In this document: in pieces, positions 1-64,000 of the stretch | How the letters are laid out: each line of letters opens with the position of its first letter | Numbering within the stretch: the first letter of the stretch is position 1 | Position numbers and translations under genes: made by a program | Source of the DNA: Sphagnum magellanicum | Lineage: Eukaryota; Streptophyta; Sphagnopsida; Sphagnales; Sphagnaceae | Assembly: GCA_021904315.1 (NCBI GenBank) | Contig: CM038915.1 | Span: forward strand, 13,206,001 to 13,270,000 | Direction: 5' to 3' | DNA length: 64,000 bases | The notes under the pieces: model-generated | Told to the model about the DNA's origin: nothing | What the model saw: only the letters and a program-made list of their open reading frames with translations | The model's database searches: none

Positions 1-250
1 CATAGCCTTAATGACATATTACATTAGAGGCCCAAGTGATACCACAAACCAAAGTGATATAAACCGAAGTGACATAGACCCTAAAATGATATAGACCTAG
101 GTCCCAATGATAGAAGATGAGTGATACAAGGCCTAATGATATAAACTTAAATATTAGTGAAAGAGGTTGAATGATGTAAGCCTTAGTGTTATTGAGTGGC
201 ATAGGTTAAATGACATATGCTTTAGTGGCATAGATTTTAGTGATTGCATA
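1..250. repeat. Degenerate ~20-bp minisatellite
   Basis: Short units of the type AGTGATATAGACC recur roughly every 20-22 bases (for example near 29, 50, 71, 90, 120 and 137), with many substitutions. It enters the window at its left edge, so its full size is unknown. No coding signal is seen. Confidence 0.5.
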
Positions 251-2549
251 GGTTATAATGCCTTTCCAAGTCTTCTATTAAAAAAATACTCTAACTTTGT
301 TAAAAATTTCAAGGGTCATAAAAAACAATCCATGATCAAGAGGAATGGCGTGGGGAGGAGGAGGGTTTCAACAAAGGAACCAACAAGAATTAATACCACC
401 CAAGGAAGACACTTAAAAATCCTTGAAGGGACCCAAGAAAGTTTGTTAGTATAATCCTCCATAAATTAATTGTTCAACATAACTTCCTATGTCAAGTAAA
501 GTTCATACCCTAAACCATACCTTTTTGATAGGGTTTAGTTTGACAAACTATTATTGGGTTTGATATTGATTTTTAAAATCTAGATGGAAATAGTTTGGTG
601 ATAAATGTCATGGGGGTGCATTCGAACTTAAAGGAGCCAAATGTGCCCAACCTTGCTAGTCATTACCAAGGATTCATGGGTTAAAATTTGTTGACATGGC
701 TAGTAGTTATGGTAGGTAATTGGATAGGTTGGGAATTTTTTTTAATCCAAAAAAAAAAACCGAAAAAAATACACACATGTCTCATGCACATGCACATGTA
801 CATGTGTAACACAATTGTTCATCGTCTCCAAGTTTGAAATTGATCTATCTTGTTCAACAAGTTGTCCATAATTAAGTTTGGTCTACTATTAGGCTTTTAC
901 CTTGTTTGATTGCTCCCAAGTTCGACTTTAGTTGTCTATGTTTAGTTTTGAAATTGCATCATTGCAAGTAGTTGTGTAGCTTTTGTTTTGGTCTTAAGAT
1001 CGAGGTTATTTGACTTTGGCCTACATTGCAAGGTGAAAAAAGAAAAAGATGGAGAAGGGAAGCTCAGAGTTCCTTGTTTAGGAATATGTAAATATTAGTT
1101 TGTAAACTAAATTTTTTTGTTGTTGTGGTGAGGTGTTTGAACAACACAGGGCCAACCTTCAAACATAATTACTTTTAAGTATGTTAGTCAGACTAACCTA
1201 GATGAGGTCTTTGGTCTTTTGAAATAACCAAATACAAGTACACAAACTCAACCTTGCATCCTAAAATTAAAAGAAAGCTTGTGAGATTGTGTTGACATAT
1301 TTATGGCACATCTATCATCACAAACAACAATTTTGCATCTTGGGTGGTTAGGGGGTTCATAGCACAAGAGAAAGGTGTTTATGTGAATTGGGTTATTATT
1401 GCTACTTGGACTACAAAGGAGAAAGCTTGCAAACTAGAAGTTAGGGCCTTAAAATCTGAGGGCACAAAATTAAGTGGAACAATTGTGTTTCGAAGACTTG
1501 ACATTGGAGGAGATTCAACCAAGAACCATGTAGTCTTGGTGAAGAACCTTGAGGTAGAAAAGGGTTGTGTCCTTTTGGTGTTTCATTGAAGGACTTGAAA
1601 AAGGTTATTGAACTTGCTATTTTTTTTATATGAGCTTTTAAAGTGATCACTAGTGAAGATGGAACACTTGTTGCACGAGAAGACTGTTTGGTCAAATGAT
1701 TGCTCTAGCCAATTCAAATCATCAAGAACATGGTTTTTTGTGGGTTAGCACCCATCCTTGACTTCTTGTGTAGCCTTACCTTTGGGTTGTTGGATGACTT
1801 GGAATTACTTTGCCTCTAGCCATGGGAAGGGGGAAATGGATGGTGTAGGAATGTTATGGAAATGAGAGATTTGCAAATAGTAAGTGAAGCCAAATGGATT
1901 AAAGCTTCAAAATGCACATGAAAGGGTTTTGTACTTGAAAGCACAAGTTGTTAAACATCATGCATATGCTTCACATAGTAATGCTAGAAGAAGTGTGAAC
2001 ATGTTTTTTTGGGAACCTAAAGTTGGTGACATAAATCGGGCTCATTGCTATAACTGCAACATAGCCATTAGCCACATGTAATCAACGGGTATAATTTGAC
2101 CTCCAATCTTGCTACCATGCAGCCCATAAATCACTATAATGGCATTTTTTTTCTTTGAAATGGGGTCCCAAAGGTAAACCTCAATGCCAACCTACATTTG
2201 TAATAAACAACATAAGCAACATATGTGTGTGGTTTTATCCAAATCTTATAGGAAATTTAATGAAAACCTTGAAAAAATTATTCAAACACATATGTTAGTC
2301 ATGCTACAAAGGATGTGGGGTGGCTATTAATCACTTACCTACCATGGATTGAACTTGTATATTGTAGCTGGTGCCTTGGTTGTTTTGGAAGGGCTAGGTG
2401 TTGGGTCTTACATACATGCATCCCATTTATTATATTCAAATAATCTATCATTGACATGCACAATAAATTTTGGTTTTGGTGTGAAACAAGTCTACTTTAA
2501 TGGGCTATTGTAATATGTTATTATAACCAATTCATAAGCTTCTAAATTA
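251..2549. other. AT-rich intergenic DNA, no gene seen
   Basis: Only short uninterrupted frames occur (such as 1,344-1,589 and 1,884-2,081, plus). None resembles a known family, and none has convincing exon neighbours. The texture, with T-runs and frequent stops on all frames, suggests old decayed repeats. Confidence 0.6.
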
Positions 2550-3060
2550 GGGTTACAAAGTCTTATAATCGGAGAAATTGTCCCATGTGTCTGAAATGAT
2601 GTGGTTTCCCCCACATAGTTCCCCCACTATGTTACAGCCCATTTGTTCATGGGCTACATTTCTGGCAACATTATTGGTAATGTCTTTAACATCAACTTTG
2701 CCAATATCAATTGTTGCATTCATAATAACAACTTGGTTTTTTTGCATACCATCCATAACATCCCCAAACCTTTCTACTATTACACTTGCAACCAAAGGTC
2801 TTGTGTTGTTATGTTCATTGAGTTGTTACATTGAAGTGGTTGCAACAATATTTCCCTCTACTCACATTTCAACACCAAGTTTCTCCACAAACACCTTTTG
2901 CATCACAAGGAAGTTGTTGATGCATGACTATAATTGGGACATTGACGTTATAGATTCATCCTTACATACATCCATTGTAACTCCCCATGTCATTAATCCT
3001 TCCACCTTGCCTGCAAGATCCAACATAGCTCCCTTGTTAGGGTTTTAATCACGTGCGTCT
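2550..3060 (-). pseudogene. Unrecognised coding-like remnant, minus strand
   Basis: On the minus strand, two adjacent short frames read like protein rather than noise. One, from about 3,026 downward, begins MLDLAGKVEGLMTW. The other, ending at 2,553, contains VERFGDVMDGMQKNQVV and ENIVG-like mixed-polarity sequence. They are separated by stops and lie in slightly different frames. I cannot assign a family; a decayed accessory frame of a transposon is likely. The plus-strand frame 2,578-3,048 over the same bases is hydrophobic and looks like the shadow. Confidence 0.25.
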
Positions 3061-5290
3061 TGTCAATTTTTAATCAACATTGGCAACAACAACATGAAAA
3101 ATCTATTGTCCATGCACAAGCAATCTAAACAAAACTAGCATTAACATCAATATTAGACATGTCAACATTTATTATAACAAATTGCAAAAAAAGGTTCCAA
3201 AATTCATTCGTATGATTTTTTTTTTGTGAGAAAAAAGGACATGCAATCCTTTTCTAAAGTAGTCATGTTGGCTCATTGTATCTCGTTTGCACCAATGAAG
3301 CTAGTTAGCACATGGTGACATGTCCTTGTTGGTTGTTATAAATAGATGAGGTTAAATTCATGTAAATGACCACACAACTACCTACATGGGGATCCATATT
3401 TTGAACATGTATGTAAATGGATAAATGTAAATGAACATGTGCATGTTCCATCACAATGCATGTAAATGGATTAGTCATCGTATGAGTGGAATATTCCAAT
3501 CATATGGGAATACATGAAGCAAGTGGTCTTTTCATAGGCACCCAAGGAAAAAGGTAGTGTAGACCAATAATCCCAATAAATTGGAGCATTCTAAAATATA
3601 TATGCATGCAAGTAAATGATGAAGTTGAACATAGTGGCAAGGTCCACTTGGATCCCATTAAAATCCAACAATATTGGGATTAAAATGGAAGGTGGTCATG
3701 TTTGTACGATGTGCAATGAAAAAATGGAAAGTAGTGGCAAGGTCCATTAGGATCCCACTAAAATTCAATAGTAAGTGGATTTAGAGTGGAAGGTCCTCAC
3801 TTTTGTTGAAGTGTAGTGATTTGCGACATGTCAAATTCCAATGAAATTCAATTTGGGTGGAATCCTTTAGTGGTTTTGACCATGACTTGTTGTAGTGCAA
3901 GTGTTCCCTGTGTTCTTAGTACTTGTCATGTTATTACATGTGCTCATCATGTTGTTAATGTTCTTTGTGTTCTTAATGTTTATTGTGTATTTGTGTTCAT
4001 TGTGTGTTCATCATGTTGTTATTAGTGTTCATCATGTTGTTATTAATGTTCATTGTGTTGTTTTCCTTCTTCACGTGATTGGTATTATGATCCTTACCCT
4101 TGTAATGTTTTGTAAGTTGAAATTTTGTTGGAGGTGAAAGGTTGTTGGTTGCTTGCAATTTTGGCAAAAAAAAAATGTTTAAAGTATGTATGTCTTTTTT
4201 CCAAAATTATGTGATTTTCGTTCATTTTGATTATTATTATTAATTCTTATATTGAAAATAATGTGTTGATAATATGTTTGGATTTGTTTGTGTAGGAATA
4301 ACTTGCCAATTGGAGACATTGCTTGTAACCTTGAAGGGAACCTTATTGATATTCCAAAGATATCAATGGATGCAAAAGATATCAAGTGTCTTTTTGGAGC
4401 GGTGGAGGAAATATGAACCATGTTCCCAATTGTTGGCTTTTTAGTTAGATAAATATCAAGGATTGTAAATTTCAAATTGAAACTAAAAGATTTTTTTCCC
4501 TTGTTAAAATTTTCACCAATTTGAAAAGATGCCATTTACAATCAAATAACCTTAAGAATTAATGTCTATGAATAAGAATTGGTCAAATGATGCAAGGGTG
4601 GGTTACAAGGCTTTAGTAATTTGGTAAAATTGATAGATAGAGTAGGAATTAAGTGAGTTTGAAGGTTTATTTGAGTCCAATGAATTGAAAAAGACTTAAT
4701 ATAATGTTTTTGTCTTTATATCTTTGAAATGTGATCACTTTTTTCATAAAGATATTAAAGCTTTGTAATGAACCTTGTTGATTTGTTTTTCGCCTATGAT
4801 GTTTTAAAAAAATTTGAGGTGTATTAAATTCTAAAATCTCAAAATGAAGTTAAAAATTTGATTTGATATAGGTAATTAAGTTAAATGAATTAGAAATTGG
4901 GTTTGAAAGACTAGTTGGGCATGAGGGAAAATTTTAATTTTTTTTTGGATAATGCATGTATTTTTTTAAAAAGTGATTTTTTTCAATATTTAAATTATAA
5001 AATTGAGAATTAGAATAAAAATTATGAAAAAAAATTAATAACCACCCAACACTGGTGTAGAGAGGTAATGCCGCCTTGATGAAATCAAAATATTTTTGCA
5101 ATTGTAAAATCAATTTTGAGGTAAAATGATTGACATATGTTGGTTTGTTGTGTATTTTCAAATTTAGGGGTGGAAGGTTAGGTGCACCTGCAATAATGTG
5201 AAATCCATTAGAATAGTGGGCTGGTGTCTCACCATTCTACATAAAACCTGAACTATTTGAATGGAAGGTAGTTCAAATGATGGGTGAATG
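3061..5290. other. AT-rich intergenic DNA, no gene seen
   Basis: Contains one 100-bp duplication (listed separately). A TG-rich stretch at about 3,890-4,070 consists of loose repeats of the type GTTCATCATGTTGTTAT. Nothing else is recognisable on either strand. Confidence 0.55.
3633..3805. repeat. Two tandem copies of a ~100-bp unit
   Basis: AGTGGCAAGGTCCA occurs at 3,633 and again at 3,733. The following ~70 bases align (GGATCCCA.TAAAAT.CAA, then TGGAAGGT), giving a diverged tandem duplication with a period of 100 bases. Confidence 0.65.
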
Positions 5291-5769
5291 CACTAGAAAA
5301 AAAAATGGATTTTTACCACTAGCTTATGCAACTATTTTTTAGTTGCTTGCATCATATGCAACTAAAAATCCCTTAGTTGCCTTGGAAATGATGTTGTATG
5401 TGTCCTTAGTTGTAGATGACAAATGAAATCAAAGTCAACATATATGGTTTCATCTATATGTGAAACGTATGGTTTATGTGACTGCCATGCAAGTAACATG
5501 TGACTAAATTGTTGGACCTTACATTGTGCCATGTGTGCAATTAACAACAAATCTCAATATGACACGTGACATGTTTATTAGCTTAGGGAGGCCTAGCCTA
5601 TACTAGTGAAGTGTAATATCTAGCAAAGTAAAGGGTGACATGTGACAATTTGTAGGTTTATTTTTTGATTGAATTACAAAGTGACATGTGGCAATTTGTA
5701 GTTTAATATTTTATCAAATTACAAGGTGGCACATGTGGCAATTTATTGGTGGTCTAGGGAGGCCTAAGG

Positions 5770-6625
5770 TACTTAAGCCTAATTCACCTAAGTAGGTTAG
5801 TATGTTGGTTTATTTATTTACCTACCTAGCTTAGATCTACTTACTTATACTAGGTAGATAGGTCTAAGCTAAATAAGTGGTTAAGTAAGCTTAGGCTAAG
5901 AAGTAGGTTAAGTTTTTAAATCCTATTTCATTTCAAGTTTAACTTTAAAGGTCAAGCTTATTTGATTGGTTCATCCCAATTGACATCTAATCTTTAATGT
6001 TCCTTGTGTATTTTCAATCTTCTAGTGCACTTACTTATATAGTTTACAAACTTGAAAGCAAAGATAAAAGATGTGGGATAAGTTTTTAGTTGCAACCTAG
6101 TCACATGTATTAACAACTACATACTAACAAACAACTATTAATTAACTAGCTAGGTTAGGTTAGGCTAGGTTAAGCTAGGTATCAAGGTCAAGTTAAGGTA
6201 AGTTAGGTTAAGTTAAACTAGGTACCTAGGTTACATTAAGGTAAGTTAGGTTAGGCTAGGTACCTATGTTAGGTTAATGTAAGTTATGTTAAGTTAGATA
6301 CAAGTAGGTTAGGTTAACATAAGTTAAGTTATGTTAGGTTAAAGTAAATTAGGTTAGTTTAAGCTAAATTAAGCTACCTTAGGTACTTAAGTTACATTAT
6401 GGTAGGTTAAATTAAATTAGGTTAGGTAATTATATTAAGTTCAAGGTTTAAATAAATTAGGCTAAGCTAGGGTAGATTAGGTTCAACTAACTACCTATGA
6501 TAGGATAGGTTAGGTTATGTTAAACTATGTACATAACTAATTTAAGTTAGGCTAGGTACTTAGGTTGGGTTAGGTTAGGTCAGACTAGGTACTTAGGTTG
6601 GGCTCAAGGTTGTTAAAACCAATGT
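5770..6625. repeat. TAGGT/TTAGG-type degenerate short-period array
   Basis: About 850 bases of loosely repeated AGGTTAGGTTA, AGGTACCTAGG and TAAGTTAGG units. The same texture returns at 10,424-10,610 inside the same element, at 36,220-36,370 in element B and at 39,210-39,740. Units are five to ten bases long and irregular. Confidence 0.75.
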
Positions 6626-6837
6626 GACGTGCCATTTTTGTGTCGGTTGACACGTCAACATTAATTGTGACACTACGTCAAAATGTGAAAAATATGACTA
6701 GATGTATGATTACATTTGTAGATATAAAAGACATTTATGACTACCATGACTATAATGCATTTGGACTCATTGCAAAGGCCATAGTTATCGAATCTTCAAC
6801 TATTATAGCCATAACGACTTGTGTTTTTTTTGCCTAT

Positions 6838-6866
6838 ATAATAATAATAATAATAATAATATATAA
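6838..6866. repeat. ATA trinucleotide microsatellite
   Basis: Seven or more consecutive ATA triplets followed by ATATAATTATA, inside element A. Confidence 0.85.
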
Positions 6867-7012
6867 TTATAAAATAACGATAATTAGGTTTATTTCATTA
6901 TGTGTCATCCAATTAATGGTTGACATGTGTCATTATTTAGCCTATGTAACTTAGGTAGGCACTTAACATAGGTGACTTAGGTGGGTATAGGTAACTTAAT
7001 TAATGAAACATT

Positions 7013-7083
7013 GGTTGCAAGTATGAGGATTTGAACCCCTCACTTCCTTGAAGAAGGTTCAAGTTTTTAACCATTGCACCATC
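7013..7083 (-). repeat. tRNA-like (SINE-type) fragment
   Basis: On the minus strand a B-box-like GGTTCAAATCC (7,037-7,027) follows a possible anticodon arm, CTTGA-ACCTTCT-TCAAG. The start, GTGCAATGGTTAA, resembles a D-arm. Acceptor pairing is poor, so it is not a working tRNA gene. A related ~70-bp sequence lies at 39,447-39,516. It could be a fossil SINE head or part of the larger repeat. Confidence 0.35.
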
Positions 7084-7199
7084 ATTCAACATAAGTGAGA
7101 AAAATTGTCATCCTTTGGTTATGAATATTTTTTTTGGTTAACCTATGAAAATTGTCTAACATAGATATATGTAACCTATTTAACAACTTGCTTAACCTA

Positions 7200-8700
7200 G
7201 TTATGCTACCTATTTAATTTAGCCTAACCTTCCTACTTAAATACATTTTCACATGTAAAGTTATTTCATTAGGAAAAATAAATACTATTGAATTATTTTT
7301 TTAATTTAGAAAATTCAATTAAATGATTATTATTTTGTCAAAAGCCTAAAGAATTCAACTAATTATATTCCTTTTATAATTAAAATGAAATTCTAAAATA
7401 AATATTAAAATTAAAAAATTGGTTTATGACATATTAAAATATTAAAAATTTAAAATAATGTAATTATTATTTTAGATATGTACAATTTAATCTGAAATAA
7501 TTTATGATTATAAATATAAATATATAAATATATAGTATATTATACATTATATATTATCTGATGTTATGAAGAATTTTTAAATATTTAATCAATAAAATTT
7601 TTAATTAATAATATTTAAAAATAATTAAATGATTATTTTCAAAATGTAAAATTTTATTTGATGTAATTTATGATTAGAGATAATCATGATTTACAAATAA
7701 TTTAAAAATTAATCACTACATGTTTTAAATAATATTTTAAAAAATGATTTCATTGTGATGTTTAAATATGATGATTCTAGAACATGGAATGTGAACACTA
7801 AAAACATATTTTGAATAAGAATGGAATATTATTATATTTTGATCATATAGGACATTAAAGTTTTAAATGAAATATCAAAAAAAAAATCAAATCATGAAAT
7901 TAAGTTATAAATTATCATAGGTAATTCATAAATAGACATGTAATAATGCTAGTATTTAAATGAATATAATTAAGGTAACAAATAATTAGTTAAATAATTA
8001 CTTAAATGTAGGTAGGTAATATTTATACCTATTTACCTACATAATTTTGCTATCTTTTTATAACCTAATTATTACCTTACTTTACATATTTAGTTTGCAA
8101 ATTAGTTACCTAAGCTAAGTTACATACTTATAACTTGTTTTTTAAAGTAATAAATGCTAACCAAATATTTTAATTGTAAACCTAATTTGCCTATAATGGA
8201 AAAAGGTATACAAAAATTTTAAGCACTAAAACTTTAATATTTAATAATGTACATATTCATTACATACATAAATAATATTTTAACTTCATAATCAAGATTA
8301 CTATAGTGGTTAGTTGTAGTCACACACATACTAAAATTCATGATTATAGTGATTGACTATAAACATGTAATAACATAAATCACTATTGTCGATAACTTAA
8401 TAATGTAGTCATATTTTTGGTTAGAAAAGTTTGATAATCATAAAAAACATGTTTTATATGATTCAATGATTAGGGTGTGGACATAGTCACAAAATGTCCT
8501 AGTCATGGATTCCACATTTTGGCATAGTGTGATGTGTTAGTTTGTCAGGTCAACATTAAAATTGAATATATGTCCCCACAATATAAACAAGATTACAATT
8601 TTTTTATTGTCTAGAAAAGTTTAATTACTAATTATTACTAATTTAATAATTAGTTATAAGAATTTAATTATTAGTTATAAATATTTAATTTTCATCAATA
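7200..8700. other. Very AT-rich interior of element A
   Basis: Long runs of A/T with TAATTA and AAATAATT texture and no usable reading frame. The composition matches 36,640-38,050 in element B, supporting a shared family structure. Confidence 0.6.
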
Positions 8701-10250
8701 AATCATTTTGCGACTAGATTTCGATCATTGGACATCGACTAAGGTGTGGACTAGTTGTGACCAAAATCCTAGCCATTGAAATTGTGATTGAAAATTAAAT
8801 CACCATTTTTTAACAATCAAGATTTTTTTTTAGTATTTCTTTTAGTTTTTTATTCACACTAATGACTTGATTTAAATTGCCAAACTATGAATGGGGTGTG
8901 GATAGGTCGACCAAAAAATCTTGGTCATTGAGATGGCAATTGAAATTAGGTTGCCATTTTTTAACATTCCAAATTTTTTTTCAATTTCTTTTTTCAGACA
9001 AGTTACTAGATTTAAGTCTCTTGATTATGGCCAAGGTGTGGATTAACTAACCAAAAAATCCTAGCCATTAAGAAGGCAACCAAATTAGGTTGCCATTTTT
9101 TATTGATTAAATTTTTCTTTCATTTATTTTGTTTTTTTTTCTTTCCCCACATTAAGGATTGGGTTTAGGTTGTTAGACTATGACTAGGATGTGGACAAGT
9201 TGACCAAAAAATCCTAGTCATTGAGATGGTGACCAAAATTTGGTTGCCAATTTTGAAAGGTCCAAAATTTTTTAGTTTTTTTTAATTTATTTTTTTCACA
9301 TTAGCAACTAGACTAAAATTGTTGGACTACAACTTAGGGTGCAGATTGATCGACAAAAAAATCATAGTTGTTTAGATGGTGATCGAAATTAAGATGCCAA
9401 TTTTTAATGCTTGAGATATTTTTTAGTATTTTTTTGGTTTTCTTTTTTAATTGGCAATCGGATTTAAATCATTAGACTTCAACTAGGGTGTGGACAAGTT
9501 GAGTGGAAAATCTTAGCTATTCAGTTGGTGATCAAAATATAGTCGCCAATTTTTAAAGGTTCAAAAGTTTTTTGGTTTTTTGCAATGACAATTAAATTAA
9601 GGTTGTTGGACTATAATTGGGGTGTGGATTAGTGGACCAAAAAATGTTGGTTGTTGAGATGGCAATTGAAACTAGGTTGCCATTTTTTAATGGTCTAGAG
9701 TTTTAAGAAAATAAAAAAAACATTTTTTGCATTATTGACGATTGTTGAACTTTGACTGGGGTGTGGACAAGTCAATCAAAAAATCCTAGCCATTGGAATG
9801 GGGATCGAAATTAGGTTGTCATTTTTTAATGGTTTAGATTTCTTTTTAGTTTGTTTCTTTTTTTCTGTAGTGGTGCTTAGATTTAGGTTCCAAGATTGGG
9901 ATTACAATGTAAACAGGTCAACCGAAAAATCATGGCCATTGACATGGTGATGAAAATCAAGTTGTAACTTTTTAATGGTTTAGATTTTTTTATCTGTTAA
10001 TTTTTTTTTCCTCACTTGTGATTGGATTTAGGTTGTTGAACTATAATTGGGATGTGGACATGTCAATCAAAAAATCTTGGCTATTGAAATGGCAATTGAA
10101 ATGAAGTTCCCATTTTTTAATCTTTAGTTTTTTTTTTTTTTTTTTTTTTTTCACATTGGTGACTAGGTTTAGGTTGTCAAACTACAATTGAAATTTGGAC
10201 TAGTTGACCACAAATCTTGGTCATTGAAATGGCAGGCCTAGATTTAAGTC
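8700..10250. repeat. Tandem array, ~145-bp unit, about 11 copies
   Basis: A recurring core, GGTGTGGACAAGTTGACC-(A)n-TCCTAGCCATTGAGATGG, then GATCGAAATTAGGTTGCCA and a T-rich spacer. Copies begin near 8,740, 8,889, 9,035, 9,187, 9,335, 9,488, 9,620, 9,757, 9,904, 10,048 and 10,187, so spacing is 132-153 bases. Copies are diverged by eye by perhaps 15-30 percent. A 24-base T run lies at 10,128-10,151. The unit size is like plant satellite monomers. Confidence 0.85.
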
Positions 10251-10423
10251 ATTGGAATTAACAATTTAGATTTTTATTTGTTTGCGACGGTAGTTTTTAG
10301 TTGCCACTTTTTACCCCTACATGAAAAGGTATTGTTTTGACCTAGGTTGACCTTATGTTGACCCAAAACCAATGTGACACAGATGTGATTGATATGACAC
10401 GACAAGTTGTGGTGCTAATAACC

Positions 10424-10610
10424 TTAGTTGGGTTAGGGTAAATTAGATTAGTCTACATATTTAGGTTAGGTTAAGTTAGGTTAAACTACATACTTAGGTT
10501 AGATTAAGGTAGGTACCTAGCTTGGGTTAGGCTAGATTAAACTACATACTTAGGTTAGGTTATATACCTAGGTCAAGCTAAGTTAGATATCCTAATCTAC
10601 CTTTCTCAAT
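10424..10610. repeat. Second TAGGT-type block of element A
   Basis: Repeats of TTAGGTTAGGTTAAGTTAGG and ACTACATACTTAGGTTAG, matching the 5.8-6.6 kb array, on the far side of the 145-bp tandem array. Confidence 0.7.
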
Positions 10611-10995
10611 ATATTTATAATTAATACACACATTGAAATTCCCCTTAATTGATTTCTTAAATACAACTATATACACCCATATACATATTCCTATACATTT
10701 CTAATATATGTTTATATCCTACTACACCTTAGAATTTATATCTCTAAAGTTTAGGCCCACCTCACAATGGTGTGATTAATTTTGGTCATTATTGCAACTA
10801 ATGGGTTATATAGGGATGTTCTTGGATGAAAATGTTATTAGATGTTGTCCATATGAAAGGATGAAAAAATAATAATCATAGATATGGTCAAAATTAGTAA
10901 ATAGTTGCAGAAACAACCAAAATTAATTGTAAATAACATATAGTTGCATATAATTTCAAATACATGGGTTGCATTTTTGTCTTTTTCTTACAATG

Positions 10996-13859
10996 GTCAG
11001 AGATCATGGACACTTACTCTAAGAGGGTCCCTACCTCTACACAACAATATGCACGCATAGTTTCAACCCTTGCCATTAGCCTAGGTCAAAAATGGTCAAT
11101 AGATACTATGAAGAGTGTATTTTTTAAAGAATCACTAAGATTGTTGAACATGCAATTGGTAAGGCTAGTAATTGAAAAGGGGTGGAGTGTGAAGATTTTT
11201 GGTTTCTTCTCTTGGGTAAGGGTGAAGCAAGGAGTCACCTTGTTAAGGTGACAATAGTCAGCTCAATGAAATCGATGATAAGTGATTGGTGAGAGCAACC
11301 AACTTGTTACTAGCTTAATGGAATGAATGGTAGTTGATTGAATTGTCTGTAGGCCTTTCTTTTTCCTCTACTCCTTTGAGTGCTCGTCTGTCTTCCCCCA
11401 AGCACCTACATTTGTCCCATATAGTTTGGGCACACTTCAACTTGCATGTTAATAAATTCTAAAGGAGGGGCGTGAGGGAAGCCACTTGGCTTTCACTTTG
11501 GGCACTGGCCCACAGTAAAGGGGTATATCTTTGTAAAGAACAACTTTTGGGCTCTTCCTGGATCGTGAGGCTGAGCCTCACTTTATTGGCCTCAGCTGGG
11601 TGCTCAAATCCAGAAAGAGCCTCGAAGCTGTTGCTTATGCTACACTTTCCTTGCACTAGGGAATAATGTCTCGTATCATGGTAACTATCATTCCTTATGT
11701 TTGATCTAAGTGGGTTTCAGTCCTCTTGCTGCAATATAAAAAGTATGTTACTAGACCTGTGTGCAAGATCAGTCGTCTTTAGGCCCAATTAACATGAGTG
11801 GATGCCAAGGTTGAACTCAAATCATGCAATCACATTGATGCACCACTGAAATTACTCTCACAGGCTTTACACTTAGACTCAAGGCTAAACTAAAATATAA
11901 CATTTTAATCTATGATTATTTAGGCCCATGACAGCACCAGGGGCAGCCAAAAACCTATCAACTTGGAAAGCTAATTTAATATAAAATAAAATGATATTTA
12001 TGTGACAATGAAATAATATTTACTCTTGGCAATTTTTTAATTTATTTTCACAGATTTCATCAAATTAAGCTGGGGACCCCTTATTTTTGCCTTTCTCCGT
12101 TTTTTTCTTTTCTTCATTTAGTCTGTGTCCATTATTGTCTTATCTTTATTTTGCCTATTATTTCTCTTATGATAACAAGAGAGAAGAAAACAAAACCATA
12201 GGAAACGTTGAAGACTTTGTTCAACTTCTTGGCCACAAATAATTGTACATAGGAAATTCTTGACATTTGAAAAATCATTATTTTATTAACAACTTGAGGT
12301 CAAACAACATGCCAAAATGTTCAAAATTTTGCCTTATTAGAGTCATCTTTGAAGTTAGCCAATGTCATGTGTTTTTTTTCACCCCTTATCCCCTATTTCA
12401 ACTTCAAAGCTTGCTATTTGCAAAGTGAAAAAATTTCATTGAATCAAGAATGGGACTCAATACCGCAATATCTAATGCTGAAGATTCAAAATAATTATGG
12501 TAATAGTAAACATAGCAATATTAAAGGCACTCAGGAAAAAATAAAAATGATGAAACTTAGATACACTAAATTTTGTGATAATCTAAATATCATTCCTCAC
12601 TTATATGCAATGTGTTTTTCCACTGTTTTTTTTCTAATCTCACCCCTTCGTGATCAAACTCAAAAGATTGTTATTGTGTTTCTTTCACTTCACAAATTTC
12701 TCTATTGTCCTCAAGACCTTTTAGTCTCTATTCCAAATCTAATGTTAGCATTAGTTTTCTATGGATTTGATTTTGCAGGTTCATAAATCTATCTATGAAG
12801 GAAGGTAGTTTGTTTTGTTTTGTTTTGTAGTTATGAGATCCACGGAACCAGGATGCTTCAGATCGTGGTCATGAAGTCTTTGGAAAGCTCTTGACGAGGA
12901 GGGGTGCATGGGCTTGGTTCCATGACGTTTGGACTTGCGGTGCAAAAGTTCTTGAATATTGAATGATTTCTTCACTGAAAAATAAATTAAATCGTAGCTG
13001 AAAATTTCGGAGGGATTGGAATGTGCCTTTGGTATTATTGGAAAGATCTTGATGAGCAGGAGTTAATGGAATTTATTTGGTAAGATTTGGATTGAGAATG
13101 TGGGAGATATTGATTTTTAAGTGGTTTCTGCCGCTGAAAATTCAAATAAAATCCAAAAACCAGGTTTTGGGAAGGAAAAATCAGTTGAGGACGTGGTAAC
13201 ACTTGGGCCGACGGCACAGGCCACACTTGTTGTGTTTGAAATGGAGTGATGGCAAGCAACCAATCACAATATAACGATACCTTATGAAAACAATGTTTTA
13301 CGTTCTGCACAATTTGTCATTCTTTGATTCTAGATGAGATGGATGCTAAAACGCTTTGTGTTCAGCCATGAGTTGTAAGCACTCAGATTCACCTCAAGAC
13401 AGTCGTTGCTCCACTATTTGAACTAGTTAACAGATTGTCTTCTCTTGGACTACAACACTATGGACTTGCTCCAAAATGGTCCTCTAATTTCCTTCAACAT
13501 TCCCCATATTTCATATTTTGAAACAAATACTTCTTTGTACTTCAAGAGAAATATTGAACTCATATATGTGTGTATGTGTGTGCATGTGTATAATGCAAAC
13601 TAGCAATCATTTGTGGAGTTAGATTGACTCTTGCTTATTGAAGATCTGCAAATTGCACATAAAATCTTGAATTCCAACATTATATTTATTTAATGCGATG
13701 CATTATTGTTACCTATCATAATCTAGTTTAATGTGTACACCAAATTCTAAAATGTGAATAATTCACTGGCTGCAGGAACTACAAAGATTCGTTTAGAAAT
13801 TTATGAACTCTTTTCAATGAGGAGATAGGTAAGTAGTTGTTTGTTTTCAAGGATTTTTT
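10996..13859. other. Intergenic DNA, no gene seen
   Basis: No supported gene. Frames such as 12,349-12,786 (plus) and 13,035-13,310 (minus) lack recognisable domains. At 11,565-11,581 there is a perfect palindrome, GTGAGGCT-G-AGCCTCAC. A TG-rich microsatellite lies near 13,565-13,595. Confidence 0.55.
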
Positions 13860-14175
13860 CATTCTAAACAACTTCCATATGTGTGATAAAAAAGAACCCA
13901 TAATATCATAATCAAATTCTGAACAATTTCCAGTGGTGCAATCAAAGGGAACCAGTATATAAAAATCATGACTAAAAAAATTAAACCATCTGTGTGATTG
14001 AAGAAAATGCATATGACAATTATGATAAAATTCAAAACAATTTCCATAGACTGTGCAATCAAAGAGAAAACCCATCATGATACATATTATGATCCCCAAA
14101 AAAGTTACAGTTTTCCCTCTGGTGTGATCAAAGCTCGAATTTAACCCATATATGATTATAATAAAAATTTGCTGC
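13860..14175. repeat. Tandem ~57-65-bp degenerate repeat
   Basis: Units of the type AACAATTTCCATAGTGTGCA followed by ATCAAAGGGAACCCAT occur near 13,866, 13,923, 13,985, 14,036 and 14,102. The array lies about 300 bases beyond the stop codon of the minus-strand gene at 14,487, so it may touch that gene's 3' flank. Confidence 0.65.
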
Positions 14176-14486
14176 CTGAGAGGCAATACTTATAACTGAA
14201 ACACATTCGACTCAAAACTCAAACAATTGCATGAACTCTAGATCTCCAGCTAATTTTCAAGTAAAGTTTTCAAGCTTCTAATTTATGCCTGGGACAGGAC
14301 TTGTGAAATATGTGATGACCCAGATACTATGATTACAATTCAGAGCTGCAGCTGCAATGGAACTTGATGCATTTAAGTTCTGAATCTGCTTCAAATGGGC
14401 TGAACTGCAAAGAACTTCTCCAGCAGCTTAAATTCAGGTGTACATAATTAATCAAAATTAATTGTGTACAATGGGTAAGAAACTTT

Positions 14487-16439
14487 TTATGCTGCTGTGA
14501 ACTTATTTTCAATCCTCTTGAACAGGCCTTGTTTGCGAGGTTGACGTCCTGTTGCTGCTGCCGGAGCTCCTCCATTGGCAGAAGAAGCTGCAGCGGTAGC
14601 AGGTGGTGGTGCAGTACGAGCGGAGGTACCATTGTTGTTGTTGGTAACAGTGTCGATGCTACGTTGATCAGTTTCTGCATCCGCTGAGGAATCGGAGCTA
14701 GTGTCTCTGTGATGATGCCCAGCAGCTAGCAGATTATCCAGGTGTGGTCTGTGCTTTTGCTCCAGGTGTTGTAGGAGATTCATATCACCAGGGGCAGAAT
14801 ATCTGTTGTGAAGCTTCTCAATGTAGCTGCACATTCATCAAACAAAGAAAACGGATCCAAAAGAAGACGATAGATCTGATCAGCTGGAGGCGATGGCATT
14901 CATTTTTCCTTCTGCCAATATGCATGATCACAGCTAGCTACTATTGCCCAAAGAATTCCCCAGTTCTAGAATAGACACCAAGCTCATGAAGAGAACTTCC
15001 GAACTAGCTGAATATCAAGCGCGACAAGTTCAACAGCTGCAGATCTTCTAGACCTGCAGATCAGCCGTTGTAGATCTAGAATCCCGAAAGTGTTATCAAT
15101 TGGGTTCAACACTCTAGAGACTTAAGAATCTGCAAAAAAAATATGCATGAAGTTGCGAAAGATTTGCCACTGGGAAGAAATCCGAGGGAATTCAATCCAG
15201 AGTTAGCTGTGGAGAAATGCAGAGCTCTAGGGATGACTTACTTTCCAGTGTGTACTTCGATCTGGCGCTTCACGGGGACCTCGTGCACGATGGGTACATG
15301 CACAGACTCAAGCACATCCTCGGTGATGATCCTGGGAGTCTTCTCCACTCTCGGAACCTCCACATAGTCCACCACATCCACCATTTCGGTGATTTCCCTG
15401 GGTTCTTCTACGACTCTGCGCATAGCAGCAGCACACGGATGAATATCACCAAACTACTCATGCTTTGTCAGGAGGTTCTCTACTGCTCATGTACTTCAAG
15501 GAAGTGCAGAAGATCAATATTCTTAGAAGAGTTCTTAACTTCTCAGCCTGCTTCTTCATTCTCCTGATCACATTCTTTACTGCAATTCTGCAGTGTCCAT
15601 GAGGTGCCGGAAAATCAAAAAGCTGCTTCAGAAGATTGCAGAGTGGCTATGAGCGCGTGACCGACTGATGTATGATCTCGAGCTTTTTTTACCTGTGCAC
15701 AATTTCGATCCTTGTCTTAGGGACCTGCTTGATGATGGGCACCCTGTCAATGATCACAGTCTCCTCCATGATGACTTTGGTTCGGGGAACCGTCACCATC
15801 CTTTCCTCGTATGTGATCTCCTTCACGAACACCGTCTCCTCCACCGTCTTCATCTCTGGGATCTTCTGGATGACTTCAACTCGGGTCTCATATTCCTTGG
15901 GCTGCAATATTATGCAAAAGACATATATTTTTAGCACATCATGTGAGAATTCTGGCAAAGCTTGTATCTAGTCTTCGACGCTCTCGACGATCTCCCAGCT
16001 GCAGCTCACGAAAGTCAGTTCGGCTGGCGAAGAATTTGTTCAAGAGATTTACCAGAAAGCGAGAGTTGGGTGCATTCAGATTGGGAACATAAGGGTGTCC
16101 TCCTCCCGTCACCTCGGACCGGTTCGGCAAATTCCGCATCGCTGCCGGCTCCCCTGCGTGCACTGGTCCGCGTACAGCAGGCTCACCTTGATCTCTAGTG
16201 TTTCCGTCCGCGGCTTCCGTGAGTCGCTCAGAAGTACCGGAAGCAGCGGCAGCAGGAGTAGTTTCCCCAGTTGTTCCGCGACGATTGATGCCATTGTTTG
16301 CAGCACCGGCAACAACTGCGTGATCTGTACCACCACCACCACCCACTGCTCTAACTCCCTCGTTCATATTCTCATCGGCTGCAGGAGCTGGTGCTGCATC
16401 AGGCTGATCCGCGGCTATACTAGACTGATCACTACTCAT
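14487..16439 (-). CDS. Alveolin/articulin-like repeat protein, function unknown
   Basis: Four exons on the minus strand: 16,439-16,053; 15,901-15,693; 15,415-15,242; 14,826-14,487. All junctions keep frame (phases 0, 2, 2) and together encode about 369 residues. The first ATG in frame is at 16,439; the frame continues upstream only from a TTG. Residues 1-129 are Ala/Gly/Asn-rich and probably disordered. Residues about 131-256, which are exactly exons 2 and 3, form an unbroken Val/Ile/Pro core with alternating Glu and Lys/Arg: VEVIQKIPEMK, MVTVPRTKVIMEE, IIDRVPIIKQVP, YVEVPRVEKTP, VHVPIVHEVPVK. The C-terminal third is low complexity and ends in a basic helix, KQGLFKRIENKF. The core resembles the VPV repeats of alveolins (IMC proteins) and articulins, which build membrane-underlying filaments in protists; I know of no characterised land-plant member. 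The donor of exon 1 (CTG|GTAAAT) is the least certain junction; GTAAGT at exon 3 is strong. No function is claimed. Confidence 0.82.
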
Positions 16440-17050
16440 CTTGCTGTAAGCCGTAATACAGAATTGTTCGAAATGGAGCAAGTACTACTACTAGCAACTA
16501 GTAGAGCTGAAGACGAGTTGATCGCGCAATAAAATAGGTCGAAGTCTAGATCGAGAATTGATCACAAGTCGAGAAGGCTTTTCAAGATATGGCAATTCTT
16601 GTCAATAGTTGCAGCTGCAACTTATGCAGGTGGGAACGTTGTGCAAGTCTACATTCTATGAAAAGCTGATCTGCCGGCCGGCCCCATGATGAGCTACTCC
16701 AGGTTTTCTGACGCTAAGCTAGATGGCTAGCAAAAAGCTGGCGAGATGTAAAATTAGAGTGTGTAAAAGCTGCAGCACACATGTCAGAGAAGGGGGCAAA
16801 CAATGGTGCTCCCGGATGTCGGCGATGGAGGACACGGACTGGATCAGCTTTTTCATGCAGCTAGCTTGGACACCAGTGCAACCAGACCATGAAGCTTCTT
16901 CGACTACAACAAAGATGATGTTGTGGCGCAGTCTCGACGAATTTAGCTGCGGCCGAGCTTTGAGGCGAGATAGCGGAGGTTTTACATATGGGGACCGTGG
17001 AATGAACGGCGCGTGGTAGCTAGCTAGCCATAAGCCAACCTTCTTTTCTT
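16440..17050. other. Upstream flank of the alveolin-like gene
   Basis: Probable 5' leader and promoter of the minus-strand gene. It is richer in G+C than the surrounding desert, with palindromic runs such as GCCGGCCGGCC (16,674-16,684) and GCTAGCTAGC (17,019-17,028). A frame at 16,723-17,019 (plus) has no recognisable domain and is not called. No clear TATA box was found. Confidence 0.4.
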
Positions 17051-17053
17051 GCG

Positions 17054-17570
17054 TGGCTATATCTAGCCAAAATGCTATTTATTAAAAATATCAAAAGCGC
17101 TAAAATCAACTGCTTTTTGGAGATTTTCAATAGCCATAATTCGACCCAAATTTAAGAAAAATCGCCATATTTCTCCAGGTGGTTCAAATAGAGTAGCCAG
17201 AAATATGGAGGGATGTTTTCATTTTTTTACTTTCATATTTAACTGGTAGCCATATTTGGCTAAATCTTCCACTTTGTGGATCATCGCCACTTTGGCTATA
17301 AGTCGGTCCCCCACAGTTTTGCTGGCTCTTTATATCCAAAATGCTATATTAAAAATTGAAAGTGCTAAATCATCTGCTTTTTGATATTTTCAATAGAATA
17401 ATTCGACCAAAACTTAATAAAATTCGTCATATTTCTCCACATAGTTCAAATAGGGTAGCCACAGATATAGAAGGATTTTTTGTAAAAAATTTCTTTCATA
17501 TTCAGCTTGTAGCCAAATTTGGCTAAAATTACCAAAAAAAACTGGCTAAAAGTGGGTTCCCCAACTGCTC
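17054..17570. repeat. Two tandem ~250-bp copies with TAGCCA(A/T)ATTTGGCTA palindrome
   Basis: CCAAAATGCTAT.TTAAAAAT starts near 17,087 and again near 17,336. The following CTGCTTTTTG, TTTTCAATAG, CATATTTCTCCA and GGTAGCCA blocks repeat in order, so the period is about 249 bases. Each copy ends with the 16-base palindrome: TAGCCATATTTGGCTA at 17,247-17,262 and TAGCCAAATTTGGCTA at 17,510-17,525. The same palindrome occurs at 44,093, 60,024 and (diverged) 61,183. It is likely a small dispersed element found near genes. Confidence 0.75.
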
Positions 17571-17667
17571 CCCCCCAGGAAGGTGAAATCTAAAAGCTCT
17601 AGAAAACTTTGTGCCGATCATACAATACTCGCCGCGTGCCTTCGTCGTCGCGGGGGCCCTGGTCTCG

Positions 17668-18204
17668 ATGGGAAATCCAAATCTAGCGAGTAGCGTACGG
17701 GTCCCGGAAGAAGGTGAAGAAGAAGAAGAAGATTCGAATGCTCTTTTGGAGCGGTACCGTTTACACTTCCCGCGAGCGAGACTGCGGAAACTCTGCATTG
17801 CCCATCGAATCGAATTCAGCTCTCTATTGGCTTTTGATGCTCGAACAGGTAGAGGTGTAATACTAAGATGCGATTATGGCATCTCAGAAATCTACCGAGA
17901 AACGCGCTCGAATGTCGCATCGCGAGCGACGATCTGTTCTCGAGCGACACCAAGTCGTTTGTTTGTTCCTCTCTTCTTCCTGTCTGGCGGAGAGCTTCGT
18001 TCGGCACCGGACCGTCGCCGGTTGTACTCTTTCATCCGCTCAGCGAAAGTATCATCCATCCATCTTCCGGTTAAAAAAACATCCATCTTCTTTGTCGATG
18101 ATGATAACATTTACATACTTCTTTTCATTCGTCCTGAATCAATTTCGTTCCTAATCCATTCACTTTCATCCATCCTAATCGAAGCTACCAGATTTAACAA
18201 GTAG
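17668..18204 (+). CDS. Possible unrecognised 178-aa protein or first exon
   Basis: An ATG-started open frame of 178 codons in a locally GC-richer stretch; the frame extends 19 codons further upstream only from a GTG. It includes an acidic run (EEGEEEEEDSN) followed by a basic segment (ERYRLHFPRARLRKL). The second half is Ser/Ile/Leu-rich and looks less protein-like. No domain is recognised. Antisense frames of 72-89 codons overlap it, so this may be the bidirectional promoter or 5' exon of a gene whose other exons I cannot see, or chance. The ATG context (TCGATGG) is mediocre. Confidence 0.25.
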   Translation: MGNPNLASSVRVPEEGEEEEEDSNALLERYRLHFPRARLRKLCIAHRIEFSSLLAFDARTGRGVILRCDYGISEIYRETRSNVASRATICSRATPSRLFVPLFFLSGGELRSAPDRRRLYSFIRSAKVSSIHLPVKKTSIFFVDDDNIYILLFIRPESISFLIHSLSSILIEATRFNK

Positions 18205-18699
18205 GTTTGGTAGGAGATCTTATGGGCCTGTGCCAGAACCTTCTGGGGATTTGAGGTACTTGTCTGGGGCCAGAGTGAACAAACAGTCACAGTGGAAACC
18301 AGTGTTGGGTGATTCCTAGAATGAGGGATAGACTTACTTACCTGTTGGTTCCCAAAATTTTCAAAGTTATCGGTTCTGGTATAGAATTGTGCTTCTCAAA
18401 AATCTAAAAGTCAAAGAACCGGCCAAAGTTCTTGGCTGGTTCTTTCATGAAAACCATCAGTTTTTTTAGGTTTTTGAAATAACCAGAGAGCTGAGATTAG
18501 GTTTCAACAACATGCGCATTGTCTCAAAGAGGGTGCATGGTACAAATTGCATGTGTCATTGTGATGTCTGCTTCAGAGTTATTCCAGGTGACAAATGCCG
18601 AGCTGAAAAATGCTAATCCCCTGGTTTAACTGACATGCGGGATTCCATGCTGATGCTAATTCAGCTTGGCATAATCCCAGTTGTCTAATTGCAAAAAAA
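18205..18699. other. Intergenic, leading into transposase remnant
   Basis: No gene is recognised. Near 18,540-18,600 one frame shows clustered cysteines (CMCHCDVCF), which may be a decayed zinc-binding head of the transposase remnant that follows. Confidence 0.35.
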
Positions 18700-19335
18700 T
18701 GTGCAATTGATGTGTTGATGACATGTCCTATAGAAGAAGATAAAAGCACCAGGTTGATGCAATGGAAGTGTTATGAGTTGGTCATTCATGGCAAGACAAG
18801 GTTTGGAGAGGACAATAGGGTCCTGCGGTTGTAGAATAAAGAAACTACATCAAGGTGTTTTTTCGTTTACTTGAGACCTAAACAAAGGAAGTTGATAGTC
18901 CATGATTATGTTGCTCACTTCCAAGAGGAGCAATACCAAATATGTTTGGACACTTTTTTAGAGACCTTTAGTGATGTTGACTTCATACAAAAAAACTACA
19001 CATTTCAAGAGTATAACAAAGTCTAGGAAATTCATTGGTGTTCTTTCTAGCAAACAATATTGGTACATATTTGTTATTGATGGAATGAAGAGTATCTTGC
19101 CAATTTAGATTCAACCAATGACAAGTTGGTCACCTAATACCATTATTATTTCTCTAATGACCATGAGCATGATATATTATTTGTGCAACATTGAGTTCAC
19201 CTAACATAATGTGGCTTGTTCCCAAATGAACATATTGTGTGGTTTGACAACTATGCAATGCAATTTAAGTCAAGGAGGGCTTACATTATATATTGAATCC
19301 CAATAACAAATTTGGAATGTGAATCACTATAGAAT
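18700..19335 (+). pseudogene. Transposase-like remnant, VDFxENY family (copy 1)
   Basis: Plus-strand fragments in more than one frame carry the landmarks of a widespread but poorly classified plant transposase-like family: MQWKCYELVIHGKTR, VHDYVAHFQEEQYQICLD, VDF..NYTFQEYNK, ILVHICY, YHYYFSNDHEHD followed by LFVQH, and HIVWFDNYAMQFKSRRA. The order is that of the family. Several stops and frame changes interrupt it, so it is dead. Copy 2 is at 26.4-27.2 kb. No terminal inverted repeats were recognised around it. The assignment rests on remembered family motifs; the class of transposon is uncertain. Confidence 0.6.
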
Positions 19336-22300
19336 TTTCCATTTTATGATGTTCCAATCAAATGACCAATCCATTTTATTTTTTACTTCAAAAATCCATT
19401 ACTACTAACAAATGATTTTTTTATCAATAAATAACCACAATTTTTTTTCCATAATGAAGTTATTAGTTTAGATCCAAATCCCAATTAGTAGATTTATGAA
19501 TATATTAATCACCATATGCATTCGAATAAAAGGTACCCAGGGAAAAAACACCATTTTGTCACAAAAGTGAGCCACCATAACTTACATCTACCCCTAAGTA
19601 CATTGCATGTCTGGTGCTTATAATCAAGGTTAATAGGCTATTGGAACAAATAATTTGTAGCCCACATTTTTGGTGGGAAAAGACATTTAAAAAAAATTAC
19701 ATCCATTCATAGGTGTGGAAAGTTTTTATAATGATCCTTTCACCATGTTCTGTTCACATGGATGTGTCAATTTCCATATTTATATAAAATTTTCCCTTAA
19801 TATGTACATTTCCACCTTTTTTTCATACATGTGGGGCCCACTAATGTTGATTCCACTTAACAATGGTTATTTCATGCACTTTCCATTATTTAATATCTCA
19901 TGTATATTAGCCATTTTTCTAAAGTTTGGTTTATTAGATTGATAGACTTCATACACCATAATTTTAGCAAAACAAATCTTATGCTACCTATGAGACATTC
20001 AATAGATCCATGGACCAAATTTGCAAAAATGAAGTGTCCAACTTATAGGTGATCCTACAAGTTCTAAAAAAATTTCAATATGATAAAGTACTGAAAGTTG
20101 ATGTGGTTACTTTTGAACACATGAACTAATATACCATGGTGGTAATTCAGTGCGGTCAATTTGACTAAGTCATGGCCATTTTGATTATGATTTTCCTTTT
20201 AGGGTCCCATTTGATTAGATGTCCAAATTGATGCATACTCAAAATGGTCATTTCACTCAAAATTACCAACCAAAAAAACCATGGGTCTTTCATGCCCCAA
20301 GCCTATGTCAAGATGGACACCCCTCCTACTCAATGTAGCCACCTTAGTCAAGACGAACCTTTTACAAAGCCATGATTTCTTGTAGTGACTTCAAATTGCT
20401 AATGATTTCATTAACAATGTATGTTTTCCATGCCTTATGTTGAAGCCCACACATATGACACATGGTTTTAGGTGTAGGCTCCTAAGGAAGCAAAAGAAAA
20501 ACTCATGACTTAGCATCTATTTGGATAATGCAAGTGACTTCATTTGCTTGTACTTTAGGTTGGTGAGCCAAGAATCTCTCTCCAAATAAGCCTTTTGAAC
20601 TTGATGTTGATGTCCATTAATATTGCACCACAAACAAAAAAGTCAATAATACAATATTGAAATCCTAATTGAAGATGTTTTCAAGATGGATTCATCAGCA
20701 AACTAGTACACTTGATGGTCTGCTCATCCCAATGTATGGAAGGTAGTGAGAGAATACCAAAAACATTATAGGCACCCACTTGGTCATGACAATTTTATAG
20801 TGCAAGCATTGATCAAGGGTCTTTTCACCAAAAACTGATATAATGCAGTCCAAAGAAAGCAAAAAAGAAATGCCAAGCTTGATTTACTTGAAAAGGCTGT
20901 GTCCATATTGTGACCCTGCCATTTGAATTGCCAATTAACAGTGCTTGTGGACACAAAGTTGGTGACCACTCTAAAAATTGAACAATGTCACCTAGTAAAT
21001 CTACACAAATATAATCATTACAATTTTCCATTTTACACAAATTTGCTTATAGTAATAGGTATTATTTTACACTTGGCCATTGTGGGTTAAACATTTCTTA
21101 CAACAAACAAGTGTTGAATATCCATGAAAAACACCACTAAACAATTCTATGGCATAAGTTGAAAAGTAATTGAAACCAAAAAAGTGACAATAGCATTTGA
21201 ACAAATTGGCTATGATAGATACCTACAAGGATATTAAAAATTAAGTGTTCAGTGTGGTGCTTAGGGTCAACCACATGCATAGGTATCCAAAATGTTGGCT
21301 CTGAATTGGACTTGATCCTAGCCCCCATTTGTTGACCTTTAATGAAGCAATGAAAATTCAAGTAATTCAAGTACTACATAATTTATTCTCACCCATCCAT
21401 CTTCCTTGTGCACAACTACCTTCTCCTCCTGAAGTGAAGGAATGACCCATTTGGTTAACAATATGTCTATACTAGTTAAAAACTTCCAAGTGGTGAAAAA
21501 ATAAGCTTATACAACAACCCAAATTTCACTGTTTCCTTGATCTACAACCCCTTGGATCTATTCTAAACACTACATTCTAGTTAAAGACAATAAGCTCAAG
21601 GTCTACATCCACCATATCTAAGGTCTAGACATTTTGACTAGAGGCTTATAAATATGCCTGCTAACACTAAAAGAAAGCAAAATAGGGAATATGCCAAAAA
21701 GCTAAATGGGAAGATAAAATCACTTACCTTTGATCACTTGTGCATGTTTCCACAACAAAACAAATAAGATTTGTTTTTGCAGACCATGCTACTACATTAC
21801 AAACATTTTGTTCAAACAACAAAATCCCATCACCTTAAACATCATTACTAATAAAATTTAAACCCAATAAGCTAACTAAACTAAAAACCTAGATGAAACC
21901 ATAAACTTAAAGCCTCATGAACATTCAGCTTATTATTAATAATTTTTATGGAAAATAAGAAGTTACTTATTCCATGATTGAAGATGGGAAGTGATGCACC
22001 CCAAAATTCTTTGATTGATTCAAATGCGAGTCCCAAAGTGGGAGCCCACTTGCGAGTGTGTGGACTCATTCCCTCACACTCTCCTGCACTTTTGAGAATG
22101 TGAATGTGACTTTCAAGTTGCACTCTTGGCCCACACCTTTCCATGCCCCTTGCCTTGGTCACGAGCCCAAGGCTAGGGTTATAACAAGAAGCCTTAATCG
22201 TTGGTGACATTTTAATGAAGAAGATTGGCAACATTTTCAAGAAAGGAATTATCCATGTCAAGATCCATGGGGCTAAATTCATAGTGATATCCACACCAAA

Positions 22301-23379
22301 GTGGACATGGACAAATGTGTTGAATGCAACACTAAGATTTGCTAAACGTGGACAACACTAATTCTCATACTTAATGGAAAGTTTTCTTTGATTTTGTTTT
22401 GATGATGGGAGCTCAAATTATTCTTGACACCCTTGTCTTGGAAGTCTCATACCATGCATATTGCACATTGGCATCACCTCGACTGTTTGTAATTAGTCGT
22501 GTTTGTCTTTCAAAGGCTTACTACTGTGCTTGTCCTTTTGAAATGAAATCCTAATAGATCCAAGCTATTACCAGGGCTTGTAACACAAAAAGACCAAGCC
22601 TTGTGATAAACTTGGTCTTTACATCTACAAATTCCTCTTCATTTTTTAGGGGAGGCCATAAAATTTGCACACTAGCACCACCTTGGGATTGTTTTATCAA
22701 TGGTTGTTGGATAAACTTTGTTGGTATTGCAGGTGTGTTTGTCCATTCAAAGTTGAGTCTTCATATGTTCGTAGTATATTTGAGATTGAATCAAACAAAC
22801 CAAGTTCTTTGATAAGCTCGGCCTTGGTGCATCCACATTTTCAAAAGTGGTCCATCCTTCAGGGGTAGATGCAAGCTACCTTGGCTCATTTTTGTGACAA
22901 AATGTTAGTTTTTCCTAGGTACCTTTAGTTCAAATGTCTATGGGGATTAATATGCTTTTAAATATATTAATTGGGACATAGATCTAGACTAACAACTTGA
23001 TTATGAACATTTTTATCTAGTTATTTTTTTAATAATATGTTCATCCACTATAAGTAATAATGGACTTTTGAAGTTCGACAATATGGAATGGTTGTCTGTT
23101 TGGAAGATTATTCATTTAATCATGAAGAAGAATGAATTTTAATATATTTCCATTGCTATCTTGTAAACATAAAAACTACCATACTTGTTAGGTTTTTCTA
23201 ATTTTCAAAAATTCCTTTACTTTTTAAATTTTTTACGTCACAACTTTTTAGGGTTCTGCTCCAACAAAGAAAATTGTTGTTTAATTTGATCAATTAAACT
23301 TCTTGTTGAATATAATTCAAAGTTTGTAGATTTCATAGTTATCATGTGGCTTGCTATTGAGTCTAATAACAATTTTGTG
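19336..23379. other. Intergenic DNA with decayed repeats, no gene
   Basis: No supported gene on either strand. Short frames (19,715-19,942 plus; 20,784-21,040 and 21,137-21,370 minus) show no domains. At 21,990-22,200 a minus-strand stretch containing ECEGMSPHTRKWAPTLG resembles a sequence found repeatedly as dispersed repeat in plant genomes; it is probably transposon-derived, but I cannot name the family. Confidence 0.45.
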
Positions 23380-24340
23380 TGCAGGATGTTCTATTGGTTT
23401 CATTAGCCAAATATCACAAGTTACAATGTCAAGGACTTACATTCACTCAAGAATTGTTTGTGGGAGTCTCTAGTTTCATTAAACAAAATATGGATCCTTG
23501 CAAGATATTGATTTCCAGAACAATACAAATTTTTCTTCTATTTCCATTATTGTGTTACCAAAAACTACCATACATTTAGTCACTAGATTTCTAGGTTCAA
23601 GTATTGAAACCTACACATACATTTTTGTGTACTTGCCTAGTTCAATTACATGTGTGCAGCATGTCCATGTATCACAAGAATGTGTTTGTGTCAAGAGGTA
23701 GGTAATGAACACTCAAGATCTTATTGTGGGGGTCTGTTGTTTTATTAAATGATTATGGATCCCAGCTATAAGACAATTAATATATTGGAAGCTGCCATTT
23801 AATCCGTAACTTATGTTTCCAATTTTATGTTTGTAATTTAAAATATCATGTAAATTGCAGTTTTCCTAGGTCCCATAACTTTTCTTTATCAAGATTTCAA
23901 AGCTGTCACATGACAAGTTTGGTATTTTTTAGGGCCTAGTTCAATCTATCTTGTTGGCTACATCAGCCACATATCACTCAAGAGTTGATGTGTCAAGAGG
24001 CAGATCATGGAATTCAAGAATTGATTGTGGGGGTCTATAGTCTTATTAAATAGATCTTATGGATCCCTATATAAGACAATTGATTGGAAACAACGTTACT
24101 AGACTTGTTTCCATTGTTATGTTTCTAGGGTTTTAGTTTTGTCATACAAATTTCTAGTTTTCCCCAGGTCTCATGGCAATTGGTCTTTTTCAATAATATT
24201 TTTAAGTTGTCACATGCCACTTGGTATTCTTTAGGGCATGGCTTAATTTCATGTGTGCAACATATTTGTGTTAACTACATCAATTGCACATATCACAAAA
24301 AGTTGAATTCTCGGCCAACATTTCCTAACTCAATTTCATG
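23380..24340. repeat. Tandem ~265-300-bp repeat, about 3-4 copies
   Basis: Markers recur in order: GTGGGAGTCT / GTGGGGGTCT at 23,461, 23,726 and 24,029; TTATTAAAT..(A)TATGGATCC; ATAAGACAATT; TTTCCATTGTTATG; TTTTCCTAGGTC; TGTCACATG. A further partial copy runs to about 24,340. Frames inside it (23,379-23,579, 23,498-23,701) are repeat sequence, not genes. Confidence 0.7.
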
Positions 24341-24899
24341 TGTGTAACATGTTGGGCTTGTTACATTATCCATTTATCCTACCATTTCAAGAGATGTGAA
24401 GTTAAGGTCTCAATCATATGAACACCTATGGACTGGTGAGGACTCAAGTTTGGCACATTGCAGTAAGCCCATTTGGTTATGTTACAATTTGCAACAATAT
24501 AAACATCTATTAAAACATCTGCAGACTACATTTTTTGTTATACATTGTTTTAAGATCTCAAACCATAAGTCAAGGGTATCAAACCCATTTGAAGACATGG
24601 GGGTTTTCAATCAAACCTTGGCTATGGGGGCTTATGGTCATGTGAAGTGTGCTTATATCTGGGGTGGAATCAATGTTTATATGGACCTATATTCATGGGT
24701 TATAACTATGTATGGATTTGGATCATATGCACCATTGTGTACTTAGATTGGGGATAACTATAAATAACTTTTTGAAACATTGGGTCACATCACACATGGG
24801 GGGTTAAGGGGATGATTCATCTAGTTGGTGAACAACTACAAATTGGTGAAGACTAGATATTGTTTTAGATAGCACTCTCATACATTTTCCTTTTGGTGT

Positions 24900-25935
24900 G
24901 GAGTTGCAAGTGGGTTACACTCACTAATGTGAACATGTGTGGACTTGTGAGTATTGCAAATGTGTTGTTGTAGAATAAAAGGGTACAAATTTGGAAATTG
25001 GTTGGAACCTGCATGTATACTGGTTGAGTACTTTGAGTTGTTATGGACTAATGAGGACTTTTAAATGTGCTATGTGGCTATTAAATAACACATATGGACT
25101 AATTAGAACTTGTGTCTTATGTGCGTATTAGTGATCACTTATGAACTAATGAGGATTTGTAATAGTCTTTTGTGCATTTGAGTGAGTGCCTATGGATTGG
25201 TGAGGACTTCAAATCATTTTATGTGCACATCAGTGATTACCATTGGACTAATCAAGACTTGTAATGAAAATTTGTGATAGTCTGATGTGCATAGTAGTGG
25301 ACACCTATGGATTATTGAGGACTTACAATAGTCTAATGTGCATATTACTGAACACCTATGGAGTTGTGAATACTTTAGAAAAGTTTAAATGGACATTAAT
25401 GATCACCATTGGACTGATGAAGACTTGTAATAGTTTGATGTGTATGTTAATGAGCACTTATGGAGTTGTGAGGACTTGGAAATGTACTAAATGTACATTA
25501 ATGATCACCATAGGATTGGTGAAGATTTGTAATAATTTGATGTGCATATCAATGAGCACCTATGGAGTTGTGAGGACTTGGAAATGTACGAAATATACAT
25601 TAGTAACTAAATGTACACTAAATGATAACCATTGGATTAATGAGGACTTGTAATAGTCTGATGTGCATTTGAATGGGCATTTATGGATTGCTGAAGACTT
25701 GGAATTTTTTTAAATGCACATTTGTGATCACCTTTGGATTAATGAAGGCTTGTAATTTAGTCTTATGTGCATATTAATGAACACCTATGGACTAGTGAGG
25801 ACTCAAGGCAATTTTTTATGTGAACATTAATCTACACTTATGGACTGGTGGAAACTTGCAAATGTGTTGTGTGATAGTATAATTAATGAACACATATGGA
25901 TTGATAATGAGGACCTACAACTATCTACTATGAGT
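24900..25935. repeat. Tandem ~51/102-bp repeat array
   Basis: Half-units containing (C/T)TATGGA(C/G)T..TGAGGACTT alternate in two types. The clearest 102-base full units start near 25,399 and 25,501. Looser units run from about 24,900 to 25,935, with an outlier at 24,419. Because 102 is a multiple of three, one frame (25,264-25,653) stays open for 129 codons with a 34-residue repeat (CNSLMCM.MSTYGVVRTWK). That frame is best explained by the repeat itself. Confidence 0.8.
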
Positions 25936-26329
25936 ATGTGTCAGGACTTTTGAACTTAACCCATGATTACAAAATACCTTGTAATGAATATTTGTGGCTA
26001 ATTGATTATAGTGGCATGTCACAAATGAATTTTAATGATACATATGGAACTTTATTGTTGGTTTCTAGAAAACAATAGATTATTATTTGTATCTAGTTTC
26101 ATAATTTCTGACTTGATACACATTTGGGGTCCAAATGGAATTTTTTTTGTGTTTCTAGTGAGCTCATTCATTACACATCATTGATAAGCAAACATTTGAT
26201 TTATTGCGTCTTTATTGGGTCCAAAAAATGAAAGATTGGAATGTTTGTTGTTACATTTACCACATAGAGATGGAAGAGGAAAAAGTGGGATTGAATCACA
26301 TGAAATAGACATTTGGATTACATTTAGAA
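25936..26329. other. Intergenic, nothing recognised
   Basis: AT-rich sequence between the tandem array and the second transposase remnant; no gene, RNA or clear repeat is seen. Confidence 0.5.
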
Positions 26330-27250
26330 GTTCATTGTGATTGTGAAGCAATTTGTGGAACTACTGATGAATCCCCATCTACATGTGGGTTCACATGCCA
26401 CTTATCCTGGCATAATTGGATTGTGGGAAGCCATTATGTGTCCTAAGGACCACCATTATGAGTGGCATGCTTGAGATTGTGTGTTTGGGATATGCGAAGA
26501 TTATGATGTGGACAATTTGGCACTTTGTCCAAATGAAGAAGAAGGTACTTTAGGTGCTGTAGTTTTTTGGAAACATTTTAGCATGGAGAAGGTTGTCACA
26601 AAGAAAGGTGAAGAAAAGAAAAAATTAAAACTCATGCATATGGAAACTAACTCTAAGGAGTTTATTTTTGCATTGAAACTTAAGTTGCAGTACTTTGTAA
26701 GACACAATTTTATTGCAAGGTTGCAGGATCAATAGTTCAAAAATTGTCTTCATGTTTCTCAGATGCCATTATGGCCCCAATAGTTGATTTTGCTGAAAAT
26801 TAAGACTTCAAAATTCACAACGAAATGTAGTCTATGCATTGGCATAGCTATCAATGTGAAAGAAAGCCCCTGGGTTGGGTGCATATTTCTTGGATAAAAA
26901 ATCCAAACTCTAACCTAGATGAGGAGGGGGTTGACTTTTACATTTTGCTATGCACAAAAACTAATTTCATAATTGAAGAGCCTTTCACTTACCCATGGGG
27001 TTAAAAATTTCATGTAGATGATACAACAATGGCTAGGAAATATTACTAAAGTTGGGGTCAAACATGATTTGCATATGTTTTATTGATGCAGTCTCAAACA
27101 ACATATATTCATGCATGCCATGTTCAAGCCATCAAATTCCCCATGTTGCCAGTAGATTACAAGGTCCAAGGCAATGAACTAATTTACAAGTTGTTTGCTC
27201 ATGCAAAATATGCCATAAGACATGCCATTGCATCCATTGAGCTATAATGG
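26330..27250 (+). pseudogene. Transposase-like remnant, VDFxENY family (copy 2)
   Basis: Same family as the remnant at 18.7 kb. Upstream of a 26,481 frame lies PKDHHYEWHA, then a Cys-containing head, CVFGICEDYDVDNLALCP (Cys pattern degraded: Tyr where the family usually has a second Cys). KGEEKKKLKLMHMETNSKEF and YFVRHNFIARLQDQ follow, then, after a frame change, IVDFAEN and IHNEM..MHWHSYQ. From about 26,880 the reading decays further. Several stops are present. The open piece at 26,481-26,735 starts at a GTG in the middle of the remnant and is not an independent gene. Confidence 0.65.
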
Positions 27251-30200
27251 ATGTTGATTTCCATTGTTTTGTTGGTAATACATGACAGAGTTCTTTGCAT
27301 TGTATAGGAATTTGGTACCCCTTGACGTTGTCTTTTGTTTGCTTCTATTTTTTATGGATGATGGAGCTATGTATACCAATTGCTTTTAAGTCTTGCTATC
27401 TCTTTACTTTTCCTTTTTGTTATGAAAGGAATTAGGTTTATGGATCTTTACTTGATTTTTTTGCACATTCTTTTAGTTCTTGATTGTAGAAAAGACATCT
27501 AATTTTCAAGCCTGTGTTTCTTCATACGGCACTATGTGGGTTTTTTTCATTTGCTTATAGTACATGGTGAAGTTGTAAATTGTTGTGTGTGTATCAGACA
27601 TGCATATTAGTTCTTTATATATTCTCACATCAAAATACTAGGTTTGTTGCATTTCTAGTTCTTTTGATTAATGGCAAGTTCCCAAAAGGGTGGGTGCAAG
27701 AATGAATGGAATTTTTTTTGAACTTTTAAAAAAATTTTATAGAGTGCTTGTCATTCTAATGACCATAAATATTTGATAGGTAATTTTTTTTTCCTATAGG
27801 GACTTAGTTTAAGGATACTAACTTGAATATGTATTTATTCCATTTATTTAATTTTCATAATCAAGAAAAAAAAACATATGGACTTTCAAAATCGAACATT
27901 ATGGACCATAATTTTGACAACAATTTTTTATATGGACTTTGAAATGGTCCAATCACTTATGATGTGTTGGTTAAGGACTTGATTTTTGTTGGATAACATA
28001 TTTAAAAAATTAAGTTTGAAAATTTTTACATGATGGCATTTATAAGATTTGACCTATGAACTTTTAAACAAGCTAAAAAAATAGGGTTTTTTCAAAAGTC
28101 CATTAAATATTAGAAAAAAAAGGTTTTTGGATTATTCTTGTACACATGTGTTAAGAAAAGGGATTTCTAAATGGGCTTTAGATTAAATGGAAACATTCCC
28201 AAGGAACCAATGGAAAACATTTGTAATTCACTTTAACCCACAAAAAATACCCTTGTTTTGGACTTTAAAAATGGTAATTTTTTACAAGCCATTGGTCCAT
28301 TCATTCTTGCACCAACCCAAAAAACGAAATCAAAGTTCACATAGTAATAGACTTGGTGTACATTGTGATACATTGTGATCTATGGGCAACTTGCTTATTT
28401 CATCAGGATGTGTGAAAAAAAGGATAGTCATGAATAACAGGTGAGGAAGTGTGTAGCAAGGATTGAAATTTAATGAATTCTGGATCTTTATTTTGGTGAG
28501 GTTCATCATGTTATTGAAATGGTTAGTGAAAAAAGACTTTGATGTGAAGTTCTAGTATCAAGAGTTAGAGGATTGTGGATTATGATGAATCAGACCCTTT
28601 TTTTAAATCACAACAAATAGTGTCCTTGAGCTGAAGCAATTCCTAGAACTTCTCATTGTCACTACATGGTTTTGTCATGCAACTATTTAATGTTTAACCA
28701 TGCAAGCAGCAAGTTGTTAGGAACTATTATTCAAGGATGCATTGCTCGTAAGATGTTTGATATTGATTGTGTGAAGAACAAGAAGGGTACATTTCATAAA
28801 GATGTTGCTCCAAAAGCTTTTTCCATAGAGAACAACATAATGTTTCCACATGAAGGTACTAGATCCCTTTCATTGTTGACAAAATTGACAATCTCACATT
28901 GAAGCAGATGTGCATTTTGGTTTGAGAGCTCAAACTGTAGTTACTTTGGGGTTGTATTTTGATGTTGACGATGGTTGGCAGCAAGCTCAGAAATCTCAAT
29001 AGTGGTGGGATGTGGAACTCATTGTTACATCGCTCCTTCCAAAAGAGTTTCTTATGTTCTAATCTATTCTTCAAACATGATGAAGAATCATAAGGTCATG
29101 TAAATAATAATTTGTTGATATATTGAAGAAATCTCCTGATTCTGTAAACTATACAAATGTTGAAGTTCCTATGGGATTGTAAAATTTGTAGGTGCTAAAT
29201 TATTGTTGTTTTCCACAAGTTATTCTTAAAGGACCTAGTTCAAGTGCGGAGGAATCTAAAGTTGGAAGCTCTGTTACTCCCACAAGTTATTTAGTAGTGG
29301 TGATGTAATCACTTGGACCCATCTATCAATTCAATAAATTTTCATGAAGAATACCCTTCTTTCACCTGTTGTTACTAATGGTTTCATCTTTTGGCGCATG
29401 CCAGGATTTTCCTAACACCATTTCCTACAACATTGATAGACCTTAAAAACAAAAGGTGAAATTGGAACTTGGAACTGAGTAACTTGAAAAATTGTTGTTT
29501 GTTGGGCCAAATCCTAAGCAAGCCACTAGAGCAGCTATTTTGCCAACTAAGGAGATTTCTTAAGCCGCATGCTTTCCTCCTAGATGGGAGCTAGTCTAGA
29601 AACCACCATATGACTTTGCAAATTTCTTACACCTTTCAATTTAGAAACAAGGTTCCAAGTTTGCATGCACAACATTAGTTCATGCCTAATGAACCCTCTT
29701 CCCAACAACCATTAGCCCACCCAAAAGGTAGCATCATTATAGGTTGCAAACCTATTTTTATGATTGGTGCTATTGCAACCCCATGGAGGAGAGATTTATT
29801 ATATGAGATTTCATGGTGATGTTGTATTATAGAGTTTTTTTGAAGGCAATGACAAAGATCTATTGATTTATAATTCACTAAATAGAAAACATATTTGTTA
29901 TAAATTGTATTCACTTCTAAATGAAGACTTTTTAGAGTCATGGAAAATGACATAATGAATGTCCTCGTTGACTATCTATAGCTATGAGACTGGTTGAGGA
30001 TGTTTCAAAAGTTGCCCCAAAGTCTTCTATTATTAATCTAGTGTAGTTTAATTTGCATATTTTGCTATAAATTTTTGTAATGGGGTGTATCCTCTTTAAT
30101 TAGGTGGTGTATGAAATGGGAGTTTAGTTGGGGGATGAGGTGGGGTACACCATCAGATTTGAGGACAAGCCTTAAGTAAGATTCACATAACATCCTCTTT

Positions 30201-33200
30201 CTTCCTTCTTACTCTGAGGAAAGTAAAATATTATGGACCCAAAGGCTTACTATAGGTTTTAAATACACAAGATAAATGTCGTGTACTCAACTAAGAAGGG
30301 CGATTTTTGGTTATGATGATGTGAAAGAGCTACATTTGGATTAATACTTGTAGGTGGGATGGGTTGGTATGTGGCTGGTGCATGTTGTTATTGCAAGTCA
30401 AATGAAAACATTGTTTAAGTGTTTTTAATAGATATGATCTACATAAATGTACAACACCAAATTGATCCTACAATGAAACGTATTGTAATCAAAAGATTTA
30501 TATGTGCCTACCCATATTCAAAAGATAGATACAAAAGTTTTAGTAGTCACCCAAAGTATCATTCTTATTATTGTTCACTAGAATGCAGTAACTCAATTAA
30601 AACCGCATTTGGCCCAAATGGGGGATCAATACCCCTTGGGACTATTGTAATGCAACTATTTATTTTGTTAAGATCAAGTACTTCCACAACTACAACAAGT
30701 TGCAATGCATTGGGTAGTTGAACCCACTTTAGGTTGGTTTTTATTTCCATACTCAACTCTCTTTGTTGTTTTGTTGGTCTTCTTGGGCTTCCAAATGGCA
30801 CAACAACTACTCATGTCATCATCATAACATTATCTTGAAGTCTTTTTAGTTGATCTAGTTTTGTTGCTATGGTCTAGATGCCTACCTTTGATGCTTTGCT
30901 TTCAGTGGAAGCATGGGGGCAACAAGACTTGTGATATTAAACCCAAAAAATGAAATTTATTGATCTTATACAATACATGCTTCATAGAACAAAAATTATC
31001 ACTTACAACTTAGGCAATGTAGGAGTGTTGTGTAATGCAATCCACTTAGTATGTAGAAAATGATATTTAACACTTAATTAACAATAGCACAAACTGGAGA
31101 TCTATGGAACAAGTTGTTAACCACATGGAATCTTGCAAAGGGAGAAATAAAAAATTATAATCATTTCATTTGACACATGTAGAAGATAGTTGCTAGTGAG
31201 GCAATTATTACACATGTGTAGTAGTAAGTAAGACTTGTGAACAAGTAATGGATCTAGACATTGGTAAAATTGGCCATGCAAGTGCTTCTTCCAAATCTAC
31301 TAATTGCACACACCACATCAAAAACATGAATGGTTCCTTTCATAAGTGTAATTATCATGATGGTTTCTCGTCAAATAGGTGGTCCAAAATTTATTGTTCG
31401 TGACAAGTATACAAAAACATAGCTTGTGTAACTACACAATTTTATCCCAACTAATGAAAGATAATGTGAAAACCATTCACAGCTTTCAAAACCTTCTTCA
31501 TGGTCCAGGTTGTGACAACACACAAAAACAACTAATGTTGTTCCACATGGAGCAAAGGTAGATCTAGGATAACACCATTGATTAAAAAACCATATTGAAA
31601 TCTTGACTAGCTTCAATCATTGAACTCCATGTTTTGATGGAAATTACCACATCGCAAAAGGAGTTCTTGCAACTTGAAAGCTTCTACTAGTTAACAAATA
31701 CGCTCTATTTAGCAATGATTTGTTGGAAGACTTGTTGTTTCAAAGAAATTGTGCAATGTTTTCTGTCACAAGTGCCTCATACTCTTGTGATGGAAATGTG
31801 CCCTAACCAACTTTTTTGCCTACATCCTTGACTTCTCAAAGATAGTACACCTCTTGGGTCCAAATTCTTAAAGGTGTACCACTAAGGACAAAAAGAACCT
31901 AGTCCTTGATGGAGTCCTTCTTTGTCCTATATTTTGATCCCCATTAATATTAATGACTCAAAATGTGTCAAATTATTTATAAGTACCATATGTTAGACCA
32001 CTACAATTTTAAATTCCATCAATCTCATCCATTTTGTGTTTCTAGATGGTCAAATAGGAGTACAAAAAGGGTGATGACATCACAATATTTTGGTACTCCT
32101 TCAAGAATTTGGACCCTCTTGCAATGCATGTACAATTTGCACCAACATCCATATATATGTGTCTTTCCCCTATGACCTTCAATATAACTTGACCTTGTGA
32201 ACTTAACTAGTTTAAGGAATCCAAGATAACTTGAAGACTTATAAGAAGTCTGCAAATTGTAGGTTGGTGTTTTATGTAACAAAATTAAAATCCACGAGTG
32301 AAAATCCATGCCACTTGAAGGACAACCCAAGACTACATTAAACTGTCAAAACTATAATCAATTTTAAATCTAAAAATTCCTAGGAAAGGTGAAAAATAAC
32401 TATTTCCATCATTTTCATTTTGGATACGTAAGATTTGCTCAAGGACTTGCATAGTCCTTCACCATCTCCCACCATTACATTCAACCCAAATGTTGCACCT
32501 TGGAGAGCCCAAATTCAATTTCTCCATTCAACATCCAATATTAAGCCAAACAACACAGGTCTGCTCCTAAACACAAAAAATCCACATAAGAAAATCCAGT
32601 ATAACAAGAAATAATATGGAATGCATGGGCCTTCAATTCTCAGGTCTAGATAAGTTAGTCTAGATGCTTTACAATATTTAATCTAGTTGGAAATCCTCCA
32701 TATCACCTTATAGCTCTTTCCAAAAAACAAATGTTATGCTAGAGGTAATTTTGTTTAACTTGATTATATGTCTGCTTTATGATGGTGTTGTAGATCCACT
32801 AATAATATGCATCAAAATTCTAAAATGACTAATTAATCCTAGCATGATCTTTCGAAGGGGACAATAATAAAGAAAAGTAAAAAATACATGAGTAAAAATA
32901 TAAGGTGCAATATATTGGTTGTTGGGTAAAAATTATAAGTTAATTAGTTAAAAAATAAGGTACGTTTTATTGAAATAATCCATTTAATTATAATATGGGG
33001 TATGCAATAATATGAAATAATGGAATATAATTAATATAAGGTGGCTTTAATATGTATATATTAGAGAATTAGATAATAATAGGGTGATAAAAAATGGGTT
33101 GGACAATTATCTAATACCCCCCCTAAAAATGGTCATTTCACGCACGTATATCCCAAACTTTACACTAAGTGTCCCCCTTGGGCTTGATCTAAAAAAATGA

Positions 33201-33229
33201 TGCATACCTAGCATATGGCATCACTTCAA
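27251..33229. other. Repeat desert, no gene seen
   Basis: About 6 kb without a supportable gene. Short frames at 28,666-28,902 and 30,419-30,721 (plus) and at 29,675-29,953, 31,371-31,616 and 32,025-32,330 (minus) carry no recognisable domains. The protein-like character of 28,666-29,350 hints at an old coding element. No inverted or long terminal repeats were found by eye. Confidence 0.45.
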
Positions 33230-33540
33230 TTACCCTAAGTTAGCTTTAGTAGCCATTATTTTCACCTCAATAACCCTTGTCTTGGTAGAATTAGAAACCC
33301 TTTTAGCAATTGGCAGTTTTTCACGTTTCTTTTTGAACTTCTTCAATGGGCTTTCAACAATTTGGTCATTTGGTTGGGACCTATTTAATTGTCCCTTGCT
33401 TGAGGTATGTGTACCTTCTTCCATCTCCTCTTCCTCTGTCTCCTCTTCCTTTTACTCCTCTTCCCATCTTAAGAATCTCAAACTGTCTTCAAATGCTAAC
33501 TTATCTTTAGCAATACCACCCAAGTTCAAAACCTTATTTG
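33230..33540 (-). pseudogene. Unrecognised charged coding remnant
   Basis: The minus-strand frame reads LAFEDSLRFLRWEEE, then an acidic stretch, then KGQLNRSQPNDQIVE, SPLKKFKKKREKLPIAKR and a short tail. Acidic then lysine-rich composition suggests a nuclear protein fragment, perhaps the N-terminal or linker part of a transposon protein. It is interrupted. No start, partner exon or family could be identified. Confidence 0.25.
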
Positions 33541-34079
33541 CATGACCAACACCTTTCTTGTGCTTTTGGATAGGGGACAATTAGTCATGTGACTTTGGGC
33601 ATGTGGGTGGCTAAAGGGTACTTGGCAAACCTAAATGATGAGGGCGCTTAAGGGATGTGATTATAGTAGCAAACTATAGCCCACCTGTAGCTTATAGTGT
33701 TGGATCCAACTTGATAGATCCAATTGAAAAGCTTATGGTGGTGGATTGCTAGGCACATGGTGCTGACCCATAGGAAATGAACATGACACCAAGGTTCGTA
33801 TTGGGCTTGCATACACAAAATACAACACAAGAAAATGCATAGTTAGAATTGTTCCAATATGATAAACTAGAATTATATTATGTGCAATTTAGGGATAGGT
33901 CCATGAGCTTTCAATATGGATATGGGATTAGGATGGACTTCTAGGGTTTTCAAGATGAAAAATTATGGACATTCACAAAGTTGTAGTGGTTGGCAAAAGC
34001 AATAGGGATGAGAATTTATAGTGCCATTGGGAACCACATGGACTATAGCAAGAGTTTTGTGACTTTTAAAAAAAAAGGG

Positions 34080-34375
34080 ACTAAAGCTAAACTTAAATGA
34101 ATTTCAATAGAGTTTTAGTGACATTGCATAATAAACATGGGATTCAAAATGGAATTACATGGATAACAAGTGACTTTCAGCAAAAGAAAGAACTAGAATT
34201 AAAATTACATGAATTTCAATAAAATTTTAATGATTTTGCAAAATAAACAAGGGATTCAAGATGGAATTACATGGACAACAAATGACTTTTAGCAAAAGAA
34301 AGGACTAAAGCTGGAATTACATGGACTTTAATAGAGTTTTAGGGACTCTACATGGATAGCCAATAAGTAATGAAC
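34080..34375. repeat. Tandem ~112-bp repeat, 2.6 copies
   Basis: ACTAAAGCTAAACTTAAATG..TTTCAATAGAGTTTTAGTGA, AATAAACA.GGGATTCAA and TGGAATTACATGGA.AACAA blocks repeat at 34,080, about 34,192 and (partial) about 34,304. Confidence 0.75.
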
Positions 34376-34959
34376 TTTTGAATTTTGCTTACATTTTTTG
34401 TCACACTTGCAAAACTCATGGATATGGACTTTTATTTTACAATGTGCTAATCTTATGTGTTTGAAACTTTGGAATATTAGAGGAATTATGTTTAAGAAAC
34501 TAAAGATCCATTGAATGAATGGGACATGAATTTAATTTATTTTGTTATGGACTTTTTTAAATCCCAAAAATTATAATAATTTTCAAAGCCCTTTTAAGCA
34601 TTAAAAAAAAATTGTGATATTTTTTGACATCGTGATTTGAAATTGGAAATGGAAAAAAATGTTACTTTCAATATCATCTAAATATTCATATTTTAAGCCA
34701 ATTTTCAACTACACTAAAAAAGGACTTTGAAAAAGGACTCTAACCCATAGAAATTATGACACCCTAGTGTGCTTTTGCCCTATTGAATAAAGACATGCAA
34801 TTCAAAATTTGTTAGTTACATTAATATTACCCTTCAGCTAAGAACATGAAAATCATGATGAACAGATGTGAAGGTAGGCATATGACAACAAGTATAAAAA
34901 CAAATATAATCACATGATTAACCACATATTTGGTAATAGATTCAACATAAAGATTCCAC

Positions 34960-35059
34960 CACATGATGCAACTATGGGCAATTTTAGTTGTGCATATGTT
35001 GCATGTATTTGAAACGTAGTTGCATAAGATAGTTGCATACAACACAATTTCTTCTAATG
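34960..35059 (-). mobile_element. Isolated CACTA-like terminus (element D)
   Basis: Read on the minus strand from 35,059, the sequence is CATTAGAAGAAA..., with the 12-mer CTTATGCAACTA beginning 31 bases from the first base. Element A has the same 12-mer at exactly the same offset from its CACTAG. This is therefore a related left end in reverse orientation with one change in the CACTA core. Its opposite end was not found to the left, so the element is truncated or too decayed to see. Confidence 0.5.
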
Positions 35060-35705
35060 ATTATAAGTTATTGTTACTACCTTATACATGACATTATATT
35101 TAACATACAACAAGCTTGATAGATAGATCACCTATAAATTATTAACTTATAATGTGAGCTTCTTCTTGTAGGAAGTAGTTAGTTAAAAGCTTGGTTTCAA
35201 ATCTAGAAGTTGCAATGTTTTAACATTACTCATGATTAATATAAAATTCACATTTGATGGACTTATGAAGTTCATGATATGCATGAACATCAAGAGCAAT
35301 AAACAAAATTTAAAGACTATGTAGAAAAATTCAATTATGTTATCTTCTTATATTCAAAGGTAATTTCATGAGTTGTAACAAATGTTGGTTATTGATTGAT
35401 TTCTTCACTCACCAAAAATTTTATTACATTTGTTTATGTAATCTAAAATAAAACATGCAAGGGATGAAAGAAACTTGATCATTTCTTTTACTTTGGACAA
35501 CATCTACAACAACTAGAGTAATAGCTTTAGAGCAATAGTTAAAATAATAATTGTCTAGTAGTAGCTTGAAAACAATCATAATTATGGTCCAAGTGTTCAC
35601 GGTTATTGTTGTTTCAACTTTTACTCCAATGGTTTGTTCATTGAAAAGTCTTCAAATGGACAACTACACTATCAATAGTTGGAGTAGAGAAATGTGCATT
35701 TGGAG
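35060..35705. other. Intergenic between two CACTA-like ends
   Basis: AT-rich, no gene. The short plus-strand frame at 35,551-35,742 overlaps the left end of element B and has no recognisable domain. Confidence 0.4.
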
Positions 35706-38379
35706 CACTAGAGAAATGCAACCACATTTAAAGTGGCCATGATAATTTAGATGGAACATTTAAGGAACATAATTGTGGCAACAATTTTGTGATTGGTCAT
35801 TCACAAGTATCATGCCATGGTAATCATTAATTTGAAAAAATGAAATTAAAACTAGATTGAACACCATCATAAACACATACATGCATAGTTTACATCTTTT
35901 TTAGAAACCAAAAAAATTGACAATGGCAGGGTTAAGAAAAGACACATAGACAGAGATAAGGTCCTACACAATTAAAATTTGAATGTGCACATGAAATAGG
36001 CTTTGGTTTATGTCATTAGAGATGTCTAACGTAACCTAACAATGGTTTTGCTTCTATCATCACATTGAAAAGAAATCTTACAACATATTTTTCACATTCA
36101 AAAATGTCTCTAGAAATTAAAAAAGGGAAATAATGACCTAGGGTTGGAAAGGGACATCTACAAAGAGGCAAAAAGACATAGATAGAAGGAACCTTACATC
36201 ACTAAAACCTAGAACCATCACTAAGTACCTTCCTACCTACATACCTACCTACCCATCTAGGATAAACACCTATCTAGATAGGACCTATTTACCTACCTAG
36301 GCCAAATACCTACTTAGGTCGTTAGGTAGGTAGAAAAGTAGGTAGGTAAGTTAGGGAAGTAGGTAATTAGGTGTAAGTACATGAATATTTATATCTTATT
36401 TTGGGTTAAGTCGGTTTTATTGACTCATCCCATATGCCCATTTTTTTCAATAAAAAAATGTAAGACAAAACATTTTGTTTATATACTTTTCAAGATGAGA
36501 ATGAAAGCCAAAACATATGGGATAAAAATTTTAGTTGTAAATCGTTTGTGACTAAACATTTTTAATTGCAAACTTGTAACTAAAAACTTTTATCCCATAT
36601 GTTTTGGTTTTCATTTTCATTTTGAAAAGTATATAATTAAGTAGGTAAGTGACAACTAACTAGCTAATTAATTAATTAATTTATTAACTGATTTATTAAC
36701 TAATTAACTAGTAAGATTATTAATTATTTAATGAATATAATATAGAAAAATAAATTAACAAACTTTCTAAATAATTAATGAACAATTAAACTAGAAACTA
36801 ACTAATTATTTATAGTAATAATCATCAATATCTTATGATTGTGAATTAATTATATTATTAGTTATTCTTAAATATTACATAATTTATTAGCTAAATAAAC
36901 AGTAATAATATTCAACTTTAAATGTATATTAACTATAATAATCTATCAACCATTTTAATTAACTAATAATTGGATAATATTGAAATAATCAGCTAATTAT
37001 TAATCACTCATAAATTATTATTTTGTAACCAAATAAATTAATATAATAACTGAACTATTTAATATTTAATAATTATTAACTATTAATTATAAATATTGAG
37101 GACTAGTTTTTTATATCTAATAATATAATTAAAACCTAGCCTAGGCTAACTATTTTATTTTTATTATTCATATTATTACATCACTGATTAAAGCTACTTA
37201 TGAACTATTAAAATAATATTTTATATTTTTAATAAATATATTTTTCCTTGAAAAATAATTTCTGCATTTGTATAATAATTTATTAGATTTCCATTTTAGC
37301 TAATACAATAATTACTATAAAATAATAAAATAGTAAAACTGAAAATAAAAATAATATATCAGTAATTGATTATAATCATTGAATAATTAATAATTAATAA
37401 ATATCAATTATAAATTTGAAATATAATAACTTAAAACTATATATTAATATTTCATAATAATTAAAATATTAATCTAATAATACTTCATAATTGATTACCT
37501 ATAATAATAATAATATAATTTGTAGCTAGCTTATGTTAGCTATTTTATTATTATGTCACTTGTTAGAGCTATTATGATTTATTATAATTAATTCTTCTTT
37601 TTTTAATAAATAAAAATTAATTCTTAATAAGTAGAATAGTCATTTGAAAATAATATAATAATGTATTTTTTAAAATAATTAATTCAATAATTATATAATA
37701 ATTTTTCCTATCATTCTATCATCATCATCATCATCATTATGATCATTATGTAATAAGATATTACTATTTAAAAATTTTAATCAAAGATAATATTGAAATT
37801 TAGTTTTTTATCACATGTAATTAATATAAATATATAATATTTATATTGATAAATCTCATTTTTAATCATTTTAAGAAGTATAATAAGATGGTTTGGATAA
37901 ATTTGTAATATGGGCATAATATATTTAGCAAATATCTTACATAAAAATTTAATATATTCAAAATACACTATCTAGTGTAACCATAATATCAAGGCCATTT
38001 ATGTTAATAATAATATTTGAATACACATATAATATGGTTGTTCATATAAATTCAAAATATACATTTATAAATCCTAATACACCCAACTATATTCCTTAGA
38101 ATTCACAAAATACACCTTTGTATACTCATAAGGTTGCAACTAAATTGGTCACATTTGTAACTAATGGGACATAAATTATTCTTTTTGGATGAAAATTAAA
38201 CTAATGTTGTTCACGTGGAAGGATGAACACCAAAATAGTTACAAACTAGTTGCATTATAGTTGCAAATATGACCAACACAAGAAATAGTTGCAAAAATGT
38301 CTAAATGTAGTTGTAAATAACTAACAGTTGCATGTAGTCACAAATAGATTGGTTACATTTTGGCCAATTCCTACTAGTG
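35706..38379 (+). mobile_element. CACTA-like non-autonomous element (element B)
   Basis: Left end CACTAGAGAAATGCAACC at 35,706; right end ...CCTACTAGTG finishing at 38,379. The right subterminal region has repeated AGTTGCAAA/AGTTGCATG units. Its last ~270 bases align with the right end of element A. Inside, a TAGGT block (36,220-36,370), a long hairpin and a very AT-rich tract (36,640-38,050) follow the same order as in A. The block GGGATAA.(A)TTTTTAGTTG lies about 800 bases from the left end here and about 780 in A. No transposase frame is present. The flanking triplets (GAG and CGT) do not match, so the boundaries are provisional. Confidence 0.5.
36480..36635. repeat. Long imperfect hairpin, ~70-bp arms
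   Basis: TATATACTTTTCAAGATGAG...CAAAACATATGGGATAAAA on the left is matched in reverse complement by the right arm ending TTTTGAAAAGTATATA. Only a few mismatches occur over about 70 bases, and the loop is about 16 bases. It lies in element B. Confidence 0.8.
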
Positions 38380-39209
38380 CGTGGGTCTGCACATCCAATC
38401 CAAGCTTTGTAATTGATGCTTTAAGATTTCTAGATCACCATAATGAACACCAAAAGCCTTGCACCAATCCAAATGCATTAACTTGTTACATTTAATTTTA
38501 CCACATTGATTGGATGCACGAATAGATGGGCTGCAAGACACTGTCCATGGTAAGTGTGCCCATAACTTGTAGGAACAAAGTTTTAATAATGGAACTATAA
38601 ACCACAACATGGGCATTTATTTAAAAGAATTTTTTTTTCCTTCATTATAGTTTTAGTAAGGTGTACCACAAAACAATTAAAGAAAAAAGGATGTGAGTGG
38701 GGTGGTAATCCTTTCGAGATTGCATCCTAATGAACTTTCATGTGAATTCCTTGTTGTTCAACAATTATGGTAGCTTTGGACACTAACTAGATTTTGGTGT
38801 CATGTTTGTGAAACTCACCAAGTGCTTGATGGTATTAAGTTTCTTTCAAACCAACCTTTACATTTAAGGCTACTATAACATTAGATTATTCACAACAAAA
38901 CATCTTGGGTTTTGGGATTAGGTTTTGCATTTAGTCAAGAAGGACATATGCAACTAGTCATTCATGAGTTGCTAAACCCATGTCATTTCACCCATCTAGT
39001 CACAAAGGACATTTAGTCGCAAAGCCCAATCATCTTATTGACTACAATTTTTTATTTTGCTTACTATTGAAATTCTATGTCATCAATGGTTTTGGTATGA
39101 CATGTAAAGTGCATGCCATCTCAATTTAGTCATTTCATTTTATAAGTGTTACAACATATGCCTTGATGGATGCATGACTTGTGTCAAAAATCTATAAACA
39201 CATTATGAA
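38380..39209. other. Intergenic, nothing recognised
   Basis: No gene is seen; the 80-codon minus frame at 38,374-38,616 spans the end of element B and has no recognisable domain. Confidence 0.45.
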
Positions 39210-39740
39210 TCATTGTACATGACCAAAAATCAACTTAATTTAGCCTATGTAATTAATGTAACCAAAAGTCAACCTAGCTTAGCTTGTTTAGCCAAAAATC
39301 AACCTACCTAGGCTAATTACTTATGTTAGGCAACCTAGGCTACTTAACTTAGGCTAGGTGGCCTAGATTAAAAACAAATGTCAAACTCCTAACCTAAGAA
39401 GCCTAGACTAGGCTACTTAACCTAAACCAAATGGCCTAGGTATCATAAGTTGCAAGAGTGAAGACTCAAACCCCTCACCTTGATTTTGGGGTTCAAATCC
39501 TCATCCATTGCACTACCACATTTTTTTATATTAATTATATTTAACACAAAGTTATAAAACTCAAAAGTTTTAACCTTGAATTAACCTTGGCCACCTTAGG
39601 TCAACCTAAGTCAACCTAACTATTACCTATCAACCTAGCCTAAACCTAAATCTCCCTAGGTTGATTTAAGATGAACTAGTTTGTCAACTTATACCACTTA
39701 ATAACCTAACCTAGGTTAACTTAAACATTTTTAGGCTAAA
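39210..39740. repeat. CCTAGG/AACCTAAG-type degenerate array
   Basis: Repeats of CTAGGCTA, CAACCTAGG and AACCTAAG, the same simple-sequence family as in elements A and B but mainly on the opposite strand. Probably another fragment of that transposon family. Confidence 0.55.
39447..39516 (-). repeat. tRNA-like fragment related to 7,013-7,083
   Basis: GTTGCAAGAGTGA, CAAACCCCTCAC and CCATTGCAC align with the fragment at 7.0 kb in order and spacing. On the plus strand GGTTCAAATCC (39,490-39,500) is itself a B-box-like sequence, so the fragment is partly palindromic. It is not a working tRNA. Confidence 0.3.
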
Positions 39741-40671
39741 AAAAACCAAGGATAATTATGTTGCATCTAGTTACATAAATTTGAGGTGGTTGCAAATTTG
39801 ATAAAATATCTTGTAATGAAGCTACTTAAGTTGACTTAGCAAAAACCCCAAGCAATTTAGATAAGCCTTTTTAAGTTAACTTATTAGCAGGGTAATTTAT
39901 TCTAAGTATATTTAAACATACTAAATGTAATAAATTTATTATGTTTAGTTAAATAATTTACAAGGTAGCCTATACTACAAAGTAGGTTTTTACTAAATAG
40001 CCTACACACATAGGTTAACTTAATAGGTATGTTAACTTAAACTAACGTGTTAAATAGTTAAAAAGTAAACAAGTTATGTGTCACCTTTTTCAAAACAACT
40101 ATTAATATTGTAGTCATAATTATAATTAATAATGGATTGTTTAGTTCACATAAACATGCATGTGAATTCATGATTTCAAAAACCTCATGGCATAAATTCA
40201 AAACACACAAAAACTTATGGTGTCACAAAAAAATCATGGATTACCATGAAAATTTGTGACACTTTATTACCAAACAGCATGCCATGTTATCATCACATGG
40301 AAGATTGAGTTGTTATTAATCACAAAGGACAACAATATTTTCAACTAGCTAATAAATGAAATTAATTCATGAAATCAATGACATGAATCATGATGTGAAG
40401 TTAGTGTCACAAGTCATGAGGTGTTGTGACTATTAGTGAACCTCATTGCCATGTGGCATGCCATGTCATCATCACACGACCATAAGTTATTATTATTCAC
40501 CAAAAGTTGCAAAAATGAATGGAATTTTGTTATTACCTAATTTTTGATGATTAGAAATACATTAAAAATACATTTTTGAAAATTTGATATTTGTGTAAAA
40601 ACCATTAAATCGTGATATTGACTACAGTTGCAAAACAATAATGCCATGTGGCACGATAATGTCTTTTACAA
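39741..40671. other. Intergenic, no gene
   Basis: AT-rich, with CATGTGGCATGCCATGTCAT-type phrases near 40,270 and 40,450 that recall 5,650-5,750 in element A. No coding signal is seen. Confidence 0.4.
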
Positions 40672-42235
40672 TTATGTAGTCATTAACATGAACTTGTAAT
40701 TATAGTTGTAGTAAAAAAAAAAAAATAGTTGTTTTATTAATCGATTGTAAACCCAAGATATGTTGTTGTGATTGTTTTTCCAAATCCACCAAAAAAATTG
40801 CCAATACATCCTTAGTGGCTTTGAGTTCTTTTTTGACATCAACAACATCTTTGTATTGCTAAAAACCCGCACTTCCACAAACTTTTTGCAAGACCATCAT
40901 TCATAAACTTTCCAAATCGTTTTCAAAAAAATTGGACCTCTACATAATAGGAAAACAAGGTGTGAATGTAAGACCAAAAATTACTTTCAAGCACAATTGC
41001 AAAACCCTATTTTTATTAAACTAATTCATTTCTATGCAAATGTCCATTACAACACACTAATAGAGCACAAGGACATTTGTAAGAAAACTTGCTAAGACCA
41101 AGACAATTAACTTACATTAGAAATTTGATATGATTTAAAAAGTTCATGAAAGTTGATCTAACCTTCATATTGTCATTGCTAGTACAAGAAGCTTTCATGA
41201 CTATGGAGTTGTTCATAACAAGCAAGTTGTGAAGCTCTTGCTTCCTTTTAATAACAATCAATCTCATTTGCTCCATTGATTTTTTCATATTAAAGACACT
41301 AGACTTTTCTCGAGTTACAATCCTCAAAGCAAAGTCAAACTCTTTCTTGCAACTTTGAATCATTGTAGAAAGGTGTTCATTTCCCTTAGATAGGGTTTGC
41401 ATGTGCAATGCAAGTGTAATGCTCTTGAAATTTTGCATATGAAGGAACATGCAAAGTTATTTCAAAATGTCTTCTAAAAGAATTGTGAACACATCCTTCA
41501 TCAATAGATCTTTTGCTGGCACATCCTTCATTACAAGGATTGGAAATCTACCTCATTTTTGGAGATCTTTTGTGCTTATTTGCAAGTGTAGCTAAATTGA
41601 TGATCCAAGATCATAAGGGAGTAGGACCCTTTTGTTATGAATGCGTCACACCTAATCCTTATTAGTGTATTTTGAGAATTTCACCCAATTCACTTTGATA
41701 TTTTTCCTTTTTGCAATAATTCATTTTGCAAAGGCTAAACAAATTGAACTTTTGCCTTAGCCTCTCTAATAAATAACATTATTGAATTCTTTGATTCTTA
41801 TTTCAATCTTTGGAGGATTACCATCTACCTTCCACTTAAAACCATTGTGCCCTTTGTAAAGACCCCATAGTTTGATGCAATATGTTTTTGTGGCATAAGC
41901 ATCAATACTAAACTTCCTTGGATCAAAGCCCTCACCACAAAGCCCCAAGACAATTTTTAAGTGTTCATAAAAGAAAACATGGCTTAAGTCATCTTCGCCA
42001 AAAACAATTTCAAGTTTCATAGAATTGAGGACTCTAGAAATTGCAAGTTTCAAAATTCAATGCTACAAATGAGATAACCAAGAAGATGAAATAGTTGATG
42101 AAAGAATGCTTGCAATTTGAAAATGTCCCTGAAAATTAGTTCTTGGAGATTGGTTACAATGGGATATTGCAACACACTCAAAACAAAACAAAATAGACTC
42201 TGCATTCTGGAACATGATAACTCAAAACAAATCAT
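40672..42235 (-). pseudogene. Cluster of unrecognised minus-strand frames
   Basis: Four short minus-strand frames lie in sequence: 42,235-42,050; 42,053-41,766 (protein-like, with FGEDDLSHVFFYEHLKIVLG); 41,450-41,112 (Lys/Glu/Met-rich, likely coiled coil, EQMRLIVIKRKQELHNLL); and 40,878-40,672. Their same-strand order and protein-like composition suggest one decayed multi-exon or transposon gene. I recognise no domain and see no reliable splice sites, so I leave it as a candidate remnant. Confidence 0.3.
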
Positions 42236-44040
42236 AAATAGTAGTTTGATAATGTGAGTGTAGTTTTTGGAGTTTGCAAAGGAAGGTGAATGGATCTTTA
42301 TCGATAATCACTAGTTACATCCTGCACATGAGTGATGATCACCAATATATAGAATCTTCACCATCCCCTCTTTAATAATTCAACTAGTGGCATAGGTTAA
42401 AAGTAATTCCATGTTATAGGGAAGAAAAAAAAATCCACTTTTTGGTTTTGTCTCCATGTATGGAGTGTAAAGGCTTGGTAAAACCTTAATTGAAAACCCT
42501 AGTAATTTCATTCTTTGGCCTAAATAAAACCACCATTACAATAATGAAATACATTTTAATTTTTAATGCAAAAGGTTTTTAGGTGTTCCCCCAAATCAAT
42601 CACCTTAGTACTAAATGAATTAGAAAACAGTCACATTTTTAAAGAATCCCATTAATACTAGACCCATTTTAACAAAGCTAGTACGTCCAAAATTGTACAC
42701 TCAATCTTGCTTTCACCCATGAATTTTTATTCTCTCTTTCTAATACGTTTGGAAGGCTAAATCCTTCTCTTCTTACGTTTCCAACTTTGATGAAGTTTGA
42801 GAAAGCAACAAAAAATATCTAAAAAGGAGTTGAACCCCTAGCCTAGTTGGCTATTGCCCAAATACAACTTAGATTGACTACATAGTAAACATAGTTAGTA
42901 TGGGCATCATAAACAAGCAATTAAGGAACATGAATAATGGAAAACACATAACTTGATAGAATCTAAACATAAAAAATGAGTAGGTTGAACAAATACTTTC
43001 AGGTGTATTGAAACATAACAACAAATTGATGGTTGGCTCATGACATTGAACACTTACCAATGATTTTGTTGAATTGTTTTCTTTTTCCAAAAGAATTCAA
43101 ACCTTATTTAAATATTCTTTTCTTTCTTTGCCGAACTAATTGCTCATCTTCATATTTTCTCTGTTGATCATTCATAAGATACCTAGCTATTGTTGGTGCC
43201 AACTTCCTATGTATATTTGTCTTGTGGAATTTCATCATGTCCACATATATTATTATACTATATCATAATACATTTTTAGGTTCATTGGTTTAGGTCTACA
43301 TCAAATGAGTTGGTGGGTAGCCTTTCCTGGAGTCACATCACACCCGTAGCTGAAGCAAATGCATGACTCTTGAACTAGTTGTTTTGTTTCGTGAAAGTTA
43401 CATTTGAATCATTGACCTCATAACAAAATGATTAGTCAATGTACTAGCCAACTATAATTGAGTAAATCTCGTTTGGAGCGTGGTCAAACTGAACCATTGA
43501 CTGACCATTGATGGTCATTTTTGGGAAGCCAGGATCCAATCATAAGCATCCATATCATTGATTGAGAAAGCAAAATGATCCTCCCTATTTTTAGCAAGAG
43601 TGAAAAATGGTGAAGAAGCACGCATCAATTTTTTCCTGACTTTGCCACCTGCACAGGACAAAGTTGGCCAAAGGCCTCTTTATCACTTTGTGTATCTGGG
43701 GAGATATCTTGTGGATGTAACTTTATTGTGGCAATGTAACTTTGCTATTTTGTGATATTTACAAATAACAACTTGTGTATTTCCATGTGAAAAGTATTTT
43801 TCCAGCAAACAAATCACTTTCATGAAACAATTTAGAGAAAAAAAACTAGGCGGATTCCTATGGAGCAATGATTTCTACCTGTACAAAGGAATTCTAATGA
43901 AAAAATTCATCCAAGTTCCTCGGATTTTGAAAGAGATAAAAACAATATTACCAATTTCCTATTATAGGTTCCAATAGCCAACAATATAGAAGGACACTTG
44001 AATTTTTTTAATTTAATATCGCATTCATAACCGAATTCAG
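42236..44040. other. Intergenic, no gene
   Basis: No supported gene. A tRNA-like phrase on the minus strand near 42,827-42,880 (GGGGTTCAACTCC after GCCAACTAGGCTA) may be another degenerate B-box fragment. No other structure is seen. Confidence 0.4.
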
Positions 44041-44120
44041 CTAAACATTATGGTGAATGATTGCCACATTGGCAATCATCCACAAGAGGAATTAGCCAAA
44101 TTTGGCTACAGGTCAGAGAG
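44041..44120. repeat. Palindromic module: ATGATTGCCA hairpin plus TAGCCAAATTTGGCTA
   Basis: ATGATTGCCA-CAT-TGGCAATCAT (44,057-44,079) is a perfect 10-bp-arm palindrome. It is followed by TAGCCAAATTTGGCTA (44,093-44,108). Related phrases (GGATSATYGCCA next to an AGCCA...TGGCTA palindrome) occur at 17,247-17,300 and 62,695-62,770. Confidence 0.7.
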
Positions 44121-44479
44121 GGAAGTAGAAAATTTTAAGAGAGATGCTGGGGCAAAGATATTGGGGACGCCCCCAATATATCAAGTTATTATCGTTAAGT
44201 TGTCCTAAGCAGGTGGCTGTTGGTTGACCCTAAACCATCTATCCACATTCATCCTTCCTCTACATTTCATCCATGAGTTCTATCCCAATTTCCGGTTCAA
44301 GGCTCTGCGCTCACGATTTTGCATTCCTGGACTTTGGCCGACCTTTTTCCCACTTTACTTGTCCGAAGGTATCAAGTGATGATCTCATGGCTATATCCCA
44401 TCTAACTTATCTTCAACCCTCACTTGCACAATACATTTCCTCCACACTACTTGCAAGTTTAGGTCACTGCCAATATTAA

Positions 44480-44960
44480 TGTACTAGATAACAAGCCAAA
44501 AAAGGCCGATTGATTCTGTATCACAACTAACAGACCATAGAAGGCGTATTCTTACGTACTGTACTAGAGTACAGGCCACAAAAGGCTGCTGATTGATTCT
44601 GTTTTACATAACAGGCAATAGTTGGTGTATTCTTATGTACTAGAGAACAGGCCACAAAAGACTGATTGATGCTGTATTTCATAACAGGCCATAGTCGAAG
44701 GTTTATTCTTATGTACAAGAGAACGGGCCACAAAATGCTGATTGATTCTGTATTATATAACAGGCCATAGAAGGCGTATTCTTATGTAGTAGAGAAATAA
44801 GCCACAGAAGGCTGATTGATTGTGTCTTAGAGAACGGCCCATAGAATCTATGCGCTAGAGAATCGGGCAAGAGAAGGCTTCTTCTTATGTGCTGGAACAA
44901 GCCACAGAAGGCTGATCGATTCTGTATTAGAGAACTGGCCATACTAGAGGGCTGATTTTG
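44480..44960. repeat. Tandem ~75-85-bp array directly upstream of the GH9 gene
   Basis: Units with GGCTGATTGATTCTGTATTA, AACAGGCCATAGAAGGC, GTATTCTTATGTACTAGAGA and GCCACA(G/A)AAGG recur near 44,507, 44,589, 44,663, 44,739, 44,812 and 44,911. The last unit ends about 90 bases before the GH9 start codon, so the array lies in the promoter or 5' leader. Minus-strand frames in it (44,527-44,972) merely repeat NQSAFCGL and are not genes. Confidence 0.85.
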
Positions 44961-45052
44961 CCAAGACAACACTGCCTCTAGGATCCTAACAATTGATAGG
45001 ATTGTAATTGGAGCTGAGGATATTACAATCGGAAAGTTGTGATCGTGGAGTG

Positions 45053-48000
45053 ATGGGTGTTGGACATCATGTGCGTCTGCAAAGAGTTAGCTATGTTGTT
45101 GCTGCAATTGGTCTTGTGGTCATGGTTGCTGTTGTCATCTTCGTCGACTTGTTGGGCATGAGTGGACGTGCAGTGACGTCCGTGACAACAGTGCAGTATA
45201 ACTACAGCGATGCTCTCATGAGGAGCCTGCTCTACTTCGAGGGCCAAAGGTCTGGCAAGCTTCCTACTACTCAGAGAGTCACCTGGCGTGGAGATTCGGC
45301 TCTCACGGATGGCGAATCTGCAGGAGTATGTTCTTCTGGAGCTTCTACTTGGTTTCTTTTCTCCTCATCACGTATCCTCACTCTATTCTTCTTGACAATC
45401 AGTTCTACAACTAATTTTCATTCTAGATTTTGCATGAGCCAGGTGCAAGATTGATTTTAAGAACACATATCATGCATGATGCATCTAGAAACTTCAAAAA
45501 CTCTGGATCTGTGTAACGAGTTCAAGAAGAGGAATACAATACTTGTTGCATGCATGGAAAATGATGTCGTGTGTTCCTGTGGTGCAAAGTTTCAACGAGT
45601 GAGCTTAATTTTGCATCTTGTTAATTGCAGGTCAATTTAACGGGAGGCTATTATGATGCTGGCGATAATGTCAAGTTCGGATTTCCCATGGCATTTACCA
45701 TAACCATGCTTTCATGGTCAGTTATTGAATACAAGTCGCAGTTGCAATCTACTAACCAGCTCTCGTACGCTCTAAGTGCGATCCAGTGGGGCACTGATTA
45801 CTTCTTGAAAGCGCATGTTGCGCCCAACGTGTTCTTCGGTGAAGTCGGAGATGGAAATTCAGACCATGCCTGCTGGATGAGGCCAGAAGACATGACAACG
45901 CCTCGAGGTGCTTACCAGATTAATGCTAGCCACCCCGGCTCAGATCTTGCTGGTGAAACAGCTGCAGCCCTGGCAGCTGCATCTATGGTCTTCCAAACCA
46001 TCAATGCCAGCTACTCTGCCACACTTCTTACAAATGCACAACAGGTACAATATACTATAAGCAACACAACATTCTTTGAGCTAATCGGGTCTAGACTCTC
46101 TACTATAGAAGGCCTCATCAATATGCAATCATGGATTTCGCATTCATAATTTTGGTTCTATGTCATAAAAGCTTCTAGATAGTTGACATGAACAAACTAG
46201 CGTTGTTCAAATTCCAAGCTTGTTTATGGGACATGCATGATGCTCCTACATGCTGATGAGGGACATGTGTTGATGACCATCTTGGCAGCTTTTCAACTTT
46301 GCAAATACTTATCGAGGAAAGTACTCTGACAGCATCACAGTGGTTGACCCCTTCTATGATTCTTACAGTGGTTATGATGTAAGTACAAATGTGTGCCATG
46401 TTGTTTGATCAGCTTTTAGAAATCACAATTAGTGGGTGATGATTCTCAATCCACCATCTGATCTACCTTTCTTCTGTTGGTAGCCTCACACGCCAACTTG
46501 CACATAGTAATGAATTTGCACCCAAGTTCTCTTGGAATCCGCAAATCATCAATAAGCCGTCTTTTGTATCTCTTCTAGGACGAGTTGCTATGGGCAGCAA
46601 TATGGTTGTGGGATGCAACTGGGAATACGACTTACTTGAATTACTTCATCAACAATGCAGCATCATTGGGAGGAACTGGAACTGCTATGAATCAGTTCAG
46701 TTGGGATAACAAGTACGTCGGAGTTCAACTAAAAGCAACAAAGGTATGGTCTTTTTGTGTGCGTGATCTTGATACTCTCGACTCTTCATGCAATTGCAAA
46801 TTTCTGGAGATCTTCCTAACGTCATGACTCATAATGAGCTACTAGTTGCCCCATGAGTTTAATTTTTAGCGGATTTTAATGCTTAAACTTGGAGAAATAA
46901 GAGGTTGACACAAAATGTTGCTAGCTTCACAGTTGTTGTTCGATGGAACAGCCACGGCCTACACTTCAACTCTGCAGGCCTACCAAGCCAAAGCCGAGTA
47001 CTTCCTTTGTGCTGCTCTACAGAAGAATAACGGCCCAAATATCCCACTCACCCCTGGTGGGTACATAACATATGTCCTTCGTAGTTTTTGTCTAAACTGA
47101 AGTATCGTAACTTCGTGAAGATTTCTGTTGCTTGCATTGGCAAGCTCACTAGGTTCATTCGTGATTCGGTTTGTAGTTTCAGATTTCTAGAATTTGGACA
47201 TAACGTGATGCTCATGATTTTGTTAATCGGTGTTGTTGATGTGTGCAAGGGGGTTTGTTGGCGGTAGCAAACTCGGGCAACATGCAATCTGTAGCTACTG
47301 CCGCCTTTGTTTTGACTGTTGCTTATGATTACTACAACAATGCTGGAAAAACACTCTCTCATTGCACATCTTCTATCCAGAATTCACAATTGTTGGCGGC
47401 TGCCACTTCACAGGTACAGTATTTTTCATTTCTTTTGGAGATGAACTTTTTTCTTGTTGTGTAGAAGTACTCAGTCGTTGATGATCGGCCTTTCCAAATG
47501 TAAAGCACATACAAATAATCTAATGAGGTTAATTTTTTCATGGATGTGTGCTTGAAGGTCAACTACATACTTGGAAAGAATCCTAGAAATATCAGCTACT
47601 TGGTTGGGTTCGGGAGCAGCTTCCCACAGCAGGTGCATCACCGAGGTGCTTCCATTCCATCCATTAAAGTCCACCCACAATTGGTGAGCTGCAGTGGCGG
47701 GTTCACCACATACTACAGCAGTCCGAATCCGAATCCCAATGTGCACAATGGTGCTTTAGTTGCAGGCCCAGATCAGAATGACAATTTCCAAGATATTAGA
47801 AGCAACTATTCAATGACAGAACCATCTACTTACAACACTGCCCCCTTGGTCGGTGTGTTAGCCCGCCTTGCAGCTGCAGCGGGCTCTAACTCTGCTGAAG
47901 GTGCACCCATCATCACCCTCGCTATTTACAATGTTTTAAAGAAGGCTACTTCATTCAAAGTTCAGAGAACCGAACTGTATCAATATGTGTTGCTAAGTCC

Positions 48001-48985
48001 AGTTGCTGTAGATTCGAAAGCAATTGCTCTGGATCTTCGACATAGGCTTCCAAATCTACAGCAATTGGGTCCGAACTTCGGCAGCTGGTCGGCACCATCA
48101 CAATGTTTGCAAAAAAATAGCTCAATTAGTGATTTTGTTAACAAACCCAATGTTCGAAAATTTTCAAATCAGTGCATATCCTCATGCAAATCCTACTGGG
48201 CTTCAAATAATGCCAATGATCTTTCTCTAGGTCTTCCTCTTGAATTCACCAAATTGATTGTTGTTAAATTCTTCCATATGTAAACAAATGATCTGACCTT
48301 ATCTAGTGCCCGTATCTACAGACTGCAAGGGTGCTTGTTTAATTGGCACTACCCATTGTAGCCCAAAAAATCAGCGAGCTTTCAATGCGAGTAAATACCA
48401 AGAAGCATTTGATGAACCCTAAAATTACATTCCATCTTGCATCCAACTTTTAGTTCCTAATCAATCTTAGTTCTTCAAACGCACCTTTGCCTATATTGCA
48501 TGATGATCAGCTACCATAGTACTCATTCAAACCTTTTATGGGGTTCCCCGTTTGTGGTGGATGCTATAGGTGCTATTATAACACGCGCAGGTGTTGGTGC
48601 AGCTAGTGCTCCTGTTATTACTACTAAAGTCGCGACTCCTATCGAGATAACACAATCACTTGCAGATCAATGGGAGCTGAATGGAAAAATCTACGACAAA
48701 TATATCGTCACTATCAGCAACAAATCTACAATGACATTAACAAGTGTAAAGCTCGTTGTGCACAACCTAGGTGCCACCATTACAACAAGCAATACTTCTG
48801 CTACTACGTCTATTCAGGGTCTAGCCAAAACGTCACCGAATGGAAACATCTACATGCTGCCTCATTGGATCACGAGCTTCAAGCCCGACCAGACCATCAC
48901 CTTCACATATGTCCATCATCCCCAGTACGGCGCCGCGAAATTTTTCCTGCTTAGTTATGGAACAAGTAATGCTTATAACGAGTAA
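45053..48985 (+). CDS. Class C GH9 endo-1,4-beta-glucanase with CBM49
   Basis: Hydrolyses internal beta-1,4 bonds of cellulose or related wall glucans. Eight exons: 45,053-45,325; 45,631-46,044; 46,289-46,378; 46,579-46,743; 46,933-47,056; 47,250-47,413; 47,558-47,900; 48,591-48,985. All phases fit and the product is 655 aa; the upstream frame starts only with TTG. Residues about 13-37 are one long hydrophobic segment (signal peptide or signal anchor). GH9 landmarks: [15 protein letters not shown] (Asp100, Asp103), [14 protein letters not shown] (437-440), and the catalytic block [17 protein letters not shown] (Asp482, Asp485, Glu498), all intact. Residues about 531-650 are CBM49, with Trp552 and Trp617 retained; the middle binding Trp known from tomato Cel9C1 appears replaced (SIQGL at 598-602). 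Length and layout match class C enzymes (about 620 aa). AATAAA-like ATAATAAAC follows near 49,000. Confidence 0.93.
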
Positions 48986-48999
48986 TGCTTATATCCAAT

Positions 49000-49100
49000 A
49001 ATAAACAGATTCATTTCAAGGTTATGGAACAGTGTAGTGTGTCTTCACCGTCTCAGTCTTAAGTCTGTACTTCAAGGTCAGCGTAATCTCCCCTCTTCTC
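49000..49100 (+). other. Probable 3' UTR of the GH9 gene
   Basis: CAATAATAAACAG just after the stop codon is a plausible plant polyadenylation region. The exact cleavage site cannot be read. Confidence 0.4.
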
Positions 49101-49136
49101 TTTAATTAAACAAACCCCAGTTTCTAGATATATGAA

Positions 49137-49660
49137 CCCTAAACCTCTTACTTGCGACCTAAACCCTAATCCACAGCCCATTTGGCACAATTATGATTAG
49201 GCAGTTAACCTCCACTCTTATTTCAGAAAACCCATTTTCTCACTTGCTTCTACCGAGAACCTTGTTAAAGGTCTTACTTGTGATGTAAACCCTAATCTCT
49301 AATTCATGGCCAATTTGGCATAATTGTTATTGATTAGATAATCTCCCCTCTTATTTTGAAAAAGACCAACCCATTTTCTCACTTGCTTACCCTGTTAAAC
49401 CTCTTACTTATGACCTAAACCCCTAGCCTGTAATTCACATCTCCTTTCTCACAATAATTATAGATTAGTTGATCTTTCTTCTTATCTTAAATAAAAACCC
49501 ACGTTCTCACTTGCCTACAATGAATGTAGTACTTATGACAATCCAACCAGACATTAACTTACCACCTCCTGGATATACATATCATAGTCTCCTTGAACCC
49601 TAATTCACATCCCATTTTGCCAAAACACTCTTAGATCACCTAATTATCTGCCTTCATATT
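49137..49660. repeat. Tandem ~125-130-bp repeat, 3-4 copies
   Basis: CTTACTTG(C/T)GACCTAAACCC at 49,147, 49,272 and 49,402, followed in each by CATTTGGCA..ATTAT, GATTAG.T.ATCTCCCCTCTTA and CCCATTTTCTCACTTGC. A more diverged fourth copy runs to about 49,660. CCTAAACCCTAA in the unit is telomere-like, but only one or two heptamers long. Confidence 0.8.
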
Positions 49661-49764
49661 TTCATAATCCAATGTAAACTTGAATGAAGTACATCAACCC
49701 AAAAACCCATGTTAACATGAATGAAGTGCAATCCGAATATATATGACCATTAAGGCAAAGGGCC

Positions 49765-50200
49765 ACAATGAACCAGCACCCACCAGTGCACCATCCACTG
49801 GATAACCACAACTGAGTTAATATTTGTTTTCATCTTGGTAGCCAATTCTGTAGGAAACAGGTCTCATATATAGGCAGATAGGTAGGAAAATAGGCAACTT
49901 TTAGGTAAGTAGATGGTTTATACATAGCTAAGGGCTGTTATCACGACCTACCTACTAACTAACAACCTGCTTGTGGGTTGTTAGTAGGTAGGTAGGAAAA
50001 AAAGTAACTGAGTTAACCACCATGGTTAACTAGGGAACTGCAACCCAGAGAAAATTGTACAAGTTACATGCATCTACTTCACCTAATAGCCACCTATTAT
50101 CCTACATACCTATCTATTTGGGAATGTTTTTAACACCTAGTTTCTAGGTCACATAGTCCATAAGAACATAGCTCAATATAAGAGTGCAAAAGCATAATTG
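49765..50200 (+). repeat. Dispersed repeat, copy 1 (second copy at 62,095)
   Basis: Shares in order with 62,095-62,500: GAACCA.CAC...CCAG.CACCAT, AACTGAGTTAATATTTG.TTTC, CTTGGTA.CC, GTGGGTTGTT, ACCATGGTTA.CTAG(G/A)GAACTG, CAACCCA.(C)AGA and ACCTAGT(CC)ATAA phrases. Both copies are on the plus strand. No coding frame is seen; the family is unknown. Confidence 0.65.
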
Positions 50201-50589
50201 TTGACTGCAATATGATATAGCATGACCAATCTGGTATTTTGTGAATGTATCTGGGTCATTCAAAATTTATAAGCAACCGACCAAGTTGGGTATATGGTTT
50301 ACCAATTCTAGCACATGTTGTATCCAGGTAAAAGACATGCCCACACCACACCTGTTTGGGACTTATATGGACTAGAACCAGGCCAGACTCGTGGGGGGCG
50401 TGGTGTTGGTGGCTTCTGGCTTCCTGTGTGTCTTCACCAGAGTTCTAGATTGGTTTGAACAGGGGCCCGGTTTAATCGCACCAAATTGAAAAAATTCAGA
50501 ACACGCCTGCACTTACAAATCCCAATTCTCTTGAACAGTTTATAACATATGCCCGGTTCCATTATCATAACTGAAAGGTCCGTTACAAC

Positions 50590-50662
50590 GGGGGAGTAGC
50601 TCAAATGGTAGAGCGCCCGTTTCGCATACGGGAGGTAACGGGATCGATGCCCGTCTTCTCCA
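50590..50662 (+). tRNA. tRNA-Ala (anticodon CGC)
   Basis: A 73-base cloverleaf. The acceptor stem GGGGGAG pairs with CTTCTCC and keeps the G3:U70 wobble that marks alanine tRNAs, with discriminator A. The anticodon arm is CCCGT-TTCGCAT-ACGGG (perfect five-pair stem, anticodon CGC). The T arm is ACGGG-ATCGATG-CCCGT (perfect stem). A-box TAGCTCAAATGG and B-box GGATCGATGCC are present. There is no intron, and CCA is not encoded. Confidence 0.95.
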
Positions 50663-50669
50663 GCCTTCC

Positions 50670-50674
50670 TTTTT
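50670..50674 (+). terminator. Pol III terminator of tRNA-Ala
   Basis: A run of five T's eight bases after the tRNA end, the normal RNA polymerase III stop signal. Confidence 0.8.
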
Positions 50675-50831
50675 AATATTTTCCAATTCACAGTTTTCCC
50701 ACTTGTTTTGGAAGTTGGAACCAAAAATATTATTTTAGAAATGAATGTCGATTTTGAAATAAAAGAGCTCCCAGTAATTCACTTTATAATTTTTGCTGAT
50801 TTTTGGAGAATTTTCATTTGTTTGTTAATCC

Positions 50832-51425
50832 CAAAGTACCTTGGCAACTTCCACACATGTCTGTTGCATAATTGATGATTTTGAACAAATGGAATATTCC
50901 TGAAGATTCAAATGTTTTCCTTAGCTAAATTCTATTTTTGAAATTTTCAACATTTCTGAAAATAATATACCATCGTAGCCTGAGGTCAGTTTCCACATGG
51001 ACAAATTGAATAATTAGTTTTTAGTAACTTGAAATTATTATTTTTCATGATCTATTAAAATGTAAGATATTGTCATATGAGGAATGAAAATATTCAGATT
51101 GTAGCCTCTGATTATTATGATGATTTTCAACACCTCGGCTCCATATTTTTTCATCAAAATTCATTTTCACTATTTTAAACATTAATATATAATGACAAAA
51201 CTGAGCCTAGGGTAAAGTAATCAGTGTCCAAGCTCCCAAGGTATTATAGTACCTTGGCCAATGCGACACATGTTTGTCAAATAATTAATTAATTTGGAGA
51301 TTTCATTTCAGCAACGAAATATTCCCAAATATTTCATCAAATTCTTTATTTTCCTTCAGAAAAAAAAGAATTTTGTAAAAGAATTCTGTTTTGAAAATTT
51401 CAACATTTCTGAAAATAGTATAGTT
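50832..51425. repeat. Pair of ~150-190-bp direct repeats
   Basis: 50,832-50,972 and 51,235-51,425 share, in order, AGTACCTTGGC, ACACATGT.TGT, ATATTCC..AA, AAATTCT and TTTTCAACATTTCTGAAAATA. They flank unrelated AT-rich DNA upstream of the APS kinase gene. A small hairpin, TAGAACTTA...TAAGTTCTA, follows at about 51,466-51,496. Confidence 0.6.
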
Positions 51426-51559
51426 TGTATCGGACAGGCCCAGGTACTATGGTATATAGAACTTAAGTAAATAGAACATAAGTTCTACGGGAACATTTAT
51501 GTTGCAATAAAAAATATATATAGTTCTATTTATTTACTTATTTATTTGTTTACATTTAT

Positions 51560-52069
51560 TATGTGCACTTTTCGCTCTTTCTTCGTTTCTTGAGCGATTT
51601 TGCTGTTCGCGGAAACTGCTCGCGCGGTTGCTGCTGTTTGCGAAGAAAAAGGAACCCGGGGGGCGGGGTGTTTTTGCAGTCCTCGTGGACTTCTTGTTGT
51701 AGAAATTAGTTATTGAATCATGTTTTCCTTTCTGAACGCGCGTGTCTAGTATCTCTGTCCGTGCCTCGCTTTTGCCTGAATTTTTTTTGGATTTTTCTCC
51801 TTGGTTTTGTACTTTGGTTTTTTTTCTGCGGCCTTTGATCTTGACGACCGAGTGTTGGATTTTGCGTTTATATTTTTTATGAAGGAGTGTTGAGGACCGA
51901 GCGTTTGCCGGGGAATGAGCGAGAGCTTGATCTTCGTTTTCGTTAATCGTACAGATCGCAGACGTTTTTTACTCGGCCATTTCTTCTTCTTCTTCTTCGC
52001 AAATCTGCTTATTGGCGGGACATTGCTCGATTGCTGCTCCAGGTCTAAACCTGGGGATTGCGTTTTGTC
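51560..52069 (+). promoter_or_regulatory. Probable promoter and 5' leader of the APS kinase gene
   Basis: Composition changes sharply from AT-rich to mixed G+C, with a TTCTTCTTCTTCTTCTTC tract (51,980-51,998) of the kind common in plant 5' leaders. No clear TATA box at a useful distance is seen, so the start of transcription is unknown. Confidence 0.35.
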
Positions 52070-52096
52070 ATGATGTTGTCAGTGTGCGGAATCTGA
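52070..52096 (+). promoter_or_regulatory. Upstream open reading frame 1 of APS kinase
   Basis: ATGATG begins an eight-codon frame ending in TGA (MMLSVCGI). It precedes the main ATG at 52,217 and could lower or regulate translation, if the transcript starts upstream of it. Confidence 0.4.
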
Positions 52097-52150
52097 GAAG
52101 GCGAGAGCATCGGAGCTTGTTGGACTGTGCAAGAGCTGCAAAGTCTACGG

Positions 52151-52159
52151 ATGTTGTGA
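52151..52159 (+). promoter_or_regulatory. Upstream open reading frame 2 of APS kinase (Met-Leu-stop)
   Basis: ATG-TTG-TGA, a two-codon frame 57 bases before the main start. Around it, a diverged direct repeat (GAGCTTG..GGACTGTGCAAG at about 52,110 and AAGCTTGCTTTACTATGCAAG at about 52,202) brings in the main ATG in its second copy. Confidence 0.4.
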
Positions 52160-52216
52160 CGAAGTGTGTGGAATCTCTCGGAGAAGGCAAGTTTACCTAT
52201 CGAAGCTTGCTTTACT

Positions 52217-53197
52217 ATGCAAGAGCTGCAAATACTTCCCTCTTCGTGCTCTTCCTTCTCTACGAAAGCTTTTGTTGTCATTCCTGCCTTTCTTGTTCGT
52301 CGTCAATGTCATTTCCCGTCATCACTAGGCATATTATCCAGCACAGTTACGCACCTGGGAAGCCGGCACAGACTGCAAAGCTTATGGTCTGGTGTCCATG
52401 GATGTATGGATCATCATCATCGTCATCTTCCCGAAGGAGGAAACAACCTTGCGACTTTTTATTGCTGCTGCAGTTCCTTTAGGTTTCCGTTTCTTTCATG
52501 CTACAGACTTCGAAAAAATAGCAAGTGCAAGAGTTGCTTCTCCTGTTCCTGGAGTAGAATCGTTGCTCCAGTTTGTGCTGAGAATTTGCACTGGCATGAT
52601 GGATGTGTGGAGCAAAAGGTCCGTCAAGCCTTGCTCAAGCAAAAGGGGTGCATAATTTGGATCACAGGGCTTAGTGGCTCAGGAAAATCAACTCTAGCTT
52701 GCACCCTTGATCACCGTCTAGCTTCCATGGGCCATCTGAGTTATGTCCTTGATGGTGACAACATCCGGCATGGACTGAGCAGTGACTTACGGTTCTCAGC
52801 AGCAGACAGAGAGGAGAATATTCGCAGAGTTGGAGAAGTCGCTAAGCTTTTTGCAGATGCTGGTGTCATCACATTGGTAAGCTTCATATCACCATATGCC
52901 AAGGACAGGGAGTTTGTCCGAAATATTGTGCCAAGTGGTGAGTTCATTGAGGTTTTCATGAAGGTTCCATTGGAGGTGTGTGAGGCTAGGGATTGTAAAG
53001 GTCTTTACAAATCAGCCAGGGCAGGTGTATTGAAGGGCTTTACTGGAGTCGATGATCCTTATGAAGAGCCTCAAAATCCTGAAATTGTTCTAGAGGCTAC
53101 AGATGCCACAGGAGAGTTTATCTCCGCGCAGGTGATGGCCAGTACCTTGATCACTTACATTAGGGACAGGGGCTTTCTTGAAGGACCATGTTCTTGA
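52217..53197 (+). CDS. Adenylylsulfate (APS) kinase, organelle-targeted
   Basis: Phosphorylates APS with ATP to give PAPS, the sulfate donor for sulfation of secondary metabolites and peptides. One exon, 326 aa. The first ATG in frame is 52,217; the frame upstream begins only at a GTG. Residues 1 to about 115 are rich in Ser, Arg, His and Phe with few acids, as expected for a plastid transit peptide. The kinase domain runs from about 123: WHDGC linker, P-loop GLSGSGKST (151-159), DGDNIRHGL (179-187), REENIRRVGEVAKLFADAG, ISPYAKDRE, then the lid signature KGLYKSARAGVLKGFTGVDDPYE. All catalytic motifs are intact. Oddities: no introns, although flowering-plant APS kinase genes have several; and the position of the second redox-switch cysteine in Arabidopsis APK1 (before ILDGDN) is Ser175 here, while the N-terminal Cys (Cys130) is shifted by one. 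Confidence 0.92.
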   Translation: MQELQILPSSCSSFSTKAFVVIPAFLVRRQCHFPSSLGILSSTVTHLGSRHRLQSLWSGVHGCMDHHHRHLPEGGNNLATFYCCCSSFRFPFLSCYRLRKNSKCKSCFSCSWSRIVAPVCAENLHWHDGCVEQKVRQALLKQKGCIIWITGLSGSGKSTLACTLDHRLASMGHLSYVLDGDNIRHGLSSDLRFSAADREENIRRVGEVAKLFADAGVITLVSFISPYAKDREFVRNIVPSGEFIEVFMKVPLEVCEARDCKGLYKSARAGVLKGFTGVDDPYEEPQNPEIVLEATDATGEFISAQVMASTLITYIRDRGFLEGPCS

Positions 53198-56100
53198 ACT
53201 GTGAACTGTAATCTCACTAGTTCAAGATCATTCATAAAGGCAGATTTTTTTGGAGGATTGAGAACTGAGGAAACCTTCAGTCAACATCAGTTAGGTCAAG
53301 GAAAAATATATATTGGTAGGGTTTCAGGAGTCAGGGGGTTTTGTAGAGCTTGGAACCTTGGTGGAAGAGATAAAGTTGCATACCTGCAGAGTGGGTACTG
53401 ACTAAGTCTCTTCAGAGTACAGTTGCAGCAATCACCTAGAAGATGGTTGAAAAACCTGATGCCACTATACCTAGTGGAAGAGAGAAAGAATTCTTTCTCA
53501 GACTAATCTAAGACTAATTGTCAGAGGCGAAGAGTGAATCTGGTTTCTGTAGTATCATGCACAAAGATTTTGCAAATCATGTAGAAGAGAGAAGGATTTC
53601 ATTGATCATTTTCCCTGGCCCTCAATTTTTTGGGGGGACTCTAACTCAGAGTCCACAACAAGACTTGTCCACATCATGTAGTGTAGAATGTAATTTGAAA
53701 TTTTTTCCCCTCTGGAAAGTTCAAGCAAGTGGGTAAGGAACAAGAGATTTATGGCAAAGGCCTCTTTGGAACTTTTCTGTGAAGGTGCGAGAACCTGCTT
53801 TTGGGATATTTAGGTGATACCATGGTTGTCTGTTTTGTTAGGAGTGAGAATCTGTGGAAAGTTCCTTGCTGGCAATTCTTGCAGTGTGCTTGCTGGTGTT
53901 ATTTAAGCTCTTGTAGTTTTTTCTGAAAATGGAACTTGTTAAGTATTGCCATAATCAAGAGGACAGGTCTCCTATATTCTGTGAAACCCTATGGTCATGG
54001 GATGGGTGGCATTGATGTGTTGTATGTGAAAAAACAGGGTATTTGCCCCCAGAGTTTTGTTTTCATGGTCTGACTCTGAATTTGGGACCAAGGTATAGGG
54101 TTTGGATTGTCAAGACTCTTTGGTCTTGGATATAGAGTTTGTGAATTTTCAGTTTGAGATTGGTGTCAGGTCTCTAAGCATGTGCATAGCTTGGGTTTGA
54201 TGATAATATTAATATCACATCCTAGCTTCATTTCTACATTTCAAATATCTGCCTTTTGGATTGGAAAGTTGGGTTTAGGCTTTCATGATTAGTGTACTTG
54301 TGGATTTCTTTGACATGGAGCTCAGGGGTTGTGACAGGGGGCATTAGAGTGCAGATCAAATGATCTTGTCATTGCTTCTAGTTCCATTCTTGCTTTCTGC
54401 ATTATGGATTTGGCAGGACAATTGACTGCAGTCAATTCAAGGGAAAGATAATTGCCTTTTAGTATCTTTGAATCAACACTCAAAGAAAGATTGTTAGTGT
54501 CATGTTCCAGTCCAAGCTAGCATCATATCAAGACTAGTTAATGTGAGGAGATGTCTGCATGGATAGGGTTGGTGGTGGGGTGGGTCGATGGCCAATCGAG
54601 TGGACTTATGCAGATTAGCACCATATTGGGGTTCACTAGCAAGTAGCAACCCTCCCCTAGTTCCATGTGGAGAGGTGCTTTCAAATACAAAGAGAAAAAC
54701 CTTGGAGTGCTTTAGATTGCTCATTAAACCTTCTTACTAGGGCCCTGTTGAAACTTGAGACCACTTGGGTACATTATAAGTCTTTAGGAATTTAGTATAT
54801 TTCCTTCGACCCTATTGAACCAGGGCTCAGCTATGGTCTCCTCTCTTAGGGCTTGTGCTCAACATTTTTCTTAATTTTCTCATTGCTGGCCTCCAATGAG
54901 TAATAATAGAAACCTGAACACCTGAAGGATATTGTGTAACTCCATCTGAAATTTTGGGTTCTGGCTATATGGGCATTGCCATGGCTTTTCCCATAAGTAA
55001 TAACATCTTCAGTGGTGTAATTCAGCTGGAAAGTACTGCCCTTCATACCATGACATACCCACCCAATGCTGGTTCAGAGTTTGGACAACACAGGTAGCCA
55101 ATTCAGGTCCTTTCACAACTACAAGTTTTTTAGAGAGGTTCATTAAAGCTATTAAATTAGCTAAATTTGATTTCCAGCAGCTGGAGTCTGCAAATCAATT
55201 TCAAGTCCATGGCCAATGCAAACAAAACCTTGATCTTGACTTCTTCTGCAAGGTGATTTCAACTTTGATCTGATGCCAATCCTACATATTCCAGACAGAT
55301 GCATCACTCAGTCCTTTGGTTCTGTCTTTAGTGTTGGATGTTACTTGGTGTCTTGGTCAGTAGATATCTACAAGAGGTACTCACTGCTTACAACTTCATT
55401 CTTGGTTTGACCTTGTCATTAAGAATTGTCTATCCACAGAACTGGCCCAAAGAGGTCATGTCTTGCTTGATATGGATCTAAAATGTGTCTGCTGGAAACT
55501 TCTATCAGTAGTAGGCCTGCCATATTCAAGGGATGAGCAACCATGTGGCATTTGTCAGAGGACTAATGAATTGAAGTATTCAAATAGCATTCCAGTTACA
55601 TGAGGCATGAATTTAGACATCTCTGCAAGGAACTGGGCAAAACATGTTTTTACAGACAAGCCCACTATGGGAGTATGCTGCAAAGTCTGAATGTGGCCTG
55701 ACAAGATTCATCACTAAAGTGCTAGAACTTGTAAACCAGATTCTACAGCTTGTGCACAATGCACACAAGCTGGAGTTAAGGTACATGATTTCTTCTTTCC
55801 TTCAATAAATAAGAGCAGACCATGATATAAAATCTGATGCCCTCTCTTCATGTGGCATCAAACTAGGTGATCTGGTAAATGACAAAGAGTTGTGGCTTTT
55901 GCCCCATCCAATCAGTATCAACCATTGTAATGGTGGAGGTTCTTAGACTCTTCTGGTTTCAATATCAACTGTAGTGTGCCATGTAAAAATCTTGAGGTAG
56001 CTGTATGATGATGCAGAACCTTAAGAAACAGTTACACACAAGAAAGTGGTCAGTCGGGACTATGGTAAGAATTGACTAAAAGGACACAGCTGAGCTCTTT

Positions 56101-56480
56101 TGAAAAACCAAGAAAACAACAGTACCATCTGTTACACCCTATTACAGGTGAGAATATCTCTCATAAGAATCAAGAAACCTCCACTCTCGTAATTAAGAAA
56201 ATGCAAAGCAAGGTTAACACTTCTTCAACCAGCCACAGAGAATTCCAAAGAACAAAAGACAAAACAGAGAACCAAGGACCAAGAAACAAATAAATAAAAT
56301 AAAACATGAAAGCAGTATGAACAATGGTGCCAGTCTCCATCACTCATTGGCACTGATGTATTTACTGCACAGCTTTGCTAATGTCTCCAATGCATGCACA
56401 TACTTTGAAGTCTGAAAGGCACTTAACCCCAAACAGCCTAAATCTCCACCAGTTTACAATTAGATGGCGATCAGAGTGAC
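53198..56480. other. Region between convergent genes, no gene seen
   Basis: About 3.3 kb of moderately AT-rich, non-repetitive sequence between the APS kinase stop and the end of the DUF1348 gene. It must hold both 3' UTRs. Short frames (53,201-53,401, 53,518-53,736, 56,072-56,293 plus; 54,500-54,724 minus) have no domains. The texture resembles untranslated or long intronic DNA more than the repeat desert. Confidence 0.45.
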
Positions 56481-57332
56481 TCATAAACAAGTTGGAGGAC
56501 GATGGCGTCGTTCCTCTTCAAGAATAGGAATATCGTTGGCACTCATATCCCGACGGCGCATCAGTCCATTATCATCAAATTCCCAAAGTTCATTGCCATG
56601 GGTGCGGTACCTAAATTGCAGCAACCAAAGTAACATCTTCATGCACAAAGTTTGATTGTCAAGTAAAATGCATATCTCTCTTTGTCTACCTCCATCTAGT
56701 GATCTTTGCTGCTTGTCATAATCCAACAGTTTCTGAGCAATAAAGCAGATGGTAAACAAGTGAAAACATTTTGATCTCATTTTTTTGTGCCTACAAAAGT
56801 TGGAATGTCACTGGCTTTGCTTGCACTAAGATGAAGTGTTAGTTAATACAAAGCAGTCTAATCATTAAGTCACCACTTAGTAAGGTTCAAAATGTCAACA
56901 GCTCCAGACCAAGACTCTTGTATCTGTTACAAATTGGTGGGAAAGCATTGTCTGAACTTGTTCATTCCTCATCAATGCCTGAAGAGACAAAATAAGGAAT
57001 CAAAAGAAGCCACTTTACCATTTGTTGGCCTGGTCATGCCACTCGTACTCAAACCGTACAGCAATGTGGTTGCCAGTAAAAGCCCACATCTCCTTCATTA
57101 GGTGATAGTCAAGCTCATTCTCCCACTTCCTGCGGAGAAACTCCTTGATAGCTGCCCTACCTTTGAGGAACTCAGCGCGGTTGCGCCATTCTGAATCCTC
57201 TGTGTAAGCTAGTGCCACTACATCAGGATTGCGTGTATTCCATGCATCCTCTGCAGCTTTCACTTTGGCTCGGGCTGTCTCCTCTGTGAAAGGAGGGCAG
57301 GGGGGTCGTCGCAACACAACACTTGAGGTCAT
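56481..57332 (-). CDS. DUF1348 / NTF2-SnoaL-like protein
   Basis: Two exons on the minus strand, 57,332-57,019 and 56,610-56,481. The intron splits a Trp codon (TG|GTAAAG...TTTAG|G) and the product is 147 aa. Reads [71 protein letters not shown] and then, across the junction, [20 protein letters not shown]. This is the complete cone-shaped alpha+beta domain of the DUF1348 family in the NTF2-like superfamily, common in bacteria and fungi; the reaction, if any, is unknown. The C-terminus (RHRPPTCL) is about ten residues shorter than usual. No signal peptide. The presence of a proper intron shows it is a resident nuclear gene and not contamination. Confidence 0.9.
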
Positions 57333-57357
57333 CCTGGTCCTTGGCCAGAGGGACGGC

Positions 57358-57403
57358 TGTTTAGGGTTTATGAGTCACTCACTCTGATCCTAAACCCTAA
57401 ACA
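57358..57403. promoter_or_regulatory. Inverted pair of telo-boxes upstream of the DUF1348 gene
   Basis: TGTTTAGGGTTTA (57,358-57,370) and its exact reverse complement TAAACCCTAAACA (57,391-57,403) are separated by 20 bases, starting 26 bases upstream of the ATG. Telo-boxes (AAACCCTAA) near transcription starts are typical of growth- and translation-related plant promoters. As RNA the pair could also form a 13-bp stem in the 5' leader. Confidence 0.6.
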
Positions 57404-60240
57404 AAGGCTTACTTGCATGTTCATGGGTCTTCCACAAAACTGGAACTATAGATATGCAAATTCAAGGGATGGTTGATATGCACAAGCTTGAATTCCAAAC
57501 CCACTAAATTATGGTAGGATTCTTAACCCAGTTTGAATGAATGTTATAGACTCATGCTGTGCTGCTCAGATCATTTGTTAAACCTTTCAGTGCATAATTT
57601 CAAGTTCCAAGAATTTCAGAATGAGGAGCATCTCATGTATGCTCATTTTCCTGAGTACTTTTTACTGTTAAAACCTCTTATCAGCAATTGCAAATGCAAA
57701 TTGAATTGTGGAAAATCCCCTAATTACTCTACAGAATCACCAGATTCCAACGCCAAATTTTACCTTCAGATGCGTGGAGTGGAGTGCACACAAGACCTGG
57801 TTTCGCTTTTGGAGGGGAGTCAACAAGAAAAATTCTTTCGAGTAATTGGGGGACCACCGAAAGAGGCGAATAGGTAACACCCAAAACCCCGAATTGAACT
57901 CTGGCCCCTCTCCGCCCGGATGTGAATCCCACCGAAGAAGCTTTTGCACCTGGCCAATACAAAAAAAACGCAAAATACACAAAGACTGCTAGAGTACAAG
58001 CTCAGTGAGTAAGTGTTTTCCAGCAGTGACACAAATCATGATGCTGCAGAAATCATGGAGTTGCAAGCGCATCTGTCTGCCTATCCTATGATCTTACAAA
58101 CCTCGAGAAAGCTTAGCATTATCCTTTCAATTCCAGAACCACAGAGTGAAAGTCAAGCTCCGTGAGCATTCTTGTAGGTACCCAGAATTCCCATTTATGC
58201 AGTGCGATCCGGATCCCTCTTTGTCAAAGAAAGAACTGGCGGTTAAATGTTGAATTTATGGATCCTTGACTGGTGGTTCTCAAAAAGAAAAAAGAATGAG
58301 CTTTGACCAGAAACTGTGCAATTCTTTGAATTTTTTTAAAAAGAACCAGTCAAAGAACAATACCCTGATGTTCACCATTTTGGAAACTATTGCTCACTGT
58401 GTTTTGAACATAGCGAGATCCTCCAATTTGTTTTTTAGTGTAATCAGAGGGCGCCTTACCTAGCATACACAGCATATTTTTCCCTCTGATGTTTGTGGGA
58501 CTGGAGCGGGTGTTCTGTTTTTCATAAAGCACTGGCCCTATTTTTTAACACTACAAGGAGGAGCGGGTCTTAAATAAGGAATTTCCTTCCCCAGAAGCGA
58601 GAGGGAATTTCGAGTCTCATCAGGCATTTCACAAAAACATCAGGCATTTCACAAAAACATCAGGAATTTCACAAAATCAACAGGCATTTCATGGGTTCTC
58701 AGTTCTCATCTGTCAACCGTGCTTTACTTACCCATGCTTTACACTCCATATAACTCCCCACTCCTGAGAGCTCCTCAGGAGTTACCCTATATAACATACT
58801 CCCTGATCGGATTTGGCACCAAACTGTCAAATAATTAATTTAATTTTTAATTTTTAACTTCGACACTTGGTTTTTTAATTCTGAAACTTTTGGCTAATAA
58901 TTATAAAGAATAATAAACATGGTTTTGGTATGTCTATGGGATAGTCTAGTGCCTCTAGACTATCTCAGTCTTTGCAGATTCTTCATTTTTTTTTAAATTA
59001 TTAAAAATTTAGCCCAATTAAATTTTTTTTCTAAAATTCAACCAAACAAAAAATAAATTAATTTATGCCAGAACTGTTCATGTACTACGGTATTATGCCT
59101 TCCATTTTTTTGGTTTTTTTCCATGATTATGGGAAAAATATATTAAAAATGTGAGATCCGATCTGTACATTGGGTAAAGCCCGCACCCTTGAGCTTCATC
59201 CCCACAGTTAACCTTTGTTAATAGGCAATAATGTGACCAGAAACTCCTATGTTTGACCCCCAAGTACTTGCATACAGGCAGGCTAATGTACCCAACAACC
59301 CTTATAATTGCATGGGATGAATGATTTGTTGTAAGTAATTGTTGTGTGAGTATGTACTCTACAAGTACTAAATATTAACTATGATCTACCATCTGTGGTG
59401 TATTGTGAAGTTTGAACCCATTATTTCAACCTGGGCTTCATAATCTACTATTTAGAATGTTTCAACACGTGGCTTAACATGATTTGTCATTCACTTGCCA
59501 TGGGGCATAACCTTCAACCTGCTTTTCTGTTCATTCTTAACTTTCCTACCTACCAGCAATGTAACCCGCTTGTCGATGAATGGAAAGCTAATATGATTGA
59601 GCATATGCGTCTATTAGACCATCGGACAGAATCAAATGCATATTCTACTTCTGTTTGGATGATTTCTACTTTTCACTAAGAGAAATGAACATACATTCAT
59701 CATGCTAACAGTGAATGGTCCTAATGTTTTGTTATTGCTTTGACAATATTATTTTGCACAATCAAATTTCAAGTTAAAATTAGATCTGAATGAAGCATTT
59801 TTATTCAAATCCAAATACTGTTTGGATCATTGTTTTTTTGGGGGATGAATTTTCACAACCTGCCGAGGAAAAAAGAAGGTACAGAGAATTTTTATTTGGA
59901 AAAAATGGGCCCAAGTAACCACATTATGAGGGAAAAAAAGTCTAAAGTCACCATATTTAGAGAGTAGGTTCCAACAAGCCTCCAAATTATAGGAGGAATC
60001 CAAAACTTCTCTACTTGCCCCTCTAGCCAAATTTGGCTAAGTCAAGTCCTTTTGTGCATAACCACCAACCCATTTACATCACAAATTTGAAAAAAAACCA
60101 CTGGCTTGGATCCAAAGCAGTAAACCCTGAAGTGCTACAACCCAATCTTATATATAAATTCACTTAGTCCGTCCGTCCGTCCGTGATAGGGCGTTCCGAC
60201 CCTCTTTGCGATGCCGATTCTGCAACCCCCCAGAAATGAG
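57404..60240. other. Intergenic with small repeats, no gene
   Basis: No supported gene. Minus-strand frames at 57,729-58,032 overlap in all three phases and resemble dispersed-repeat sequence (GIHIRAERGQSSIRGFG). TAGCCAAATTTGGCTA occurs at 60,024-60,039. A CCGT tetranucleotide run lies at about 60,169-60,184. Confidence 0.45.
58621..58690. repeat. 20-bp tandem repeat, 3.5 copies
   Basis: CAGGCATTTCACAAAAACAT at 58,621 and 58,641 (identical), a slightly changed copy at 58,661, and a half copy at 58,681. Confidence 0.9.
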
Positions 60241-60257
60241 CCCCAGAGACCGATTCT

Positions 60258-60705
60258 GCTACGTATTTGCTTCTTTTTTTATTTTATTTTTTGGATTTGT
60301 TTTTTCGGATTTTTCTCCCCTTCTCTTAAATTAACAAAAATGAAGAAACAAAATAAAAAATAAAAAATAAAAAATCGGCAGAAAAATCTAAGGCTACATG
60401 TTTGCTTCTTTTTTTATCTTTTTTTTTTTGGATTTGTTTTTTCGGATTTTTCTCCCCTTCTCTTAAATTAACAAAAATGAAGAAACAAAATAAAAAATAA
60501 AAAATAAGAAATCGGCAGAAAAATCTAAGGCTACGTGTTTGCTTCTTTTTTTATCTTTTTTTTTTTGGATTTGTTTTTTCGGATTTTCTCCCCTTCTCTT
60601 AAATTAACAAAAATGAAGAAACAAAATAAAAAATAAAAAATAAGAAATCGGCAGAAAAATCTAAGGCTACGTGTTTGCTTCTTTTTTTATCTTTTTTTTT
60701 TGGGA
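60258..60705. repeat. 137-bp tandem repeat, 3.3 copies
   Basis: CTACGT.TTTGCTTC begins at 60,258, 60,394, 60,531 and 60,668. Each unit continues GGATTTGTTTTTTCGGATTT, CTCCCCTTCTCTTAAATTAA, then an A-rich tract ending ATCGGCAGAAAAATCTAAGG. Copies are nearly identical, so amplification is recent. Confidence 0.9.
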
Positions 60706-60990
60706 CCCGTTAACGGTCGACTACGTCCCTGACGGAGCTCGGGTTTCAGGCCGACCGGGCCAGGGACGTAGCTCGGGTTTCAGGCCGACCGGGCCCGGCG
60801 CTAATCGGAGGGCGGAATTTCCTGTTCCCAGTCTGTGGGCAAAGCTATTGGAGGAAATTAGGTTACGACATTCTAGCGCGGAACGGAGACCCGGGATAGC
60901 CGACGTGAAGAACGGGGTGCCGGGCCGGGTCCGGTCCGGACTGTGTGTGACGGAGCTCGGCAACTTTTGCTCCAGAGAACACCCACTGAG
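60706..60990. other. GC-rich block with 26-bp direct repeat
   Basis: An abrupt GC-rich island after the 137-bp array. A 26-base direct repeat (AGCTCGGGTTTCAGGCCG...) sits at 60,736-60,761 and 60,770-60,795. Open frames exist on both strands (60,671-61,042 plus; 60,721-60,963 minus) simply because stops are rare here; neither resembles a known protein. It could be an old promoter/first exon, or part of the same amplified element. Confidence 0.5.
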
Positions 60991-61099
60991 GGAAGTTATC
61001 AGCAGTCACTTTTTGGAAAGTTTTTGGTATGGTCGTTGCTGATTTTGGGTACTGTAGCTGTGCAAGATTACAGAACGTCTCTGGGGGGTTTTTTTTTTT

Positions 61100-61215
61100 G
61101 CGAATTGTTTTTGTTTGTAGCCAAAATGGCCATCATCTGTAGGAAGATGTGGAAAAAGTGGGCAATTATCTGAAGAAAGATTTAGCCAAACCTGGCTACA
61201 AATCCAAACATGAAA
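61100..61215. repeat. Diverged copy of the TAGCCA...TGGCTA module
   Basis: TAGCCAAACCTGGCTA at 61,183-61,198, preceded by TAGCCAAAATGGCCATCATC. Related to the palindromic modules at 17.2, 44.1, 60.0 and 62.7 kb. Confidence 0.55.
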
Positions 61216-62094
61216 GCACAAAGCGTTGGGGGTGGCTGGAGTGGCGTAGTCACGGGTTACCCACTAGTAGAAATAAAGACAAAATGACTACCTGAAAATA
61301 ACTGCATCAAACTTCTGAACTGAACATCTCAGATGGGAGTAAATTATAGAGCACAAGGGCAAGGGCATTACCAAAATAAGGGCTCAGGTGAGGTAACAGC
61401 AGCCAAGTGCTGCCCAATTTCAGTAATGACCTTGCCTGTGTGCTTACTGAGTGTAAAGAGAAATCTCGCATTTTGTTTTTTGTTCTGTTTTATCTGTGAT
61501 ACCCAGCAGGTACCCACAGGGTATTGTGGGAAAAACTTCAAAAAACCCAGCAAGATTTTATCCTTCGAAGGTGGTCTCTACATATAGACTAGGGTAATCA
61601 GAGGAGGTCTTTTAGTCTTTTACCTCTGGAGTAATGTCCAAGTATTGGGGCATTTCTGAAAGGAGGGCCTGCTGCTCAAGGCGTGGGCCTGCCTTTTGGA
61701 AATGCCTCACTCTGAGAGAGCTCATTATTGTTTGTAAAGCTGGATCATTAGATTGATCATTAGATCAAGCTTTACAAACGACCAAGATATGCTACCCTGT
61801 ATAGTGGGCTCTTTTAATCATACAAAGGGCATTACAATTTAGCCCGCCATTTAGAAATACTCCACTCTGAGGGTGTTTCATGTGTCAGCTTGATTTTCAA
61901 ATGGAGCATTAGTAGAGGTCAACATGTGTTGTGGGAGGGCTTTACATACGACAGGTAACGAGCCCCAGGCTAGTTACATCCACCAAAATAACATCAGCTA
62001 TAATACACCTTAGCCTTTGTATCTAAAGCTCTAAATTATAAAGTGTGACAAATCAACACTTGGTAGGTATACCTTGAAATGACTGCCATAAAAT
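61216..62094. other. Intergenic with one hairpin, no gene
   Basis: GTTTGTAAAGC (61,730-61,740) and GCTTTACAAAC (61,769-61,779) form a hairpin whose interior repeats GATCATTAGA. The phrase CACTCTGAG(A/G)G occurs at about 61,708 and 61,871 as part of a short direct repeat. No gene is recognised. Confidence 0.5.
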
Positions 62095-62500
62095 GAACCA
62101 ACACTCGACCAGGCACCATTGACTGAATGCCAGTTATAACTCAGTTATTGATGAACCTCAACCAAGTTAATATTTGGTTTCACCTTGGTAACCCTAAGGG
62201 AAATAGGTTACTACTAGTTAAAGGAGATGGTATATAAGGCCTAATGATTGTGGGTTGTTTCAAGGTAGTAAAAAAAAAAAATGCAATTGAGGTTACTACC
62301 ATGGTTAGCTAGAGAACTGGAACCCAACAGAAAACTGTTTCTTGACAACTTTCCATCCATCCCTCATGGAGCACTGCTGAGTGCTCATTCATTAAATTCT
62401 CAATCCAAGTACTGGAAAGTTAGAACATGTCTGGTAATCGATGGCCTCTCCCCAGTTACCTAGTCCATAACTCATCGCTTGGCCCTAGTATAAGCCATCC
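62095..62500 (+). repeat. Dispersed repeat, copy 2 (first copy at 49,765)
   Basis: Same ordered phrases as 49,765-50,200 (AGTTAATATTTGGTTTC, CTTGGTAACC, ACCATGGTTAGCTAGAGAAC, ACCTAGTCCATAACTC), in the same orientation, diverged by insertions and substitutions. Confidence 0.65.
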
Positions 62501-62819
62501 TTGTTTTTACTGGCAAAAAAAGCGAAATAAAAATCAAAATTTCGAAATTGAAGTGATTTTTGTAGGGTTTCAATCGCCAGAAGTTAGCAAAAAATAGGAA
62601 AAATCACCAGAAATAAATGATATTTGGTTTTTAGTATGTAGCCATAAATATAGAATTTTGATTAAAAAATGATTGTACTTCATAATCTGCTGATTTAAAG
62701 CCAGATTTTGGCTAAATTTCCATAGGGATGATCGCCATTTTATCTACATCTTCCTATGGATGATTGCCACTTACAAAAAAAGAAATCCTGAAAAAAACAC
62801 TGGTGTGAACGGGGCTCTC

Positions 62820-62995
62820 GACTGACACAGCGGACAAACAGTGCGTTTCGTACCGACCTTTGGTCCTGCGCCGCCCCCCCACCCCCCGCCTTCTCTCTTT
62901 CCTCTCTTTTGCAGCTCGCTCTTTGCGATTGTGGTTTTCGCTGTGCTTTCTTGCACTCTCTTTGAGGTAATGTTGTGATCTGTAGCGGTCAGGGC
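62820..62995 (+). promoter_or_regulatory. Promoter/5' leader of the GPR107-like gene
   Basis: A C-rich and pyrimidine-rich tract (62,873-62,910, CGCCCCCCCACCCCCCGCC then TCTCTCTTTCCTCTC) typical of plant core promoters without TATA boxes. A minimal upstream frame, ATG-TTG-TGA, lies at 62,970-62,978, 18 bases before the main ATG. Confidence 0.4.
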
Positions 62996-64000
62996 ATGGG
63001 ATTGTCGACGGAGATGGCGAGGAATAAGGTCGGCATGTCGCGGGTGCGGGTGCTGCCGACGTTGGTGTTCTCAGTGGTTGCTCTTTTGTTGTTGTCGTTA
63101 CCCTGTTGTGAGGCAGAAATCAAGCACCTCAGCATTACGGGTGATGCGCGGCCTTTCATCTTGTTCGAGACTTTTGGTTTCGAAGCTCACGGTATGATCA
63201 ACATCGAAGTTTCGGATGTGAAGTTACCAGAAGGTGGTGATGGCGCACGAACGGGCTTCTTTTTGTCTCGTGAAGTGGATCTGGTGCCTGCTTACGAGGA
63301 TTTGCTACAAGACCACAAGGATTGCTTGCTGGAGAGTACTCGGATCACGACCGTCGCCACGTTGGAGAAGGCCGCAGAAGGTGCGTTCAACATCTCATGG
63401 TCTACACCGATTGCCGACGAGTATAGCTTGTATTTCGAGAATTGCTTGAGACAGCCGGTGTCCTTGGACGTCACGACTTCTATGTACAATGTAGAGGACG
63501 GCTATAAGGACTACCTGCCGATGGGACAAACGCAGCTGCCGACGCTGTTTTTCACCTTCTTTCTGGCGCATCTTGTGCTGTTAGGAACCTGGATCTACGT
63601 TTGTTGGAATCAGAAGGTCTCTGTGCATCGGATCCATATTCTCATGGGCGTGCTGCTCGTGCTCAAGGCGCTCAACTTGATATGTGAAGCTGAAGACAAG
63701 CAATATGTGCAGAGGACGGGGACACCGCATGGCTGGGATGTTGCCTACTACATCTTCAATTTTCTCAGGGGAGGTATGCTGTTCAGTGTGATTGTTCTCA
63801 TCGGCACTGGCTGGTCCTTTCTAAAGCCGTTCCTACAAGATAAGGAAAAGAAGGTGCTCATGGTTGTCATCCCTCTCCAGGTGTTTGCCAATGCTGCTTT
63901 CGTTGTTTATGATGAAGCTGGGCCTTCCACCAAAGACTTTTCCACATGGAAGCAAGTGTTTCTGCTTCTGGATATCATCTGCTGTTGTGCAGTCCTGTTC
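62996..64000 (+). CDS. GPR107/108-like lung seven-transmembrane protein (partial)
   Basis: Plant member of the LU7TM family (Arabidopsis CAND6/CAND7 type), Golgi/endosomal membrane proteins linked to trafficking. The frame is open from ATG 62,996 through the last base: 335 codons with no intron, and the C-terminus lies beyond the window. Residues 1-40 form a signal peptide (basic n-region, LVFSVVALLLLSLPCCEA, likely cut before Glu41). Residues 41 to about 180 are the luminal domain with paired cysteines (HKDC, FENC) and the family phrase FNISWSTPIADEYSLYFENC. Transmembrane segments follow from about residue 182 (LPTLFFTFFLAHLVLLGTW), then HILMGVLLVLKALNL, the YYIFNFLRGGMLFSVIVLI helix, a VLMVVIPLQVFANAAF helix and the start of the next (LLLDIICCCAVLF). 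About two further helices and the tail should follow. A short uORF precedes it. Confidence 0.92.
   Translation, partial: MGLSTEMARNKVGMSRVRVLPTLVFSVVALLLLSLPCCEAEIKHLSITGDARPFILFETFGFEAHGMINIEVSDVKLPEGGDGARTGFFLSREVDLVPAYEDLLQDHKDCLLESTRITTVATLEKAAEGAFNISWSTPIADEYSLYFENCLRQPVSLDVTTSMYNVEDGYKDYLPMGQTQLPTLFFTFFLAHLVLLGTWIYVCWNQKVSVHRIHILMGVLLVLKALNLICEAEDKQYVQRTGTPHGWDVAYYIFNFLRGGMLFSVIVLIGTGWSFLKPFLQDKEKKVLMVVIPLQVFANAAFVVYDEAGPSTKDFSTWKQVFLLLDIICCCAVLF

Follow-up and report, generated by a model that had tools for sequence, protein, structure and literature searches.

An epiplastin-like core with a two-residue proline/valine register in a predicted protein of Sphagnum magellanicum

Epiplastins, a class comprising alveolins, articulins, plateins and epiplasmins, have been reported in euglenids, glaucophytes, cryptophytes and alveolates, according to PMC6212826. 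There, acid-base dyads are considered important, their occurrence at short intervals being the ABD criterion; construction of an epiplast by the organism is one of three epiplastin criteria, and more than three VPV modules set off the articulin subclass. The same paper reports look-alikes without assigned function in basidiomycetes, insects and Caulobacter. Palmitoylation has been described for a Plasmodium alveolin (PMC5388192), and in a plant review (PMC11932217) the word 'articulin' refers to AP2, seemingly an endocytic adaptor in our own interpretation. Among the matches listed in our literature search, whose coverage lies mostly outside subscription journals, no paper joined alveolins or epiplastins with land plants. 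We know of no epiplast in the group to which the present host belongs.

We analysed 64,000 nucleotides of Sphagnum magellanicum DNA, the whole of which is called the window below. The original prediction of four in-frame exons encoding about 369 amino acids was confirmed at the level of the gene model: the exons join in frame on the minus strand to give 1110 nt including the stop codon (369 aa), the three introns are all GT-AG, and phases are compatible at every junction (Table 1). The plant setting that it assumed also stood, since the window contains parts of a GH9 endoglucanase with a CBM49 domain after them, a combination that we take to be a mark of plant class C enzymes, and an APS kinase domain whose nearest relative among PDB chains is a chloroplastic plant enzyme. 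We read the locus as an apparently intact protein-coding gene of a land plant. Table 1 also lists a tRNA gene, tandem arrays, short repeats and an A+T-rich stretch found elsewhere in the window.

Table 1. Positions in the window of the exons and introns of the predicted gene and of other features
Feature	Position	Strand	Signals or description	Product
Exon 1	16053..16439	-	start codon at 16439; GT donor at 16052; ends in phase 0	129-aa head arm, G/A/N/P-rich
Intron 1	15902..16052	-	151 nt, GTAAAT...TTGCAG	
Exon 2	15693..15901	-	AG acceptor ending at 15902; GT donor at 15692	residues 130-198 and part of 199; first half of V/I/P/E-rich core
Intron 2	15416..15692	-	277 nt, GTAAAA...GCGCAG; interrupts the core	
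Exon 3	15242..15415	-	AG acceptor ending at 15416; GT donor at 15241	second half of core, through residue 256 and part of 257; two-residue register shared with exon 2
Intron 3	14827..15241	-	415 nt, GTAAGT...GTGCAG	
Exon 4	14487..14826	-	stop codon 14489-14487	112-aa tail arm; C-terminus basic
GH9 endoglucanase pieces, then CBM49 domain	45008-48982			
APS kinase domain	52643-53092		single exon; best PDB match 3uie	chloroplastic adenylyl-sulfate kinase 1 (3uie)
tRNA-Ala	50590-50662		anticodon CGC	
Tandem array	60258-60705		period 137, 97% matches	
Tandem array	9173-10234		period about 146-150	
Tandem array	25265-25704		period 51/102	
Short repeats	6151-6461		rich in GGTTAAG	
A+T-rich stretch	36001-38000		strongly A+T-rich, GC 0.20	

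Trained on 484 codons from the neighbouring enzyme genes, a codon score ranked the claimed frame first of six for exons 1, 2 and 3 and placed introns and flanks below the claimed exon frames; for exon 4 the score was about tied (0.42 in the claimed frame versus 0.45 in a frame with two stops). This tie, antisense frames that are also open across exons 1 and 2, and the derivation of the model from sequence alone are what speaks for a mis-joined or dead gene, in which some exons would be foreign or the gene silent. We consider this very unlikely in view of the three compatible GT-AG junctions, the 369 codons free of stops and the top codon scores of exons 1-3, as well as the lack of any Pfam match (E up to 1) to the three antisense ORFs tested and a proline/valine register, described below, that is continuous over the exon 2-3 joint. 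Third positions of core codons have a GC content of 0.71, whereas the two arms have 0.40 and 0.38 and the enzyme exons nearby 0.47; the high value in the core may reflect codon selection there or a separate history of that part.

The core comprises residues 130-257, with limits taken from exon boundaries and not chosen by composition. It coincides exactly with exons 2 and 3, as had been proposed, although its length is 128 residues when the intron-split codons are counted, not 125. It contains 21.1% V, 11.7% I, 17.2% E, 7.0% K, 7.8% R, 3.1% D, 7.8% P, 9.4% T, 0.8% G and 0% A, with a net charge of -7. The likeness to epiplastins in composition was upheld: 13 of 14 measures lie within 1 SD of the published profile of the ABD domains of 219 epiplastins (means and SDs from Goodenough and others, PMC6212826), alanine falling exactly at the limit and some of the measures being sums of others and hence not independent. 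The outlier is threonine, 3.2 SD away from the 3 +/- 2% given there. P, I, V, D, E and K together make up 68.0% of the core, compared with the 62-68% published for Plasmodium alveolin domains. The predicted low-complexity arms are also present, G+A reaching 31.8% in the head and 22.3% in the tail but only 0.8% in the core, and GAST content (45.0% in the head, 38.4% in the tail, 10.9% in the core) follows the epiplastin type of head and tail. When the six frames of the whole window were filtered for open stretches of 57 aa with V+I of at least 28%, EKDR of at least 28% and G+A of at most 3%, all 34 overlapping stretches that passed began within this gene, and no such stretch arose when the window was replaced by order-1 Markov versions of itself (0/10). 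The whole protein is free of cysteine, tryptophan and any stretch resembling a membrane span; lacking cysteine, it could not be palmitoylated in the manner of the Plasmodium alveolin. The 13 measures, the six-residue sum and this last set of absences all count in favour of a scaffold of epiplastin type.

We describe here a two-residue proline/valine register that runs through the whole core. All 10 prolines fall on one parity (10:0, at spacings of 14, 24, 16, 6, 14, 16, 6, 14 and 6), and 21 of the 27 valines (21:6) on the opposite one, the split for V+I being 29:13. Among 20000 shuffles of the residues, 29 gave such a register for P and 94 for V+I, values that are somewhat flattered, as the pattern emerged from scanning several residue sets and periods. 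The strongest period was 2.00 both for V+I (2/200 shuffles) and for P (0/200), after correction for all periods tried, though not for the seven residue sets. Arginine is split 2:8, while isoleucine (7:8) and acidic residues (13:13) take no part. Exons 2 and 3 keep one common register, and because both carry it identically their joint is supported. The parities and the period are counted in favour of a scaffold.

Other expected features fared less well. The 'VEV/VPV-type' repeat of the original prediction was overstated, as the core has just two VEV and one VPV, which falls short of the articulin threshold. The alternation of Glu with Lys/Arg that it described does not exceed chance (23 of 44 sign changes, reached by 2192/5000 shuffles). 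Acid-base dyads are not enriched either: the core has six, against a shuffle mean of 7.7, and 153/200 shuffles reach that number, a lack that counts against a scaffold. As for a repeat as such, support was weak, the similarity between exons 2 and 3 being reached by 1.4 to 4.7% of shuffles; we did not accept an exon duplication as established, this likeness being too slight relative to shuffles. A 12-residue V/I period gave a signal that 437/500 core shuffles reach, but the test says little, because bacterial articulin-like domains were equally blank (30/30); such tandem periodicity was judged with HHrepID in PMC4303705, and here with a shuffle-based period test.

These bacterial domains served as a yardstick. 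A synthetic articulin query led to 54 loci in prokaryotes belonging to several phyla, Caulobacter included, and 30 of the 54 hold a 128-aa stretch of like composition, which we used as the comparison set. Because a single query makes the 30 domains alike by construction, the figures that follow characterise the design and should not be taken as independent: all prolines lie on one register in 19/30, V/I mostly on the other in 29/30, and the period is 2 in 25/30 and 12 (for V/I) in none. The proline/valine register and a V/I/E/K/R-rich make-up are thus common to both sides, and the shared register and period were counted for the scaffold. In contrast, the bacterial repeats are enriched in dyads (28/30) and alternate in charge beyond chance (29/30), and the plant core does neither. 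The bacterial domains, found with one query, score at least 133 among themselves and at most 121 with the plant core. This best score of 121 was reached by 3/150 residue shuffles and 13/150 shuffles that keep the register, and the mean score of 94.3 by 1/150 and 8/150, respectively; the reversed core scores 113. Some likeness beyond composition is hinted at, most of it explained by the register. We rejected homology with bacterial articulins as undemonstrated, since 121 is not clearly above the register-keeping shuffles (13/150) or the reversed core.

A search at E up to 10 gave no PF12314 (IMCp) match to either the core or the full-length protein, and membership in the alveolin family, which the original prediction had raised, is disfavoured by this check and further weakened, as is articulin membership, by the missing dyad enrichment and charge alternation. 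In control runs, the profile matched a synthetic array of 12-mers (82.8 bits) and missed a synthetic array of articulin-like type; with the cut-off at 21.1 bits, the bacterial proteins L005 (a piece, 24.1) and L010 (25.4) pass and L007 (20.5) falls just short. As PF12314 failed to match one of the two synthetic controls yet accepted two of the three bacterial proteins, one of them a ZapA fusion, it lacks full sensitivity for articulin-like arrays and is not specific for alveolins. That fusion, L010, comes from an uncultured alphaproteobacterium, and its ZapA cell-division domain runs on into the V-P-E-K repeat that passes the cut-off. It follows from these bacterial matches that a PF12314 match by itself is no proof of an alveolin, and the register offers a simple sequence test for such domains that is independent of this profile. 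No relative of the core was confirmed among 22 pattern stretches in viral contigs or 23 in genome contigs, and plasmids and phages yielded no tblastn match (E up to 10), under a BLAST low-complexity filter that may hide the query. The best E values were 0.11 in PDB, 0.26 in NCBIfam and, for the tail arm and far below the cut-off, 0.026 in Pfam, and PHROGs gave no match; of the collections searched, just Pfam and PDB are expected to include land-plant sequence.

A true alveolin, articulin or epiplastin, inherited from a flagellated ancestor or acquired by transfer and kept, in plants with motile sperm, for the cortex or the multilayered structure, would account for the composition, the medial core and the G/A/S/T-rich arms, and epiplastins do occur in glaucophytes, which share the primary plastid (PMC6212826). 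We nonetheless consider it unlikely, given the missing PF12314 match, the single VPV, the lack of dyad enrichment and charge alternation, and a bacterial alignment that does not clearly stand above register-keeping shuffles or the reversed core; furthermore, the IMCp searches in PMC6212826 gave none in green algae. Convergence would be easy, because such repeats are found in unrelated bacterial proteins, one of them fused to ZapA.

We modelled exons 2 and 3 separately with AlphaFold, one sequence per run. Exon 2 alone was predicted with strands at 17-28, 34-45, 50-53 and 65-67 and without helix, which counts for a scaffold; the model is weak (pLDDT 52.3, the remaining four models 30.6 to 34.3), which counts against it, as does exon 3, with zero strands and one 4-residue helix (pLDDT 77.3, pTM 0.16). 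The strand and coil without helix published for ABD domains in PMC6212826 came from PSIPRED, whereas ours come from low-confidence AlphaFold models. Hydrophobic moments of the core showed no excess of strand or helix amphipathicity (462 and 622 of 1000 shuffles), which also counts against a scaffold, and a membrane-binding helix is unsupported because the moments are at shuffle level. A significant amphipathic helix at the C-terminus was likewise rejected, 1861/5000 shuffles of that segment being as good.

The strandless exon 3 and the absent amphipathic excess are what would be expected of a convergent low-complexity spacer that does not assemble and has no cytoskeletal role, PEVK-like or similar to a bacterial stalk, its register being that of an extended chain with prolines, placed under tension or acting as a ruler. 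PEVK-type elastic spacers of titin are rich in P, E, V and K, like the plant core; we know of no plant titin. That many proteins from diverse bacterial phyla (the 54 loci) carry V-P-E-K repeats of like register, in various settings including the ZapA fusion, also fits such a spacer, but the near-exact match to epiplastin composition and the all-beta, though weak, model of exon 2 do not. We regard it as possible, if somewhat doubtful.

On balance, the protein is best read as an epiplastin-like and probably convergent scaffold or spacer, cytosolic and beta-rich. The convergent repeat that the original prediction had offered as its alternative is the reading that fits best. We suggest that the product would be soluble, with a mass of about 40 kDa, and made up of a disordered head, the 128-residue core and a disordered tail. 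The core would be extended, with prolines interrupting long beta strands, and its register would place the prolines on one side of the chain and most valines on the other throughout; it might associate side by side with its own copies or with partners, and the arms could set spacing or attachment. The design would have been reached by convergence and not by descent from alveolins or articulins. That the extended beta-rich core acts as such a scaffold, arisen by convergence, is a real possibility, to which we give somewhat less than an even chance. A more specific version, a plant-made scaffold of epiplastin type with a strict register but without dyads, serving a sperm cortical or flagellar-root layer or another membrane-bound structure, is improbable, and a role in sperm or flagella is a guess; if true, it would be a third plant way to brace a membrane, beside actin/spectrin and microtubules.

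In PMC6212826, epiplastins have a medial domain of like amino-acid profile, with hardly any G or A, between a head and a tail rich in G/A/S/T, as in the plant protein. They differ in that the plant core is without dyad enrichment, is higher in threonine, has one VPV and does not match PF12314; unlike epiplastins, the plant protein has no cysteine, and its core is 128 aa long versus about 200 aa. The nearest published category is that of the epiplastin-like proteins found in basidiomycetes, insects and Caulobacter, described in the same paper: they have the right composition in lineages without a known epiplast, as here, although their VPV modules are numerous and the plant core has one. To these, a plant look-alike would add a lineage where the design can be tested genetically.
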